Assembly: GCA_030605695.1 (NCBI GenBank)
Contig: JAUWHX010000008.1
Location: 1 to 54,477 of the forward strand
DNA: 54,477 nucleotides
Source of the DNA: a bacterium
GTDB lineage: Bacteria; Hydrothermota; UBA3073; JACQXS01
Direction of reading: 5' to 3'
The position numbers and the translations under genes were made by a program. The notes under the pieces were generated by a model. That model ran no database searches. It was given only the letters and a program-made list of their open reading frames with translations, and was not told the DNA's origin. Below are positions 1-54,477 of this stretch, one piece after another. Numbering within the stretch: position 1 is the first letter of the stretch; each line of letters starts with the position of its first letter.

Positions 1-1
1 G

Positions 2-283
2 GTAATTATAAAAGGCAAACTTGCACCAATCGTTGGAAATGTGTGTATGGACCTCACTATGATAGATGTAACCCATATCCCTGATGTGAAGGTAGGCGAT
101 TTAGTCACTCTTATTGGCAAAGACGGAGAGATTGAGCTCACGGCTGACAGGGTTGCAGAGCTTGCAGGGACTATAAATTATGAGATAGCAACAAGGATAT
201 GCCCACGAGTTCCGAGAGTTTATGTAAATAATGGAAAGCCCTCCAGAGTCCGCTCTTTACTCGGGAATAAGAAGATAAGTTAA
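2..283 (+). CDS. alr: Alanine racemase, C-terminal part (5' end outside the window)
   Basis: The frame is open from base 2 to the TAA at 281-283, giving 93 residues. The reading matches the C-terminal beta-domain of PLP-dependent alanine racemase, which makes D-alanine for peptidoglycan: it has the VGNVCMDLTMIDVT motif, then GDLVTLIG, then GTINYEIATRICPRVPRVY close to the end. The catalytic Lys and PLP-binding barrel would lie upstream of base 1, so activity cannot be judged here. The gene fits the peptidoglycan genes later in the window, although it is not next to them. A large imperfect palindrome starts 25 bp after the stop. Confidence 0.93.
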   Translation, partial: VIIKGKLAPIVGNVCMDLTMIDVTHIPDVKVGDLVTLIGKDGEIELTADRVAELAGTINYEIATRICPRVPRVYVNNGKPSRVRSLLGNKKIS

Positions 284-307
284 TGTTTTTTCAAGGAGAA
301 ACAAAAA

Positions 308-383
308 GCCACGAAATCACCAAATCACAAAACTGCACAAAAGAAATCTTTAGTGAATTTTAGTGCTTTAGAGTTTTTGTGGC
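308..383. repeat. Imperfect palindromic repeat after alr
   Basis: Outer arms GCCAC (308-312) and GTGGC (379-383) enclose degenerate arms rich in AATCAC and TTTTAGTG. It belongs to the same loose class as the CCACAGAG...CTCTGTGG palindromes at 12491 and 28794. It could work as a transcript end for alr on one strand and for the minus-strand gene ending at 400 on the other, but there is no clean stem plus T-run. Confidence 0.5.
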
Positions 384-399
384 AAGTTAAATCTCTATC

Positions 400-1053
400 T
401 TACGGCGAGACGGTAGCTTTAGCAACCATACTAAACAGCCCCGTCCGCATCTTCTTATCAAACCACTGCCCCCGATACTCCAGTGCCTCGACTAAATCAA
501 TATTGTGTCTATATGGACTATTCGTATCATCGCCAGCCCACTGCCACTCGCCATCCCCTACACGATACCAGATTTTCGCCCCAGCAATATCTTTCGGCTT
601 GGCATTCTCGCGTTCATTCCCCGGATTCACCCCAAAATGAACCGTAACCTGCCCAGGCCGTAAATCCAAAATCAAATTAGGCGGGTCTAATTCCTGCACA
701 TATTCTGGCGACAGCGGAGTGGGATTTCTATCCGGCACCGTAATATCAAGAAGGTCTCGATGAGCATCCGTGAGCTTCGGATTCGCCTGAAACATTCCCA
801 TCAATAATCTTGCCACACTTTTCACCACAGCACGTTTCTCATTCTTGGTCTCTGTCTTACTCTTCGCCGTAACCTGTGCAAGCTGGTGCGACTTATAAGC
901 AGCATCCCAATCCGCAATAGCTGATAATAGCTCATTAACCAGAGCTTGCGGAATCCCAATCGCAGTCGCTATAGCTGGCAGATTCTTCTTGAGATTCCGA
1001 AGCCACATATTAAACTCCGCATCCGCATACGGAATATAATCCTTTCTTGCCAT
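400..1053 (-). CDS. Protein of unknown function, 217 aa
   Basis: I do not recognise a named family. The N-terminal half (about residues 1-110) is predicted to be helical and begins MARKDYIPYADAEFNMW. The C-terminal half (about 120-217) looks beta-rich, with PPNLILDLRPGQVTVHFGV and AKIWYRVGDGEWQW segments that resemble a fibronectin-III-like sandwich. There is no signal peptide and no membrane segment. ATG at 1053 is the first start, and AAGGGGGAAGG just upstream (1056-1066 region) is a good ribosome site. The gene sits alone between two repeats (308-383 and 1069-1128). Similar proteins occur as orphan genes in environmental genomes, but I infer no role. Confidence 0.75.
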   Translation of the reverse strand: MARKDYIPYADAEFNMWLRNLKKNLPAIATAIGIPQALVNELLSAIADWDAAYKSHQLAQVTAKSKTETKNEKRAVVKSVARLLMGMFQANPKLTDAHRDLLDITVPDRNPTPLSPEYVQELDPPNLILDLRPGQVTVHFGVNPGNERENAKPKDIAGAKIWYRVGDGEWQWAGDDTNSPYRHNIDLVEALEYRGQWFDKKMRTGLFSMVAKATVSP

Positions 1054-1068
1054 CCTTCCCCCTTTATT

Positions 1069-1128
1069 TGTAGGGGCAGGGCTTGTCCCTGCCCTCGTAT
1101 TTGGGCAACCGCAAGGGTTGCCCCTACA
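1069..1128. repeat. 60-bp compound palindrome (TGTAGGGGC...GCCCCTACA)
   Basis: The outer arms TGTAGGGG (1069-1076) and CCCCTACA (1121-1128) enclose two perfect hairpins: GGGCAGGG/CCCTGCCC (1074-1094, 5-nt loop) and GGGCAACC/GGTTGCCC (1103-1123, 5-nt loop). It lies just upstream of the minus-strand gene that starts at 1053. Short relatives lie inside coding sequence at 4470-4498 and 32051-32081. Confidence 0.9.
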
Positions 1129-1156
1129 TTTTTAATCTCTTAAATTCTCTTTTCCA

Positions 1157-1180
1157 TACGGATCCTTCGGACAATCCCTG
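1157..1180. repeat. Dispersed motif, GGATCC..GGACAATC type
   Basis: GGATCCTTCGGACAATC matches 15 of 17 positions of the GGATCCGATGGACAATC motif found in frame inside murE (27514-27533) and murF (29148-29167). Confidence 0.55.
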
Positions 1181-1198
1181 TTAGCATTTTTCCTCTTC

Positions 1199-1440
1199 CC
1201 GAACTCTGTTACTCATCAACTGACATCAGGTAATCATCTACTGAAGTCAGTAACCTTTCAACTGATATCAGGTAATTATCAACTAAAGTCAGTTAATTGT
1301 CAACTGATATCAGTAGATTATCTACTGAACTCTGTAGCTTGTCAACTGAATTCTGTATCTTTTTAACTGGTGTCAGTATCTTTTCTACTGAAGTCAGTTG
1401 CTCGTCAACTGATGTCAGTAACTTTTCAACGGAAGGCAAT
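1199..1440. repeat. 21-bp tandem array with CTGANNTCAG palindromic cores
   Basis: Units start every 21 bases exactly at 1220, 1241, 1262, 1283, 1304, 1325, 1346, 1367, 1388, 1409 and 1430, with partial units at both ends. Most contain CTGA-NN-TCAG. The array begins about 50 bp after the stop of the minus-strand gene 1492-2283. Read on the minus strand the period is seven codons giving a heptad such as SVDKLLT; that frame opens near a TTG at about 1443, reads about 48 residues, and has a stop in mid-array and another at the end. Whether it codes for protein is therefore unclear. There are no unique spacers, so it is not CRISPR. Confidence 0.92.
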
Positions 1441-1491
1441 GAGCAAGTTGCTTTTTTGTGGTGTTAAGAGAAATATATGGGCAAACGACTT

Positions 1492-2283
1492 TTATTTTTC
1501 TTCTATAGGCAATATCATCATTGCTTCTACTTGATTCATAGGCATAATGTCCAAATGATCTAAATTGTGTTTTTCTCTTAGATATTTAAGTATCCTTCCT
1601 TCTTCTTTTCTATCATAGTTGCAATCGGCAATCCACGCATTTTTATCTTGTTTCAAGATTTCTATTTCTGGATTACAGAGACCTTTTGCCAAGGACCGAT
1701 ACAGAAATGACTGACTAAATTTTCGATAATAAGGAGAGAGTGTATTTACACAAAGTTGCACACAAAGTTGCGATTGATTGAGATAAGTAAGAATAGCACC
1801 GTCTAATTCATTGCGATGGGAATAAAAAGAGCTTTCTTTGAAGTAAAAGCAAGTCCAAGTAGGCGTGCCTTTTTGCGTACTAAATAAATATTGCGTTCCA
1901 AATAAGGTTGCACGAAAGCGATTATCAAGCAATGAAGGATCTCGACCCGATGTGTGAATCCAAATAATATGGAAGGTAGTATGTTCGGAATCATAAGAAG
2001 TTAACTGGTTTACGCCGTCAGTTATAATAGCGTATAATCTGTTTCTTGGTCCTGTGGGCGTTGTTTTACCTACAATTTTTCCGGGCTTTAATGCCTCTCT
2101 ATATTTTTTCACTTCTTCCGGGTCATCACTTTTGTTTTTTAATTCAATGATATATTTATCTTTTTTATCCCAGGCTTTAATATCAGGTGTTCGCAAATTA
2201 TTTTGTCCTCGGATACGTTTTGCTTCAAGACCTATTTCTTTCAAGATTCCTATAACAACCTTTTTTAATTCGGTGTCTTTCAT
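1492..2283 (-). CDS. PD-(D/E)XK nuclease-like protein, 263 aa
   Basis: Residues 31-51 hold a PD...ExK signature: P33-D34, then E47-L48-K49 after a hydrophobic strand (YIIELKNK). This is the active-site pattern of restriction-endonuclease-fold proteins, with the helix before it (residues 1-20) in the expected place. Residues 60-263 match nothing I know. A 12-bp direct duplication (1748-1771) gives the internal repeat QLCVQLCV. The upstream neighbour on the same strand is an AAA/Orc-type ATPase ending 194 bp away, and a separate promoter-like sequence lies between them (2379-2407). The nuclease fold is inferred from motif spacing only. A defence or DNA-repair role is a guess based on the pairing. 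Confidence 0.72.
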   Translation of the reverse strand: MKDTELKKVVIGILKEIGLEAKRIRGQNNLRTPDIKAWDKKDKYIIELKNKSDDPEEVKKYREALKPGKIVGKTTPTGPRNRLYAIITDGVNQLTSYDSEHTTFHIIWIHTSGRDPSLLDNRFRATLFGTQYLFSTQKGTPTWTCFYFKESSFYSHRNELDGAILTYLNQSQLCVQLCVNTLSPYYRKFSQSFLYRSLAKGLCNPEIEILKQDKNAWIADCNYDRKEEGRILKYLREKHNLDHLDIMPMNQVEAMMILPIEEK

Positions 2284-2342
2284 AATTATTGATTTTTTTG
2301 TTCTAACCCAAGTTTATCTGTAATAAAATTACAATTACGGCT

Positions 2343-2378
2343 TACCAGCCACCGCCGGCGCCTCCGCCTTCTTTCACA
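2343..2378 (-). other. GC-rich patch, possible glycine-rich C-terminal gene remnant
   Basis: This short patch is far richer in G+C than its surroundings. On the minus strand it reads VKEGGGAGGGW followed by TAA. Tails of this kind end TPM-domain (YgcG-like) and DUF2207 proteins. No upstream reading frame survives, so a decayed gene end or a chance GC-rich transcript start are both possible. Confidence 0.3.
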
Positions 2379-2407
2379 AGAATACAGGTGGGTTTTGGGG
2401 AAGTCAA
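2379..2407 (-). promoter_or_regulatory. Sigma70-like promoter for the nuclease-like gene
   Basis: On the minus strand TTGACT (2402-2407) is followed by a 17-bp spacer and TATTCT (2379-2384). Transcription would start near 2372, about 90 bases before the ATG at 2283. Confidence 0.5.
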
Positions 2408-2416
2408 GGAAAAGAT

Positions 2417-2465
2417 TTAACCACAGAGGACACAGAGTCTGCGACAGAGGACACAGAGTCAGAAG
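2417..2465. repeat. Dispersed CCACAGAGGACACAGAGTC repeat, two tandem parts
   Basis: Two copies of a GAGGACACAGAGTC core flank TCTGCGACAG. A close relative overlaps the 3' end of the MBL-fold gene at 3852-3883. The embedded GTCGCAGACTC (reverse strand) recurs in murE (28111-28121) and at 14936-14946. Confidence 0.7.
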
Positions 2466-2476
2466 AGGGAAGGGAT

Positions 2477-3682
2477 TTAAGGATTAACCTTTTTGTCTTT
2501 TATAGAGTTAAGATGTATATAAAGGCTTACCAATCGACTATTAAATATATATTCTCCAAATTCATCACCTGATTTGAGTACCTTGAGTCTTTTCATACGC
2601 TGAAGAAAATTATTGAATTTTCGCTTTTCTATAGAAGAAAGCTTTTCTTCAATGGTAGTTTTTTGGAAAGACAAGCTAATATTCTCTTTGCCTATTTTGG
2701 CAAGAATTGAATGATAGTCTTTGCTGTGCAAAGCATTATAAACTTGTATTTCAACAAATTTTCTCCCAACTTCGTCTGCAGCAGCTAAAACTCCGCTTAT
2801 TGCATCAGCTTCGTTAACAATATTATCTTTATCTATCCAGAAGACAGCATCACCAATGATATGCATAATTTTAGGGAACCCAGCTGAATAATGGCACAAA
2901 AAGGGCATTGCTTCTTTTGTAATCTTCATATCCACAGAATTGAGTGTTTTAGTGAAAAAATCTTTCATTTCACTTTTATCCATCGGCTTAATCTCCACTA
3001 TATCAAAAATTCGCTCAATTGACTGATGATGCTGAATCATATCTCTTCTGCGTTCTTCCACCCCACAAAGCATCAGCATTAAAGGAAGAGGGGTTGAATT
3101 AAGTGCATTTTCATCTACCAGTGTTTTTATGAAATGAGCAAATTGAGGATTGTTGGTAATTCCATTGATTTCATCAAGAATTAACATTATGCCCTTAATT
3201 CCATCATCTTTAAGCCGGTTCAATAATTCTTGCAAAAAGGATAGATACCCTTGTGAAATATCCGGACCATCAGCTTTTAATTCTTTAAGATTTATGCTAA
3301 CTCCGAATAGTTCTTGTTTGCCGATATATTTTGACAAGAAATTTCGAATCTTTTCAGGAATTGTAGACTCGTAAATTCGTGTCTTAATCACTGTTTCTAC
3401 AGTTTTAATAGCAATATCTTCTAATGACTCTGCACTGCCAAGAAGAACATGAATACCCAAAATATGATTATCTTTTTCTGCCCAATATTTCATAAAACCA
3501 GCCAGTGAACTCTTGCCAATTCCATATTCACCTGTAAGAAAAATCATCTGAGGTTTTCCTAATTCAACTTGTTTCAGAGACCTTCTAATTCGTTCTATTT
3601 CATTCATTCTGCCAATAAAGAATTCAATTGGAACGGGTTGCCCAGGATAAAATGGGCTCTTCCCTTTATTGATATTATTCAT
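2477..3682 (-). CDS. AAA/Orc1-Cdc6-like ATPase, 401 aa
   Basis: The N-terminal half is a P-loop ATPase. Walker A is GEYGIGKSS (residues 51-59), preceded by FIGRMNEIERI as in Orc/Cdc6 and archaeal ATPase families. Walker B is IMLILDEING (about 163-172), and CGVEERRRDM (about 206-215) is in the sensor region. The C-terminal 100 residues are charged and would suit a winged-helix domain. There is no membrane segment. The gene comes first on the minus strand, ahead of the PD-(D/E)XK-like gene; the two may form one unit interrupted by a repeat and a second promoter. Chromosomal Orc function is unlikely in a bacterium; a stand-alone regulatory or defence ATPase is more plausible. Confidence 0.8.
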   Translation of the reverse strand: MNNINKGKSPFYPGQPVPIEFFIGRMNEIERIRRSLKQVELGKPQMIFLTGEYGIGKSSLAGFMKYWAEKDNHILGIHVLLGSAESLEDIAIKTVETVIKTRIYESTIPEKIRNFLSKYIGKQELFGVSINLKELKADGPDISQGYLSFLQELLNRLKDDGIKGIMLILDEINGITNNPQFAHFIKTLVDENALNSTPLPLMLMLCGVEERRRDMIQHHQSIERIFDIVEIKPMDKSEMKDFFTKTLNSVDMKITKEAMPFLCHYSAGFPKIMHIIGDAVFWIDKDNIVNEADAISGVLAAADEVGRKFVEIQVYNALHSKDYHSILAKIGKENISLSFQKTTIEEKLSSIEKRKFNNFLQRMKRLKVLKSGDEFGEYIFNSRLVSLYIHLNSIKDKKVNP

Positions 3683-3745
3683 AAATCTTCCCTGAAATTT
3701 GTGTTTTTAATTCCCCTTTTCTATAAAACTCTTTTTATTATTTAG

Positions 3746-3773
3746 GTTATATATTTCTATCAAAAAGAGTCAA
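3746..3773 (-). promoter_or_regulatory. Promoter for the AAA/Orc-like ATPase gene
   Basis: On the minus strand TTGACT (3768-3773), a 16-bp spacer and TATAAC (3746-3751). The predicted start leaves a leader of about 57 bases before the ATG at 3682. Confidence 0.6.
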
Positions 3774-3835
3774 GAAAAAAAGTTGAAAATCACCAGTGAA
3801 ATTTGTTCTTTATTTATCTCCATTCACACACTTTG

Positions 3836-4861
3836 TCAAGCAGAAAATCCTTTAACCACAGAGGACATAGAGTCAGAAGAGGGAAGGGGTTCTGCGGGGA
3901 TGCCGAATCTCTTTGTTATCTCTTTTGCGAGGGTTACTGCATCTCCGCCTCTTTTGTTGTCAGTGATTACTCGCTTGGGCTTGCTTAATCCTACATATTG
4001 CAAAAGTTCATCAAAGTCAGCGTGGTCCGAGAAGGCAACTGTGAACTCTTTAGCTCTTTCCTGTCTCACAGGCATATCAAATTCCCAGCCGGATAAAGTG
4101 ATTTTTGTAGCACCTTTGCCAATCCATTGCTTTGAGCCCATATGATATAACCCAATGAAGTGGTCTAATCCCTTGGCTTCCTCTGATTTCGAAGAAAAGT
4201 AGTTGCCGAATTTCATTCCGTGTCGCTCGCAAACTTGCATCATCTTGAAAACCTTTTCTGGCACTATTACAGGGGTTTCAATATCTGCGGTATGTATGAT
4301 TTCAAGGATTTCTTGCAGTTTTCCATAATATCCAAAGATGTAAACTATACCAGCTTCAAGAGATTTTTTAACCAAGTCAATAAATCTGGCGGTGATTTCG
4401 TTTTTGAATGTTCGTCTGCGATGTGGATTTCCATAAGTTGCGTCCATAACGAGTATGTCGGATGGGATTGTAGGGGCAGTTAGTGAACCGCCTCTATAAA
4501 GTTTGAAATCGCCAGTATAAACTATTCGGATGTCGGATTCCAGCAAGACTTGGGCTGAACCGATAATATGATTGGCGGAGAAGAAAGTGAGTTTTTCATT
4601 CTCATATTCAAATGTCTCTCCGTATCGAAGACAATGAATTTTAGGGGAATCCACAGACTTTTTGGACTTTAGAATCTCAAGTAAATCACGAGTCGCAGGA
4701 GTCATCAATACTTTTTCGCAATGAGCTATGCTTTCATCAAGTCCACCAATATGGTCAAAATGGGAATGCGTAACAACTCTTATCGGCTTTGGGCAGTGAG
4801 CGTCGCAAGCTACATTTTTGCCAAGTAAGACAGCTCCATTTTGGTCAATCTCTACTTCCAT
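3836..4861 (-). CDS. Metallo-beta-lactamase-fold RNase/exonuclease-like protein, 341 aa
   Basis: The MBL signature HSHFDHIGG lies at residues 32-40. Later metal-ligand motifs are also visible: NHIIGSAQVLL with YTGDFKLY at about 95-125, and AFSDHADFDELL at about 275-285. This order is that of the CPSF/YSH1-like RNA-processing branch (COG1236), though the beta-CASP insert is short. Its ATG overlaps the mgtE stop as TAATG, so translation is probably coupled. Two coding stretches come from repeats: GGSLTAPTI (4470-4498, a TGTAGGGGC element) and the final 14 residues, SSDSMSSVVKGFSA, which lie in a CACAGAG-type repeat (3836-3883). The substrate is not known. Confidence 0.82.
   Translation of the reverse strand: MEVEIDQNGAVLLGKNVACDAHCPKPIRVVTHSHFDHIGGLDESIAHCEKVLMTPATRDLLEILKSKKSVDSPKIHCLRYGETFEYENEKLTFFSANHIIGSAQVLLESDIRIVYTGDFKLYRGGSLTAPTIPSDILVMDATYGNPHRRRTFKNEITARFIDLVKKSLEAGIVYIFGYYGKLQEILEIIHTADIETPVIVPEKVFKMMQVCERHGMKFGNYFSSKSEEAKGLDHFIGLYHMGSKQWIGKGATKITLSGWEFDMPVRQERAKEFTVAFSDHADFDELLQYVGLSKPKRVITDNKRGGDAVTLAKEITKRFGIPAEPLPSSDSMSSVVKGFSA
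4470..4498. repeat. TGTAGGGGC-type element inside a coding sequence
   Basis: TGTAGGGGCAGTTAGTGAAC continues into CGCCTCTATA. It aligns almost without gaps to 32051-32081 in murD and shares its ends with the intergenic palindrome at 1069-1128. It is in frame on the minus strand of the MBL-fold gene. Confidence 0.75.
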
Positions 4862-6192
4862 TAAATGCCGAGCATTTTTACAGCTATGGTAAAATATATC
4901 AAAAGTGAAGTTATGTCCATAAATGTAGTAAGCAAGGGGCCTGACATCAGAGCTGGGTCAAAGCCCAATTTCTGAAATATAATGGGGAGTAAAGTTCCAA
5001 CAGTCGTGGCTATAATAATTCCAGCTGTCATTGATATTCCAACAACAAACCCAAATAAAAGCGATTTCTCCACCGGCAATGACCGTAGTGCAACAAGTAC
5101 TCCAAGTCCTATTCCCATTAGTATTCCGATTAAGAACTCTTTTTTTATCACTCCCAAGATATGAGCAAACTTTATTTCTCCTGTTGCCAGTCCTCGTATA
5201 ACTACTGATGCGGCTTGCATTCCTGCATTTCCACTACAGTTAAGTAGAACTGGGATAAAAATGGCTAAATTTATCATCGCCTGTAGAGCAGTAGAGAACT
5301 TTTGAATCACAAATCCAGAGACAAAGCTTGCAAGTAAAAGGACTACAAGCCAAGGGAATCTTGATTTTGCTACACCAAATGCACTCGTATCAACATAATT
5401 TCTTGCAAGTGGAGCACTACCTCCAAACATTTGCATATCTTCAGTGCTCTCGTCTTCAATTACATCTACGACATCATCAACTGTAATGACTCCTCGTAGC
5501 TCTTCTCTCTCATTGACCACAGGGATAGATGTGAGGTCATATTTTGCGATAAGCCGTGCTACTTCTTCCTGGTCCATATCCACAGGGACAGTCGGTATCT
5601 TTTGCATCATTTCTTCTACTAAAGTATTTGACGGAGAAACAATAAGCTCTCTGATAGAAACAGTTCCCAAAAGCTTTTCCTCTTGAAGCACATAAACTTG
5701 ATAAAAGTCAAAGTCGTGTTCCTCATTTCTCATGAAGTCAATCGCTTTGGCGACGGTGAGCTTATCTGGAATCCAGGCAAATTGAGTTGTCATAATCCCA
5801 CCAGCAGTATCAGGTGGGTAAGTTATGAGTTCTTCAACATCCTGTGCTTCCTCAGTTTCCATAAGTTTGAGAAAGTGTTGTGCTTCTTCTTCCGGGAGAG
5901 ATGTAAATAGGTCTGCTCGTTCATCGGGAGCCATTTCATTCAAGATTTCTACAGCTTTGGGTTCTGAGAGCAATTTCAAGAAAGAAACTGCATCCTGAGG
6001 CTCCATATGCTCAAAAACATCACAGGCAGTTTCAAGTGGAAGCAAATTAAAGATGGCAATTTGTGAAGATTCTGGTAGCGATTCAATCAGTTCTACAATA
6101 TCAACTGGCGAGAGTTCCTGGAGTAAAGCGAGCAATGAATCAAAGTCCTTCTCGTCTAAAAGTTCTTTAACTTCTGGTAGAAATAGTGACAT
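4861..6192 (-). CDS. mgtE: Magnesium transporter MgtE
   Basis: From residue 1 (MSLFLPEVKELL) the layout is complete: a helical MgtE N domain (about 1-125) with the EMAPDERADLFTSLPEEE segment, two CBS domains (about 130-255), a plug helix, and five membrane helices (about 285-443) with VLLNCSGNAGMQAASV and the ISMTAGIIIATTVGTLLP segment typical of the ion pore. It imports Mg2+ as a homodimer gated by cytosolic Mg2+. The frame is open to 6258, but the extra 22 codons cover the promoter at 6200-6228, so ATG 6192 is chosen. The stop overlaps the start of the MBL-fold gene. Confidence 0.95.
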   Translation of the reverse strand: MSLFLPEVKELLDEKDFDSLLALLQELSPVDIVELIESLPESSQIAIFNLLPLETACDVFEHMEPQDAVSFLKLLSEPKAVEILNEMAPDERADLFTSLPEEEAQHFLKLMETEEAQDVEELITYPPDTAGGIMTTQFAWIPDKLTVAKAIDFMRNEEHDFDFYQVYVLQEEKLLGTVSIRELIVSPSNTLVEEMMQKIPTVPVDMDQEEVARLIAKYDLTSIPVVNEREELRGVITVDDVVDVIEDESTEDMQMFGGSAPLARNYVDTSAFGVAKSRFPWLVVLLLASFVSGFVIQKFSTALQAMINLAIFIPVLLNCSGNAGMQAASVVIRGLATGEIKFAHILGVIKKEFLIGILMGIGLGVLVALRSLPVEKSLLFGFVVGISMTAGIIIATTVGTLLPIIFQKLGFDPALMSGPLLTTFMDITSLLIYFTIAVKMLGI

Positions 6193-6199
6193 CTTGCTT

Positions 6200-6228
6200 A
6201 ATTTATCAGTTTTTATCTGGGTTGTCAA
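6200..6228 (-). promoter_or_regulatory. mgtE promoter, leaderless arrangement
   Basis: On the minus strand TTGACA (6223-6228), a 17-bp spacer and TAAATT (6200-6205), then only 7 bases before ATG at 6192. Transcription should begin at or next to the A of the start codon. Confidence 0.75.
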
Positions 6229-6339
6229 TAAATATTTCTCAGGTAAATAATATTGCAATTTATTTCTGGAACGGATATTCTCTTAACAAAAGGGACATCT
6301 CTAATACCTCAACAATGCTAATAGTCTTCACGAAAAAGC

Positions 6340-6367
6340 TTGACATTATTTACTTTAATCGTTAAAT
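6340..6367 (+). promoter_or_regulatory. Promoter for the cyclase/ATPase/TPR gene
   Basis: TTGACA (6340-6345), a 16-bp spacer and TTAAAT (6362-6367). The expected start is near 6374, giving about 30 bases of leader before ATG 6406. It diverges from the mgtE promoter. Confidence 0.65.
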
Positions 6368-6405
6368 CAGATATAAGAATACAAGAAAAATTCTTGCCAA
6401 CTCCT

Positions 6406-9400
6406 ATGTATAAGATAACACCTTTTCTATCCAGTCGTGTCCAGAAATTGCCCGGCAAAGAGGTTGAAAAAGCATCTGGAGCACTTCTCTTGTCAGATAT
6501 ATCTGGTTTCACAGCTTTAAGTGAGACATTAGCAAAGGAAGGCAAAGAAGGGATTGAAGAATTGACCCACATATTAAATAATTACTTTGATGCAATGTTA
6601 AAAATAATTCAAAAACATGGTGGAGATGTTCTCAAATTCAGTGGTGATGCACTTCTGGTTGGTTTCTATCATTGTCATTCCGAAAGTATAGTAAGAACTT
6701 GTGCTAAAGAGATGATGGCATCGCTCAAAAATTTCAAAGGGATAAAAACGAGAGCTGGTAAGTTTGACATATCAATGAAAGTAGTAAGCAAGAATGGGCA
6801 ATGGAACGAACTGATTCTTGGTGACAATAGAAGAAGAGAGCTTTTCTTATGTGGTGGAACTGTAAAAGAGATATTACTAATAGAAGAACAGGCAAGCAAA
6901 GGAGATATTATAATCAAATGGTCAGAAACAGATAGAGACAGAGATAGAGAACAGAAGAAGCCAAAAAGAATTTCAAAACATAGATTGGTATCTTTTCTCC
7001 CACAAGGTGTATCAGATTTTGTTGATAGAGAGTTTTTCGGTGAGCACCGTGCAGTAAGCACAGTATTCCTGAATTTTGATGGTTATGACGAGGAAAACCC
7101 GTCCGCCAAACTACTTCAGGCAGTGTTTGGAGAAGTAATCTCTATTACAGAGAAGTATGGAGGAGTGATACATGACCTGGATATTCATTCTCAAGGAAGC
7201 AATATAATGATACCTTTTGGCGCTCCAGTATCTCACGAGAATGATGCAGAAAGAGCTGTACTTGCCTCAATAGAGCTGTCAAAACTTGATATTAAGCCCT
7301 TGAGAGTAAAAGTGGGTGTTTGTACGGGATTTGTATATACTGGAATAATCGGCTCAGACTGGAGAAAAGAATATGCTGTGATAGGAGATACAGTGAATAC
7401 AGCAGAAAGACTGATGGAGACCGCAGACTATGGTGAGGCAATAATATCAGACTCCACATATTATTTAACCAGCGATAAAATAGAATACCGTCAACTGAAA
7501 AGTGTAGAAGTGAAAGGAAAAGAGAAAGAACTAAAAAGATTTATACCCATCAAAGGAAAAGAAGAAAAGTTCTTTAGATTTGAATTCGTTGGAAGGGAAA
7601 AAGAGCTTGGAGATATACTCAAAGCAATAGAAACGGGTGGAAAAGTGATTATCCTAAAAGGCATAGCTGGACTCGGCAAGTCAAGATTACTATATGAAAT
7701 TAAAAAGAAGTTAGACCCTACTCATAAAATACTGGAGGGCTACACAAATGATTTCAAGAAATCTTTGCATCTATTTGCTTCAATGATTGCAAGAGAGGCA
7801 AACATTTATCCCGATGACCCGCAGGAAACACAAAAGAAAAAATTAGAGCAACATATTATAGGAACTACAAAGTTAGGAAGTGCACAATTAGAGCAACATA
7901 TCAAAGGATTAGAGATTAGAAAATTAGATAAGAAAGTGAAAGCTGAAGAAGAGATAGGAGATGGAGAATTGTATCAAAGGATTTCAGTTCTTAGTGCAAT
8001 GCTTTTTGGTATAAGGTATCCAGATTCTTTATACGAACGACTTGACTCAAAACTCAGGTTTGAAAATTTATGCGACGCATTAAGATATTATATAGAATAT
8101 CAAACGACAAGAAAAGACAAAGAACAGCTAACCAAGGTAGTGATTATATTTGATGACTTTCAATGGACGACAAAAGACGACCTTAAGATTATAGAATATA
8201 TTACGAGAATATTGCTTACCCTTTCAAAAAACAGAAAACAAATAACCTTCATCTTTGCCACACGACCAGAACCAAATATGATAGACAAATTATCCTTTGC
8301 TAAAGGAATAGAGAGTCTGAAATTGGAACTTTCACAGTTGAAAGTGGAATCAACAAGTCTATTGACAGGGCAAATACTTAATAACAAACCCCTCCCTGAA
8401 AAAATAGCCAAAATTATATCAGACAGAGCTGGTGGTAATCCTCTCTACTTGGAGCAATTCCTGATGGACTTGATAGAGAAAGGTTTGATAAAAGAAAAAA
8501 AAGATAGATGGGTAAAGACAATTAAGTTCAAAGGAGAAGAAATACCTGAAAATGTGTTTTCTGCAATAATGTCTCGTACAGACAGATTGAGTGCAAAAGC
8601 AAAGGAGGCACTCTATGTAGGAAGTGTTATAGGCATTGAGTTTACGGGGAAAGTAGTAGAAATAGCACTCAATGAACCGGATGCCTCCCGCTATTTAGTG
8701 GACACAGAGAAAAAACGTTTAACATATAGAAAAGTCTTAAAGGAAGGAGAATACATCTTCAGACATACAATGATACGAGAGGTGATATATGATTCCATAC
8801 TACGCTCACGCCGTAAAGTATTGCATAAGTCTGTAGGAGAAGCAATAGAAAGTCTTTACAAAAAAGGATTAGAAAGATTTTATGGAATACTTGCGTATCA
8901 TTTCAACCAGGCAGGAGAATGGAAGAAAGCACTTGCTTATAACCTGAAGGCTGGAGAGAAAGCAAAGAAGAAGTATCGTAATGAAGATGCGATTCAATAT
9001 TTTTCAGGAGCAGCAGAAATTGTGGAAGAGAAATTACCACAAAATAAGGAAAAGTTGTATGATGCATACAAAGGGTTGGGTGATGTATATAGCTCTATTT
9101 CCTCTTATTCGATGGCAAGAGGTTATTATCAAAATGCAGTTATATCAATAGGAACGGTTGATAAACAAAAGCTTGTAGATGTTTTAAATGGGATTGCCGA
9201 TACTTATTACAGGCAAGGCGACTATAAGGAGACGTTGAGAACGGGGGACGAGGCTTACAACATCTCTTGTAAGATAAAATACAAAAAGGGTATTGCTATA
9301 AACCTTAACAGGATAGGTAATGTTCATTGGAATCAAAGTCGGTATGAAGAAGCACTGAAGTGCTATAAAGAATCTCTGGAGATTGCAAGAGAATCTAGGG

Positions 9401-10824
9401 ATAAAAGAGGCATTGCTGGAAGCTTGGGCAACATAGGTATTGTTCGTCGGGCTCAAGGTCGGTATGAGGAAGCACTCTCGCATTATGAAGAATCTATGAG
9501 GATATTCAAAGAGATTGGAGATAAATCAGACATCTCTGGAAGTCTTAATCGCACAGGTAATGTTCATTGGGTTCAAGGTCGGTATGAGGAAGCACTCTTA
9601 CATTACGAAGACTCTCTGAAGATTAACAGGGAGATTGGGGATAAATCAGGTATCTCTGCAAACCTTAACAACATAGGTAATGTTCATTGGAACCAAGATC
9701 GGTATGAAGAAGCACTTTTGTATTACAAAGAATCTCTGGAGATTAGAAGAGAAATTGGGGATAAAAGTGGCATCGCTACAAGTCTTAACAATATAGGCGC
9801 TGTTCATGAGAGTCAAAGTCAGTATGAGGAAGCACTCTCGCATTATAAAGAAGCTCTGAAGATTGGAAGAGAGATTGGGAATAAAAGTAGCATTGCTACG
9901 ACTCTTAACAACATAGGTGTTATTCATGAGACTCAAGGTCGGTATGAGGAAGCACTCCCGAATTTTGAAGAATCTCTGAAGATTGAAAGGGAAATTGGGG
10001 ATAAAAGTGGCATCGCTCTGAGTCTTAACAACATAGGCGTTGTTCATGAGACTCAAGGTCGGTATGAGGAAGCACTCCCGAATTTTGAAGAATCTCTGAA
10101 GATTAGAAGAGAAACTGGGAACAAACTTGGTATCGCTCAAAGTCTGGGTGCTCTGGGAAATGTCTATATTTCGCTTGGCTTATTCAAGAACGGAATCAAG
10201 AATGCAAAAAAGGCTCAAAGGATTTTTGAGGAGATTGGCGCAAAAAGTGAGCTGCTCGGTATTTTTGCAATGCTGATTTACGGCTATGCAGAGCTAAGCA
10301 AGGAACACAGGGAATCCTATGCCACCAGGGACAAAGAAACCATTGAAAAGGCAGATGAAATAGAGAAAGAGATACCAGAAAGTAAAACCATGGTCTCCTT
10401 CAAGCTATCTATATCAAGATTTTATGAAAGAGAAGCTATTAAGCTATCGGGCGAGCAAGCTATCAAGAAAATAAAAAACGCCGTCAAATATGCGGAGGAG
10501 GCTTTGGAAAAGGCAAAAGAGCTAAAGCAATTGAGTAATCAGGCAAAGTCCTATCTTCGGCTATGTGAACTACTGGGGACAAGAAGCAAGAAACAAGAAG
10601 CAAGAAAAAGAGAATATGTGGAATCGGCTTTATCTATAGCTGAGAAGACTAAATCCCTCCCATTACTCTGGAAATCGCATTACTGGATGTATAAAGCTAC
10701 AGGAAACAAAAGTCATCTAAAAAAAGCGGAGAAATGCTTAAAAGAGCAGTTCAAACACATCCCGACGAAGTATTTAAATGATTTCAAACAGTGGGTCAAA
10801 AGGTACACAGGAGAAAAACTATAG
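6406..10824 (+). CDS. Giant nucleotide-cyclase / P-loop ATPase / TPR regulator, 1472 aa
   Basis: The domains in order are: a class III cyclase homology domain (about 20-180) with LLLSDISGFTAL and KFSGDALLVGF carrying both metal aspartates; a second cyclase domain (about 200-395) with GVCTGFVYTGIIGS and GDTVNTAERL; an AAA ATPase (about 400-700) with FVGREKEL and Walker A GIAGLGKS; a helical linker; and at least seven 40-residue TPRs (about 965-1250) of the type GRYEEALLHYEESLKI; then a helical tail. This is the layout of soluble adenylyl cyclase (ADCY10) and of related bacterial regulators. The second cyclase domain appears to lack the metal aspartates (STVFLNFDGY), so only a heterodimer-like site is likely. 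A TTG at 6340 is in frame but is the -35 box. Confidence 0.88.
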   Translation: MYKITPFLSSRVQKLPGKEVEKASGALLLSDISGFTALSETLAKEGKEGIEELTHILNNYFDAMLKIIQKHGGDVLKFSGDALLVGFYHCHSESIVRTCAKEMMASLKNFKGIKTRAGKFDISMKVVSKNGQWNELILGDNRRRELFLCGGTVKEILLIEEQASKGDIIIKWSETDRDRDREQKKPKRISKHRLVSFLPQGVSDFVDREFFGEHRAVSTVFLNFDGYDEENPSAKLLQAVFGEVISITEKYGGVIHDLDIHSQGSNIMIPFGAPVSHENDAERAVLASIELSKLDIKPLRVKVGVCTGFVYTGIIGSDWRKEYAVIGDTVNTAERLMETADYGEAIISDSTYYLTSDKIEYRQLKSVEVKGKEKELKRFIPIKGKEEKFFRFEFVGREKELGDILKAIETGGKVIILKGIAGLGKSRLLYEIKKKLDPTHKILEGYTNDFKKSLHLFASMIAREANIYPDDPQETQKKKLEQHIIGTTKLGSAQLEQHIKGLEIRKLDKKVKAEEEIGDGELYQRISVLSAMLFGIRYPDSLYERLDSKLRFENLCDALRYYIEYQTTRKDKEQLTKVVIIFDDFQWTTKDDLKIIEYITRILLTLSKNRKQITFIFATRPEPNMIDKLSFAKGIESLKLELSQLKVESTSLLTGQILNNKPLPEKIAKIISDRAGGNPLYLEQFLMDLIEKGLIKEKKDRWVKTIKFKGEEIPENVFSAIMSRTDRLSAKAKEALYVGSVIGIEFTGKVVEIALNEPDASRYLVDTEKKRLTYRKVLKEGEYIFRHTMIREVIYDSILRSRRKVLHKSVGEAIESLYKKGLERFYGILAYHFNQAGEWKKALAYNLKAGEKAKKKYRNEDAIQYFSGAAEIVEEKLPQNKEKLYDAYKGLGDVYSSISSYSMARGYYQNAVISIGTVDKQKLVDVLNGIADTYYRQGDYKETLRTGDEAYNISCKIKYKKGIAINLNRIGNVHWNQSRYEEALKCYKESLEIARESRDKRGIAGSLGNIGIVRRAQGRYEEALSHYEESMRIFKEIGDKSDISGSLNRTGNVHWVQGRYEEALLHYEDSLKINREIGDKSGISANLNNIGNVHWNQDRYEEALLYYKESLEIRREIGDKSGIATSLNNIGAVHESQSQYEEALSHYKEALKIGREIGNKSSIATTLNNIGVIHETQGRYEEALPNFEESLKIEREIGDKSGIALSLNNIGVVHETQGRYEEALPNFEESLKIRRETGNKLGIAQSLGALGNVYISLGLFKNGIKNAKKAQRIFEEIGAKSELLGIFAMLIYGYAELSKEHRESYATRDKETIEKADEIEKEIPESKTMVSFKLSISRFYEREAIKLSGEQAIKKIKNAVKYAEEALEKAKELKQLSNQAKSYLRLCELLGTRSKKQEARKREYVESALSIAEKTKSLPLLWKSHYWMYKATGNKSHLKKAEKCLKEQFKHIPTKYLNDFKQWVKRYTGEKL
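9301..10140 (+). repeat. Seven tandem 120-bp TPR-coding units
   Basis: Units of 120 bp repeat with strong nucleotide conservation. The blocks GGTCGGTATGAGGAAGCACT and CTTAACAACATAGG recur in most units, and the last two units are nearly identical. This suggests recent duplication or conversion in place rather than old, protein-only repeats. Confidence 0.85.
10580..10607 (+). repeat. 7-bp array (CAAGAAG)4 inside a coding sequence
   Basis: Four exact-length heptamers, CAAGAAG/CAAGAAA alternating, lie in frame in the tail of the giant regulator, giving residues SKKQEARK. Confidence 0.8.
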
Positions 10825-10826
10825 AT

Positions 10827-11012
10827 AGAAGATAGTACTTTCCCGCCATAGGAATCAACAAGCGGATAGACAATTCCTCTTTTCCGCTTCAGGAGATTTA
10901 TAACCAATTGCTCATCTTGCTCCATTATCGTGGTATAATCTACAATGTTTGTAAAAACAATAGCCACTAATTGATACTTATCCCCTGACAAAGACATTTC
11001 GTTCTCATTCAT
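10827..11012 (-). pseudogene. Truncated nucleotide-cyclase gene (5' fragment)
   Basis: From ATG 11012 the first 61 residues match the start of a class III cyclase domain: YQLVAIVFTNIVDYTTIM, then DEQLVINLLKRKRGIV and SYGGKVLS. After KVLS the homology stops abruptly within a few bases of the stop codon of the convergent giant regulator (10824). The frame then runs on as antisense of that gene to 10713. A promoter-like TTGACA (11039-11044, minus strand) survives. It appears to be a cyclase gene cut off when the large gene, or a rearrangement, took over its 3' part. Confidence 0.75.
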
Positions 11013-11040
11013 ACAAGCATTATTATTGAGATAAGAAATG

Positions 11041-11877
11041 TCAATAGAAATTTGGAACTAACGAAAAAACCCGCGTAGATAAACCACGAGTGAGTTTCAC
11101 AAACTCTTCGCAACTCAAGGATTCTGGTCTTCTGGATAAATCTATTCCTCCAACTGTGTCTATTTTTAACCCTAAACTATTTTTGAGTTGCTTACGACGC
11201 TCCTGAAATGAACGCTTGACAACTTTGAAAAATAATGGCTCCTGAATTTCCTTAATCCTACTTTTCGGCAAGATAGATATAACTTGAGAAACTATCGGAG
11301 TCCTTGGGAAAAATGAGTTTCCGGAGATTGAAAAGTGTTGCTCAAGCTCCATATAAAATTGATGAAAAACAGATAGGGCTCCGTAAATCTTGCTCCCGGG
11401 CTGGGCACAAAGTCTTTGAACCACCTCTTTCTGGAGAGTGAGAATACATAATTTGAAAAATGCTTTATTTGATAAAATCCAGTAAAGAAAATCATTTGTG
11501 ATGGAATATGGTAGATTGGAAACAACCTTGAGACTTGAGACTTGAGACTCGAGACTTGAGACTTTGAGGGAGAGAATGTCTTGATTTAAGAGCACCAAGT
11601 TCTTTGTCCCTTGTCCACAGGATTCTGTGAAAAATTTTTGGGTTAAGTACCTAAAAAGCAATGGGTCTTTTTCAACTGCAAAGACTTTTTTTGCATAAGC
11701 ACATAAATATTGTGTGAGAATCCCAAGCCCAGGCCCTACTTCAAGAACTACATCTTCTTGACGTATTTCACTGAGACGGATTATCCGTTCAGCTATCTTT
11801 TCATCGACAAGAAAGCTTTGACCAAATTGCTTGCTTGGTTTTATTCCTTGCTCTTTCAGTATTTCTTTGACAAACAT
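11041..11877 (-). CDS. rsmA: 16S rRNA (adenine1518/1519-N6)-dimethyltransferase
   Basis: The SAM motif VLEVGPGLGILTQYL (about 44-58) follows the family's QSFLVDEKIAERI opening. The catalytic NLPYSITNDFLYW motif is near residue 125, and the C-terminal helical domain is present with FQERRKQLKNSL. It dimethylates two adenines at the 3' end of 16S rRNA late in 30S assembly. Just before NLPY the sequence KVSSLESQVSSLKVVS is encoded by a 7-bp array (11525-11567), and a CCACAGGATTCTGTGAA element (11614-11631) lies about 17 codons nearer the N-terminus. Both are in frame and extend a region that is usually compact. The stop overlaps the -35 of the truncated cyclase gene. Confidence 0.95.
   Translation of the reverse strand: MFVKEILKEQGIKPSKQFGQSFLVDEKIAERIIRLSEIRQEDVVLEVGPGLGILTQYLCAYAKKVFAVEKDPLLFRYLTQKFFTESCGQGTKNLVLLNQDILSLKVSSLESQVSSLKVVSNLPYSITNDFLYWILSNKAFFKLCILTLQKEVVQRLCAQPGSKIYGALSVFHQFYMELEQHFSISGNSFFPRTPIVSQVISILPKSRIKEIQEPLFFKVVKRSFQERRKQLKNSLGLKIDTVGGIDLSRRPESLSCEEFVKLTRGLSTRVFSLVPNFY
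11525..11567. repeat. 7-bp array (GACTTGA)n inside rsmA
   Basis: Six units of GACTTGA with small changes run at a 7-bp period. The last unit is 8 bp or more. On the coding strand it reads TCAAGTC-type heptamers and the frame stays open. Confidence 0.85.
11614..11631. repeat. CCACAGGATTCTG element inside rsmA
   Basis: TCCACAGGATTCTGTGAA; it differs from the copies in ftsI and ftsA by one base. It is read on the minus strand as FTESCGQ. Confidence 0.7.
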
Positions 11878-11902
11878 ATTCGTTAAACAAAAATCTCACG
11901 AT

Positions 11903-12481
11903 TCACGATTTCATCTTTAATTTTCTCCACACCCACAACATTCTGTAAATCCCAGTAGCATTGGTTATGATAACAAATAGCAACAAGAATCCTATGAATA
12001 TTTTGGGTCCGAAGAAACTTCCCACTACGAGCAATACAATTCTAAATGCCCGCTCTCCCAATCCAACTTTGCATTCACAGCCAAGTGATTCAGCTCTTGC
12101 TCTTGTATAGCTTATTATGTAAGAACCGAACATAGCCAACAAAACAAGGATTGTAGGAACTCGCAATGGCATATACCATAAAAATATTCCAAACAGAATA
12201 ACAAAATCTGAGTATCTGTCTATGCAAGAATCCAGAAAAGCACCGAATTTTGATTGTTTTCCAGTTAGTTTAGCAACCTCGCCATCAAGTGTATCAAATA
12301 GTCCTCCGATGAGCAATATTATGCCTCCGAGCCAGAAAATGCCTCTTGCATAAAAAAAGCTCGCTACACAAGTAATCAAAAACCCAATGAATGTCAGGAA
12401 ATTAGGATGCACTTTGCTGAAAAGCTTCGCAAGTGGCAAAAGAAACTCTCTAACTCTTGTTTTTAGCGATTCCGGTATCAT
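11903..12481 (-). CDS. CDP-alcohol phosphatidyltransferase family protein, 192 aa
   Basis: The family motif is present at about residues 62-88: DTLDGEVAKLTGKQSKFGAF followed by LDSCID. These are the aspartates that bind the metal and the CDP moiety; the usual AR after DG is AK here. Several hydrophobic segments (about 28-58, 90-125 and 150-180) fit a six-helix membrane enzyme. Such enzymes join a CDP-activated lipid to glycerol phosphate, inositol phosphate or a related alcohol. The acceptor cannot be read from sequence; PgsA-like or inositol-phosphate synthase-like activity are both possible. It sits between rsmI and rsmA on one strand, separated from rsmI by a palindrome. Confidence 0.85.
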   Translation of the reverse strand: MIPESLKTRVREFLLPLAKLFSKVHPNFLTFIGFLITCVASFFYARGIFWLGGIILLIGGLFDTLDGEVAKLTGKQSKFGAFLDSCIDRYSDFVILFGIFLWYMPLRVPTILVLLAMFGSYIISYTRARAESLGCECKVGLGERAFRIVLLVVGSFFGPKIFIGFLLLFVIITNATGIYRMLWVWRKLKMKS

Positions 12482-12490
12482 ACTGTTTAA

Positions 12491-12558
12491 AAACCGCAGA
12501 GACGCAAAGAGCGCAGAGAATTTTATAATGCTTTTTTTCTCTGTGCCCTCTGTGGTTT
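12491..12558. repeat. Palindromic repeat CGCAGAG...CTCTGTGG
   Basis: AAACCGCAGAG (12491-12501) pairs with CTCTGTGGTTT (12548-12558). The inner arms GCGCAGAGAA and TTCTCTGTGCC also pair. It lies 2 bp beyond the rsmI stop and just upstream of the next gene, so it could act as an attenuator between the two. Confidence 0.8.
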
Positions 12559-12560
12559 AT

Positions 12561-13232
12561 TCATATTTTATAGCCTTCAATTACTACAACAAATTCTCCC
12601 TTTGGAGACTTGTCGGAATACTCTTTTATTAAATTAGAAATCTTATCCCGCCGCACAGTCTCAAATTTCTTTGTGAGTTCACGGCATAAAGCTCCCTGAC
12701 GGTCTCCAAACACGAGAAGGCAATCTTTAAGAGAATTGAGAATCCTGTGAGGTGATTCGAAAAATATAATAGTTCGTGGCTCTTGCGAAAGTTCTTTAAG
12801 TCTTCGCTTCCTTTGGGTGCTTTTTCTTGGTAACCATCCTTCAAAGACAAACTTGTCAGTGGGAAGTCCTGAGACCACAAGTCCGGATATAAGAGCAGTA
12901 GGACCGGGTATTGGAATTACAGGCAGTTCAGATTCTATGGCTTTCCTTACAAGATAAAACCCAGGGTCAGAAATTCCTGGAGTGCCTGAATCCGAGACAA
13001 GAGCGATCTTCTCTCCTGCTTTAAGTCTCTCAATAATTCTCTGCGTCCTCTCTGCTTTATTATGGTCATGATAACTCAGGAGTGGCTTCTTAATCTCATA
13101 ATGTTTTAACAAAACTCCTGTGCGTCTTGTATCCTCAGCTACAACAAGCTCTGCTTCTTTAAGTATTCTCAACGCTCTTAAAGTTATATCCTCAAGATTC
13201 CCAATCGGAGTCGCCACAATATATAAACCCAT
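12561..13232 (-). CDS. rsmI: 16S rRNA (cytidine1402-2'-O)-methyltransferase
   Basis: The sequence opens with the family signature YIVATPIGNLEDITLRA and continues with AEDTRRTG, ALVSDSGTPGISDPG, PIPGPTALISGLVVSGL and FESPHRI. These are the tetrapyrrole-methylase-fold motifs of RsmI, which methylates C1402 of 16S rRNA in the decoding centre. At 223 residues it lacks the C-terminal extension of longer homologues; many family members are this size. It heads the minus-strand run rsmI - CDP-alcohol transferase - rsmA. Its promoter leaves essentially no leader. Confidence 0.96.
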   Translation of the reverse strand: MGLYIVATPIGNLEDITLRALRILKEAELVVAEDTRRTGVLLKHYEIKKPLLSYHDHNKAERTQRIIERLKAGEKIALVSDSGTPGISDPGFYLVRKAIESELPVIPIPGPTALISGLVVSGLPTDKFVFEGWLPRKSTQRKRRLKELSQEPRTIIFFESPHRILNSLKDCLLVFGDRQGALCRELTKKFETVRRDKISNLIKEYSDKSPKGEFVVVIEGYKI

Positions 13233-13238
13233 TTTTAT

Positions 13239-13266
13239 ATCATAAAATAGAATCCCCTGTTGTCAA
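13239..13266 (-). promoter_or_regulatory. rsmI promoter, leaderless arrangement
   Basis: On the minus strand TTGACA (13261-13266), a 16-bp spacer and TATGAT (13239-13244), followed by 6 bases and ATG at 13232. Confidence 0.7.
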
Positions 13267-13318
13267 TTCTTAATTTCACTAAATGGAAAATGTATGGAAC
13301 TCTGATTTAAATCGGGGT

Positions 13319-14839
13319 TTATCTCATCAAAATCAGTTTCTTTGTCTCTTTAAAATCTCCTGTCGTCAGACCCGTATGGGCTACAAGCTTCGCAAAATAT
13401 ATGCCAGCTGTCAAGTCTTTTGCATCAAAACTAACATCATAACATCCAGCTTTCCTTTCTTCATTTACTAATGTCTTAACTATCCTTCCAGTTATATCAT
13501 GAATCGTTAACCGTAAATCGTTAATCGTGTAATCGTTACGATTTCCGTTTAACGAATAACGAATAACGGTTTTCTGAGTAAATGGATTCGGAAAAACTCT
13601 AAACTCTAAACTCTTAACTTTTAACTCTTTACTCTCCTCCACACTTGTTCCTTCACATTTATGACGCTTGTAATATATCTCCGGTCTGCCAGCACGCTCA
13701 TCTGTCCAAGTTACATGAACATCATAATCATAAGAACAATCCCAACATGCTACCGAAGGATAATATGAGGAAGCAAGGGCATTAGTTAACCTCTCATCTA
13801 TTATCCCCCAAGTCTCACCATCATTAACTGACCGATTGTAATATATCTCCGTATTGCCAGCACCAGCACGCCAATCTCTCCAAACTATATGGACTATTGA
13901 ATCATGAACTGCTACTGAAGGATACTTTGAGCCATCAGGGTCAGTAGTTAACCTCTCCTCTATCCCCCAGGTCTTACCATTATCAACTGACCGCTTGTAA
14001 TATATCTCCCAGCTGCCAGCACACTCATCATGCCAAACTACATGAACTATTGAATCACGAACTGCTACCGAAGGACACTCTGAGTCAGCAGAGTTATTAG
14101 TCAGTCTCTCATTTATTATCCCCCAATTCTCACCATTATTAACTGACCGCTTGTAATATATCTCATAGTTGCCAGCAGCACACAAATTATACCAAACCAC
14201 ATGAACTATTGAACCATGGACTGCTATTGAAGGATGTCCTGAGTAGTAAAAAGAGTCATTAGTCAGTCTCTTATCTATTCCCCAAGTCTTACCATTATCA
14301 ACTGACCGCTTGTAATATATCTCCGGGTTGCTATTACGAGAATCACACCAAACTATATGGACTATTGAATCACGAACTGCTACCGAAGGATACCATGAGC
14401 CAGCAGGGTCATGAGTTAATCTCTCATCGTCTCCCCAGGTCGCACCATTATCAACTGACCGCTTGTAATATATCTTATAGTTGCCAGCACGCAAATCACA
14501 CCAAACTATATGGACTATTGAATCACAAACTGCTACCGAAGGATAATGAGAATTCCCTGTAGTTAGCCGTGTATCTGGGTCAAAGCTACTGCCAGAATTG
14601 ATAGACCTTATGTAATAAAGCTCACCGGGATTAACACCACTACTCAATCTGTGTTCCCATACAATATGCACCATAGTATCCCGCACAGCTATTGTCCAGG
14701 CATTATTGAAGCTACCATAGTCAGAATAGCTTGGATAAGCAGTTAATCTTTTTTCTGGATTCTCCCACTGTCCATACAAATCCATAGGATTCTGTGAACT
14801 GCAAGCTGCCAACACCATCAAAAATCCCCATCTCTTCAT
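13319..14839 (-). CDS. Secreted sialidase-like (BNR) beta-propeller protein with Por-type sorting domain
   Basis: The N-terminus MKRWGFLMVLAACSS has a lipobox-like LAAC. About seven repeats of roughly 48-50 residues follow, each with YPSVAVRDSIVHVVW then EIYYKRSVDNGKTWG. This resembles the BNR/Asp-box pattern of sialidase-fold propellers, but the catalytic residues of sialidases are not evident, so a binding or structural role is likely. The last 90 residues form a type IX-like sorting domain (VFPNPFTQKTVIRYSL, DITGRIVKTLVNE, AGIYFAKL, TKKLILMR). Two heptameric arrays (13502-13570 and 13596-13637) are read in frame in that domain. The start has a clear AAGGAG site. Confidence 0.85.
   Translation of the reverse strand: MKRWGFLMVLAACSSQNPMDLYGQWENPEKRLTAYPSYSDYGSFNNAWTIAVRDTMVHIVWEHRLSSGVNPGELYYIRSINSGSSFDPDTRLTTGNSHYPSVAVCDSIVHIVWCDLRAGNYKIYYKRSVDNGATWGDDERLTHDPAGSWYPSVAVRDSIVHIVWCDSRNSNPEIYYKRSVDNGKTWGIDKRLTNDSFYYSGHPSIAVHGSIVHVVWYNLCAAGNYEIYYKRSVNNGENWGIINERLTNNSADSECPSVAVRDSIVHVVWHDECAGSWEIYYKRSVDNGKTWGIEERLTTDPDGSKYPSVAVHDSIVHIVWRDWRAGAGNTEIYYNRSVNDGETWGIIDERLTNALASSYYPSVACWDCSYDYDVHVTWTDERAGRPEIYYKRHKCEGTSVEESKELKVKSLEFRVFPNPFTQKTVIRYSLNGNRNDYTINDLRLTIHDITGRIVKTLVNEERKAGCYDVSFDAKDLTAGIYFAKLVAHTGLTTGDFKETKKLILMR
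13502..13570. repeat. Degenerate ATCGTTA/AATAACG heptamer tract inside a coding sequence
   Basis: ATCGTTA-type units on one side give way to their reverse complement AATAACG on the other, so the tract is both tandem and inverted. It encodes NGNRNDYTINDLRLT within the sorting domain, where homologues have a short turn. Confidence 0.7.
13596..13637. repeat. 7-bp array (ACTCTAA)6 inside a coding sequence
   Basis: Six units of exactly 7 bp, from ACTCTAA to ACTCTCC. They encode the linker residues ESKELKVKSLEFRV before the sorting domain of the propeller protein. Confidence 0.85.
14781..14798. repeat. CCATAGGATTCTG element at the start of a secreted-protein gene
   Basis: TCCATAGGATTCTGTGAA is a variant of the CCACAGGATTCTG element. 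It encodes SQNPMD just after the lipobox-like cysteine. Confidence 0.6.
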
Positions 14840-14857
14840 CTTATTCTCCTTGTTAAT

Positions 14858-14886
14858 AATATATCTCCTGAATTCCTTTTTGTCAA
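14858..14886 (-). promoter_or_regulatory. Promoter of the BNR propeller gene
   Basis: On the minus strand TTGACA (14881-14886), a 17-bp spacer and TATATT (14858-14863). Unlike its neighbours it has a short leader with an AAGGAG ribosome site. Confidence 0.7.
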
Positions 14887-14961
14887 ATTATTTTTCACAA
14901 ACTCCTCAAATAGAGAATTGAAAGATTCAAGATTTGTCGCAGACTCTATGAGCGGTTAAAT

Positions 14962-17019
14962 TTACTTCATCAAAATCAGCTTCTTGGTTTCTTTGTAATC
15001 ATCTACCACAAGCTTCGCAAAATAGATGCCGGTTGTCAATCCTTTTGTGTCAAAGCTGACATTATAACTTCCAGCTTTCTTTTCTTCGCTTGCTAATGTT
15101 TTAACTATCCTTCCAGTTATATCGTAAATCTTTAATGAAATCTCGCTTTTGACTGGCAACTGATATTTGATAATTGCAGAGCCGACGACAGGATTCGGAT
15201 ATACTTTTAACTTTACACCTTTAACTTTCAACTTTTCACTTTCTTCTATTCCTGCACACGAATACTTTATCGTCACATAGTCATAACCAGTGCCTGAACC
15301 ATAACTCCATCCTGTCACATAAACATTGCCAGTTCCATCAAGTGCAATTGCATTTGCTACACTGTTATATTTTTCTATCCATTGTTTATCGCCAGAGTTA
15401 TTATACTTGATAGTACCACTATTTCCTGTTACATATACATTGCCTGCTCCATCCACTGCAATATCAGTTGCTTTATCAGAGCCATTGGATAGTCCGTTAT
15501 ATCTTCTAACCCACAGCGTATCACCGGAAGAATTATACTTGATAGTTGCATAGTCCTCAGAAGTACCTAATCCCATACTCCATCCCGTTACATACACATT
15601 ACCGTTTCCATCTACTACAATTTTCTTTGCCCAATCACCGCCATCACTTGGCCCGTTATATCTTGCTACCCACTGCTCTACACCTAAAGAATCATATTTC
15701 ACTGTTGCATAATCAAAGCTGGTGTCTGAATTATAACTACATCCTGTCACATATACATTTCCACTATCGTCAACTGCAATTGCATATGCCCAATCATCAC
15801 GGTACGGTCCATTATACTTTGCTACCCACTGTCTCTCACCCAAAGTATTATACTTTATCGTAATATAGGCAGCATTCGCAACCACACCCCACCCTGTTAC
15901 ATAAATATTGCCCGCATTATCAACTGTAATTGCATATGCATACTCAACGTCGTCCGGTTTGCCATATCTTGTCACCCATTGCTCCCTTCCTGAAGGATTA
16001 TATTTCACTGTCGCATAATCCTCAAAAGTCCAGTTATATCCCCAACTATATCCTGTCACATATACATTTCCACTACTGTCAATTGCAATTGCATATGCTA
16101 TGTCTTCTTTGTTGTCCGACCGATTGGTATATCTTGCTATCCACTGTTCTTCACCCAAAGTATTATACTTTACTGTCGCATAGTCCTCACCAGTGACTGA
16201 ATCCATGCTCGTTCCCGTCACACAGATATTGCCGTCTTTATCAACTGCAATTCCAGATGCATAATCATTGCCATTGTCTGGTCCGTTATATCTCCTAACC
16301 CACAGCGAGTCACCCGAAGAATTATACTTAATTGTCGCATAGTCATAAGAAGTGCCTGAACCTACGCTATATCCTGTCACATAAACATTACTACTATCAT
16401 CAACTGCAATTGCAGTTGTCCAATCAGTGCTATTGTCCGGCCCGTCATATCTTGCTACCCACACTGAGTCACCCAAGGAATTATACTTAATTGTTACATA
16501 ATCCTGCTTCGTGCCTGAACTTTCACTATATCCTGTCACATAGACATAGCCACTATCTATTGCAATTGCAGTTGCATAATCAGTGCCATTGTCTGGTCCG
16601 TCATATCTTGCTACCCACACTGAGTCACCCAAGGAATTATACTTAATTGTCGCACAGTCAGAATGAGTGCCTGAACCATAACTTCCTCCTGTCACATATA
16701 CATTGCCAGAATCATCAAGTGTAATTGCACTTGCAGCATCCCAACCATTGCCCGGTCCGTTATATCTTCTGACCCATAGTGTATCACCTGAAGAATTATA
16801 CTTGATTGTCGCATAGTCATTAGAAGTGCCTGAACCATAACTCCCTCCCGTAACATATACATTACCAGAACTATCAATTGCAATTGCAGATGCTTTATCA
16901 TAGTCATTGCCTGGTCCGTTATATCTTGCTACCCATAGCTCTGATGCAGAAGCAAGCTTCTGCACTCCAAAATCCGTGGACAGCACAAACATCATTATCA
17001 GAACAAATACTTTCTTCAT
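14962..17019 (-). CDS. Secreted SBBP-repeat beta-propeller protein with Por-type sorting domain, 685 aa
   Basis: A signal peptide (MKKVFVLIMMFVLSTDFG) leads into about eleven repeats of about 52 residues. Each has WVARYNGP, then AIAIDSSGNVYVTG, then DYATIKYNSSGD, which is the SBBP (seven-bladed beta-propeller) pattern. The C-terminal 80 residues are a type IX-like sorting domain (VYPNPVVGSAIIKYQLP, YDITGRIVKTLASEE, GIYFAKL, ETKKLILMK) very close to that of the gene next door. The protein is probably displayed on or released from the outer membrane. A 7-bp array (15203-15244) encodes the linker SEKLKVKGVKLKV. The repeats are also similar at nucleotide level, so copy number may vary between strains. 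Confidence 0.87.
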   Translation of the reverse strand: MKKVFVLIMMFVLSTDFGVQKLASASELWVARYNGPGNDYDKASAIAIDSSGNVYVTGGSYGSGTSNDYATIKYNSSGDTLWVRRYNGPGNGWDAASAITLDDSGNVYVTGGSYGSGTHSDCATIKYNSLGDSVWVARYDGPDNGTDYATAIAIDSGYVYVTGYSESSGTKQDYVTIKYNSLGDSVWVARYDGPDNSTDWTTAIAVDDSSNVYVTGYSVGSGTSYDYATIKYNSSGDSLWVRRYNGPDNGNDYASGIAVDKDGNICVTGTSMDSVTGEDYATVKYNTLGEEQWIARYTNRSDNKEDIAYAIAIDSSGNVYVTGYSWGYNWTFEDYATVKYNPSGREQWVTRYGKPDDVEYAYAITVDNAGNIYVTGWGVVANAAYITIKYNTLGERQWVAKYNGPYRDDWAYAIAVDDSGNVYVTGCSYNSDTSFDYATVKYDSLGVEQWVARYNGPSDGGDWAKKIVVDGNGNVYVTGWSMGLGTSEDYATIKYNSSGDTLWVRRYNGLSNGSDKATDIAVDGAGNVYVTGNSGTIKYNNSGDKQWIEKYNSVANAIALDGTGNVYVTGWSYGSGTGYDYVTIKYSCAGIEESEKLKVKGVKLKVYPNPVVGSAIIKYQLPVKSEISLKIYDITGRIVKTLASEEKKAGSYNVSFDTKGLTTGIYFAKLVVDDYKETKKLILMK
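15203..15244. repeat. 7-bp array (ACTTTTA)6 inside a coding sequence
   Basis: Six consecutive units of exactly 7 bp lie at the propeller/sorting-domain boundary of the SBBP protein, the same relative position as the array at 13596-13637. Confidence 0.85.
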
Positions 17020-17028
17020 TTTATTAAA

Positions 17029-17056
17029 TACATACTTCCTATTTCTAAAAAGTCAA
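17029..17056 (-). promoter_or_regulatory. Promoter of the SBBP propeller gene, near-leaderless
   Basis: On the minus strand TTGACT (17051-17056), a 16-bp spacer and TATGTA (17029-17034), then 9 bases to the ATG at 17019. Confidence 0.55.
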
Positions 17057-17103
17057 GTTTTTTATATCGTAGGCATACATTAGTTAACAAATTCACAAAT
17101 GTG

Positions 17104-17132
17104 TTGACAAAAGAAATAATTTAAAATAAGGT
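17104..17132 (+). promoter_or_regulatory. Promoter of the DUF89 gene, leaderless arrangement
   Basis: TTGACA (17104-17109), a 17-bp spacer and TAAGGT (17127-17132), followed by 7 bases and the ATG at 17140. Confidence 0.65.
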
Positions 17133-17139
17133 TTTAGGT

Positions 17140-17988
17140 ATGAAGATATATCCTGAATGTGTGCCTTGCTTCTTTAAACAGGCACTTACTACTCTCAGAA
17201 TGGCAACCCAAGATGAGAAGCTACATTTCAAAGGGCTGAAGGAAATCCTAAAACAGATGCCTGAACTTCTTAAACTGCCTACTCCGACTCATGTTGGCAG
17301 AGTAATTCATAACCTACCGAAAAAGATAGCTAATAATCCTGACCCCTATAAAGAAGCAAAAATCCGCAATACAGAACAGGCACTTAAGCTTTACCCCAAA
17401 CTAAAAGAACGAGTCAACAACTCAAAAGATAGACTGCTTGCAGCCATAAAAGTTGCAGTTGCTGGAAATATAATAGACTTTGCTTGTGGCTTTAATTTTA
17501 AGGAAGATTTGGAGCATACTCTTAATCTTGACTTCCAGGTTCTTGATTATAAAGAATTTAAAAGAGAACTGGAGGAAGTGGACGAGATACTATATTTAGC
17601 AGACAATGCAGGTGAGACTGTATTTGACCATGTGCTTATTGAGGAACTTAATAAGTTCAACAAAAAAGTATTGTATGCAGTAAGAGGCGTGCCAGTTCTT
17701 AATGACGCCACAGAAGAAGATGCAAGGAGAGCTGGCATACACGAGGTGGCTGAGATTATAAATTCAGGGACTGATGCACCTGGAGCTGTGCTTGAATATT
17801 GCACCCCAGAGTTCAGGAAATTATTTTATGAGAGTAAGCTCATAATAAGTAAGGGACAGGGGAACCTTGAAGCACTCTCTGAAGTAAAGGCGCCTATTTA
17901 TTTTCTTTTCAAGGTTAAGTGTCCGGGAGTTGCCCGTGAACTTGGAATGAATCTTGGAGATATAGTTTTCAAAAGAAATGCCAAATGA
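17140..17988 (+). CDS. DUF89 / ARMT1-like damage-control phosphatase, 282 aa
   Basis: The start, MKIYPECVPCFFKQAL, carries the CxxC pair typical of the prokaryotic DUF89 subfamily. The metal-site motif LADNAGETVFDHVLIEEL is at about 150-167, and the later ISKGQGNLEAL motif at about 237-247 marks the second half of the site. Characterised relatives are metal-dependent phosphatases acting on damaged or overflow sugar phosphates. There is no signal peptide, so it is cytosolic. The gene stands alone between divergent secreted-protein genes and the epimerase operon. The exact substrate is unknown. Confidence 0.9.
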   Translation: MKIYPECVPCFFKQALTTLRMATQDEKLHFKGLKEILKQMPELLKLPTPTHVGRVIHNLPKKIANNPDPYKEAKIRNTEQALKLYPKLKERVNNSKDRLLAAIKVAVAGNIIDFACGFNFKEDLEHTLNLDFQVLDYKEFKRELEEVDEILYLADNAGETVFDHVLIEELNKFNKKVLYAVRGVPVLNDATEEDARRAGIHEVAEIINSGTDAPGAVLEYCTPEFRKLFYESKLIISKGQGNLEALSEVKAPIYFLFKVKCPGVARELGMNLGDIVFKRNAK

Positions 17989-18043
17989 AGCATAGATATT
18001 AGAAACTTGCAGAATTCATTGAGCAGTTGAAGGGAATAAAAAC

Positions 18044-18072
18044 TTGACATTTTTAGGTTATGAAGGTAAATA
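18044..18072 (+). promoter_or_regulatory. Promoter of the epimerase-protease-serpin run
   Basis: TTGACA (18044-18049), a 17-bp spacer and TAAATA (18067-18072). The predicted transcript starts near 18079, giving a leader of about 56 bases before ATG 18135. Confidence 0.75.
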
Positions 18073-18134
18073 TGTAGGGACTTATGGACAAATCAGATAA
18101 ATCCGCTCAATCCGTTTACTAATAAATATTTACA

Positions 18135-19211
18135 ATGAAAATCACAGATTTATTGGTAAAGCGAATAGTTCTTCCGTTAAAACAGCCCTTTAAAATAGCT
18201 CTCGGGACTAATTTTGAATATGAAGGAGTAGTAATACAAATCCACACCGATGAGGGAATAAAGGGAATAGGTGAAGCTTCACCGAGTCCGAGAATTACAG
18301 GCGAAACCACAGGAACCGTGATTGATGTTATAGAAAGTAAAATAAAGCCACTTCTCATAGGCAAAAACCCGCTTGATATAGAAAAAATACTGGATGAGAT
18401 TAACTCTTCTATCCTATATAATTCATCAGCCAAGTGTGCAATTGATATTGCCCTCTATGATATACTCGGCAAACACGCAAAACTCCCTTTATACAAGCTG
18501 TTAGGCGGATTTAAGGAAGAGATAATAACTTCAGTCACGATTGGGATAAAAGGAGTCAAAGACACTGTGCTTGAGGCAAGAGAACTTGTATCCCAAGGTG
18601 CAAAAGTCTTGAAAATTAAAATAGGACTTGCTCCTGTTGAGGATGTAGAAAAGATAAAAGCCCTGCGAGAGGAAATAGGGCAGGGAGTAAAGATACGAGT
18701 AGATGCAAATCAAGGATATGAGCCAAGAGAGGCAATTCAGGTTTTAAATAAAATTGAGCAATATGAGATTGAATTTGCCGAGCAACCTGTGGCTTATTGG
18801 GATATACAAGGGCTCAAGCGAGTAAGGGATAGTGTGGATATTCCCATAATGGTGGATGAAGGTCTTCATTCAGCTCGTGATGCAATTAACTTAATAAGAG
18901 CCGATGCCTGCGACATATTTAACATAAAGCTTATGAAATCAGGCGGTATTGGAGAGGCGAGCAAGATTGCCAACATTGCAGAGGGTGCTGGAATCCCGTG
19001 TATGCTTGGATGTATGGTTGAAACGAGAATTGGAGTAGGTGCGGCAACTCATTTAGCATTAGCACTTAAAAACATAAAATATGCTGACCTTGATGGACAC
19101 TTATTCTTGAAAAAAGATGTAGTGGAAGGTGGAGTAATCACAGAAAAAGGGGTAGATAGAGTTACTTCCGAAGAGGGCATTGGGGTCAAGTTCATCAATG
19201 AAATGTTTTAG
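18135..19211 (+). CDS. Dipeptide (L-Ala-D/L-Glu type) epimerase, enolase superfamily, 358 aa
   Basis: This is a muconate-lactonizing subgroup fold. The N-terminal capping domain is followed by the barrel with the KxK pair at K160/K162 (LKIKIG), the first metal aspartate in VDANQGY (about D190), the second ligand in FAEQPV, the third in IMVDEGLHS, and the acid/base lysine in NIKLMKSGG (about K268). These match the spacing in Ala-Glu epimerases, which recycle murein peptides. Other dipeptide specificities cannot be excluded. It is the first gene of a run leading into the C25-like protease and the serpin, with 21 bp to the next gene. Confidence 0.88.
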   Translation: MKITDLLVKRIVLPLKQPFKIALGTNFEYEGVVIQIHTDEGIKGIGEASPSPRITGETTGTVIDVIESKIKPLLIGKNPLDIEKILDEINSSILYNSSAKCAIDIALYDILGKHAKLPLYKLLGGFKEEIITSVTIGIKGVKDTVLEARELVSQGAKVLKIKIGLAPVEDVEKIKALREEIGQGVKIRVDANQGYEPREAIQVLNKIEQYEIEFAEQPVAYWDIQGLKRVRDSVDIPIMVDEGLHSARDAINLIRADACDIFNIKLMKSGGIGEASKIANIAEGAGIPCMLGCMVETRIGVGAATHLALALKNIKYADLDGHLFLKKDVVEGGVITEKGVDRVTSEEGIGVKFINEMF

Positions 19212-19232
19212 AGTTAAGTTAAACGGAAAGAA

Positions 19233-21140
19233 ATGAAGTTATTATACATTATAAGTTTAGTTTTTGTATCAACGGTTCTCCTTGCAGATATTCCACGGGA
19301 TAAGGTTAAACTCCTTCGGTGGGCAGGACCTCCGGGCTCAAGACCAGGAACCTTTAAGGAGTGGATAGTTTCTCATCCATACACCAATTTCTCTGTTAGA
19401 TTAGACAAAACAGTTATTGGGAATCGCAAGTCAGGCACAGTTGCAATACTTATTGATTCCACTATCGCATCTTCGCTTACAAGTGAGGTTCATCAATTGA
19501 TGACCAATCTACAATGGGAGGGATATACCGTAAGTAGTTATGAAGTCTCGGGTGGCACACCAGCGAGTCTCCGGACCTTTCTTGAAGACATTTACATTCT
19601 TGACAATATTGAAGGAGCTCTATTCATTGGAGACCTTCCAGTAGCATGGTTTCAGGTTAAAAACGACTTCGGGACACGTGGCTATAGAGAATGGCCTATA
19701 GATCTCTTCTATATGGACCTTGATGGCGATTGGTTTGATACCCTGAAATACGACCCAGTTGACACTCTGATTCCCGGACAGGATGGTATCTATGATACCC
19801 ATTCTGGAAATGTGGCACCTGAAATATATATCGGTAGGTTAACACCAACTGGAATTGGCAACGACACACTTCTAATAAAAAATTACCTCTCTAAGGATAA
19901 TGCTTATCGCAATCATAGCATTGAGCTACAGCATAGAGCCCTGGTTTATATAGATGACGATTGGGAACCTTGGGCTTCTTATCATGCAAGGGAGGTTTCT
20001 ATTCTTTATCCCGATACTCTCGTGATTTCTGATTCCAACACAACCAGAGCAAGCGATTACAAAGTGAGACTTGATACTGTGAGAGAATGGGTCTCCGTCT
20101 TTGCTCATTCCTATCCAGGCAGTCATAAGTTTTACTACAACAATCATAGTTCCAAAGATTATTACTACTCTACAGAATATACCAGTCAGGACCCACCGGC
20201 GAATTTCTATAACCACTTTTGCTGTTCCTTTGCCCGATATACAACAAATGGTTATGGTGGAGGGAGAGCAATTTTTAATCAAAGTTACGGCGTTGGTGCT
20301 ATTGGCTCAACAAAGTCAGGTAGTATGCTCAGATTTAACTACTTCTATCAGCCTCTTTCGGAAGGGAAAAATATGGGTACTGCATTCAAGGAGTGGTGGG
20401 ATTATATTGCATCAGGTGGAATCACCTTTAATGAACTCTGCTGGCATTACGGGATGACCCTATTAGGAGACCCGTTCCTTAAACCTACAGGACATCCCAT
20501 GGATACCGTATCTCCTCAAATATCCAATACTACTGTTTGGTCTGACACAAGCTTACATGGCCCATTTCCTGTTTATTCTACGATTACAGACAACTGGAAA
20601 GTTGGCAAGTCACAACTCTGGTATAAAACAAGCATAGATACTAACTGGGTATCTCTGCAAATGGATACAACTGGAATAGCTAACGAATATCTGGCAGAAA
20701 TTCCATTCCAACCAACAATAGATACAGTATGGTATTATATCTATTGCGAGGATGTTGCTGTTCCTCCAAACGAAGCGAAAGACCCTGTAAATGCACCCAA
20801 TAGTTGTTATTCATTTGTTGCTGGATATGTCGGCACAGAACAAGGAGTTCCCAAAATACCCAAAGCATTCTTTGTCTCTCAGAACTATCCTAATCCATTT
20901 ATGAGCTTCACAGAAATAGAATATGGATTTCCTGAAGATACCAATATAAATATCACAATTTATAACATCTCAGGTCAAAAAGTAGCTGTTCTCGTGAATG
21001 AGCAGAAAAAAGCCGGGTATTATACTATCCGATGGAATGGGGAAAATAAATATGGCAAAAAAGTAGCAAACGGCATCTATTTCTATAGATTGGAATCTTG
21101 TAGCCATACAGCGACAAAAAAGATGTATTTTATAAGATGA
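19233..21140 (+). CDS. Gingipain-like (peptidase C25) secreted protease with Por-type sorting domain, 635 aa
   Basis: The signal peptide MKLLYIISLVFVSTVLLA precedes a C25-like catalytic region. ALFIGDLPVAWFQ (about 128-140) begins the core. The probable catalytic dyad is H292 in FAHSYPG and C330 or C331 in NHFCCSFARYT, the order and rough spacing seen in gingipains. An Ig-like segment follows, and the C-terminus is a type A sorting domain (SQNYPNPFMSFTEIEY, YNISGQKVAVLVNE, NGIYFYRL, KKMYFIR). The cysteine protease would be secreted across the outer membrane by a type IX-like system. The next gene, 9 bp on, is a secreted serpin, which suggests a protease/inhibitor pair. Confidence 0.85.
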   Translation: MKLLYIISLVFVSTVLLADIPRDKVKLLRWAGPPGSRPGTFKEWIVSHPYTNFSVRLDKTVIGNRKSGTVAILIDSTIASSLTSEVHQLMTNLQWEGYTVSSYEVSGGTPASLRTFLEDIYILDNIEGALFIGDLPVAWFQVKNDFGTRGYREWPIDLFYMDLDGDWFDTLKYDPVDTLIPGQDGIYDTHSGNVAPEIYIGRLTPTGIGNDTLLIKNYLSKDNAYRNHSIELQHRALVYIDDDWEPWASYHAREVSILYPDTLVISDSNTTRASDYKVRLDTVREWVSVFAHSYPGSHKFYYNNHSSKDYYYSTEYTSQDPPANFYNHFCCSFARYTTNGYGGGRAIFNQSYGVGAIGSTKSGSMLRFNYFYQPLSEGKNMGTAFKEWWDYIASGGITFNELCWHYGMTLLGDPFLKPTGHPMDTVSPQISNTTVWSDTSLHGPFPVYSTITDNWKVGKSQLWYKTSIDTNWVSLQMDTTGIANEYLAEIPFQPTIDTVWYYIYCEDVAVPPNEAKDPVNAPNSCYSFVAGYVGTEQGVPKIPKAFFVSQNYPNPFMSFTEIEYGFPEDTNINITIYNISGQKVAVLVNEQKKAGYYTIRWNGENKYGKKVANGIYFYRLESCSHTATKKMYFIR

Positions 21141-21149
21141 GGAGTTGAT

Positions 21150-22376
21150 ATGAACACAATTCATAGATTTTTGGTAGTTTCGTTAGTTGTGGCTGGACTG
21201 ATGCTCAGTTACGAAATAGTAGCTCTTTCTGATGTGACTGAGGCTGACAAGAAAACTGTAGTGGATGGAAATAATATGTTTGCACTTGATATCTATGCGG
21301 AGCTGAAGGCTCAAGAAGGCAACTTATTCTTTTCACCTTACAGTATCTCAACTGCCTTAGCAATGACCTATGCGGGTGCGCGAGGCAATACAGAGAAGCA
21401 AATGGCAGAAGTCTTGCATTTTGAGCTGGAGCAGGGGCGTCTGCATCCAACTTTTCATTCGCTAATCTCTCAACTAAACGCTCAAGGCAAGGGCTATCAA
21501 CTCAATATCGCCAACGCCCTGTGGGGACAGAAGGGCTATGGATTTCTTGAAGAGTTCCTTGAACTTACTAAAACTAACTACGGTGCAGGACTCAATGAGG
21601 TAGATTTTGTGAGAGATACAGAAGCTGCACGCAAGACTATCAATACCTGGGTTGAAAAGAAAACAGAAGACAAGATTAAAAACCTTATCAAGCCGGGAAT
21701 CCTTGATGCTCTCACAGTTCTCGTCCTGACCAATGCTATCTACTTCAAGGGTAATTGGGCGAGCCAGTTCGAGAAGAAAGAGACCAAAGATTCAAAATTT
21801 TATGTGAGAGCCGATAAGACAATCAAGGTGCCTACGATGTATCAAAAGGAGAAATTCAAGTATATGGAAACAGACGGGTTCCAAGCAATTGAATTACCCT
21901 ATGTGGATAATGAATTGTCTATGGTAATCCTGTTGCCGAAAAAGAGAGATGGCCTCGTTGAGCTTGAGAATTCGCTTGCTTCAGATAGCATAGACAAATG
22001 GTTAGGAAATCTACGACGGCAGGAAGTTATGGTCTATCTACCGAAGTTTAAAATGACTTCAGAATTCAGGTTAGACACAGTACTTGCGTCTATGGGTATG
22101 CCTGATGCTTTCGTATGTCCTCCGGCAGATTTCTCAGGAATGAATGATAGGGAGAGCTTGTTTATATCAGCAGTAATCCATAAAGCTTTTGTGGATGTGA
22201 ACGAAGAAGGCACTGAGGCAGCAGCGGCAACTGCTGTGGTGATAGCAGAGGAGATAGGCGTAGGCGTACACCGAGTTCCAGTTTTCCGTGCAGACCATCC
22301 TTTCATATTCGTAATTCGGGATGTCAGTTCTGGGAGTATCCTCTTCTTAGGCAGAGTAGTGAATCCACTAAAATAA
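21150..22376 (+). CDS. Secreted serpin, 408 aa
   Basis: The full serpin fold is present: NLFFSPYSISTALAMTYAGARG near the start, TVLVLTNAIYFKGNWASQF in the breach region, FQAIELPYVDNELSMVILLP, and the C-terminal HPFIFVIRDVSSGSILFLGR. The reactive loop hinge EEGTEAAAATA (E352 onward) has the small residues needed for insertion, so it should be inhibitory. The loop beyond the hinge (AVVIAEEIGVGVHRVPVF) is several residues longer than in alpha-1-antitrypsin, so P1 cannot be fixed. The N-terminal hydrophobic segment points to export. AGGAG at the start is a good ribosome site. The preceding C25-like protease is an obvious possible partner; some serpins do inhibit cysteine proteases. Confidence 0.93.
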   Translation: MNTIHRFLVVSLVVAGLMLSYEIVALSDVTEADKKTVVDGNNMFALDIYAELKAQEGNLFFSPYSISTALAMTYAGARGNTEKQMAEVLHFELEQGRLHPTFHSLISQLNAQGKGYQLNIANALWGQKGYGFLEEFLELTKTNYGAGLNEVDFVRDTEAARKTINTWVEKKTEDKIKNLIKPGILDALTVLVLTNAIYFKGNWASQFEKKETKDSKFYVRADKTIKVPTMYQKEKFKYMETDGFQAIELPYVDNELSMVILLPKKRDGLVELENSLASDSIDKWLGNLRRQEVMVYLPKFKMTSEFRLDTVLASMGMPDAFVCPPADFSGMNDRESLFISAVIHKAFVDVNEEGTEAAAATAVVIAEEIGVGVHRVPVFRADHPFIFVIRDVSSGSILFLGRVVNPLK

Positions 22377-22382
22377 ACTGAG

Positions 22383-23141
22383 ATGAAGAAAATTGGAATT
22401 ATTATACTTGCCGCTGGAGTTGGGAAGCGGATGAAATCTAAGATTCCAAAGGTTATGCACAAATTGTGTGGAAAAACGATGCTCTCTTATGTAATAAACA
22501 CTGCATTAGCTTTGAATCCAGAAAAAACTGTGATTGTAATAAATCCGAAGATGGATAAAAATAAATTAGTAGGAGTATATCACAATGCGTCCCTACATTT
22601 CGTAATTCAGGACCCACCTCGTGGGACAGGAGATGCAGTATTGCAAGCCGAGCCCATTTTCAAAAACTTTAATGGCTCTGTCCTTGTCCTCTGCGGAGAT
22701 GTGCCATTAATTACACCTCACACTTTGATTGAACTCAAGAATTTCCATTATAATGCAAAGAGTTCTTGCACTATTCTTACTGCCATCCCTCCAAATCCAA
22801 GTTTGTATGGCAAGATTGTGAGAAAAGGGGAAGAAGTATTAAAAATAGTAGAAGATTCTGATGCTTCTCCAGAGGAAAAGAAAATAAGTGAAATAAATAC
22901 AGGAATTTATGTTTTTGACTGTAAAGAGCTATTTAAGGCTCTGCATAAAATTGACCCGTCAAATGTTCAAAAGGAATATTATCTCACAGATACCATAGAG
23001 ATTTTATGTAATGAGGGAAAACGAGTCAGTGCTTTTCGTGCATCAGATTGGCAGGAGGTCTCAGGAATAAATACAAGAAAAGCACTTGCAGAAGTAGAAA
23101 ATGTGCTTCAAACTCAAACAATTAAAAAATTACAAGATTGA
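22383..23141 (+). CDS. GlmU-like N-acetylglucosamine-1-phosphate uridylyltransferase, catalytic domain only, 252 aa
   Basis: The opening IILAAGVGKRMKSKIPKVMH is the GlmU pyrophosphorylase signature, followed by GTGDAVLQAEP, VLCGDVPLI, ILTAIPPNPSLYGKIV, EINTGIYVFD and KEYYLTDTIEIL. The left-handed beta-helix acetyltransferase domain of GlmU is absent: the protein stops at residue 252 where full GlmU continues for about 200 residues. It would make UDP-GlcNAc from GlcNAc-1-P, provided acetylation is done elsewhere. The end (TIKKLQD) runs into a short-period repeat at 23116-23206. Truncation by repeat and natural single-domain architecture are both possible. Confidence 0.85.
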   Translation: MKKIGIIILAAGVGKRMKSKIPKVMHKLCGKTMLSYVINTALALNPEKTVIVINPKMDKNKLVGVYHNASLHFVIQDPPRGTGDAVLQAEPIFKNFNGSVLVLCGDVPLITPHTLIELKNFHYNAKSSCTILTAIPPNPSLYGKIVRKGEEVLKIVEDSDASPEEKKISEINTGIYVFDCKELFKALHKIDPSNVQKEYYLTDTIEILCNEGKRVSAFRASDWQEVSGINTRKALAEVENVLQTQTIKKLQD

Positions 23142-23206
23142 AGATTTGAAGATTGCAGATACATTTCTAATCTTTTAATCTTTAATCTTCTAATCTTTAA
23201 ATTTCA
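23116..23206. repeat. Heptamer-like AAGATTG / AATCTTT repeat tract
   Basis: Units of AAGATTG or AAGATTT (to about 23160) are followed by AATCTTT-type units (23167-23200). The two halves are reverse complements, so the tract can form a long imperfect hairpin between the GlmU-like gene and the LytR_C gene. Confidence 0.75.
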
Positions 23207-23226
23207 AGAAGGAGCATCAATAGAAA

Positions 23227-23718
23227 ATGCAATACTCCAATAAAGAAATTAAGACTTTACGTAAAGAAGCGCTGAAGCTTACTGATACTCCCAGCAGAAA
23301 AGGTAAGTTGCTAAGTTTGATTCTCTTCCTGCTCGGCATTTTTTGCATCTTGTATCTTGTGTCCGGCGGCAAGGAATTTATAGAAACAAGGATTGAGCTC
23401 AGGCAAAAAGACTTAAGCAAGATAAGAGTGGAAGTTTTAAATGGAACAGAGATTGGTGGACTTGCAGAACGAATTGCCGAAGAACTGCGAAAAAAGGGTC
23501 TTGATGTTTTAGGGTACGGAAATGCAGATAAGAAATTAGAGAAAACTGTGATAATTGACAGAAGAGACCATGCCTTGAAAAATGCACGGCTTGTTCGAGA
23601 GGTTTTACGACAAGGGAAAATAACTTTTGAACCTCATCCATTACAACTTTTAGAAGTAACGGTAGTTCTGGGTAAGGATTTTAAAATCCACGAGAAAACA
23701 TCTATTATCAACAAGTGA
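23227..23718 (+). CDS. Membrane-anchored LytR_C-domain protein, 163 aa
   Basis: A short cytosolic N-terminus is followed by one membrane segment (LLSLILFLLGIFCILYLV, about residues 22-39). The rest is the LytR/CpsA/Psr C-terminal domain: IRVEVLNGTEIGGLAERIAE (about 73-92) and a final LLEVTVVLGKDF. This domain often sits after the LCP ligase domain or alone in envelope proteins, as here; its biochemical role is not settled. Its stop overlaps the GTG start of rsfS (GTGA), so the two are probably translated together, and AAGGAG upstream is a reasonable ribosome site. Confidence 0.82.
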   Translation: MQYSNKEIKTLRKEALKLTDTPSRKGKLLSLILFLLGIFCILYLVSGGKEFIETRIELRQKDLSKIRVEVLNGTEIGGLAERIAEELRKKGLDVLGYGNADKKLEKTVIIDRRDHALKNARLVREVLRQGKITFEPHPLQLLEVTVVLGKDFKIHEKTSIINK

Positions 23719-24044
23719 TTCCTAAAAGAATAGCCCAACGGATAGCTCAAGTTCTCCTTGATAAAAAAGCAGAAGATGTTGTGATTATGAATCTCAGGAA
23801 AGTTACGGATATGACTTATTATTTTGTGGTTTGTACAGCTAACTCCGCCACTCACTCAAAGGCTCTTGCAAGAACACTTGAGGAAAAAATGGGGTCCCCC
23901 TGGCACCTTGAGGGCTATTCTCATGGGCATTGGATTTTATTAGATTACGTAGATGTAGTTGCCCACGTTTTCTTAAAAGATACGCGTGAATATTACGGAC
24001 TTGAGACCTTGTGGGGTGATGTTCCTACGGAGAAAATGGAATAA
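23715..24044 (+). CDS. rsfS: Ribosomal silencing factor RsfS
   Basis: The sequence is 109 residues with a GTG start inside the overlap with the upstream gene. The family motifs are complete: AEDVVIMNLRKVTDMTYYFVV, then HLEGYSHGHWILLDYVDVVAHVF and REYYGLETLWGD at the end. RsfS binds ribosomal protein uL14 and blocks subunit joining when growth slows. It lies directly ahead of the dcw cluster, separated by a strong hairpin (24098-24138). Confidence 0.95.
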   Translation: MIPKRIAQRIAQVLLDKKAEDVVIMNLRKVTDMTYYFVVCTANSATHSKALARTLEEKMGSPWHLEGYSHGHWILLDYVDVVAHVFLKDTREYYGLETLWGDVPTEKME

Positions 24045-24097
24045 TCGTAGTTACCCCTCTTCTATAACTCCCGTCCAAAAAAATAATCCTTAAACTA

Positions 24098-24138
24098 CTA
24101 TGTGTTGTAGGTAATCAAACACAAAATACAACATATAG
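24098..24138. terminator. 12-bp-stem hairpin between rsfS and mraZ
   Basis: CTATGTGTTGTA (24098-24109) pairs with TACAACATATAG (24127-24138), with one G-T wobble and a 17-nt loop. There is no T-run directly after it, so it is either a weak terminator for rsfS or a protein-binding palindrome upstream of the mraZ promoter. Confidence 0.6.
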
Positions 24139-24169
24139 AAACAACCCCAAAAACCCTTCTTTTTTCCCC

Positions 24170-24219
24170 TTGACAACTCACCAGATCTGCCGATAAGTAT
24201 AGTGGTGAATTGTGGTGAA
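24170..24219 (+). promoter_or_regulatory. mraZ promoter and MraZ-type operator
   Basis: TTGACA (24170-24175) is followed at 16-18 bp by GATAAGTA. Downstream, GTGGTGAA occurs twice exactly 10 bp apart (24202-24209 and 24212-24219), with a third partial GGGGTTAA after it. MraZ autorepressors bind direct G-rich repeats at 10-bp spacing just upstream of mraZ, so this is the expected operator. Confidence 0.75.
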
Positions 24220-24230
24220 AAGGGGTTAAG

Positions 24231-24665
24231 ATGTATAATGGAAAGTATAGATATTCATTAGAGGAAAAGGGGCGGTTGTTTATACCGGTTAAGTTTAGGA
24301 GAGGGCTTTCTCCTGAGGCGGAGGACAGTTTTGTGGTTACGCGTGGTTGGGATGGATGTTTGGGGATATATCCTTTGGATGGGTGGAGGAAAGTGGAGAA
24401 AAAATTAGAAGAGTATCCTCAGGAAAATGCAAGGGCAAGGAAGTTGGTGAGATGGTTTTCCGCAAATGCTGAAGTTGTGAGGCTTGATGCACAAGGAAGA
24501 ATTAAGATTCCTCAGCATCTTTTGGGATTTGCTGGACTTAAGAAAGAAGTCGTAATCATAGGAGTTCTTAATCGGATAGAATTATGGAATCCTGAGGTTT
24601 ACGAAAAGGAGGAGGAGGAGAGTGACCCCGCGAAGCTTGGGTCACTTGGTAATTTAAAATTATAA
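24231..24665 (+). CDS. mraZ: Transcriptional regulator MraZ
   Basis: Two SpoVT/AbrB-like half domains are visible, YRYSLEEKGRLFIPVKFR (about 5-22) and VVRLDAQGRIKIPQHLL (about 82-98), each with the conserved GR-IP core. MraZ forms a ring and represses its own operon by binding the repeats just upstream. The gene opens the dcw cluster, its standard place. The last 15 residues (EEEESDPAKLGSLGNLKL) are a non-conserved tail. Confidence 0.96.
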   Translation: MYNGKYRYSLEEKGRLFIPVKFRRGLSPEAEDSFVVTRGWDGCLGIYPLDGWRKVEKKLEEYPQENARARKLVRWFSANAEVVRLDAQGRIKIPQHLLGFAGLKKEVVIIGVLNRIELWNPEVYEKEEEESDPAKLGSLGNLKL

Positions 24666-24693
24666 GAAATGGTTGATAAGTTTCACGATACAG

Positions 24694-25518
24694 ATGCATG
24701 AACCTGTGTTGGTTGAAGAGCTCCTTTTTTGGCTTAATATTAAAGAGAATGGTATTTATGTTGACTGTACTTTAGGGAGTGGGGGGCATACGAAAGCAAT
24801 TTTCGAAAAAGCCAAGAAAGTAAAGATTTATGGAATTGACAGAGATTTAGAGGCAATATCCAGATTAAAAATTAAAAGTAAAAAGTTAAAAGTTCTACGA
24901 GCGAACTTTAGAGCCCTATCAAATATTATAGAAGAGAAGGTTGATGGAATATTATTTGACATTGGAATCTCAAGCGAGCAACTTGATTCGCCGGAGAGAG
25001 GATTCAGTTATAGATTTGATAGTCCTCTTGACCTTCGTATGGACCAGAGTCGTGGAGTTCCCTGCTTTGAGTTGCTTGAGAAATTCAATCAGGATGATTT
25101 AGAGTTTATTTTAAAAAATTATGGAGAGGAGAGACGAAGCAAAAAGATTGCTGCAGAAATAATAAAAAATAAGCCAAAAACAACGGGAGAACTTGTAGAA
25201 ATTATCCGTCGGATAACTCCTTATAAAGGAAGGTCAAGGGTTTTAGCTCGCGTATTTCAGGCTTTAAGGATATTTGTAAATGATGAGCTTGAGTGTCTTC
25301 GTGAAGGATTATGCGAGGCAACCAAAATTCTTAAAAAAGGCGGAAGAGTATGTGTAATTTCTTATCATTCTCTTGAAGACCGTATTGTAAAGAGATATTT
25401 CAAAGAGGAGCCCGCCTTGATTGTTTTGACAAAGAAGCCCGTTCGGCCAAGAGAGAGTGAAGTAAGCAGGAATCCAAGGTCAAGGAGTGCGAAACTCAGA
25501 TGTGCTGAAAAACAGTAA
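24694..25518 (+). CDS. rsmH: 16S rRNA (cytosine1402-N4)-methyltransferase
   Basis: The start MHEPVLVEELLFWL is the usual one for RsmH, so ATG 24694 is preferred over an in-frame TTG at 24673. The SAM-binding VDCTLGSGGHTKAI, the GILFDIGISSEQLDSPERGFSY segment and CVISYHSLEDRIVKRYF are all present. It methylates the same 16S nucleotide as RsmI, in the same window. A 7-bp array (24864-24898) supplies residues RLKIKSKKLKVL where family members have a short variable loop. Confidence 0.95.
   Translation: MHEPVLVEELLFWLNIKENGIYVDCTLGSGGHTKAIFEKAKKVKIYGIDRDLEAISRLKIKSKKLKVLRANFRALSNIIEEKVDGILFDIGISSEQLDSPERGFSYRFDSPLDLRMDQSRGVPCFELLEKFNQDDLEFILKNYGEERRSKKIAAEIIKNKPKTTGELVEIIRRITPYKGRSRVLARVFQALRIFVNDELECLREGLCEATKILKKGGRVCVISYHSLEDRIVKRYFKEEPALIVLTKKPVRPRESEVSRNPRSRSAKLRCAEKQ
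24864..24898 (+). repeat. 7-bp array (ATTAAAA/GTTAAAA)5 inside rsmH
   Basis: Five consecutive 7-bp units, with the last one degenerate, read in frame. Confidence 0.75.
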
Positions 25519-25526
25519 CATAGGAA

Positions 25527-25775
25527 ATGAATACATTAAAGAATTTTACACCAAAAGACATATGGTTATTTGTTTTGATAGGATTCCTTACTGCTCTTAT
25601 TTATTTATTTGAGCACTCAACTACTGTGAAACTTACCTTTCAAGCCCATGAGAAAACTAAGAAGCTGTCTCAAATCAGTGGAAGCGTAGAAAAACTACGA
25701 GTTAAGGAAGTTGCTCTAAGCTCAGCAAAAAGAATATACAGAGTAACTACTCTCCTCAACCCTGTGGGAAAGTAA
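25527..25775 (+). CDS. ftsL: FtsL-like division protein, 82 aa
   Basis: It is a small bitopic protein: a short cytosolic start, a membrane helix (about residues 13-30, IWLFVLIGFLTALIYLF) and then a heptad-like segment (LSQISGSVEKLRVKEVAL). Size, topology and position between rsmH and ftsI are those of FtsL, which recruits FtsB and activates FtsWI. Sequence conservation in FtsL is always low, so the call rests on context. Confidence 0.75.
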   Translation: MNTLKNFTPKDIWLFVLIGFLTALIYLFEHSTTVKLTFQAHEKTKKLSQISGSVEKLRVKEVALSSAKRIYRVTTLLNPVGK

Positions 25776-25778
25776 AAT

Positions 25779-27299
25779 ATGGATAAGAAAGTATCTCTTG
25801 GAAGACTAACCTTAATTATAGGACTTGCCATTGTATTCGAGCTTTCTATTATTGCGAGACTCATTAATCTCCAGTTTTTCCGTCGCAGTGGGTTCCAGAT
25901 TCGTGTCAAGGAACAATCGGAAACAAAAGTTAAAGTAACGGCTAAGAGGGGTAGAATTTATGATAGATACCGTAGAATCCTTGCTACCTCTATCAGCAAG
26001 CAGTCCACAGGATTCTGCGAAAGGGTATATCCACTCGAAGAGGTTGCAGGAAATTTGCTTGGGTTCGTAGGAAAAGATAATATAGGATTAGAAGGAGTAG
26101 AGTATGAATTTGACCCTCTCCTTTCTGGAAAACCGGGATGGATGACTCTGGGCAAGACCCCACGAGGGCATCTTTACCCTTACCCGGGTTATCCTCGCAC
26201 CCGCGTGAAACCCGCAAAAGACATTGTTTTAACAATAGATGCTGACATTCAAGCTATTATTGAGGCAGCTTTAATGAAAAGAATTAATGAGGTGCAAGCA
26301 AAAAAGGGAAGCGCTGTAGTTATTGACCCAAGAACTGGTGAGATATTAGCTATGGCAACAGTCCCTTCTTATAATCCTAATCACTGGAAAAGAGAAGCTT
26401 GCCGAAGAAATGTTCCTCTCCAGGACCAATTTGAACCAGGCAGTACTTTTAAAATTGTACCCTTATCTATTATTGTAGAGGAAAGTCTTGTAGGTCTTGA
26501 GGACACAGTTGAAGATGGGACTGCAAAAATAACAATAAGTGGCAAGACAATCAGAGATGTTAAGCCACATGGTCCATTCACATTTGCTCAAGCTGTTTGG
26601 AAGTCAAGCAATGTAGCGTTTGTTAAACTCACAAACTTAATTGGCAAACACAGATTTTATTCTGCTGCAAGAGCTTTTGGCTTTGGAATTCCAACCGGAG
26701 TATCTCTTCCAGGAGAAGCGAGCGGAAGTTTATCTCTTCCATCAGGCTGGAGTAATCTGAGATTTGCAAACCTTGCTTTTGGTCAGGGAGTGAGTTGTAG
26801 TTTGCTTCAGCTCGCCTTTGCATATCAGGCAATTGCAAATGATGGAGTGCTCTTAAAACCAATAATAATTAAAGAGGTCATTTCAGAAAAAGGAAAAGTG
26901 CTTTATGAAGAGAAACCTATGAAAGTTCGAGAAGTTTTACCTCCGGAAAAAGCAAAAGAGGTTACAGAACTTTTATGTGGAGTAGTAGAAAATGGAAGTG
27001 GAATGCTTGCGCGGATTAAAGGGCTGAAGATGGCAGGAAAAACTGGAACTGCAAATAAGTGTGTTAGTGGAAGGTATGTTTCATCTTATATGTCAAGTTT
27101 TGTATGTTTTTTCCCAGCAGATAACCCCATATTTCTTGTTGCTACTGTAATTGATGAGCCAAAATATGTATATCTTGGTGGTGAGGTTGGCGGTCCTCTA
27201 ATGCACGAGATAGCAAGAAAAATCACTCGGATAAGGGAATATAGAGTTATTGACTGCCAACCACCGACCGTGGATAGTGGAGTTGAAGATGAAGCTTAA
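25779..27299 (+). CDS. ftsI: Division-specific peptidoglycan transpeptidase (PBP3/FtsI)
   Basis: One membrane helix (about 10-34) is followed by the pedestal domain and the transpeptidase domain with all three motifs: S222TFK, S276SN and K421TG. At 506 residues it is short. Between RGRIYDRYRRILATSIS and RVYPLEEVAGNLLGF, where FtsI proteins usually have 60-80 residues, only KQSTGFCE is left. That junction is the CCACAGGATTCTGCGAA element (26004-26021), suggesting a repeat-associated deletion of part of the pedestal. The active site is intact, so the enzyme is probably functional. The C-terminus overlaps the murE start by 11 bp. Confidence 0.95.
   Translation: MDKKVSLGRLTLIIGLAIVFELSIIARLINLQFFRRSGFQIRVKEQSETKVKVTAKRGRIYDRYRRILATSISKQSTGFCERVYPLEEVAGNLLGFVGKDNIGLEGVEYEFDPLLSGKPGWMTLGKTPRGHLYPYPGYPRTRVKPAKDIVLTIDADIQAIIEAALMKRINEVQAKKGSAVVIDPRTGEILAMATVPSYNPNHWKREACRRNVPLQDQFEPGSTFKIVPLSIIVEESLVGLEDTVEDGTAKITISGKTIRDVKPHGPFTFAQAVWKSSNVAFVKLTNLIGKHRFYSAARAFGFGIPTGVSLPGEASGSLSLPSGWSNLRFANLAFGQGVSCSLLQLAFAYQAIANDGVLLKPIIIKEVISEKGKVLYEEKPMKVREVLPPEKAKEVTELLCGVVENGSGMLARIKGLKMAGKTGTANKCVSGRYVSSYMSSFVCFFPADNPIFLVATVIDEPKYVYLGGEVGGPLMHEIARKITRIREYRVIDCQPPTVDSGVEDEA
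26004..26021. repeat. CCACAGGATTCTGCGAA element at the shortened pedestal of ftsI
   Basis: TCCACAGGATTCTGCGAA is identical over its length to the two ftsA copies. Read as QSTGFCE. Confidence 0.8.
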
Positions 27300-28848
27300 A
27301 GAACTTATAAAAGAGTTAATCCGTCAACCGATGGAGAAAAGTGAAAAGTTAAAAGTTATAGAAAATATAGAAGTAAAAGGTATTAGTTATGATTCACGGC
27401 TCGTAAAACCGGGCTGGCTTTTTGTAGCTCTTAAAGGTGATAACTTTGATGGACATTCCTTTCTTGAACAGGCAAAACAAAAGGGTGCAATTGCTGCAAT
27501 CTGTAATCTGTCTACAGGATCCGATGGACAATCTGTAATCTCTAACCCCAGATTGCCAATTATAGCAGTAGAGGATAGTAGAACCATGCTTGCGGATTTA
27601 GCACAGAAATTTTATGGCAATCCATCTAATGATTTAAAAATAATAGGAGTAACAGGAACTTATGGAAAAACAACATCAACTTGGCTATTGAAATCAATAT
27701 ATGAGGCACAGGGTTTGCAAACTGGCTTAATCGGAACCATTAAATACGAGATAGGCGATAACTCTGTATCTGCTCATCATACGACTCCTGAATCCCTTGA
27801 TTTGCAAAGGATTTTTTATGAGCTAAGAGAACAAGGTATAAAAGTTTGTATTATGGAAGTCTCTTCACATGGACTCGCACTTGAGAGAGTTCGTGGAGTA
27901 GATTTTGACATCGCTGCTCTCACTGGCTTAGGCAGAGACCATCTTGATTTTCACCATACTCTTAAAGAGTATGAAAACACAAAACTCAAACTCTTTTCGG
28001 ATTTAAAACCCGATGCTCTTGCTGTATTAAATCAAGATGACCACACTTTTAACCGCTTCAAAAAATATACAAAGGCAAAAGTTATAAGTTATGGGACTTC
28101 TTCTCCACAGGTCGCAGACTCGTTTCAAGATTCTGCGAATAAGTGTAATGTGTGTGGTAAGCTTTGCTCTTCAACTCAAGAGGGAATTGAGGTTCTTATA
28201 CGATGGGATGGTAGGAAAGAAAAGATTTCTTCTAAGTTGGTGGGAGGGTACAACCTTTATAATGTTTTACTCGCAGCTACTTGTGCTTTAAAAGACGGAG
28301 CCAGTTTTGAGGTAATTCGTGAAGGAATAGAGAAGATGGAACAGGTCCCGGGAAGATTTGAACGAGTAGGTCGTGTAATAGTGGATTATGCACATACACC
28401 TGAGGCATTGAAATCTGCACTCAAGTCCACAAGAGAACTTGCTAAAGGAAGAATTATATGTGTATTCGGATGCGGGGGAGACAGAGACCAAGGGAAACGT
28501 CCTTTAATGGGGAAAATTGCTTCTGAACTCGCAGATTATGTGATTCTTACCACAGATAATCCAAGAAGTGAAGACCCTCTCCAGATTATAGAAGATATTA
28601 TACAAGGAGTTACTGTTGGAAATTATGAAATCGTTCTTGACCGTGAACAGGCAATCCGTACGGCAATTGAGAGGTCAAGTGAAGAGGACATTATTTTATT
28701 AGTGGGAAAGGGACACGAAAATTATCAGATTTACGGCGAGCTGAAAATTCCTTGGGACGATAGAGAAGTAGCAAGAGAAATTCAAAACAATTCACCACAG
28801 AGTCAGGGAGACGCGAAGGACACAAAGAATAAGGCACATGTTGTATAA
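27289..28848 (+). CDS. murE: UDP-MurNAc-L-Ala-D-Glu:meso-DAP ligase
   Basis: The ATP loop is GVTGTYGKTTST (the usual GTNGKT with Tyr for Asn, about 120-131). SSHGLALERVRGVDFD and LGRDHLDFHHTLKEY follow, and DNPR at 423-426 marks meso-diaminopimelate specificity. ATG 27289 overlaps ftsI and has GGAG upstream; the frame is open further back to 27250 but inside ftsI. Three repeat-derived segments are in frame: a heptamer array near the N-terminus (27336-27356), the GGATCC element (27514-27533) with TAATCTG flanks, and the long CCACAGG...GATTCTGCGAATAA element (28104-28142). The last 17 residues lie in a palindrome (28794-28885). A 76-bp tract is shared with murF. Confidence 0.96.
   Translation: MKLKELIKELIRQPMEKSEKLKVIENIEVKGISYDSRLVKPGWLFVALKGDNFDGHSFLEQAKQKGAIAAICNLSTGSDGQSVISNPRLPIIAVEDSRTMLADLAQKFYGNPSNDLKIIGVTGTYGKTTSTWLLKSIYEAQGLQTGLIGTIKYEIGDNSVSAHHTTPESLDLQRIFYELREQGIKVCIMEVSSHGLALERVRGVDFDIAALTGLGRDHLDFHHTLKEYENTKLKLFSDLKPDALAVLNQDDHTFNRFKKYTKAKVISYGTSSPQVADSFQDSANKCNVCGKLCSSTQEGIEVLIRWDGRKEKISSKLVGGYNLYNVLLAATCALKDGASFEVIREGIEKMEQVPGRFERVGRVIVDYAHTPEALKSALKSTRELAKGRIICVFGCGGDRDQGKRPLMGKIASELADYVILTTDNPRSEDPLQIIEDIIQGVTVGNYEIVLDREQAIRTAIERSSEEDIILLVGKGHENYQIYGELKIPWDDREVAREIQNNSPQSQGDAKDTKNKAHVV
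27336..27356 (+). repeat. 7-bp array (GAAAAGT)3 inside murE
   Basis: Three units, GAAAAGT, GAAAAGT and TAAAAGT, give residues EKSEKLKV. Confidence 0.7.
27425..27500 (+). repeat. 76-bp tract shared with murF (murE copy)
   Basis: It is identical to 29050-29125 except for one base, and encodes ALKGDNFDGHSFLEQAKQKG. The similarity ends sharply on both sides. Confidence 0.92.
27496..27560 (+). repeat. Compound insertion in murE: inverted ends around a GGATCCGATGGACAATC element
   Basis: GCAATCTG (27496-27503) and CAGATTGC (27552-27559) form inverted ends around TAATCTG-type heptamers and the GGATCCGATGGACAATC core (27517-27533). It encodes residues NLSTGSDGQSVISNPRLP. Confidence 0.7.
28104..28142 (+). 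repeat. Long form of the CCACAGG...GATTCTGCGAATAA element in murE
   Basis: The short element is split by GTCGCAGACTCGTTTCAA, a motif also seen at 14936 and (reverse) near 2437. Read as PQVADSFQDSANK. Confidence 0.7.
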
Positions 28849-28885
28849 AAACTTTGTGAGCTCTGTGACTTTGGGTCTTTGTGGT
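28794..28885. repeat. Palindromic repeat across the murE 3' end
   Basis: ACCACAGAGTC... (from 28794) pairs imperfectly with ...CTTTGTGGT (to 28885), of the same class as 12491-12558. It encodes the last 17 residues of MurE and reaches to 11 bp before the murF ATG. Confidence 0.8.
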
Positions 28886-28895
28886 TAACTATACT

Positions 28896-30251
28896 ATGGA
28901 AGAGATAAGACTTGAAGATATTTTAAAGGCAGTTAGTGGGTCCATTCCCAACTCTCAACTCCGAGGCGAGCCTCTCTCAACTCTTAACTCACAACCCATA
29001 AAAGGGGTGAGTATAGATTCAAGAACTGTCAGCCCTGGCGAGCTATTCATAGCTCTTAAAGGTAATAACTTTGATGGACATTCCTTTCTTGAACAGGCAA
29101 AACAAAAGGGTGCAATTGCTGCAATTGTGCAAATCCCCAATCCCTCCGCAGGATCCGATGGACAATCCCCAATCCCAAGCATAGTGGTAAAAGATACTCT
29201 AATAGCACTTGGAGATTTAGCAGATTGGTACAGAAACCTATTTTCTATTCCAATTATTGGAATTACAGGCTCAAATGGTAAAACGACCACAAAAGAGCTT
29301 ACAGCAAAATGTCTTTCTACAAAGTATAGAGTTCTGAAGAACGAAAAAAGCTTCAATAGTCTTACAGGAGTTCCTCTCACTTTATTTAATCTAAGCAAGA
29401 ACGATGAGATATGTGTTCTCGAAATCGGAGCAAATCACCCCGGAGAGATTGGGAGACTTGCTCAAATTGCAAAACCAAGCATTGGCGTAATCACAAACAT
29501 AGCTCCTACTCATCTTGAGAATTTCAAAACAATTGAAGGGGTTTTAGAAGAAAAGCTTAAATTACTTGAAATGGCAGAGGTTTCTATTTTAAATGCTGAT
29601 GACCCTCTTCTTTCACAGAGAAGGAATGCTTTTAAATTCGGAATAAACAATGGAGACTTGAGAGCAGAGCTCCTAGAATCAACTAAGGGGATAAGATTTA
29701 AAGTAAATGGGGTTCTTTTTGAACTCCCCTTATTTGGGAAGTATCAGGTTTATAATGCTCTTGCTGCTATATCTGTAGGAATTCACTCTAATCTGGAACT
29801 TCAGGAGTTGAGCGAAACTCTTAAAGAGGCAGTTCCTGCTCCACATCGTGAAGAAATAATAAATTTTAATGGAATTAAAATTATAGATAGTACATACAAT
29901 GCAAATCCTGTCTCAATGAGGCTTGCACTTGAAGAATTGAAAAGATACAAGGGACGGAAAGTTGCAATTTTAGGAGATATGTTAGAACTTGGAGAAAATG
30001 CAAGCCAGTTCCACCTTGCAATAGGGAAAACCCTCAAAGAATTCGGAGTTCAAATTATAATTGGAGTTGGAGAACTGGCAAAGGGGTATGTTAACGGGAA
30101 CGGAGTTGATGAGAAATTTTATTTTGAGTCTATAGATTTACTTTTGAAAGAGATAGGAAATGTTATAAAACCCGGAGATGTGATTCTCATCAAAGGGTCT
30201 CGTGCAATAGGGATGGAGAGAATAGTTGAAAGTTTAAAGTTGAAAGTTTAA
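28896..30251 (+). CDS. murF: UDP-MurNAc-tripeptide:D-Ala-D-Ala ligase
   Basis: GITGSNGKTTTKEL (about 122-135) is the ATP loop, followed by EIGANHPGEI, TNIAPTHLENF and the conserved IDSTYNANPVSMRLAL with AILGDMLELG. It adds D-Ala-D-Ala to the UDP-linked tripeptide. ATG 28896 is preferred; a GTG at 28881 lies in the preceding palindrome. Repeat-derived, in-frame parts are NSQLRGEPLSTLNSQ near residue 25 (heptamers with a CTCCGAGGCGAGCC element), the 76-bp tract shared with murE, the GGATCC element (29148-29167), and the C-terminal SLKLKV from a heptamer array. Confidence 0.95.
   Translation: MEEIRLEDILKAVSGSIPNSQLRGEPLSTLNSQPIKGVSIDSRTVSPGELFIALKGNNFDGHSFLEQAKQKGAIAAIVQIPNPSAGSDGQSPIPSIVVKDTLIALGDLADWYRNLFSIPIIGITGSNGKTTTKELTAKCLSTKYRVLKNEKSFNSLTGVPLTLFNLSKNDEICVLEIGANHPGEIGRLAQIAKPSIGVITNIAPTHLENFKTIEGVLEEKLKLLEMAEVSILNADDPLLSQRRNAFKFGINNGDLRAELLESTKGIRFKVNGVLFELPLFGKYQVYNALAAISVGIHSNLELQELSETLKEAVPAPHREEIINFNGIKIIDSTYNANPVSMRLALEELKRYKGRKVAILGDMLELGENASQFHLAIGKTLKEFGVQIIIGVGELAKGYVNGNGVDEKFYFESIDLLLKEIGNVIKPGDVILIKGSRAIGMERIVESLKLKV
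28951..29001 (+). repeat. Heptamer tract with CTCCGAGGCGAGCC element inside murF
   Basis: ACTCTCA, ACTCTTA and ACTCACA units surround AACTCCGAGGCGAGCCTC (28957-28974). The core resembles CACTCCGCGGTGAACCAC in dnaX (49879-49896); both encode LRGEP. Confidence 0.65.
29050..29125 (+). repeat. 76-bp tract shared with murE (murF copy)
   Basis: It has one difference from 27425-27500 over 76 bases and is followed, after a short divergent stretch, by the same GGATCCGATGGACAATC motif (29151-29167). Confidence 0.92.
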
Positions 30252-30254
30252 AGC
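30228..30254 (+). repeat. 7-bp array (GAAAGTT/TAAAGTT)4 at the murF 3' end
   Basis: Four alternating heptamers encode the C-terminal residues ESLKLKV and the stop codon. Confidence 0.75.
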
Positions 30255-30261
30255 TAAAAAG

Positions 30262-31344
30262 ATGCTTTATCATTTATTATATCCGCTTCACACTGAGATT
30301 TCTGCCTTTAATTTATTCAGGTATATTACAATAAGAGCTGGATTTGCTGGTGCAACTGCTCTTATTCTCTCTTTTATATTTGGCCCCAAATTAATAAGAT
30401 ATCTTTCAAGGCAGGGACTATTTGCCGGGATAAGAGAAGAAAGCATACCAAACCAAGAACACAAAACTAATGTTCCCACTATGGGGGGAGTGCTTATACT
30501 TTCAGTTAGCATAATTTCTACTCTTTTGTGGACAAATCTTAAGGAAAATTTCATCTGGGTGGCGTTATTTGCTTTTTTAGCTCTTGGAATTTTGGGCTTT
30601 TCGGATGACTGGAGAAAAATTAAAAAGGGCAAAGGAATGCGGCCACTTTACAAAATTATGTGGCAAATAGCAATCGGGATTTGTGTAGGAGCATATGTAT
30701 TTTGGCTACCTAAAGATCCTGCATTCCGAACTGCTACATCCTTACTTTTCGTGAAAAACATTTTTCTTTACTTTAGTGGTTTTTATATCCCTTTTGTAGT
30801 TCTGGTAATTGTCGGAACATCTAACTCTACCAATCTTGCTGACGGACTTGATGGACTATCTATCGGCTTGATTGTAGAAGTTGCTCTTGCTTATGCTATA
30901 CTTGCTTATGCAGTTGGAAATGTAAAAATATCTGATTATTTAAATATACTCTATATCCCTGGAAGCGGAGAACTTACAGTATTTCTTACAGCAATAGTAG
31001 GTGCTGGATTAGGATTTCTATGGTTTAATATTCATCCTGCTCAAATAATTATGGGGGACACAGGAGCTTTGGCATTAGGAGGTGCTATTGGCACCTGTGC
31101 TGTTTTTATAAAACAAGAAATACTCTTAATTCTTGCAGGTGGAGTATTTGTTATTGAAGTAGTGTCTGTTATTTTGCAAGTAATATATTTCAAACGGACG
31201 CATGGGAAGAGATTATTCTTGATGACACCGATTCATCATCATTATTCGAAAACCGGAGTGCCGGAGGAGAAAATTGTTGTTCGATTTTGGATTATGGGAA
31301 TTTTGTTTCTCCTGATAGCTCTTTCAACACTTAAAATAAGATGA
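30262..31344 (+). CDS. mraY: Phospho-N-acetylmuramoyl-pentapeptide transferase
   Basis: This is a polytopic membrane enzyme of normal length (360 aa). It has PNQEHKTNVPTMGGVLIL near residue 67, FSDDWRK near 113, the LADGLDGLSIGL motif near 192 with the catalytic aspartates, IIMGDTGALALGGAIG near 263, and the PIHHHYSKTG histidine motif near 316. It moves phospho-MurNAc-pentapeptide onto undecaprenyl phosphate to make lipid I. Its stop overlaps murD as ATGA. Confidence 0.97.
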   Translation: MLYHLLYPLHTEISAFNLFRYITIRAGFAGATALILSFIFGPKLIRYLSRQGLFAGIREESIPNQEHKTNVPTMGGVLILSVSIISTLLWTNLKENFIWVALFAFLALGILGFSDDWRKIKKGKGMRPLYKIMWQIAIGICVGAYVFWLPKDPAFRTATSLLFVKNIFLYFSGFYIPFVVLVIVGTSNSTNLADGLDGLSIGLIVEVALAYAILAYAVGNVKISDYLNILYIPGSGELTVFLTAIVGAGLGFLWFNIHPAQIIMGDTGALALGGAIGTCAVFIKQEILLILAGGVFVIEVVSVILQVIYFKRTHGKRLFLMTPIHHHYSKTGVPEEKIVVRFWIMGILFLLIALSTLKIR

Positions 31345-32675
31345 AAGCAGTTAAAGATAATTATAGAGGAAAGAAAGTTTCTGTGATGGGATTCGGCAGG
31401 AGCGGCAAAGCTTGTACTAATCTATTATTGAATATTGGAGCAAAAGTCTTTGTAAACGACCAATCCCTCAACCCTCAATCCTCAACCCTCAACCCTGAAC
31501 TTAAATTTGAGTTTGGAAAACACAGTGAACGAATACTTGATGCAGATATGATTATAATTTCACCGGGTGTTTCTCTGCAGCATCCTATTATTTTGAAGGC
31601 AAAAAAGAGAAATATTCCTGTAATAGGAGAACTTGAGTTTGCCTCTCGTTTTATTGAAAACCCAATAATTGGAATAACTGGCACAAATGGAAAAACCACT
31701 ACTGCTTTCCTTATCCAGAAGATACTTGAATCTGCAGGGATAGACACAATTCCCTGCGGAAATATGGGAATCCCACTTTCTTCGGTGATAGCAAAACTAA
31801 AACCTTCTACGGTCCCAATACTTGAAGTAAGCACTTTCCAGCTTGAGACTGTGGAAACTTTCCGCCCGTGGATTGGCATACTCTTAAATATAACTCCTGA
31901 CCATTTAGACAGACATAAGAGTTTTCAGGAATATAAAGACCTGAAATTAAAACTATTTTCAAATCAGACCGAAGATGATTTTGCTATACTTAATTTTGAC
32001 GACTCAGTAGTGAGAACCGCTAATACGAGAGCACAAAAATTATTCTTTAGTTGTAAGGGCAATTCGCGAACCGCCCCTATGATATGGGTAAAAAATGGGA
32101 ATGTTTTCTATGCTCAGGATAAATCATTTAGTATAACCGAACTTAATTTAAAATGGGAATGTTTGCTCCCTGATTATCTCGCAGCTATTCTTGTAGGGAA
32201 AATTCTCAAACTTCCCTCAAACTTAATCCTTAAAGGATTAAATTCGTTTACTGGAGTTCCTCATCGGCTTGAGGATATTGGTATGGTGGAGAAAGTAAGA
32301 TTTGTAAATAATTCTATGTGCACAAACCCAGAAGCTTTTGTGAGCACTCTCCATAGCTTTAAACAACCTGTGATTCTTATTGCTGGGGGCAAAGAGAAAA
32401 AGGTGGATATAACTCCAATTGCCCGAGCCATAAATAAATGCACAAAATATACAGTGCTGATTGGCGAAACCGCTCCAAAATTAAGTAATTTACTTAAGGT
32501 CCAACACTGTTCTGCCAATACGATGGAAGAGGCAGTGAATCTTGCTTATGCTTATGCTTCTCCCGGTGATACGATTCTTCTATCTCCTGGATTCGCATCG
32601 TTTGATTGGTTTAGAGATTTTAGTGAACGAGGTGAAAAATTTAAAGAAGCTGTCAGCAAACTGAAAAATAAATGA
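31341..32675 (+). CDS. murD: UDP-MurNAc-L-Ala:D-Glu ligase
   Basis: The ATP loop GITGTNGKTTTAF lies at about 111-123, with LEVSTFQLETVETFRP, LNITPDHLDRHKSFQEY and ILIAGGKEKKVD later. It adds D-Glu to UDP-MurNAc-L-Ala. Two in-frame insertions stand out. A five-unit 7-bp array (31465-31499) encodes QSLNPQSSTLNPEL in the N-terminal Rossmann domain. A TGTAGGGGC-type element (32051-32081) encodes CKGNSRTAPMIW in the central domain, near a loop between beta strands. The start overlaps mraY and the end overlaps ftsW, so translation is coupled. Confidence 0.96.
   Translation: MKAVKDNYRGKKVSVMGFGRSGKACTNLLLNIGAKVFVNDQSLNPQSSTLNPELKFEFGKHSERILDADMIIISPGVSLQHPIILKAKKRNIPVIGELEFASRFIENPIIGITGTNGKTTTAFLIQKILESAGIDTIPCGNMGIPLSSVIAKLKPSTVPILEVSTFQLETVETFRPWIGILLNITPDHLDRHKSFQEYKDLKLKLFSNQTEDDFAILNFDDSVVRTANTRAQKLFFSCKGNSRTAPMIWVKNGNVFYAQDKSFSITELNLKWECLLPDYLAAILVGKILKLPSNLILKGLNSFTGVPHRLEDIGMVEKVRFVNNSMCTNPEAFVSTLHSFKQPVILIAGGKEKKVDITPIARAINKCTKYTVLIGETAPKLSNLLKVQHCSANTMEEAVNLAYAYASPGDTILLSPGFASFDWFRDFSERGEKFKEAVSKLKNK
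31465..31499 (+). repeat. 7-bp array (CCCTCAA)5 inside murD
   Basis: Five units of exactly 7 bp: CCCTCAA, CCCTCAA, TCCTCAA, CCCTCAA, CCCTGAA. Confidence 0.9.
32051..32081 (+). repeat. TGTAGGGGC-type palindromic element inside murD
   Basis: TGTAAGGGCAATTCGCGAAC continues into CGCCCCTATGA. The ends are inverted repeats and the centre is AATTCGCGAA. It is homologous to 4470-4498 and to the ends of 1069-1128. Confidence 0.8.
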
Positions 32676-33736
32676 AAAAGGTTGATAAAAGTATTCTTAT
32701 TATCACTCTTATTCTTGTCGGAATAGGACTTATAATGGTTTATTCAAGCTCAGCATTCTCATCATTGAGGTCAACTGATACATCGGTTTTTTTCCTACGC
32801 AAACATCTTATCCCATTGAGCATTGGCGTGGTTTTATTTATTGCGATGGTCAAGATTGATTATCATTTCTGGGGGAAGTGCTCTTATCTTATTTTATCAG
32901 CAACAACAGTCCTGCTTATAGGTGTTCTTATATTCGGTCCATCTGTTCATGGGGTTCAAAGATGGCTAAGGTTCGGCGGATTTTCTATTCAACCATCGGA
33001 AATTGCAAAACTCGGAGTAATAATATTTATAGCTGATTTCATTTCAAGAGAAGACCCCAAAAATCTTAAAAAAGGACTCCTGCCTGTACTCGGCGTAATT
33101 GCTACCATTGCCTTGCTTGTCGGTTTAGAACCTTCGTTCGGAGCTCTATCGGTTCTATGCCTCGTCTCTCTTGTCCTGCTGTTTTTGGGTGGAGCAAAAA
33201 TGTGGCATCTGCTCTTGCTACTCTTAATCGTTGGAGGACTCGGATTTGTTTCCGTCAATCAATTCCCTTATGCTAAAGCAAGAGTTTCTGGCTTCATTGC
33301 ACAAGAAGGATACCAACTCCATCAATCAATTTATGGAATAGGAGCTGGTGGAATATTTGGCAAGGGACTCGGTAATGGACAGGAAAAACTTTTGTTCTTG
33401 CCATACTCACACACAGATTTCATATTCTCAATTATTGGCGAAGAGCTTGGATTCATAGGATGTGCTGGAATCTCCATTTTGTTCTTTTTCTTATTAATAA
33501 AGGGTATAAAGATTGGAACTCATGCGGAAAGCCAATTTGGATTTTTGCTTGCTTGTGGCATTTCGCTTGTAATTTTTATAAGTGCTTGCTTCCATATAGG
33601 AGTTTCTTCTGGGCTACTACCTACCACTGGAATACCGCTTCCATTTATCTCGTTCGGAGGCTCAAATCTATTAACGAATCTTGCAGGCATTGGAATATTA
33701 TTGAATATAAGCAAAAGTAGTAATGGAGTTATATGA
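32672..33736 (+). CDS. ftsW: Division-specific peptidoglycan glycosyltransferase FtsW
   Basis: A SEDS protein of 354 residues with about ten membrane helices. It has MVYSSSAF near the start, GVQRWLRFGGFSIQPSEIAKLG (about 91-112), HTDFIFSIIGEELGFIG (about 248-264), and GLLPTTGIPLPFISFGGSNL (about 309-328). It polymerises lipid II together with FtsI. Its stop (33734-33736) overlaps the start of a small repeat ORF as ATGA, and that ORF in turn overlaps murG. Confidence 0.96.
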   Translation: MKKVDKSILIITLILVGIGLIMVYSSSAFSSLRSTDTSVFFLRKHLIPLSIGVVLFIAMVKIDYHFWGKCSYLILSATTVLLIGVLIFGPSVHGVQRWLRFGGFSIQPSEIAKLGVIIFIADFISREDPKNLKKGLLPVLGVIATIALLVGLEPSFGALSVLCLVSLVLLFLGGAKMWHLLLLLLIVGGLGFVSVNQFPYAKARVSGFIAQEGYQLHQSIYGIGAGGIFGKGLGNGQEKLLFLPYSHTDFIFSIIGEELGFIGCAGISILFFFLLIKGIKIGTHAESQFGFLLACGISLVIFISACFHIGVSSGLLPTTGIPLPFISFGGSNLLTNLAGIGILLNISKSSNGVI

Positions 33737-33850
33737 ATGAGTTAGAGAGTTCTATGAGTTGTGGAGTTAGGGAGTTCCCTATGAAAGATGTAGAGTTCTA
33801 CATAAAAGACGTGGACATCCCCGGAAGAACGGGGGACATCCCTAAAGCAA
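33730..33850. repeat. 21-bp palindromic array with shared 30-bp leader (ftsW-murG)
   Basis: The leader 33730-33759 is identical to 53273-53302. Palindrome centres follow at 33774.5, 33795.5, 33816.5 and 33837.5, so the last intervals are exactly 21 bp. Cores: TAGA-GAGT-TCTA, TAGGG-AGTT-CCCTA, ATGTAGA-GT-TCTACAT, GGA-CA-TCC, GGGA-CA-TCCC. Confidence 0.85.
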
Positions 33851-33861
33851 ATATGAGATGA
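33733..33861 (+). CDS. Small repeat ORF between ftsW and murG, 42 aa
   Basis: The ORF runs ATG 33733 to TGA 33859-33861, overlapping the ftsW stop (ATGA) and the murG start (ATGA) by 4 bases each, a sign of coupled translation. Its first 9 residues, MNELESSMS, come from a 30-bp block identical to 53273-53302. The rest comprises 7-residue repeats (VEFYIKD, VDIPGRT, GDIPKAN) encoded by 21-bp units whose centres lie at 33795.5, 33816.5 and 33837.5, each a small palindrome such as ATGTAGA-GT-TCTACAT. I know of no protein family. It may be a real small protein or a DNA/RNA element that preserves the frame. Confidence 0.5.
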   Translation: MNELESSMSCGVREFPMKDVEFYIKDVDIPGRTGDIPKANMR

Positions 33862-34916
33862 AGATAATTATTGCAACTGGAGGCACAGGAGGACACATAT
33901 TTACAGGGCTTGCTATTGCTGAGGAATTGGATAATCTTGGAGTCAAGGTGCTAATCGTTGCTTCGAAATCCGCACTGCCGGATGCTATTATACAAAAACA
34001 ATATCCGCTCGAGATTACTTGCCAGCGTCCATTGCTTGGCAAAAACCTCAAACAGAAGCTTGCATTCCCTGTTTTCCTGGGGCTTTCATTATTTCAGTCT
34101 ATATATATAATAATGAGAGAAGCTCCAGATGGCGTAATCGGAACTGGTGGATTTGGCTCTTTCTCGCTTGTGTTTGTTGCTGCTTTCCTGCATATTCCCA
34201 CAATAATAACGGAAATCGATTCTGTCCCCGGACTTACTACAAAAATACTTTCAAGATTCGCTCACGAAATCTGGCTCGCTTTCCCTTCTGCCAAGAACAA
34301 ATTACCAGCTAAAAAAACAATCCTCGCTGGGGTCCCTGTTAGAAAGAAGATTACAAAACCTACTAAAACTATTAAGGATTTTGGACTATGTGATAACAAG
34401 CCTACTATATTTGTCTTCGGTGGCTCAAGAGGTGCGAGACATATAAATGAAGTCCTCGAGAAAGTTTTAGACCTCAAAATACTCCCAGATTTCCAATTTA
34501 TATGGCAAACCGGCGACTCACAACTCACAACTCGTAACTCAAAACTCCCAAATGTTTATATCACTAAATTTATTGATGATATAGAAAACGCTTATGCCAA
34601 TGCAGACCTCGTAGTCTCAAGAGCAGGTGCTTTAACCATTGGCGAGATTACAGCTATTGGTTTGCCCGCTATTTTCATTCCTTATCCTTATGCTACTGGG
34701 CAACACCAACTTTTAAATGCAAGAGCTTTGGAAAAAACGGGCGCTGCAAAAGTAATTTTAGATAAGGACTTAACCCCTGAACTCCTTGCAAAAGAAATAA
34801 AGAGGATAATCGAGGATAAAAAATTACAAACTAAGATGAAAACAGCTATGAAACAATTTAGTAACCCCGAAACAGCTAAACTAATAGCTAACAGAATGTT
34901 AGAACTATGCAACTAA
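33858..34916 (+). CDS. murG: Lipid II synthase (UDP-GlcNAc:lipid I GlcNAc transferase)
   Basis: The N-terminal motif IIIATGGTGGHIFTGLAIAEEL (with the GGTGGH loop) is at residues 3-24. GVIGTGGFGSFSLV is near 90, FVFGGSRGARHINEVL near 185, and the UDP-GlcNAc site VVSRAGALTIGEITAIGLP near 252 with PYPYATGQHQLLNA. It is GT-B fold and peripheral to the inner membrane. A five-unit 7-bp array (34516-34550) gives DSQLTTRNSKLPNV in the usually compact link before the second Rossmann half. Confidence 0.96.
   Translation: MKIIIATGGTGGHIFTGLAIAEELDNLGVKVLIVASKSALPDAIIQKQYPLEITCQRPLLGKNLKQKLAFPVFLGLSLFQSIYIIMREAPDGVIGTGGFGSFSLVFVAAFLHIPTIITEIDSVPGLTTKILSRFAHEIWLAFPSAKNKLPAKKTILAGVPVRKKITKPTKTIKDFGLCDNKPTIFVFGGSRGARHINEVLEKVLDLKILPDFQFIWQTGDSQLTTRNSKLPNVYITKFIDDIENAYANADLVVSRAGALTIGEITAIGLPAIFIPYPYATGQHQLLNARALEKTGAAKVILDKDLTPELLAKEIKRIIEDKKLQTKMKTAMKQFSNPETAKLIANRMLELCN
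34516..34550 (+). repeat. 7-bp array (ACTCACA)5 inside murG
   Basis: Five units of exactly 7 bp: ACTCACA, ACTCACA, ACTCGTA, ACTCAAA, ACTCCCA. Confidence 0.9.
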
Positions 34917-34919
34917 CTT

Positions 34920-36281
34920 ATGTTTAGACATATAAAAAAGGTTCATTTTGTAGGAATTGGAGGCATCGGGATGAGTGGAATAGCAGAACTGCTTATTAAC
35001 TCAGGTTACGAAATATCGGGCTCTGATATTCAGCTTTCATCTGTTACTGCGAGACTTGAAAAACTTGGTGCCCCTGTTTCAGAGGGACATCATCCCAAAA
35101 ATATCGGCTCCGCAGATTTGGTCGTCTATTCTTCTGCAATTAAAACTTCAAACCCTGAACTCCGACAAGCTCGCAAAAGAAAAATCCCCTGTATCCCAAG
35201 AGCTGAAATTCTCGGCGAACTTATGCGTATGCGAGAGGGTATTGCTATTGCTGGAACTCACGGAAAAACCACTACTACCTCAATGGTCGGAAAAATCCTT
35301 GAAACCGCTGGCTTCGACCCTACTATCGTTGTAGGTGGAATACTCAGGTCTCTTGGCACTACTACAAAGCTCGGTCAAGGCAAATTTATTGTAGTTGAGG
35401 CAGACGAGAGTGATAAATTATTCCTTAAATGGTCTCCCGTCATTACTGTTGTTACTTCTATAGATGAAGACCACCTCGACCGCTATAAAAACCTTGAAGA
35501 AATAAAGGAAACCTTCCTTAAATTCACTAACCGAGTTCCATTTTATGGATGCAACATTGTGTGTAACGACGAGCCCCATATTGCTCAGATTATCCCAAGA
35601 ATGAAAAAAAGATGCATCACTTACGGATTTAGCGAAGAGAGCAAAGTCAGAATAAAACATTACGAACTTGGAGAAACTTCTCATTTTCGCCTTCAAACCA
35701 ATGGCGATGATTTGGGAGAATTTACACTCTCTCTTCCTGGGATTCATAACATTTTAAACGCCTGTGCCGCTATTACTGTTGGCATTGAACTGGGAATCCC
35801 TATTCCTATAATAAAGCAAGCAGTATCAGAATTCAAGGGTGCCCACAGAAGATTTGAGTTAAAGGGTGAAAAAAAAGGGATTAAAATTATGGATGATTAT
35901 GCTCATCACCCCAGAGCAATAGAAGCTACTCTCCAAACCGCTAAACAACTCTTCTCGGGAAGAATTATTGTTATCTTCCAACCTCACTTATTTTCAAGAA
36001 CTCAAAAGCTTATTGACAGATTCGCTTACTGTTTCAAGGATGCAGATTATGTTATTATCTCTTCTATATATCCCGCAAGAGAAACTCCTATCCCGGGAAT
36101 TACTGGAGAACTCATTGTGCGACATGCTATTTCAACAGGATATAAAAATATTTCTTATATCCCGTCAAAACAAAAAATTATTGATTGGTGTTTAACTAAT
36201 TTAAAACCAGGTGATACTTTATTTACCATTGGTGCTGGCGATGTCTATAAAATTGGCGAAGAACTACTCAATGAAATATAA
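34920..36281 (+). CDS. murC: UDP-MurNAc:L-alanine ligase
   Basis: HFVGIGGIGMSGIAELL opens the protein (about 10-26). The ATP loop IAGTHGKTTTTSMVG is near 110, and EADESDKLFLK and DDYAHHPRAIEATL follow. MurC starts the peptide stem by adding L-Ala to UDP-MurNAc. At 453 residues it is complete and, unlike its neighbours, I see no repeat-derived insert. The gene that usually follows in dcw clusters (murB) is not here. Confidence 0.97.
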   Translation: MFRHIKKVHFVGIGGIGMSGIAELLINSGYEISGSDIQLSSVTARLEKLGAPVSEGHHPKNIGSADLVVYSSAIKTSNPELRQARKRKIPCIPRAEILGELMRMREGIAIAGTHGKTTTTSMVGKILETAGFDPTIVVGGILRSLGTTTKLGQGKFIVVEADESDKLFLKWSPVITVVTSIDEDHLDRYKNLEEIKETFLKFTNRVPFYGCNIVCNDEPHIAQIIPRMKKRCITYGFSEESKVRIKHYELGETSHFRLQTNGDDLGEFTLSLPGIHNILNACAAITVGIELGIPIPIIKQAVSEFKGAHRRFELKGEKKGIKIMDDYAHHPRAIEATLQTAKQLFSGRIIVIFQPHLFSRTQKLIDRFAYCFKDADYVIISSIYPARETPIPGITGELIVRHAISTGYKNISYIPSKQKIIDWCLTNLKPGDTLFTIGAGDVYKIGEELLNEI

Positions 36282-36342
36282 TAATGATTCTTGAACTTTT
36301 AAACTATCAACTGTTAGCTGTTAGCTAACATAGGAGGTTATT

Positions 36343-37638
36343 ATGAAAAACCAAATTATTGCTGGCATTGATTTAGGAAGCTCTAAAATCGCTTGTATGA
36401 TTGCTAAAACAAGTGCCCCTCCACAGGATTCTGCGAATAATCCAGCCCCAGAAATCATTGGTGCAGGGATTTCAGAGCCTAAGGGTTTCTCCAATGGTTT
36501 GGTGGTCAATCTCGAACTTGCTGCTCAATCTATTAAAAATGCTACTTCTCTTGCTGAGACGCAAGCTGGTGTTAAACTATCAGAGTTATATATTGCTATT
36601 ACAGGTGCACACATTAAAGGTGAATCCTCAAAAGTTTCTCTCTCCATTTCACCTGACAAAGAGATTACGCCTGCTGATGTTTCTCAACTCGTTCAACAAG
36701 CTTCCACTGTTGACCTCCCATCTCACCGTACTATCATTCACTCGTTCCCCCAAGAATTTATTCTTGATGACCTCCACGGCATCCGCGACCCCATTGGTAT
36801 GAACGCTAACCGCCTACAGGCCTCTATTTACATTGTTACTGCTACTTCTACCGCCATACAAAATATCCAGAAAGCCATTAATAGAGCAGGATTTAAAGCA
36901 AGAGAGTTCCTCCCTCAGCCCATCGCCGCTTCTTACTCTGTCCTTGATTCCAATGACCAAGAACTCGGTTGCATGCTTATTGATATTGGCGGTGAAACTA
37001 CTGATGTTGCTGCCTTCTATAACGGTGGTATTTATGATACTCTTTCACTCGGTCTCGGCGGAGCTGATATTACTAATGATATTTCTATCGGACTTTCTAT
37101 ATCAAGATATCATGCCGAACAACTAAAAATCAAACACGGTGCTGCTCGCTCTGACCTTGCTTTCTCACTCTCATCTCCACAGGATTCTGCGAATAAACAC
37201 TCCTCTCCAATTAAGATTCAATCTCTCGGCAAAGACATTGAACAAACCATTGATAAAAAATCTCTCATTTCCATCATTGCTCCTCGCGTTGAGGAAATCT
37301 TTGGATTGCTTCACAGAAAACTGAAATATCCGACTGACTTAGAGCTCCTTCCTGCTGGTATCGTTCTTACCGGAGGTGCTGCTAAAATGCCTGGCATTTC
37401 AGGACTTGCCGAACGCATCTTTGGTATCCCTGCTAAAATTGGTATCCCTAATACTGTTCAATCGCTTAATCAATATAAAGACCCTTCTTTTGCCACACCT
37501 ATCGGCCTTATTATTTATGGCTCTATAGATAAATCCGCCTCAAACGGAAATAAAAGAAACGGAAGGATGGGAAAATCTTCAAAAGCACCTTTGCTCTCAT
37601 CTTTCTCTAATCGTGTGAAAAGCTGGCTATTAGAATAA
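36343..37638 (+). CDS. ftsA: Cell division protein FtsA
   Basis: This is an actin-fold ATPase: IAGIDLGSSKIACMI (about 5-19) is phosphate 1, CMLIDIGGETTDVAAFY (about 208-224) is phosphate 2, and GIVLTGGAAKMPGISGL (about 342-358) is the adenosine motif. A short basic C-terminal tail (NRVKSWLLE) should be the membrane-binding amphipathic helix. FtsA tethers FtsZ to the membrane. AGGAGG 7 bases before the ATG is an unusually strong ribosome site. Two in-frame CCACAGGATTCTGCGAATAA elements encode PPQDSANN (36420-36440) and SPQDSANK (37176-37196). Confidence 0.96.
   Translation: MKNQIIAGIDLGSSKIACMIAKTSAPPQDSANNPAPEIIGAGISEPKGFSNGLVVNLELAAQSIKNATSLAETQAGVKLSELYIAITGAHIKGESSKVSLSISPDKEITPADVSQLVQQASTVDLPSHRTIIHSFPQEFILDDLHGIRDPIGMNANRLQASIYIVTATSTAIQNIQKAINRAGFKAREFLPQPIAASYSVLDSNDQELGCMLIDIGGETTDVAAFYNGGIYDTLSLGLGGADITNDISIGLSISRYHAEQLKIKHGAARSDLAFSLSSPQDSANKHSSPIKIQSLGKDIEQTIDKKSLISIIAPRVEEIFGLLHRKLKYPTDLELLPAGIVLTGGAAKMPGISGLAERIFGIPAKIGIPNTVQSLNQYKDPSFATPIGLIIYGSIDKSASNGNKRNGRMGKSSKAPLLSSFSNRVKSWLLE
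36420..36440 (+). repeat. CCACAGGATTCTGCGAATAA element inside ftsA, copy 1
   Basis: It is identical to copy 2 (37176-37196) over 21 bases and read in the same frame (PQDSANN), in a loop after the first ATPase strand. Confidence 0.9.
37176..37196 (+). repeat. CCACAGGATTCTGCGAATAA element inside ftsA, copy 2
   Basis: It is identical to copy 1. Read as PQDSANK in a surface segment between the two phosphate-binding lobes. Confidence 0.9.
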
Positions 37639-37662
37639 TTATGATTATGAAATCACAAGATT

Positions 37663-37795
37663 TTACAAGACTCAAAGATACAGGAGAAAGGGAGAATTGT
37701 GAGAAAAGGAGAAGAAATATTTAAATTTTTTCCCTTTCTTGCTTTCTCCATTCCTCCTATGTCTGTATTTAATCTGTGTTATTCTGTGTCTAAGA
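37663..37795. repeat. Imperfect inverted repeat between ftsA and ftsZ
   Basis: GATACAGGAGAAAGGGAGAA (37678-37697) pairs loosely with TTCTCCATTCCTCC...CTGTATT (37745-37769). AGAAATATTT/AAATTTTTTC lies between them and TCTGTGTTATTCTGTGTC after. It fills most of the 164-bp ftsA-ftsZ gap. No other gene is seen there. Confidence 0.6.
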
Positions 37796-37802
37796 AACTA
37801 TT

Positions 37803-39098
37803 ATGAAAAACCTAAGATTCCAATTCTCAGACCAACAAGTTGCAAACTCTGTACAAGATTCTGCAGACACGAACCACGAACACGAACCACGAACACGAAC
37901 ACGAATTAAAACTATCGGTGTCGGTGGATGTGGCGGCAATGCTATTAATACTGTACTTAAAACTATAACTCCCAACTCCCAACTCTCAAACTCTTCAACT
38001 CCCCAACTTGTAACTCCCAACTCCTTTATTGCCATTAATACTGACCGTCAAGCACTTTCTATTTCCAACGCTCCTACCAAAGTTCAAATTGGTATCTCTA
38101 TCACAAAGGGCTTTGGCTCTGGTGGAGACCCGGAAATTGGCAAAAAAGCCATTGAGGAAAATATTGATGATGTTAAAACTGTTATTAAAAATACCGATGT
38201 CCTTTTCATTATCGCCGGTATGGGTGGAGGTACTGGAACAGGTGCTTCACCTACTATCGCCAAAATCTCAAAACAATCCGGAGCTTTTACTATTGCCATT
38301 GTTACTTTTCCCTTCGATTGTGAAGGTAACAAACGTGCCCTACAAGCTACTGCTGGTATATCTGAATTAAAAAAATACACTGATGCCCTCTTGTTACTCC
38401 ATAATCAAAAATTGCTTGTTATGACTTCCAAGGAGACCCCTCTTGTCAATGCTTTTGAACTCATAAATCAAACTATAGCCCAGACAGTTCAGGGATTAAC
38501 AGAGATTATTCTCTTGCCGGGGCTCGTTAATGTAGATTTCGCTGATATACGGACTCTTATGTCTCAAAAAGGAGATGCTTTCGTCGGAACTGGGTCCTCC
38601 AATTATAGTATCGGCTCCTCTTGTAATGTAGCTCAAGAACTTAATCCTGTTAACATCAATCCTAACCCCCAAACCCTAATCCCTAACCGTACTATTATTG
38701 CTTTACAACAAGCTATTAATTCTCCATTCCTCACGAAATCCTGTTTGCGAGGTGCATCGGGTATCCTTATTAACATATCCGCCGGCCAATCCCTTACTCT
38801 GTTTGAAGCAAAAAATGCTATTTCTACTGTCAGAGATATGGTTCACCACGATGCTAATATTATTTTCGGCATTCACATTAATCCCACACATAAAGTATGT
38901 ACAGAACAGGATGAAGTCAAAATTACTATAATTGCCACTGGAATAAAGCAAGATTATTGTAAACCATACAAATATTCAGAGCAAAATCTGAAAATCCCAG
39001 CATTCAAGAGGAAAAATTATGATTTCTTAGCCTTTAAAAAACACGAAAGTTCAGAGATTCTTACTTTCTCAAAACGTCAAAATGGGCTTAAATCCTAA
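37803..39098 (+). CDS. ftsZ: Cell division GTPase FtsZ with in-frame repeat insertions
   Basis: Core motifs are intact: GVGGCGGNAINT (about 39-50), the tubulin signature GGGTGTG at 141-147, and the T7 catalytic loop NVDFADIRTLM. LKIPAFKRK near the C-terminus resembles the conserved tail peptide that binds FtsA. Three parts are abnormal. An N-terminal extension (residues 17-34, QDSADTNHEHEPRTRTR) comes from a GATTCTGC element plus ACGAAC repeats. Residues 54-74, between helix H1 and the FIAINTD strand, come from a 7-bp array (37962-38024). Residues 286-295 come from another (38659-38686). All are in frame in an essential polymer protein. Confidence 0.95.
   Translation: MKNLRFQFSDQQVANSVQDSADTNHEHEPRTRTRIKTIGVGGCGGNAINTVLKTITPNSQLSNSSTPQLVTPNSFIAINTDRQALSISNAPTKVQIGISITKGFGSGGDPEIGKKAIEENIDDVKTVIKNTDVLFIIAGMGGGTGTGASPTIAKISKQSGAFTIAIVTFPFDCEGNKRALQATAGISELKKYTDALLLLHNQKLLVMTSKETPLVNAFELINQTIAQTVQGLTEIILLPGLVNVDFADIRTLMSQKGDAFVGTGSSNYSIGSSCNVAQELNPVNINPNPQTLIPNRTIIALQQAINSPFLTKSCLRGASGILINISAGQSLTLFEAKNAISTVRDMVHHDANIIFGIHINPTHKVCTEQDEVKITIIATGIKQDYCKPYKYSEQNLKIPAFKRKNYDFLAFKKHESSEILTFSKRQNGLKS
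37962..38024 (+). repeat. 7-bp array (ACTCCCA)n inside ftsZ
   Basis: Nine units of 7-8 bp (ACTCCCA, ACTCTCAA, ACTTGTA and so on) give TPNSQLSNSSTPQLVTPNS. Confidence 0.9.
38659..38686 (+). repeat. 7-bp array (CCCTAAN)4 inside ftsZ
   Basis: ATCCTAA, CCCCCAA, ACCCTAA, TCCCTAA give NPNPQTLIPN. Confidence 0.8.
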
Positions 39099-39146
39099 AT
39101 TCAGAGCACATTACTCAAAAAAAATGAAAAAAAATGAAAAAAAACC

Positions 39147-39174
39147 TTGACAGATTAAAATTGAGATTTATTAA
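39147..39174 (+). promoter_or_regulatory. Promoter of the envelope operon, leaderless arrangement
   Basis: TTGACA (39147-39152), a 16-bp spacer and TATTAA (39169-39174), then 6 bases to ATG 39181. Confidence 0.7.
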
Positions 39175-39180
39175 ATAACT

Positions 39181-40449
39181 ATGATGAAAGTAAAATATTT
39201 AATTCCCATTTTTATTCTTATACCAGTTTTAAGTTTGGCTCAAGGCACAAGATTAGCTATTTGCAGAGTTGTTGCTGGTGTCCCCGTTGATATAGTTACT
39301 CCGGGTGTCGGAAAACAGCAAATCGCTCCTGACGCAGCTTTTGCAGGTGCTTCCGTAGTATTAGGTATAGGTCTATTTGATGATGCATGGAATCAAGTCG
39401 CCCTGGACCATACTTGTCAACTGAACATAGTAAATTCTGAAGCAGTTCCATTCTTGTCGGCAGAAGATATTGCGACACCGGGAGTTCAAGTAACTATTCA
39501 AGTTCCAAGATCGATTGTACTTAATAACCCTACGCCTGGAGTAGGCGCGCTTGAATTCTTCCCTTATAGAGCAACTATTTATTTAGATGCTGGATTAGCC
39601 CCTGATATTACTCAATACCAATTTGTAGTAACAGATATAAGTGACCCTACTGTTTTGCCCGATACTTCTTTCCCTCTTGATTCTGTTATGCCAGAGCCAC
39701 TTACAAAACTTGTATTAGTCCTACCCGGAGAGTCACACTACCCAGGTAAATTCGAGTATTTTCTTACAGGTACTCCCCCTCGTCTGGGACATCCAAGTGA
39801 TCTTTCCGCAGGTTTTCTTTATTCCTTTATTATTTATGGAACTGATAGATTCGGAAATACTTGCCCGGGTATGCCGGCACATGCAGTGTTTCTTGAAAGA
39901 TCTCAAGGTAGATTAGCACCTGAAAGTCCACTCCCTACTGACATCGGTTCACTTGATCAGCCGGGAGCAAACGGTATTTCTATTGCAAAGAGAGTTTTTG
40001 GAGTCCGTTATGCAGGAACAGGACGCGCATTTTTAAGAGTTAACAGTACTACTGCGCTTCCTCCTGGTGTATGGCCGGATGGTGAACGTGAGTTTAGTAT
40101 CTTGGGTGAGCCACCGGATCCAGAGAATATGATAGTAGTAAAACCTAATCCCATTGGTAATGGCCCGAACTCAGGACCGTGTGCAGAAATAGTAATTAAA
40201 AAAGACCCCCGGTATGGAGGAGATATAAGGGCAAAGATATTCAATCAATTTGGTGCACTTGTGCGTGAATTTCAAAATGAAGACATAGAAGGACTATACG
40301 ATGATTCTAAAGGATTTTGGTCAATAACATGGTGCGGTGATAACGATAAAGGTTGTAAAGTATCAAATGGAGTTTATCATTTTTGTGTAGAAATAATACA
40401 GGTTGAAAAAGCAGGTATATGGAGAGCAAAAATAGGAGTAGCATGGTAA
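39181..40449 (+). CDS. Exported protein with FlgD-like C-terminal Ig domain, 422 aa
   Basis: A signal peptide (residues 1-20, YLIPIFILIPVLSLAQG) is followed by beta-rich sequence that I do not recognise (about 21-310). At about 320-415 is an Ig/FlgD-like module: VVKPNPIGNGP, then IFNQFGALVREFQNE, then WSITWCGDNDKGCKVSNGVYHF. Modules of this type end many extracellular proteins in FCB bacteria. It is the first gene of the operon and overlaps the PorV-like gene by 7 bp. The final strand ends VGVAW rather than the ILMK of sorting domains, so it may be a structural module, not a secretion signal. Confidence 0.75.
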   Translation: MMKVKYLIPIFILIPVLSLAQGTRLAICRVVAGVPVDIVTPGVGKQQIAPDAAFAGASVVLGIGLFDDAWNQVALDHTCQLNIVNSEAVPFLSAEDIATPGVQVTIQVPRSIVLNNPTPGVGALEFFPYRATIYLDAGLAPDITQYQFVVTDISDPTVLPDTSFPLDSVMPEPLTKLVLVLPGESHYPGKFEYFLTGTPPRLGHPSDLSAGFLYSFIIYGTDRFGNTCPGMPAHAVFLERSQGRLAPESPLPTDIGSLDQPGANGISIAKRVFGVRYAGTGRAFLRVNSTTALPPGVWPDGEREFSILGEPPDPENMIVVKPNPIGNGPNSGPCAEIVIKKDPRYGGDIRAKIFNQFGALVREFQNEDIEGLYDDSKGFWSITWCGDNDKGCKVSNGVYHFCVEIIQVEKAGIWRAKIGVAW

Positions 40450-41849
40450 AGAAAAACTTTAAATCCAGATATTTCCAAATCCCAAAAATAGTGGCAGTAT
40501 TATCACTCATTGGCGTTTGGAGTTTCCCAGCCTATGGAGTTGGGGATGCCGGTATGTATGGTGAGCTCTTTACTTATTGGGGAGCATCGGCAAGAGACCT
40601 TGGAATGGCAGGTACCTTGACAGGACTTGCGGATGATGCGAGTGCAGGATATTTTAACCCTGCTGGACTTGTTCAGCTAAATACTCAAAAATTAACTTTT
40701 ATGCACTCTATTGTCTTTGCTGGAGGTGGAACATCCGCTGAAGTATTATCTTATTCACGACCAGCTTCAGGAACATCAGGATTTGGGGCTACCTTCATTC
40801 ACCTCTTTACCCCGGGTATACAGCTTGCATACAATGATAGAGTAAGAGGTGGATACAAATATACTAATCGAGAGGTCGGAGGATTATTTACTTATTCCAC
40901 GAGGTTGATGGGACCTGTATTGGCAGGGGCTAATGCTAAAATCTTCTACCATCAGCTCTACAACTACTCAGGAATGGGATTCGGGTTAGACCTTGGACTC
41001 TTTTTCTTCCCTGCCGAAGTGTTTTCCTTCGGAGTAAATGTCCAAAATGTTGTAAAACCAGCTGTTAAATTTGTAGATGAAACTTCCTCATTCCCAACTG
41101 TTTTACGTACTGGTGCATCAATTAGACCTTTTGGAGAAAAACTTGCAGTTACAGTTGATATGATTTGGTCAGAGTACAGATCACCCAGTTTTGGGGCTGG
41201 AATAGAATATAAACCCTTCCAGATGTTTCATATGAGGGGAGGAGCTAATCAATCATTTGCAGGCTTGGGATTCGGATTGTGGAAAGACCAGTCCAGATAT
41301 GAGGTGCAACTGGATTATGCATTTCTAATTCCTTTTGCTACTGGTAGTATGTATGGATTTGGACATAATTTCTCGCTCTCCTTGATGTTTGGAGGATTCA
41401 GGGCAAAAGCTTCGTGTCCTTCTATTGCTTTCTCTCCTACTTCCGGAACAGAAGGTAAGAATATTGCTTGGCTTTACTTTGATGTTAAACCAAGAACCAA
41501 AGTTAAGAAATGGCAGGTACTCGTTAAAGATGAAGCCGGTACCGTTGTTAGAAAGATTGGTGCCTGGGGAGAACCTCCTTACAGAGTATCTTGGGATGGC
41601 AAAGATGACAATGCTATATTGGTTCCTGATGGAAGATATTACTATAGCCTCAAAGTAGTTGAAACGAGTGGAAGAAGTTGGGATTATGAGGGATACTTCT
41701 CTTCATTGTATACAGTGGGACCTCCAGGTACAATCATTGTGAAACCTAAAGGAGAAACTCCCAAATATCTCCTTGAAGAACGTAGGCAACCCAAAGAAAC
41801 TCAAAAAGGTGAAAAACGCCGAAAAGGGCGAAAAAGAAAGAAAAGGTAA
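40443..41849 (+). CDS. PorV/UPF0164-like outer-membrane beta-barrel with FlgD-like tail, 468 aa
   Basis: After a signal peptide, GASARDLGMAGTLTGLADDASAGYFNPAGL is split across residues 44-74. It is the hallmark of the PorV/UPF0164 barrel family, which in type IX secretion carries cargo at the outer membrane. Barrel strands continue to about residue 320. A FlgD-like Ig segment follows (WQVLVKDEAGTVVRKIGAW, SWDGKDDNAILVPDGRYYY), then a basic tail. ATG 40443 with AGGAGT is preferred over an in-frame ATG at 40419. Its presence fits the three Por-type sorting domains in the window. Confidence 0.82.
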   Translation: MVKKNFKSRYFQIPKIVAVLSLIGVWSFPAYGVGDAGMYGELFTYWGASARDLGMAGTLTGLADDASAGYFNPAGLVQLNTQKLTFMHSIVFAGGGTSAEVLSYSRPASGTSGFGATFIHLFTPGIQLAYNDRVRGGYKYTNREVGGLFTYSTRLMGPVLAGANAKIFYHQLYNYSGMGFGLDLGLFFFPAEVFSFGVNVQNVVKPAVKFVDETSSFPTVLRTGASIRPFGEKLAVTVDMIWSEYRSPSFGAGIEYKPFQMFHMRGGANQSFAGLGFGLWKDQSRYEVQLDYAFLIPFATGSMYGFGHNFSLSLMFGGFRAKASCPSIAFSPTSGTEGKNIAWLYFDVKPRTKVKKWQVLVKDEAGTVVRKIGAWGEPPYRVSWDGKDDNAILVPDGRYYYSLKVVETSGRSWDYEGYFSSLYTVGPPGTIIVKPKGETPKYLLEERRQPKETQKGEKRRKGRKRKKR

Positions 41850-44318
41850 ATGTATACCTTCCTTGCGTGTTTCCTTAGCTTAACTGTCGTTAAGTCTCCT
41901 ACAGACAGCTTTCAGGTTATAGAGGCTTTATTCGCTCGTGAGCAATACGAGGAAGCTCTCGGAGGATATAAGGGCCTTATAAAATTTGAAGATACTGCTC
42001 CGGAAGCTCTTTATCGTATGGGTGAATGCTATTATAACCTTGAGCAATACGAGGAAGCTATTCTTGTTTTTAAGCACTTGCGCGAAACATATACAGAATC
42101 CTATCTTTGCCCAGAAGCTATTTATTCTATCGGTATTTGCTGGCTTGTCCTCGGAGATACTAAATCAGCCAGCCACTACTTAATAGATGAAATAGATGAA
42201 TTCCCAGGCTATATAGACGAGAAACGTATCCTCTCAGGAAAAGGCATTGCCCTCTATGCCGAAGGGAAGTATAGAGATGCGCTTATACACTTGGAACGTT
42301 TGCACACTAAGGAAGGATTATATTATAGAGGGAAATGTTATGCAAAACTCGGAGACCCCTTACGAGCTATTGGAATTTATAAACAATTAATAAAAAAATA
42401 CCCTAAAACAAAAATTGCTGAGTATGCTGCCTTCAAAATGGGAGATGCTTTATTTGAGAATAAAGATTATCCCGGTGCTGCTGAAAAATACCAATCTTTT
42501 ATGGACCATTACCCTTGGACAGAACTTAAAGATTATGCAAGATATAAACTTGGTTGCTGTTATCTGGACCAGGGACAGTATGAAAAAGCTATCCAACTTT
42601 TCTTATATGAGATAAAAGCTCCTGACCCCTGGCTCTGTGCTCATTCATGGTATCAGCTCGGCATCTCACGAATGAAGCTTAATAGACTTGAAGATGCTAT
42701 CAAATGTTACCAACGCACAAAAGCTGATTACCCGGATATGAGAGTAGCTGCCCTTTCTCATATAAAATATGGACAATCGTATATCCAGCGTGGAGATACT
42801 ACCGGAGCCCAGCTCTCTTTCCAACAAGTATCTTCAGTTTATCCCACGGGAAATTTTGCAGGACTTGGAGATTTCTTGACTGGCACTGCTTTCTATATCC
42901 AAGGGAGATTTGTTGAGGCAGTTGAATATTACCATAAAATTATAAGACTTCATCCAGCATCAGAAGCTCTTCTCCCTGCATATGCAATGATGCTTTATTG
43001 CTACCTCCAGTTGGGGAGTTTTGAGGAAGGTGCGTCGGTCGGAAGCTCTCTTTATAAAATAATTAGGCATGAGGACCCAAAAGAACCTTGGGTTGGTCGT
43101 GCAAAATTATACTTGGGAGAGCTTTACTACTACCTTGATAGATACCCAAAGGCAATAGACTTTTATGAAGAAGTTATAAAGGATTTCTTGATTCCTGAAG
43201 TAAAAGCTCCTGCCTTTATTGGAAAAGGGTGGTGCATGGTTGAGCAGGGGAATACTGAAGAGGGGCATGATATACTAAAAGATGCTTATCAAAGATGGTC
43301 CACTACAGATACTAGCTGGGCAGTATCTTCTCTTTATGGATGGGGTGTTGCTTCATTTAATGGTGGTGACTTCGAAGATGCTTATAATACTTTCTTGTTC
43401 GGGGTCGGAGACCTCTATCCTGAATGTGAGGTAGCAGGAAATGCTTACTATCATGGAGGGAAAGCGATTGCTGCTCTTGGAAAATATGGAACTGCCATTG
43501 AATACTGGCAAAAAGTGCTTGATGAATATCCTACTTGTAAAGTTGCATCTAATGCCGCTTTTGACTTAGGCCGTGTTTATTTCATGGCAGGACAATATGA
43601 TGAGGCAATTAACTCCTACGAGATAATACTTGAGGACTATCCCAAATCTGATATTGTCAGGGAAGCCCAATTCCAGATGGGGGCTACTTACTATAGCGCA
43701 CAGGAATATGAAGATGCAGTACGAGAATTCCAAAAATTTATTGATTTGTATCCGGGGGACCCTTTAAGGGATCAGGCTCGTACTCAAATACAGACTGTCC
43801 TTTATATATGGGGACAGCAAGACAGGGAAGTTTTGATGGAACTTATCGAGAAATATCCCGGTTCTGAGTTTGCTGCTGAGGCTCAGTGGCAAATTGCTGC
43901 AGAAATTTATAATGATGAAGAATACGAAGAAGCTATTAAGGAGTTCCAGAAACTCGTAGTCAACTTCCCCGAATCGCCTAAAACAGCAGAGGCTCAATAT
44001 TTTATAATATCAGCTTATGGAATATTAGAAAAATATGATAAGAGAATAGAAGAATGCAAAAGATTTTTAAATTATTTCCCCAATGATGCAAAAGTTCCAG
44101 ATGTATACTTCCAGATGGGAGCTACCTACTTTAATATAGGAAGATATGTTGATGCTATTGGTGCCTTTGAGGTAATCATTGATAAGTACAAGGATTATGA
44201 AAAATATAACAGGGCAGGTTATTACCTCGGCATCTCCTATAAAAATCTCGGCGAGAAGAAAAAGTCAGAAAGGTTGCTTGAGAAATTTGGAGAAGAAACT
44301 AAAGAAGTAGAAGAGTAA
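41850..44318 (+). CDS. Exported tetratricopeptide-repeat protein, 822 aa
   Basis: A hydrophobic start (MYTFLACFLSLTVV) suggests export. The rest is about twenty TPR-like repeats of the YbgF/BamD type (EALYRMGECYYNLEQYEEAI; AAFDLGRVYFMAGQYDEAI; VYFQMGATYFNIGRYVDAI). The ATG directly follows the PorV-like stop codon with no gap, so translation is coupled. Periplasmic TPR proteins next to Tol/Exb genes typically scaffold envelope complexes. It probably links the barrel to the ExbBD motor encoded downstream. Confidence 0.85.
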   Translation: MYTFLACFLSLTVVKSPTDSFQVIEALFAREQYEEALGGYKGLIKFEDTAPEALYRMGECYYNLEQYEEAILVFKHLRETYTESYLCPEAIYSIGICWLVLGDTKSASHYLIDEIDEFPGYIDEKRILSGKGIALYAEGKYRDALIHLERLHTKEGLYYRGKCYAKLGDPLRAIGIYKQLIKKYPKTKIAEYAAFKMGDALFENKDYPGAAEKYQSFMDHYPWTELKDYARYKLGCCYLDQGQYEKAIQLFLYEIKAPDPWLCAHSWYQLGISRMKLNRLEDAIKCYQRTKADYPDMRVAALSHIKYGQSYIQRGDTTGAQLSFQQVSSVYPTGNFAGLGDFLTGTAFYIQGRFVEAVEYYHKIIRLHPASEALLPAYAMMLYCYLQLGSFEEGASVGSSLYKIIRHEDPKEPWVGRAKLYLGELYYYLDRYPKAIDFYEEVIKDFLIPEVKAPAFIGKGWCMVEQGNTEEGHDILKDAYQRWSTTDTSWAVSSLYGWGVASFNGGDFEDAYNTFLFGVGDLYPECEVAGNAYYHGGKAIAALGKYGTAIEYWQKVLDEYPTCKVASNAAFDLGRVYFMAGQYDEAINSYEIILEDYPKSDIVREAQFQMGATYYSAQEYEDAVREFQKFIDLYPGDPLRDQARTQIQTVLYIWGQQDREVLMELIEKYPGSEFAAEAQWQIAAEIYNDEEYEEAIKEFQKLVVNFPESPKTAEAQYFIISAYGILEKYDKRIEECKRFLNYFPNDAKVPDVYFQMGATYFNIGRYVDAIGAFEVIIDKYKDYEKYNRAGYYLGISYKNLGEKKKSERLLEKFGEETKEVEE

Positions 44319-44326
44319 TTTTTTTC

Positions 44327-44357
44327 TTGACAAGTCTTGAATTTCACTCAATATAAA
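44327..44357 (+). promoter_or_regulatory. Internal promoter before the ExbB genes
   Basis: TTGACA (44327-44332) and TATAAA (44352-44357), with a longish 19-bp spacer. A T-run sits just upstream (44319-44325). A strong AGGAGG site precedes ATG 44402. Confidence 0.5.
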
Positions 44358-44401
44358 TTAAGGTGTTTTAGAAAAAGAGTTGTTCTGAAAAGGAGGAAAA
44401 G

Positions 44402-45061
44402 ATGGTAATTGGTATTCCTTTGTGGAAACTTATATTTAATCCGTTTATCTTCATTATTGAAGTGGTGCTTGTGGTCGCTATCTTTGTCATAGTTGAAAGA
44501 TGGAAAAGCTTAAGGAAGATAAAATTTGATACCAAAAAGTTTACGCAAGATATAAGAAACTCTCTTAAAAGGGGAGGGACTAAAAGAGCTATGGAAATAT
44601 GTGAGTCTGAAGACCATCCTCTCGCTAATGTGCTTATGGAAGGGCTTCGAAATGCCTCGCTCGGAAGAGAAGATGTATATGATGCTCTTGATGAAGCACT
44701 TATGAGAGAAAGAGGGATACTTGAAAAGAGAGTTGGGATGCTTACTGTAATCGCATTTATTGCTCCTCTTCTCGGGCTGTTTGGAACAGTTGTTGGAATT
44801 ATTCAAGCATTTAGTGCTATGGCTGTTGCCGGAGGAGCTGACCCTACTGCAATGTTATCAGGAATTGCTGTTGCCCTCCTTACTACTGCATTTGGGATTA
44901 TCGTTGCTGTCCCTGCTGCTATCACTTACGGAATGTTCTCTGGAAAAGTAGATGCAATTTCAGCAGAAATTGAGATTGGCTCAAAAAACCTCGTTATTGC
45001 ACTCTCGGAACATGTATGGAGGAGATCAGGAAAATCAAGAATTAAGAAGTCTGACGAGTAG
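44402..45061 (+). CDS. exbB: MotA/TolQ/ExbB proton-channel protein, 219 aa
   Basis: Three membrane helices are visible: about 9-30, and the pair about 115-150 and 155-185. The family core VIAFIAPLLGLFGTVVGIIQAFSAMA and IAVALLTTAFGIIVAVPAAITYGMF carries the conserved threonines of the channel. It is the pentameric stator partner of ExbD and converts proton flow into work on TonB or Tol-type proteins. The next gene encodes a second ExbB with an extra domain. Confidence 0.93.
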   Translation: MVIGIPLWKLIFNPFIFIIEVVLVVAIFVIVERWKSLRKIKFDTKKFTQDIRNSLKRGGTKRAMEICESEDHPLANVLMEGLRNASLGREDVYDALDEALMRERGILEKRVGMLTVIAFIAPLLGLFGTVVGIIQAFSAMAVAGGADPTAMLSGIAVALLTTAFGIIVAVPAAITYGMFSGKVDAISAEIEIGSKNLVIALSEHVWRRSGKSRIKKSDE

Positions 45062-45077
45062 TCAAAAAGAATAAAAT

Positions 45078-46172
45078 ATGATAGCTGGTATTCCTATTTT
45101 AAAGTTGATATTTAGCCCGTGGATTCTTGTCCTCATTGCTGTTTCAATTGTCTCACTGGGTACTATACTTGACAGACTTATATATTTTGGAAAACTTAAA
45201 TTGGATACCCCACGATTCCTCCGTCAATTGAAGGAGTTTATTAAGGGAAAACAACTCAAAAGAGCTACGGAACTATGTGAGTCAATTGACCATCCTATTT
45301 CCCGACTTGCAAAAGATATGATTGAGTCAGCTAATCTTCCAAGAGCTCAAATCTTCTCATCAATTGAAAGAGCAAGGGCAAGAGAACTGCAAGTAATCTC
45401 ATCTCATGTGGGAGTTCTTAGTGTAGTCTCTTTCATTGGTCCTTTACTTGGACTATTGGGAACAGTTGTGGGTATTGTCCAGGCTTTTGCAGCTCTTGCT
45501 GAAACTGGAGGAGGAAGTCCTACTGCAATGATGGCTGGTATAGCGGTAGCTTTAGTAACTACTGCGTGTGGAATTGCTGTTGCTGTCCCTGCTGCTATTG
45601 CTTATGGGATATTTTCCGGCAAAGTAGATGCAATAGATCATCAAATGGAAATGGTTGGCAGTTCAATCATTCGGGTGCTTTCTGAACGGAAATTGATAGA
45701 TACATCTGTGAGCCAGAAAATAAGAAAAAAACGAGAAGCCCCGGAGAAAGCTAATCCTTCGGAAGCCTCAGAGGCACTTACTCCGGGAATAAATATGGCT
45801 TTGCTTCTTATTTGTTTCTTTATGCTTTTTGTTCCTAATATGTATCAATCAAACTTCACAGTCTCTACTCCTGCTCTCTCAAAATCTAAACAAAAACAAG
45901 ATGAGCAGAAGAAAAAAACAGAACTTAAACTCAACATATATATGGCAGCAGACGGCTCTGTTTTTATAAACAATCAACTTATGCCTCCTGATGTTGCGGT
46001 ACAAGATGAACTTATGCGTCAACTTTTACTGAGAAGTTTAAAACGACTTTGTATTATATCAGCAGATGAAACACTTTTTCACTGGCAGATAGTTGATTTG
46101 ATGGACCGTGCAACTGTTTGTGGAGCCGAGAAAGTTCTCTTGCTTAAACGTAGTAGGAGTAAAAAGGGATGA
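45078..46172 (+). CDS. ExbB-ExbD fusion protein, 364 aa
   Basis: Residues 1-205 are a full ExbB/TolQ unit (VVSFIGPLLGLLGTVVGIVQ; GIAVALVTTACGIAVAVPAA). After a charged linker the sequence becomes ExbD-like: a single membrane helix TPGINMALLLICFFML (235-250), then a periplasmic ExbD fold (ELKLNIYMAADGSVFINNQL; RLCIISADETLFHWQIVDLM; GAEKVLLL). In ExbD/TolR the helix reads TPxxDV, and the Asp carries protons. Here the aligned residue is N239. The stand-alone ExbD encoded next keeps its Asp (D15). The fused subunit may thus be structural or regulatory. The stop overlaps the exbD start (ATGA). Confidence 0.88.
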   Translation: MIAGIPILKLIFSPWILVLIAVSIVSLGTILDRLIYFGKLKLDTPRFLRQLKEFIKGKQLKRATELCESIDHPISRLAKDMIESANLPRAQIFSSIERARARELQVISSHVGVLSVVSFIGPLLGLLGTVVGIVQAFAALAETGGGSPTAMMAGIAVALVTTACGIAVAVPAAIAYGIFSGKVDAIDHQMEMVGSSIIRVLSERKLIDTSVSQKIRKKREAPEKANPSEASEALTPGINMALLLICFFMLFVPNMYQSNFTVSTPALSKSKQKQDEQKKKTELKLNIYMAADGSVFINNQLMPPDVAVQDELMRQLLLRSLKRLCIISADETLFHWQIVDLMDRATVCGAEKVLLLKRSRSKKG

Positions 46173-46564
46173 AAACACATAAAGCTACTATGAATGTATC
46201 GCCACTTTGCGATGTTTGTTTTACTGTTCTTGTAACTCTGATGGTTACTGTCCCGATAATGGCGATTTCAGGAAAATTTAAGGTAGATCTCCCAGCGGCT
46301 CACACAAAGGAAATGCGAGACGAGGGAGCTTTGAATGTCAGTATTAAGCCAGAAGGTGATTCATTGCTTGTCGCGATTGGTGATAAAGATGCTCCTTTTG
46401 AAGAAGCACTTGATATGCTTGAAGAAGAGATAAAGAATGACCCAGGGAGAATGATTCTCATAAGGGCAGATAAGTTTATTCTCCATGGAATGGTTCTTGA
46501 TTTGTTAAGATTTGCAAAACTTAAAGGTGCCGAAAGGATAGCTATCGCTACAGTAGGAAAATAA
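46169..46564 (+). CDS. exbD: ExbD/TolR biopolymer transport protein, 131 aa
   Basis: A short cytosolic tail, then a membrane helix beginning NVSPLCDVCFTVLVTLMV with the essential Asp at D15, then KVDLPAAHT and the periplasmic domain with GRMILIRADKFILHGMVLDL. It forms the proton-conducting pair inside the ExbB ring and here has two candidate ExbB partners. It is translationally coupled to the fusion gene and lies 5 bp ahead of tonB. Confidence 0.93.
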   Translation: MKTHKATMNVSPLCDVCFTVLVTLMVTVPIMAISGKFKVDLPAAHTKEMRDEGALNVSIKPEGDSLLVAIGDKDAPFEEALDMLEEEIKNDPGRMILIRADKFILHGMVLDLLRFAKLKGAERIAIATVGK

Positions 46565-46569
46565 AAGAA

Positions 46570-47535
46570 ATGGATAAAAGATATACTATATGTCTTTCAA
46601 TTGCTTTTCTTGTTCATGCATTAATAGTTTTCTTCTTCCAGTTTCAGAAAATGATGGAGCAAAGAGCAGCGGAAAGAAGATTTATTGGAGTAGAATTTAG
46701 GGAAGAGGAAGAGAAGAAAAAAGAAAAGAAAAAAGAGATCAAAAAAGAGAAGAAACTTCTTACTCCAAAAACTCCGACTGTATCACTTAAAGATAAATTT
46801 AAATACAGGGATAAAAGTAAAATATCAGAAGATGACTTAAAAAAACTTGCACAAATTGCTGCCCCACTGAAAATAGCTGCGCCGAATAAGGTGATAGACA
46901 TTGACAAAATGCTTGAAATGCACAAGAGCCAAATTAATATAGATATGGGCGACTTTGAGAAACTTGATTTGGGTAATGCGATTGGTGACTTGGATGTTAT
47001 TACATTAGGTAAAGGAATGTCAACCGAGGATATATTAAGACAAGATGTAGTTGAGCTCCCGGCATCCGCACTTAGTGGCCAATTAGGTCTATTCACTACA
47101 ATGGGTGCAGGTATATCAGGAGAAGGTGGGGGGATAGAACTTGATAGAGCAGATGGAAGTTCCCTTGTAGAAAGCAAAGAAGTTTTTAAAAAATCAGTCA
47201 AAAAGGCTGATAAAGAAACAAGAGTTGCAAAGGCAGAGGGACCGCAAACTGTAGTTGAAATAACAGGTGCACTTGCAGACCGTCAACAGATTAAAGGTCC
47301 ACTTCCTCCTTTTCCAGATTGGGCTTTACAAAGAGGAATATCTGGTTATCTAAGAATTAAAGTGACAGTAGATGCAAGTGGGAAAATATCAGGAGCTGTG
47401 ATTCCACTTGCCACAACTGGGTATCCGAATTGGGATAGTGCAGTAATATCTTGGGTTAAAAAACACTGGAAATGGAAAGCAGTTCCAGGACTTAGTTCAC
47501 CAGGATGTATTGGCTTCCAGTTTATAATTGGTTAA
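46570..47535 (+). CDS. TonB-like energy-transducing protein, 321 aa
   Basis: One N-terminal membrane helix (about 6-22, ICLSIAFLVHALIVFFF), a long Lys/Glu-rich linker (45-75) and a further extended segment to about 230. The C-terminal TonB domain follows, with PLPPFPDWALQRGISGYLRIKVTVDASGKI and AVISWVKKHWKWKAVPG. TonB passes ExbBD energy to outer-membrane proteins. The linker is charged rather than proline-rich. The context (PorV-like barrel, TPR, OmpA-like) suggests it serves this operon's own complex rather than iron uptake; that is inference. Confidence 0.86.
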   Translation: MDKRYTICLSIAFLVHALIVFFFQFQKMMEQRAAERRFIGVEFREEEEKKKEKKKEIKKEKKLLTPKTPTVSLKDKFKYRDKSKISEDDLKKLAQIAAPLKIAAPNKVIDIDKMLEMHKSQINIDMGDFEKLDLGNAIGDLDVITLGKGMSTEDILRQDVVELPASALSGQLGLFTTMGAGISGEGGGIELDRADGSSLVESKEVFKKSVKKADKETRVAKAEGPQTVVEITGALADRQQIKGPLPPFPDWALQRGISGYLRIKVTVDASGKISGAVIPLATTGYPNWDSAVISWVKKHWKWKAVPGLSSPGCIGFQFIIG

Positions 47536-47577
47536 ATTACCCCAACTTTTAGATAGATGAATAAAAAGGAGAAAACG

Positions 47578-48489
47578 ATGGTACTACAAAAAATAAAAAA
47601 AACTATGATTTGGGCTTTTGGGTTAATTTTTGTTCTTGTATTTAGTGCTCCTGTCTTCTCTCAGGAAGAAGGGGCAGAAGAAGATAAATTGGGAGGAGGA
47701 GATGTTGAAATAAAAGGAAAATTCAAGGGCAAAATTGATGAAAAAAAGCCTATGATTAAGTTGTATTTTGACCCATTTGAAGCCCTTGCTGCTTACATTA
47801 AAAGAGGAGAATACATTTATGATAAACAACTGGGATTGAACTCAGACCTCGCATCTACACTATATCCAATTCTTGCGTCAGAACAAGTTATAAAACCTTG
47901 GCTTCACGGAATTGTGAAAAAGGAAATTTCCTTGTTTAATCCGATATATGGAAGCGATGTGAATGAGTGGACGTTATTTATAAGAGATGAAAAAGGCAGT
48001 CTCTTTAAAAAATGGGAAGGCAAAGGGGCTCCTCCTCGAAATATCTCCTGGAATGGAAGAGGAAAAGATGAATCAATGATGAACCCGGGAATTACTTACA
48101 TTTATTCTGCAGAAGCAAAAGATGCACTTGGAAATGTATCTAAGGTTATTGGTCGTAAACTTATAGTGAAAGGTATTTTATATAAAGAAATGGGTGAATG
48201 GATAATTGCATTAAGAGGAGATAGGGTGTGGACATCAGGAACTTCCAAATCAATAACTGAAGACGGATTTGAGCTACTACGAGAAGCAGCGGATATTGCA
48301 AAACAGCTTTTTACAAGAAAACTTACTGTTGAAGTTTATGCAAGAAATGAGTCATTGTCTAGAAACCAGGGGCAAATCATTATGAACTATCTTCTTAATA
48401 ACATGGTTATACCCTCATATTCAATTACTCATGTCTCAGGATTTGTTGACGAAGTATATAAAAGTTCTTACATCAAAATTATACTTTAA
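47578..48489 (+). CDS. Exported FlgD/OmpA-like envelope protein, 303 aa
   Basis: A signal peptide (about 1-25, IWAFGLIFVLVFSAPVFS) is followed by an unrecognised region (to about 120) and a FlgD-like Ig module (WTLFIRDEKGSLFKKWEGKG, ISWNGRGKDESMMNPGITYIY, about 135-180). The final 90 residues (ITEDGFELLREAADIAKQL; KLTVEVYARNESLSRNQGQI) have the arrangement of an OmpA-type peptidoglycan-binding domain, though divergent. ATG 47578 has AAGGAG at the right distance and is preferred to the ATG at 47557. It is the last gene of the operon, followed by a tRNA gene. Confidence 0.75.
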   Translation: MVLQKIKKTMIWAFGLIFVLVFSAPVFSQEEGAEEDKLGGGDVEIKGKFKGKIDEKKPMIKLYFDPFEALAAYIKRGEYIYDKQLGLNSDLASTLYPILASEQVIKPWLHGIVKKEISLFNPIYGSDVNEWTLFIRDEKGSLFKKWEGKGAPPRNISWNGRGKDESMMNPGITYIYSAEAKDALGNVSKVIGRKLIVKGILYKEMGEWIIALRGDRVWTSGTSKSITEDGFELLREAADIAKQLFTRKLTVEVYARNESLSRNQGQIIMNYLLNNMVIPSYSITHVSGFVDEVYKSSYIKIIL

Positions 48490-48496
48490 TCATGCG

Positions 48497-48569
48497 GGGG
48501 GCGTAGCTCAGTTGGGAGAGCGTCTCGTTCGCAACGAGAAGGTCGACGGTTCAATTCCGTTCGCCTCCA
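48497..48569 (+). tRNA. tRNA-Ala (anticodon CGC)
   Basis: All four stems form. The acceptor GGGGGCG pairs with CGCCTCC and includes G3-U70, the alanine identity pair. The D arm is GCTC...GAGC, and the anticodon stem TCTCG/CGAGA holds loop TTCGCAA. The T arm is GACGG-TTCAATT-CCGTT. The discriminator is A, and CCA is not encoded. The anticodon CGC reads GCG. Confidence 0.96.
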
Positions 48570-48579
48570 AAAATGACTC

Positions 48580-48608
48580 TGTTATTCTGAACGGAGTGAA
48601 GAATCTCG
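48580..48608. repeat. TTATTCTGAACGGAGTGAAGAATCTCG-type dispersed repeat after the tRNA
   Basis: It resembles the ATTCTGAGCGAAGCGAAGAAT repeat known from many unrelated bacterial genomes; ATTCT and AGAAT form its arms. It lies 11 bp beyond the tRNA and could serve as its 3' processing or termination site. Confidence 0.6.
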
Positions 48609-48650
48609 AGTAATAGTTAAACCCATTTACTCATATATAAAATAGACGAA

Positions 48651-50228
48651 GTGTATCAAGTATTCCCTCTTAAATATAGGCCAAAGACTTTTGATGAAGT
48701 AATTGGTCAGACTCATGTTACTCAGACTCTTAAAAATGAGGTTAAATATGCAAGAATTGCCAACTCTTACTTGTTTGCCGGACCAAGAGGAGTGGGAAAA
48801 ACTACAACCGCAAGGATATTTGCTAAGGCATTAAATTGCGTAAATGGCCCCACGACTGAACCTTGTAATTCTTGCCAGCGATGCAAGGAAATACAACTCG
48901 TGAATTCTCTTGATGTCCTTGAAATTGATGGTGCGTCCAATCGTGGAATTGACGAAGTCCGTCAACTCCGTGAAAGAGTTAAATATGCTCCTTCTCATGG
49001 AAAATATAAAATCTATATTATTGATGAAGTCCATATGTTAACAGAGGAAGCTTTCAACGCTTTGCTAAAAACTATTGAAGAACCACCTTCTCATGTCCTC
49101 TTTATTCTTGCCACTACTGCTCCTTACAAATTGCCACTTACCATTCTATCAAGATGTCAGCGATTCAACTTCAGAAAAGTTAGTCCAACCTCCATTTCGG
49201 AAAAGATAAAAAATATTGCACTCCTTGAATCTGTAGAAATTGATGATTCTGCCTGTTCCTTTATTGCTAAATTTGTAGATGGTTCACTCCGGGATGCCAT
49301 ATCTATGCTTGACCAGCTTATTCCATATACTAATGGTAAAATAAAAACTACAGACATACAAACTCTTCTTGGATTACCTCCACAAACTATCTTCTTTGAA
49401 CTTACAGATTATATCATAAAAAGAGACTCTTCTTCTATGCTTACCTTGACTCAAGATATAATAAATCAAGGAATAGCTCCTAAAGAGTTGCTGTCGGGAC
49501 TCATTAATCATTTGCAGACTATTTTTCTCTTTAAAACCGGTATCCCTATTGATAATGAATCTACTTCTGCTTACAACAAACAGGTCTCTTTGCTTAAAAC
49601 ACCACATATACTCCGTCTCATAAAATTCTTGTTTGACACAGAAAAAAATATGAGAAATGCACTATCAGAGGAAACTTACCTGCAACAAGCTCTTGTGAGA
49701 GCTTCAATTTGTACACAGATTTCAATTGACGAAATACTTGCTCAACTTGGCTCTGCCTCTAAATCACATGGTGACACAGACAAAATACTCTCCGATAAGA
49801 GTCCGATGACTCCAAAAGAATCGAAATCTTCAGACCAGCCCGTGAAGACAAAAGACCAATTTCCAGTTTCACATCCTCCACTCCGCGGTGAACCACAAGA
49901 AGAACCGACAAATCTTCAACAAATATGGAAATCACTGTGCCAAAAATTAACTGCTGAAAAACACTCTTCTCTTGAAAGTGTTATTGCTCAAATTACTCCC
50001 CTTGAACTCAATGATGAAAAACTCCTTATCCAATGTGCCAATGATTTCCTTAAAGCAAAGATAGAGAAAAATTTATCATTCCTTGAGGATGCACTTAATG
50101 AAATTGTCAGCAAACCAATACATATCATTTTTGAGCCTTCTAAATCTAAAAAGAGTCTGTTAGAAGAGCCAATAGTTAAAACTACAATTGAAATGTTCAA
50201 CGCCGAACCAGTTACAACCCACAAATAA
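48651..50228 (+). CDS. dnaX: DNA polymerase III subunit tau/gamma
   Basis: The start is GTG: VFPLKYRPKTFDEVIGQ is the canonical beginning. Walker A GPRGVGKTTTARIFAK is near 46-61, the zinc-binding cysteines are in CVNGPTTEPCNSCQRC (about 64-79), Walker B is IIDEVHML (about 124-131), and sensor motif ILSRCQRFNF is near 167. It is the clamp-loader motor of the replisome. At 525 residues it has a tau-like tail but no visible frameshift site. A CTCCGCGGTGAACC element (49879-49896) in the linker encodes PLRGEP, like one in murF. The stop overlaps ybaB by one base. Confidence 0.95.
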   Translation: MYQVFPLKYRPKTFDEVIGQTHVTQTLKNEVKYARIANSYLFAGPRGVGKTTTARIFAKALNCVNGPTTEPCNSCQRCKEIQLVNSLDVLEIDGASNRGIDEVRQLRERVKYAPSHGKYKIYIIDEVHMLTEEAFNALLKTIEEPPSHVLFILATTAPYKLPLTILSRCQRFNFRKVSPTSISEKIKNIALLESVEIDDSACSFIAKFVDGSLRDAISMLDQLIPYTNGKIKTTDIQTLLGLPPQTIFFELTDYIIKRDSSSMLTLTQDIINQGIAPKELLSGLINHLQTIFLFKTGIPIDNESTSAYNKQVSLLKTPHILRLIKFLFDTEKNMRNALSEETYLQQALVRASICTQISIDEILAQLGSASKSHGDTDKILSDKSPMTPKESKSSDQPVKTKDQFPVSHPPLRGEPQEEPTNLQQIWKSLCQKLTAEKHSSLESVIAQITPLELNDEKLLIQCANDFLKAKIEKNLSFLEDALNEIVSKPIHIIFEPSKSKKSLLEEPIVKTTIEMFNAEPVTTHK

Positions 50229-50554
50229 TGTCAAAAGATCTTGGACAAATGCTTAAAAAATTTGAAGAAGTGAAAAATCTAATTGCAAAAATGCAAGACC
50301 AATTTAAAAACAAAAAAGTTGAGGTCAATACAGGAGCTGGGCTCGTAAAAGTCGTAGCAAATGGGAATCAGGAAATTATAGAAATTCATATTGACCCAGA
50401 ACTTATACGATTAAAAGACAAAAAATTACTTGAAGATCTTATAAAATCTGCTGTCAATCAGGTAAGGCAGGAGGCGATGAAAGTGTCACAAGACTTGGTT
50501 AAAAAAGCTATGGGCGTTAACGCAAAAGATTTTGGGAACTTTCTCTCTGAGTAA
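50228..50554 (+). CDS. YbaB/EbfC-family nucleoid-associated protein, 108 aa
   Basis: The YbaB pattern is complete: GQMLKKFEEVKNLIAKMQDQF, then KVEVNTGAGLVKVVANGNQEI, IHIDPELI and LEDLIKSAVNQVRQEA. These small dimers bind DNA near replication genes. It follows dnaX with a TAATG overlap, as in most bacteria. recR, the usual third gene, is absent; the por operon starts 37 bp later. Confidence 0.94.
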   Translation: MSKDLGQMLKKFEEVKNLIAKMQDQFKNKKVEVNTGAGLVKVVANGNQEIIEIHIDPELIRLKDKKLLEDLIKSAVNQVRQEAMKVSQDLVKKAMGVNAKDFGNFLSE

Positions 50555-50590
50555 TTAAAGCAATTCCTATGTCAAAAAGTAGGGGGTAAT

Positions 50591-51172
50591 ATGGAAAAGA
50601 TTTTTGAGGTAAGATGGCACGGTAGAGGTGGGCAAGGAGCGAAAACTGCTGCTATTCTTTTTGGGGATGCTGCTATGTCAACAGGGAAATATCTACAAGC
50701 ATTTCCAGAATATGGTCCAGAACGAATGGGTGCTCCTGTCCAGGCGTTTAATAGACTCTCTGATTCAAAAATTACACTGCATTGCGGAGTTAAAGAGCCA
50801 GATGTAGTAGTAGTCCTGGACCCTACACTTTTAGAATCACAGCCAGTGACTAAAGGGCTTAAATCTGATGGAACTATTATTATAAATACCTTGCTTGAAT
50901 CAAAAGAGCTTCGTAAAAAATTGAACTTAGCTACACAGAAAGTATTTACTATTAATGCTTCCGGCATTTCACGTGATACACTTGGCAGAGAACTTCCCAA
51001 TACACCGATGCTTGGTGCACTTGCGAAAGTTACTGAAATTATAGGACTTGAGGATTTAATTGCCTATACAAAAAAGAAACTTGTGAAAAAGTTTAGAGGT
51101 AAAGGCAGCGGAGTTATTGAAGGAAATTTAGAATCAATCAAAAGAGCTTACAATAGCGTGAGAGGAGGATAA
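50591..51172 (+). CDS. porC: Pyruvate:ferredoxin oxidoreductase, gamma subunit
   Basis: FEVRWHGRGGQGAKTAAILFGDAA (start) with YLQAFPEYGPERMGAPVQAFNRL is the typical gamma-subunit sequence, and PDVVVVLDPTLL follows. This subunit helps bind CoA and holds the complex together. A strong ribosome site (AGGGGGT) precedes the ATG. It is the first gene of a four-subunit cluster in the order gamma-delta-alpha-(unknown)-beta. The symbol follows Thermotoga usage; archaea call it porG. Confidence 0.93.
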   Translation: MEKIFEVRWHGRGGQGAKTAAILFGDAAMSTGKYLQAFPEYGPERMGAPVQAFNRLSDSKITLHCGVKEPDVVVVLDPTLLESQPVTKGLKSDGTIIINTLLESKELRKKLNLATQKVFTINASGISRDTLGRELPNTPMLGALAKVTEIIGLEDLIAYTKKKLVKKFRGKGSGVIEGNLESIKRAYNSVRGG

Positions 51173-51173
51173 A

Positions 51174-51458
51174 ATGGCACTTTCTTCTTGGAAAGAATTG
51201 CCCATTGGAACTATAATTACTAAGCCAGGCAGTGCTCGTGAATTTAAAACTGGAGACTGGAGGTCTCAAAGACCTATATGGGACCCAGAAAAGTGCATAC
51301 ACTGCCTTATTTGTTTTATATACTGCCCGGATAGTTCAATCAAAGTAAATAGCGAAGGGAAAATGACAGGAATAGATTTAGATTATTGTAAGGGATGTGG
51401 AATCTGTGAAGAAGAATGCCCTAAACAAGCAATACATATGGAAATAGAGAAAAGATAA
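51174..51458 (+). CDS. porD: Pyruvate:ferredoxin oxidoreductase, delta (ferredoxin-type) subunit
   Basis: A small protein of 94 residues with two 4Fe-4S motifs: CIHCLICFIYCPDSS and CKGCGICEEECPKQA. It carries electrons from the TPP site to external ferredoxin. GAGGAGG precedes its ATG, which starts one base after the gamma stop. Confidence 0.95.
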   Translation: MALSSWKELPIGTIITKPGSAREFKTGDWRSQRPIWDPEKCIHCLICFIYCPDSSIKVNSEGKMTGIDLDYCKGCGICEEECPKQAIHMEIEKR

Positions 51459-51471
51459 TTAGGAGGGAAAA

Positions 51472-52638
51472 ATGCCAATTCGTGCTTTAACAGGGAATGA
51501 GGCAATGGCTGAGGCTATGCGGCAAATAAACCCGGATGTCGTTGCCGCTTATCCCATTACTCCTGCCACTGAAATAGTCCAGTTGTTTGCTTCATTTGTT
51601 GCTGATGGACTTGTGGACACGGAATTCGTGCCTGTGGAATCAGAGCACTCTGCAATTGCTGCCTGCACTGGTGCTGCTGCTGCTGGTGCAAGGGTGATGA
51701 CCAGCACCGCATCACAAGGACTTGCTTTGATGCATGAAATTCTCTATATCGCCGCAGGTCTCCGTGCTCCCATTGTTATTTGTGAGGTCAATCGCTCAAT
51801 GTCGTCACCTATAAATATTCACTGCGACCATTCGGATACTATGGGCTCACGGGAAGCTGGCTGGATTCAAATCTTCGCTGAGGATGCGCAAGATGCTTAC
51901 GATTTGACAATACAAGCCATAAGGATTTCCGAAGAAGTTTTGTTACCAGTTATAGTGAGTACCGATGCGTTTATTATATCTCATTCTATGCAACGAGTGG
52001 ATATACTGGAAGATAACGAAGTCCAGAAGTTTATAGGACCTCATAAATCACCGTATTCTTTATTTGAAAAAACTATTACGATTGGACCACTTGATTTGCA
52101 AGATTACTTTTTTGAACACAAGCGTCAGCAAATAGATGCAATGTGGAAATCGCCTCAGATAATAGAGAAAGTAGCTAAAGAATTTGCTACCAAGTTTGGC
52201 AGGACTTACGGATTCCTTGAACAATATCGGATGGAAGGTGCCGAGCAGGTGATTATAGCTTGTGGCTCAACCTGTGGAACTGCTCGTGTTGCCATAGATA
52301 CTTTGAGAGAGAAAGGAATTAAAGTCGGACTATTAAACCTTCGTGTAATGCGTCCTTTCCCACACGCTAAACTACTTGAGTTACTTAAATCGTTTAAGCT
52401 TGTTAGTATTCTTGACCGCTCTGTTACGATGAGCACTATGGGGGGTCCTGTTTATGTTGAACTCCGAAGTGCCTTATATGATGCTCCTGAGCGACCTCTA
52501 CTTGTTGATTATATTTATGGACTTGGAGGTAGGGACATTGATGTGGAGCAGATAATGGATGTTGCATTAAAAGGAGAGCAAATTATTAAAAAGAATAAAG
52601 TAGAAAAGCCAGTTGATTATATTGGACTGAGAGAATAA
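51472..52638 (+). CDS. porA: Pyruvate:ferredoxin oxidoreductase, alpha subunit
   Basis: GNEAMAEAMRQINPDVVAAYPITPATEIV opens it in two parts, followed by VESEHSAIAACTGAAAAGARVMTSTASQGLALMHE and CDHSDTMGSREAGWIQIFAEDAQDAYD, the pyrimidine-binding and substrate domains of the pyruvate enzyme. Domain III with GSTCGTARVAIDTLREKG is complete. The stop overlaps the next gene by one base (TAATG). The pyruvate assignment over other 2-oxoacids rests on general likeness. Confidence 0.93.
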   Translation: MPIRALTGNEAMAEAMRQINPDVVAAYPITPATEIVQLFASFVADGLVDTEFVPVESEHSAIAACTGAAAAGARVMTSTASQGLALMHEILYIAAGLRAPIVICEVNRSMSSPINIHCDHSDTMGSREAGWIQIFAEDAQDAYDLTIQAIRISEEVLLPVIVSTDAFIISHSMQRVDILEDNEVQKFIGPHKSPYSLFEKTITIGPLDLQDYFFEHKRQQIDAMWKSPQIIEKVAKEFATKFGRTYGFLEQYRMEGAEQVIIACGSTCGTARVAIDTLREKGIKVGLLNLRVMRPFPHAKLLELLKSFKLVSILDRSVTMSTMGGPVYVELRSALYDAPERPLLVDYIYGLGGRDIDVEQIMDVALKGEQIIKKNKVEKPVDYIGLRE

Positions 52639-53270
52639 TGATGCTATTTTTATTGACTTCCCCAGTGCTTGGTGACTCATTAAATTTGGAAACTGCTAAG
52701 CTAATAATCAACTCTCAGCACGATATGGCAATGTACGGCATAACGGTCGTGGTTGGACTATTTGCTTTATTATTGATTCTCTATTGGCTCCTGCAGATTC
52801 CTCTTGCTAATCGGAAGATAGACAATGCTATCAAGAATGAAATAACTGGTAAGGCATCAGAAGAATTCAAAAAGTATACTCAAGAACTTGATAAAAAACT
52901 CGAAGACAATAGTAAGAAAATGGATGAAAAAATGGAAGCACTGGACGACTACATGTTTTTGCTACATTCTGCAGAAACATCAAGGCTCCACGCTAATAAT
53001 GCTGAACTAAGAAAACTTTGGGATACTGCTGCTCTTTGGTGGTCGAGAGCTGTTAAATCTTACGCAGAGACTCATATACAGGAGAAACTATTAAGAGTTG
53101 CTGTAAATGGGCTTATGGGAAACCTCCAAAAGTGCGAAAAGCTTAACGAAAAAGGTAAAGAAGAAATAAAGGAGTGTCTTCCTGATATTCCAGACATCCT
53201 CTCAACAGAGAAAAGAAGTATTGAAAAAAAGTTAGATAAGTTACCAAATGAGGCACCGAAGAAATCGTAG
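52638..53270 (+). CDS. Membrane-anchored coiled-coil protein inside the por operon, 210 aa
   Basis: This is not a known por subunit. A signal-like start (MMLFLLTSPVLGDS) and one strong membrane helix (about 34-56, GITVVVGLFALLLILYWLL) are followed by a charged coiled coil (about 60-105) and a helical region (LRKLWDTAALWWSRAVKSYAE; LLRVAVNGLMGNLQ). It could anchor or organise the oxidoreductase at the membrane, but this is inference from position. Its last residues (KLDKLPNEAPKKS) come from TTACCAAATGA, nearly the repeat unit of the array that follows 5 bp later, so the array may have seeded from, or spread into, this gene. Confidence 0.75.
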   Translation: MMLFLLTSPVLGDSLNLETAKLIINSQHDMAMYGITVVVGLFALLLILYWLLQIPLANRKIDNAIKNEITGKASEEFKKYTQELDKKLEDNSKKMDEKMEALDDYMFLLHSAETSRLHANNAELRKLWDTAALWWSRAVKSYAETHIQEKLLRVAVNGLMGNLQKCEKLNEKGKEEIKECLPDIPDILSTEKRSIEKKLDKLPNEAPKKS

Positions 53271-53272
53271 AG

Positions 53273-53512
53273 TATATGAATGAGTTAGAGAGTTCTATGA
53301 GTGACTCGGTAACATTACCGAATGACTTGGTAGCATTACCGAACCGATGGGGAACACTGCCGAACGACTCGGTAGCATTGCCGAATGAATGGGTAAGATT
53401 ACCGAACGGATGGGGAACATTCCCGAACGAGTGGGGAACATTACCGAATGGATGGGGAAGAGTACCGAATGACTTGGGAACCTTCCCGAACGAATTGGGA
53501 ATATATGGAGTG
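53273..53512. repeat. 21-bp palindromic array with shared 30-bp leader (por operon)
   Basis: The leader 53273-53302 is followed by units starting at 53303, 53324, 53345, 53366, 53387, 53408, 53429, 53450 and 53471, plus a degenerate tenth at 53492. Cores are GGTAA-CA-TTACC or GGGAA-CA-TTCCC; units 1, 5, 6 and 9 pair perfectly, with the arm change made on both sides. Confidence 0.93.
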
Positions 53513-53530
53513 CAACAAGTAAAAGACTGA
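53276..53530 (+). CDS. Small heptad-repeat ORF inside the por operon, 84 aa
   Basis: It starts MNELESSMS, the same 9 residues (and same 30 bp) as the small ORF between ftsW and murG. Nine repeats of seven residues follow, of the form DSVTLPN, DLVALPN, EWGTLPN, GWGTFPN, then a short tail IYGVQQVKD. It lies between a por-operon membrane gene and porB on the same strand. Because 21 bp is a multiple of three, openness alone does not prove translation; two reverse-strand frames are open too. The shared start codon and downstream placement favour this frame. No family is known to me. Confidence 0.45.
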   Translation: MNELESSMSDSVTLPNDLVALPNRWGTLPNDSVALPNEWVRLPNGWGTFPNEWGTLPNGWGRVPNDLGTFPNELGIYGVQQVKD

Positions 53531-53548
53531 GAGAATGAGGAGGAAAAT

Positions 53549-54466
53549 ATGCCAAGTTTGAAAGAACTTTCAAAAAATACAGGGCTTTTTACAGGAGGAC
53601 ATCGTGCTTGTTCAGGATGTGCAGGACCTATTGTGATAAACCAGGCACTCTCTGTCGCAGGCCCAAAAACCATCGTTTCCACATCAACAGGGTGTATGGA
53701 AGTCGTATCCACTATAAATCCATACACTGCCTGGAATGTCCCGTATATCCATGTTGCTTTCGAGACAGCGGCTTCTGCTCTATCGGGTGTTGAAGCGGCT
53801 TATCAATCTCTTCGTCGGAAAGGGAAAATAAAGGAAAAGTGGAATCTTATCGCCTTTTCCGGTGATGGCGGAACTTATGATATTGGCTTTCAAGGACTAT
53901 CAGGTGCTATTGAGCGTGGACACGATTTTTTATATATCTGCTATGACAACGAAGCTTATATGAATACTGGAATACAGCGCTCATCTGCTACTCCACGAGG
54001 TGCTCACACTACTACCTCTCCCGCAGGAACTGTTATTCCTGGGAAAAAGCAATTTCGTAAGAATCTCACAGAAATCGTAGTTGCTCATGGAGCTCCTTAT
54101 GTAGCACAAGCTATTCCTTCAAATTGGGCTGACTTTACCCGCAAAGTCAGAAAAGCACTGGATACAGAAGGTCCTACATTTATAGATATCTTATCTCCTT
54201 GCCCACTTGGTTGGAGATACCCAGCTAACAAGACAATTGAAATCGCTCGTCTTGCTGTAGAGTGCAAGTTCTGGCCTCTTTATGAAGTTGAAAATGGCAA
54301 ATACAAGCTAAATTATAAACCTCGCAAAGAAGTGTCGGTTGAGGAATGGTTGCGTCTCCAGGGCAGATTCGCACATCTCTTTACACCAGAAAATGAGCAT
54401 ATAATAGAGGAAATTCAAGAAGAGGTTGACCGCAGATGGGAACGGCTTTTAGAAAAATGCAAATAA
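53549..54466 (+). CDS. porB: Pyruvate:ferredoxin oxidoreductase, beta subunit
   Basis: HRACSGCAGPIVINQAL supplies two cluster cysteines, TSTGCMEVVST a third. The TPP motif runs FSGDGGTYDIGFQGLSGA to CYDNEAYMNTGIQRS. It decarboxylates pyruvate on TPP and passes electrons through its 4Fe-4S cluster. The length of 305 residues is usual. GAGGAGG precedes the ATG. It ends 11 bp before the window does, so anything downstream is unseen. Confidence 0.95.
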   Translation: MPSLKELSKNTGLFTGGHRACSGCAGPIVINQALSVAGPKTIVSTSTGCMEVVSTINPYTAWNVPYIHVAFETAASALSGVEAAYQSLRRKGKIKEKWNLIAFSGDGGTYDIGFQGLSGAIERGHDFLYICYDNEAYMNTGIQRSSATPRGAHTTTSPAGTVIPGKKQFRKNLTEIVVAHGAPYVAQAIPSNWADFTRKVRKALDTEGPTFIDILSPCPLGWRYPANKTIEIARLAVECKFWPLYEVENGKYKLNYKPRKEVSVEEWLRLQGRFAHLFTPENEHIIEEIQEEVDRRWERLLEKCK

Positions 54467-54477
54467 AGAGAATCGAC

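Follow-up and report, generated by a model that had tools for sequence, protein, structure and literature searches.

An 18-bp sequence found repeatedly within the genes of a WOR-3 bacterium is very likely mobile. Where sister species differ in carrying it, the difference is a block of exactly 18 nt, and the target is not duplicated. The best explanation, and a likely one, is a family of non-autonomous 18-bp mobile elements that in some WOR-3 either is still active or recently has been. That very small repeats within bacterial genes might be mobile is a long-standing suspicion, yet it is seldom that both empty and filled sites are seen with exact borders. Here the borders, the length, the target rule, and the order of nesting of the 18-mer can be read at base resolution.

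The window, i.e., the whole 54,477-nt stretch of DNA analysed, is one contig (C20) of a WOR-3 MAG of 1.98 Mb and 84% completeness (G000), which was the genome searched and whose phylum is inferred from a near relative. An initial annotation of the window had proposed a short element, CCACAGGATTCTGCGAATAA, inserted in frame in essential genes, and that proposal is supported. The unit itself requires correction, as it is exactly 18 bp, TCCACAGGATTCTGCGAA (TCC...GAA), with the TAA of CCACAGGATTCTGCGAATAA instead being flank, outside the unit, common to the two ftsA copies. Other than a short target motif, flanks beyond the 18-mer are not shared between copies. Genome-wide there are 106 matches to TCCACAGGATTCTGCGAA with no more than 3 mismatches (65 forward, 41 reverse) versus 1 for a reversed-pattern control; for the 20-mer as annotated, at the same threshold, 0.00 matches are expected given dinucleotide shuffles of the window. 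The copies and hosts found in the window are as follows.

6243..6244, no strand: empty target site CAGG^TAAA, where the sister species G001 carries TCCAACGGATCCGACGGA (G000-G001 alignment).
11041..11877, minus: rsmA, host (Pfam RrnaAD).
11614..11631, plus: 18-bp element TCCACAGGATTCTGTGAA, antisense in rsmA, the rsmA strand encoding FTESCG (sequence match).
13319..14839, minus: gene for a secreted protein with BNR repeats and Por_Secre_tail, host (domain search).
14781..14798, plus: 18-bp element TCCATAGGATTCTGTGAA, antisense, where this BNR/Por-tail protein has its signal peptide (sequence match).
14937..14954, plus: second-family 18-mer TCGCAGACTCTATGAGCG, intergenic (sequence).
25779..27299, plus: gene for an FtsI-type penicillin-binding protein, host (Pfam Transpeptidase).
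26004..26021, plus: 18-bp element in the FtsI-type gene, encoding STGFCE (sequence match).
27286..28848, plus: murE, host (Pfam Mur ligase domains).
27511..27528, plus: variant TCTACAGGATCCGATGGA, i.e., TCT ACA GGA TCC GAT GGA, of the TCC/TCC subfamily, in murE (sequence).
28104..28139, plus: composite in murE, in which a second-family 18-mer interrupts the first-family element TCCACAGG/ATTCTGCGAA (comparison of G000, G001, and G002).
28112..28129, plus: the nested second-family 18-mer TCGCAGACTCGTTTCAAG in murE, inserted after CAGG (present only in the G000 species).
28881..30251, plus: murF, host (Pfam Mur ligase domains).
29145..29162, plus: variant TCCGCAGGATCCGATGGA, of the TCC/TCC subfamily, in murF (sequence).
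36343..37638, plus: ftsA, host of two copies (Pfam FtsA, SHS2_FTSA).
36420..36437, plus: 18-bp element TCCACAGGATTCTGCGAA, ftsA site 1, encoding PQDSAN (18-nt gap in ftsA of G002).
37176..37193, plus: 18-bp element TCCACAGGATTCTGCGAA, ftsA site 2, encoding PQDSAN (sequence match).

The annotation's exact or near copies at 36420, 37176, 26004, 11614, and 14781 are all present, and what it called a longer, split form in murE (28104) holds as well, as one 18-mer interrupted by another. A partial copy which it placed in ftsZ (about 37850) could not be confirmed, since TACAAGATTCTGCAGA lies beyond 3 mismatches and is too diverged. The variants TCTACAGGATCCGATGGA in murE, whose G001 counterpart is TCCACAGGATCCGATGGA, and TCCGCAGGATCCGATGGA in murF are members that it had missed.

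The unit consists of two abutting triloop hairpins, [TCC NNN GGA][TTC NNN GAA], each with a 3-bp stem and a 3-nt loop, and it is in this hidden manner palindromic, where previously it had been described as not obviously so. When every trinucleotide stem pair was tried as [X NNN X'][Y NNN Y'], the TCC/TTC class was prominent, with 66 matches across both strands of the DNA examined, and there were two smaller, related stem classes, TCC/TCC and GTC/TCT. Loop lengths are fixed at 3/3 and hairpin spacing at 0, with the TCC/TTC pattern yielding no matches in that same DNA, on either strand, when its hairpins were spaced by 1 to 5 nt. Across 58 distinct variants, paired cells make up 93% under the two-triloop model, whose score for covariation exceeds all 500 shuffles; those variants were picked solely by distance from the consensus and C at -4, so it must be kept in mind that they were selected for closeness to that consensus. 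Substitutions cluster in the loops, chiefly at positions 5 and 14, while the stems covary. Folding of the 18-mer is predicted to be energetically weak. A single 7-bp hairpin spanning the 18-mer, which an RNA fold of the bottom strand predicts, was rejected, its pairs scoring below shuffles.

Mobility is seen in comparison with G001 (JAGMCN, isolate RS_17_16), which is of the same genus as G000 and about 93% identical in DNA where aligned. The alignments cover 340 kb of G000; roughly half of the G000 sequence, and only a portion of that of G001, entered the comparison. Among the 81 clean indels of at least 3 nt, 15 are of exactly 18 nt, the commonest length above 3, and every one of these 15 is a family member or sister 18-mer, with no target-site duplication at any of the sites. 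Such clean presence/absence differences show recent change. Certain G001 loci were chosen for carrying the element, inflating apparent G001 gains; among contigs chosen regardless of the element, there were three 18-nt indels, and all three again are family or sister 18-mers. Gain versus loss was polarized by outgroups for genes of the window only, not for every polymorphic site.

Within the window, the FtsI gene of G002 (same genus as G000) displays an 18-nt gap exactly at the insert, an insert which is common to G000 and G001, and the six residues are missing also from the G004, G006, and G007 proteins. For RsmA the exact 18-nt gap is found in G003, with the insert again common to G000 and G001. 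Both FtsI and RsmA carry exactly six extra codons versus homologues. At ftsA site 2 a relative has an unrelated linker, so insertion there cannot be dated. A structure model of FtsA (mean pLDDT 77) places the inserts in disordered loops modelled with low confidence, residues 27-32 (site 1, between strands 1 and 2) and 275-286; a model of FtsI was too poor in quality to be used. As a separate observation, two paralogues encoding secreted proteins (MKRWGFL...LYGQW) have an 18-mer in the shared signal peptide but not at the same point of it, at 14781-14798 of the window and at L089:9881-9898, which indicates independent insertions.

At the murE composite, G002 is without an insert, G001 has the outer 18-mer alone, and G000 has the outer plus the nested 18-mer, implying a two-step history of insertion. 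At least eight such composites, with a second-family 18-mer at the same internal point of the first, exist in G000 and G001, of which two are polymorphic between these genomes. The second 18-mer family, that is, inserts at one fixed point within the first.

Could these instead be ordinary conserved protein or regulatory sequences, maintained by selection at the level of DNA or peptide? The strong conservation of the stems would be consistent with that view. Against it, homologues exist exactly without the 18-mer, sister species differ in its presence, and the 18-mer is read in all phases and on both strands, giving different peptides. The initial annotation had offered as its refuting outcome the same residues being carried by homologues, and WOR-3 relatives instead lack the insert in FtsI, RsmA, FtsA site 1, and MurE. 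For datable copies ordinary conservation is refuted, and as a general explanation it is all but excluded.

Insertion follows a rule. A C is found at -4 in 50 of 58 of the G000 copies (p ~1e-27) and in 28 of 30 copies of G006, a genome from another WOR-3 family of the same order. Empty sites, in canonical orientation, already carry this C at -4 (10/11, p ~8e-7), so the C precedes insertion. T is favoured at -3 and -2 and G is avoided at +1. The target consensus is CYTN^, with insertion three bases beyond the C. Base pairing between loop and flank, i.e., as a guide such as in IS608, was considered and rejected, loop/target covariation being not above chance.

This regularity bears on a second alternative, in which the unit arises when a polymerase slips or switches template at quasi-palindromes and then spreads by gene conversion, without any enzyme of its own. 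In favour are the tiny size of the unit and the many simple-sequence inserts (AACTC- and ACGAA-type) inside genes of the same genomes. Slippage does not, however, import a defined sequence, whereas here the same 18-mers are seen at unrelated sites, lacking flanking homology, at fixed length, and with C at -4. This alternative is considered very unlikely.

That all copies keep the reading frame, as the initial annotation had it, also holds, but not by aiming. Eighteen nucleotides make six whole codons, none of the unit's six frames contains a stop, and insertion adds no other bases; it is these properties that preserve the frame. Aiming at reading frames can be rejected, as copies also lie between genes, in either orientation and in every phase. 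In the count inside and outside of genes which that annotation had suggested, 47 of 61 non-redundant strict copies are inside ORFs and 14 are between genes, versus 9.4% expected to be intergenic; ORFs were called greedily, without a gene finder, and placement counts therefore are approximate. Genic copies are 22 sense and 25 antisense, with phases of 20/7/20, and the peptides differ by frame, i.e., PQDSAN, STGFCE, FAESCG, SQNPVD, and others, across both strands and all phases. It is likely that insertion is near-indiscriminate, with later selection against some peptides and genic sites, which would fit both the phase and the intergenic counts.

Outside the window, hosts include genes for TruB, TsaE, RuvB, a PurL-type FGAM synthase, SelB, an OmpH-like protein, and a glycosyltransferase. 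Essential genes, namely those of FtsA, FtsI, MurE, RsmA, TruB, TsaE, and RuvB, have been entered repeatedly, with six residues gained each time, and 18-mer insertion represents a route by which proteins may gain short linkers in a single step.

Distribution was counted across 147 WOR-3 genomes using a loop-relaxed pattern. Copies number 66 in G000, 50 in G001, 30 in G006, and 15 in G009, while remaining genomes have 0-3 each, mostly unrelated sequences, and this includes G002 as well as G008, which is from the family of G006. The element accordingly is patchy within the phylum and likely is active, or until recently was, in some of its bacteria. No exact match was found in 2.9 million viral contigs, i.e., as could have pointed to a viral vector. 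Separately, a Flammeovirgaceae MAG, BBD 1991-12 (Bacteroidota; L031, L038, L042), has 39 matches to TCCNNNGGATTCNNNGAA. Several of these are close inverted pairs, their loops, unlike in WOR-3, mostly keep the overall palindrome, and the C rule was not seen in the three readable copies. Convergence with the WOR-3 element is a possibility.

What moves the 18-mer has not been identified, a question that now becomes directly testable. In kind, the best fit is single-strand transposition of IS200/IS605 type, which best accounts for the fixed length, absence of duplication, preceding target base, hairpin ends, and absence of coding capacity, with REPs as its known small clients. By inference, a hairpin-recognising strand transferase would act in trans upon single-stranded DNA, placing copies 3' of a short target in an IS200/IS605- or RAYT-like manner. 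A genic insertion lengthens the protein by six residues, which loops tolerate, and the host would for the most part experience neutral, selfish DNA that supplies short peptide linkers. The single-stranded route specifically is one that I would, on balance, bet slightly against. As in IS200/IS605, the 18-mer enters cleanly on the 3' side of a short fixed target and duplicates nothing (15 clean sites; C at -4 in 10/11 datable canonical ones). As to the lagging-strand preference of the latter, 18-mer strands by GC skew are 35 versus 26, with no clear bias to one replication-like strand, and no matching Y1 gene was found in these incomplete MAGs.

A third alternative is that the 18-mers simply form a new REP family, of REP/REPIN type and with a RAYT (Y1) transposase to move them. 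In its favour, the repeats are short hairpins, insertion is clean and beside a short target as with REPs (PMC3116915, PMC3733652), REPs are known inside genes (PMC3733652), and Y1 genes are found in 13 of 16 WOR-3 genomes. Against it, the 18-mer flanks lack a terminal GTAG, having only C at -4 (CYTN), and the 18-mers are single rather than close inverted doublets (only 6 neighbour pairs within 400 bp among about 66 copies, and in mixed orientation), are mostly intragenic, and are without a linked RAYT. No Y1 gene was found in G001 (61% complete), nor does Y1 number follow copy number, with G009 having 15 Y1 genes yet only 15 copies. The only Y1/RAYT gene of G000 has REPs of its own on its flanks, unlike the 18-mer (GTGGGAGGGACTTCC...AGTCCC), and on that basis it was rejected as mobiliser, though a partner could still lie in the part of the genome that the MAG lacks. 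This alternative is unlikely. That RAYT, at L142 (G000:C61) 17260-17580, minus strand, lies amid several REPs of GTGGGAGGGACTTCC[T/A]AGTCCC type and represents a separate REP system in G000.

A fourth alternative, RNA-templated insertion via target-primed reverse transcription of a small RNA, would account for precise copies along with loop variants. No RVT_1 gene, however, was found in 16 WOR-3 genomes, including G006 (96% complete, 30 copies), and neither truncated copies nor tails were seen, rendering this very unlikely. A serine resolvase was rejected as mobiliser, being missing from G006 and G009 (30 and 15 copies), with resolvases not tracking copy number. A multi-copy gene with an element near its end, at first taken for an IS transposase, is actually that of a papain-family secreted protease. 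A mobilising enzyme, then, was not found in the genomes searched, though MAG incompleteness leaves room for one.

Among known systems, the closest are small dispersed repeats (SDRs), CGTC-type REPs, and Rickettsia palindromic elements (RPEs), and the 18-mer has been shown to be a member of none of these. Cyanobacterial SDRs (e.g., SDR5; Elhai et al. 2008, via citations in PMC4390886 and PMC2884548) are dispersed units of about 20 bp that are thought to be mobile, and SDR5 inserts precisely between bases 3 and 4 of HIP1 (PMC4390886). The likeness, made without sequence comparison, is of a short dispersed unit with presence/absence between relatives, and SDR5 in HIP1 recalls the second 18-mer family entering a fixed point of the first; the differences are another phylum, the C(-4) target rule, and the two-triloop structure. 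CGTC-tagged REPs, including Rickettsia RPE-4 and RPE-6, possess a CGTC tag, an 8-9 bp stem, and a 4-5 nt loop; they too are short palindromic repeats, intragenic in unrelated conserved proteins, and with no dedicated transposase known (PMC3733652). The 18-mer differs from these and from short RPEs in having no CGTC, TGTC, or CCTC tag and in having two 3-bp stems with 3-nt loops, a long-stem model scoring below shuffles. RPEs otherwise are long palindromes of about 100-150 bp that encode a conserved peptide (PMC10969869). The initial annotation had named RPEs as the nearest parallel while noting the element to be much shorter. The shortness holds (RPEs are eight times longer) as does the likeness, namely that unrelated protein-coding genes take up the insert in frame and their proteins tolerate it; membership does not, with the 18-mer giving different peptides by frame. 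In its behaviour the 18-mer resembles SDRs, as a very small mobile repeat, and also the protein-coding Rickettsia elements.

To return to transfer by a strand transferase, the two hairpins could fold into a nicked 18-nt dumbbell with its ends meeting (GGATTC-loop-GAATCC-loop). This equivalence is one of geometry only and is not evidence of such an intermediate. A bolder reading, possible though less likely than not, is that 18-nt dumbbells are moved by an unrecognised system, which leaves no duplication at its CYTN^ sites and serves several sequence families of common architecture, one of them targeting a fixed point in another; its enzyme would be of a type so far unconnected with elements like these. 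Were this so, few known mobile DNA units would be as small as the 18-mer.

Other repeats are present as well. Simple-sequence inserts of AACTCCCAACTC and TCAAGTCTCAAGTC types occur in or beside conserved genes (window 37960-38025, 28943-28997, 11530-11580, and 34515-34547), including one within the GTPase domain of FtsZ, at which G001 carries an additional unit of 30 nt. A stretch of 127 nt is common to murE (27374-27500) and murF (28999-29125) at 83% identity, both encoding KGDNFDGHSFLEQAKQKGAIAA, suggesting gene conversion between paralogues. Presence/absence insertions of 117-120 nt, MITE-like, are found at L172:5494 (empty at L087:12356) and at L107:17041; these are imperfect inverted CACAGAG/CTCTGTG or ACGAA/TTCGT repeats, with related sequence at window 2407-2460. 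Lastly, arrays of 21-nt tandem repeats are found at 1201-1431 and 53282-53519 of the window.
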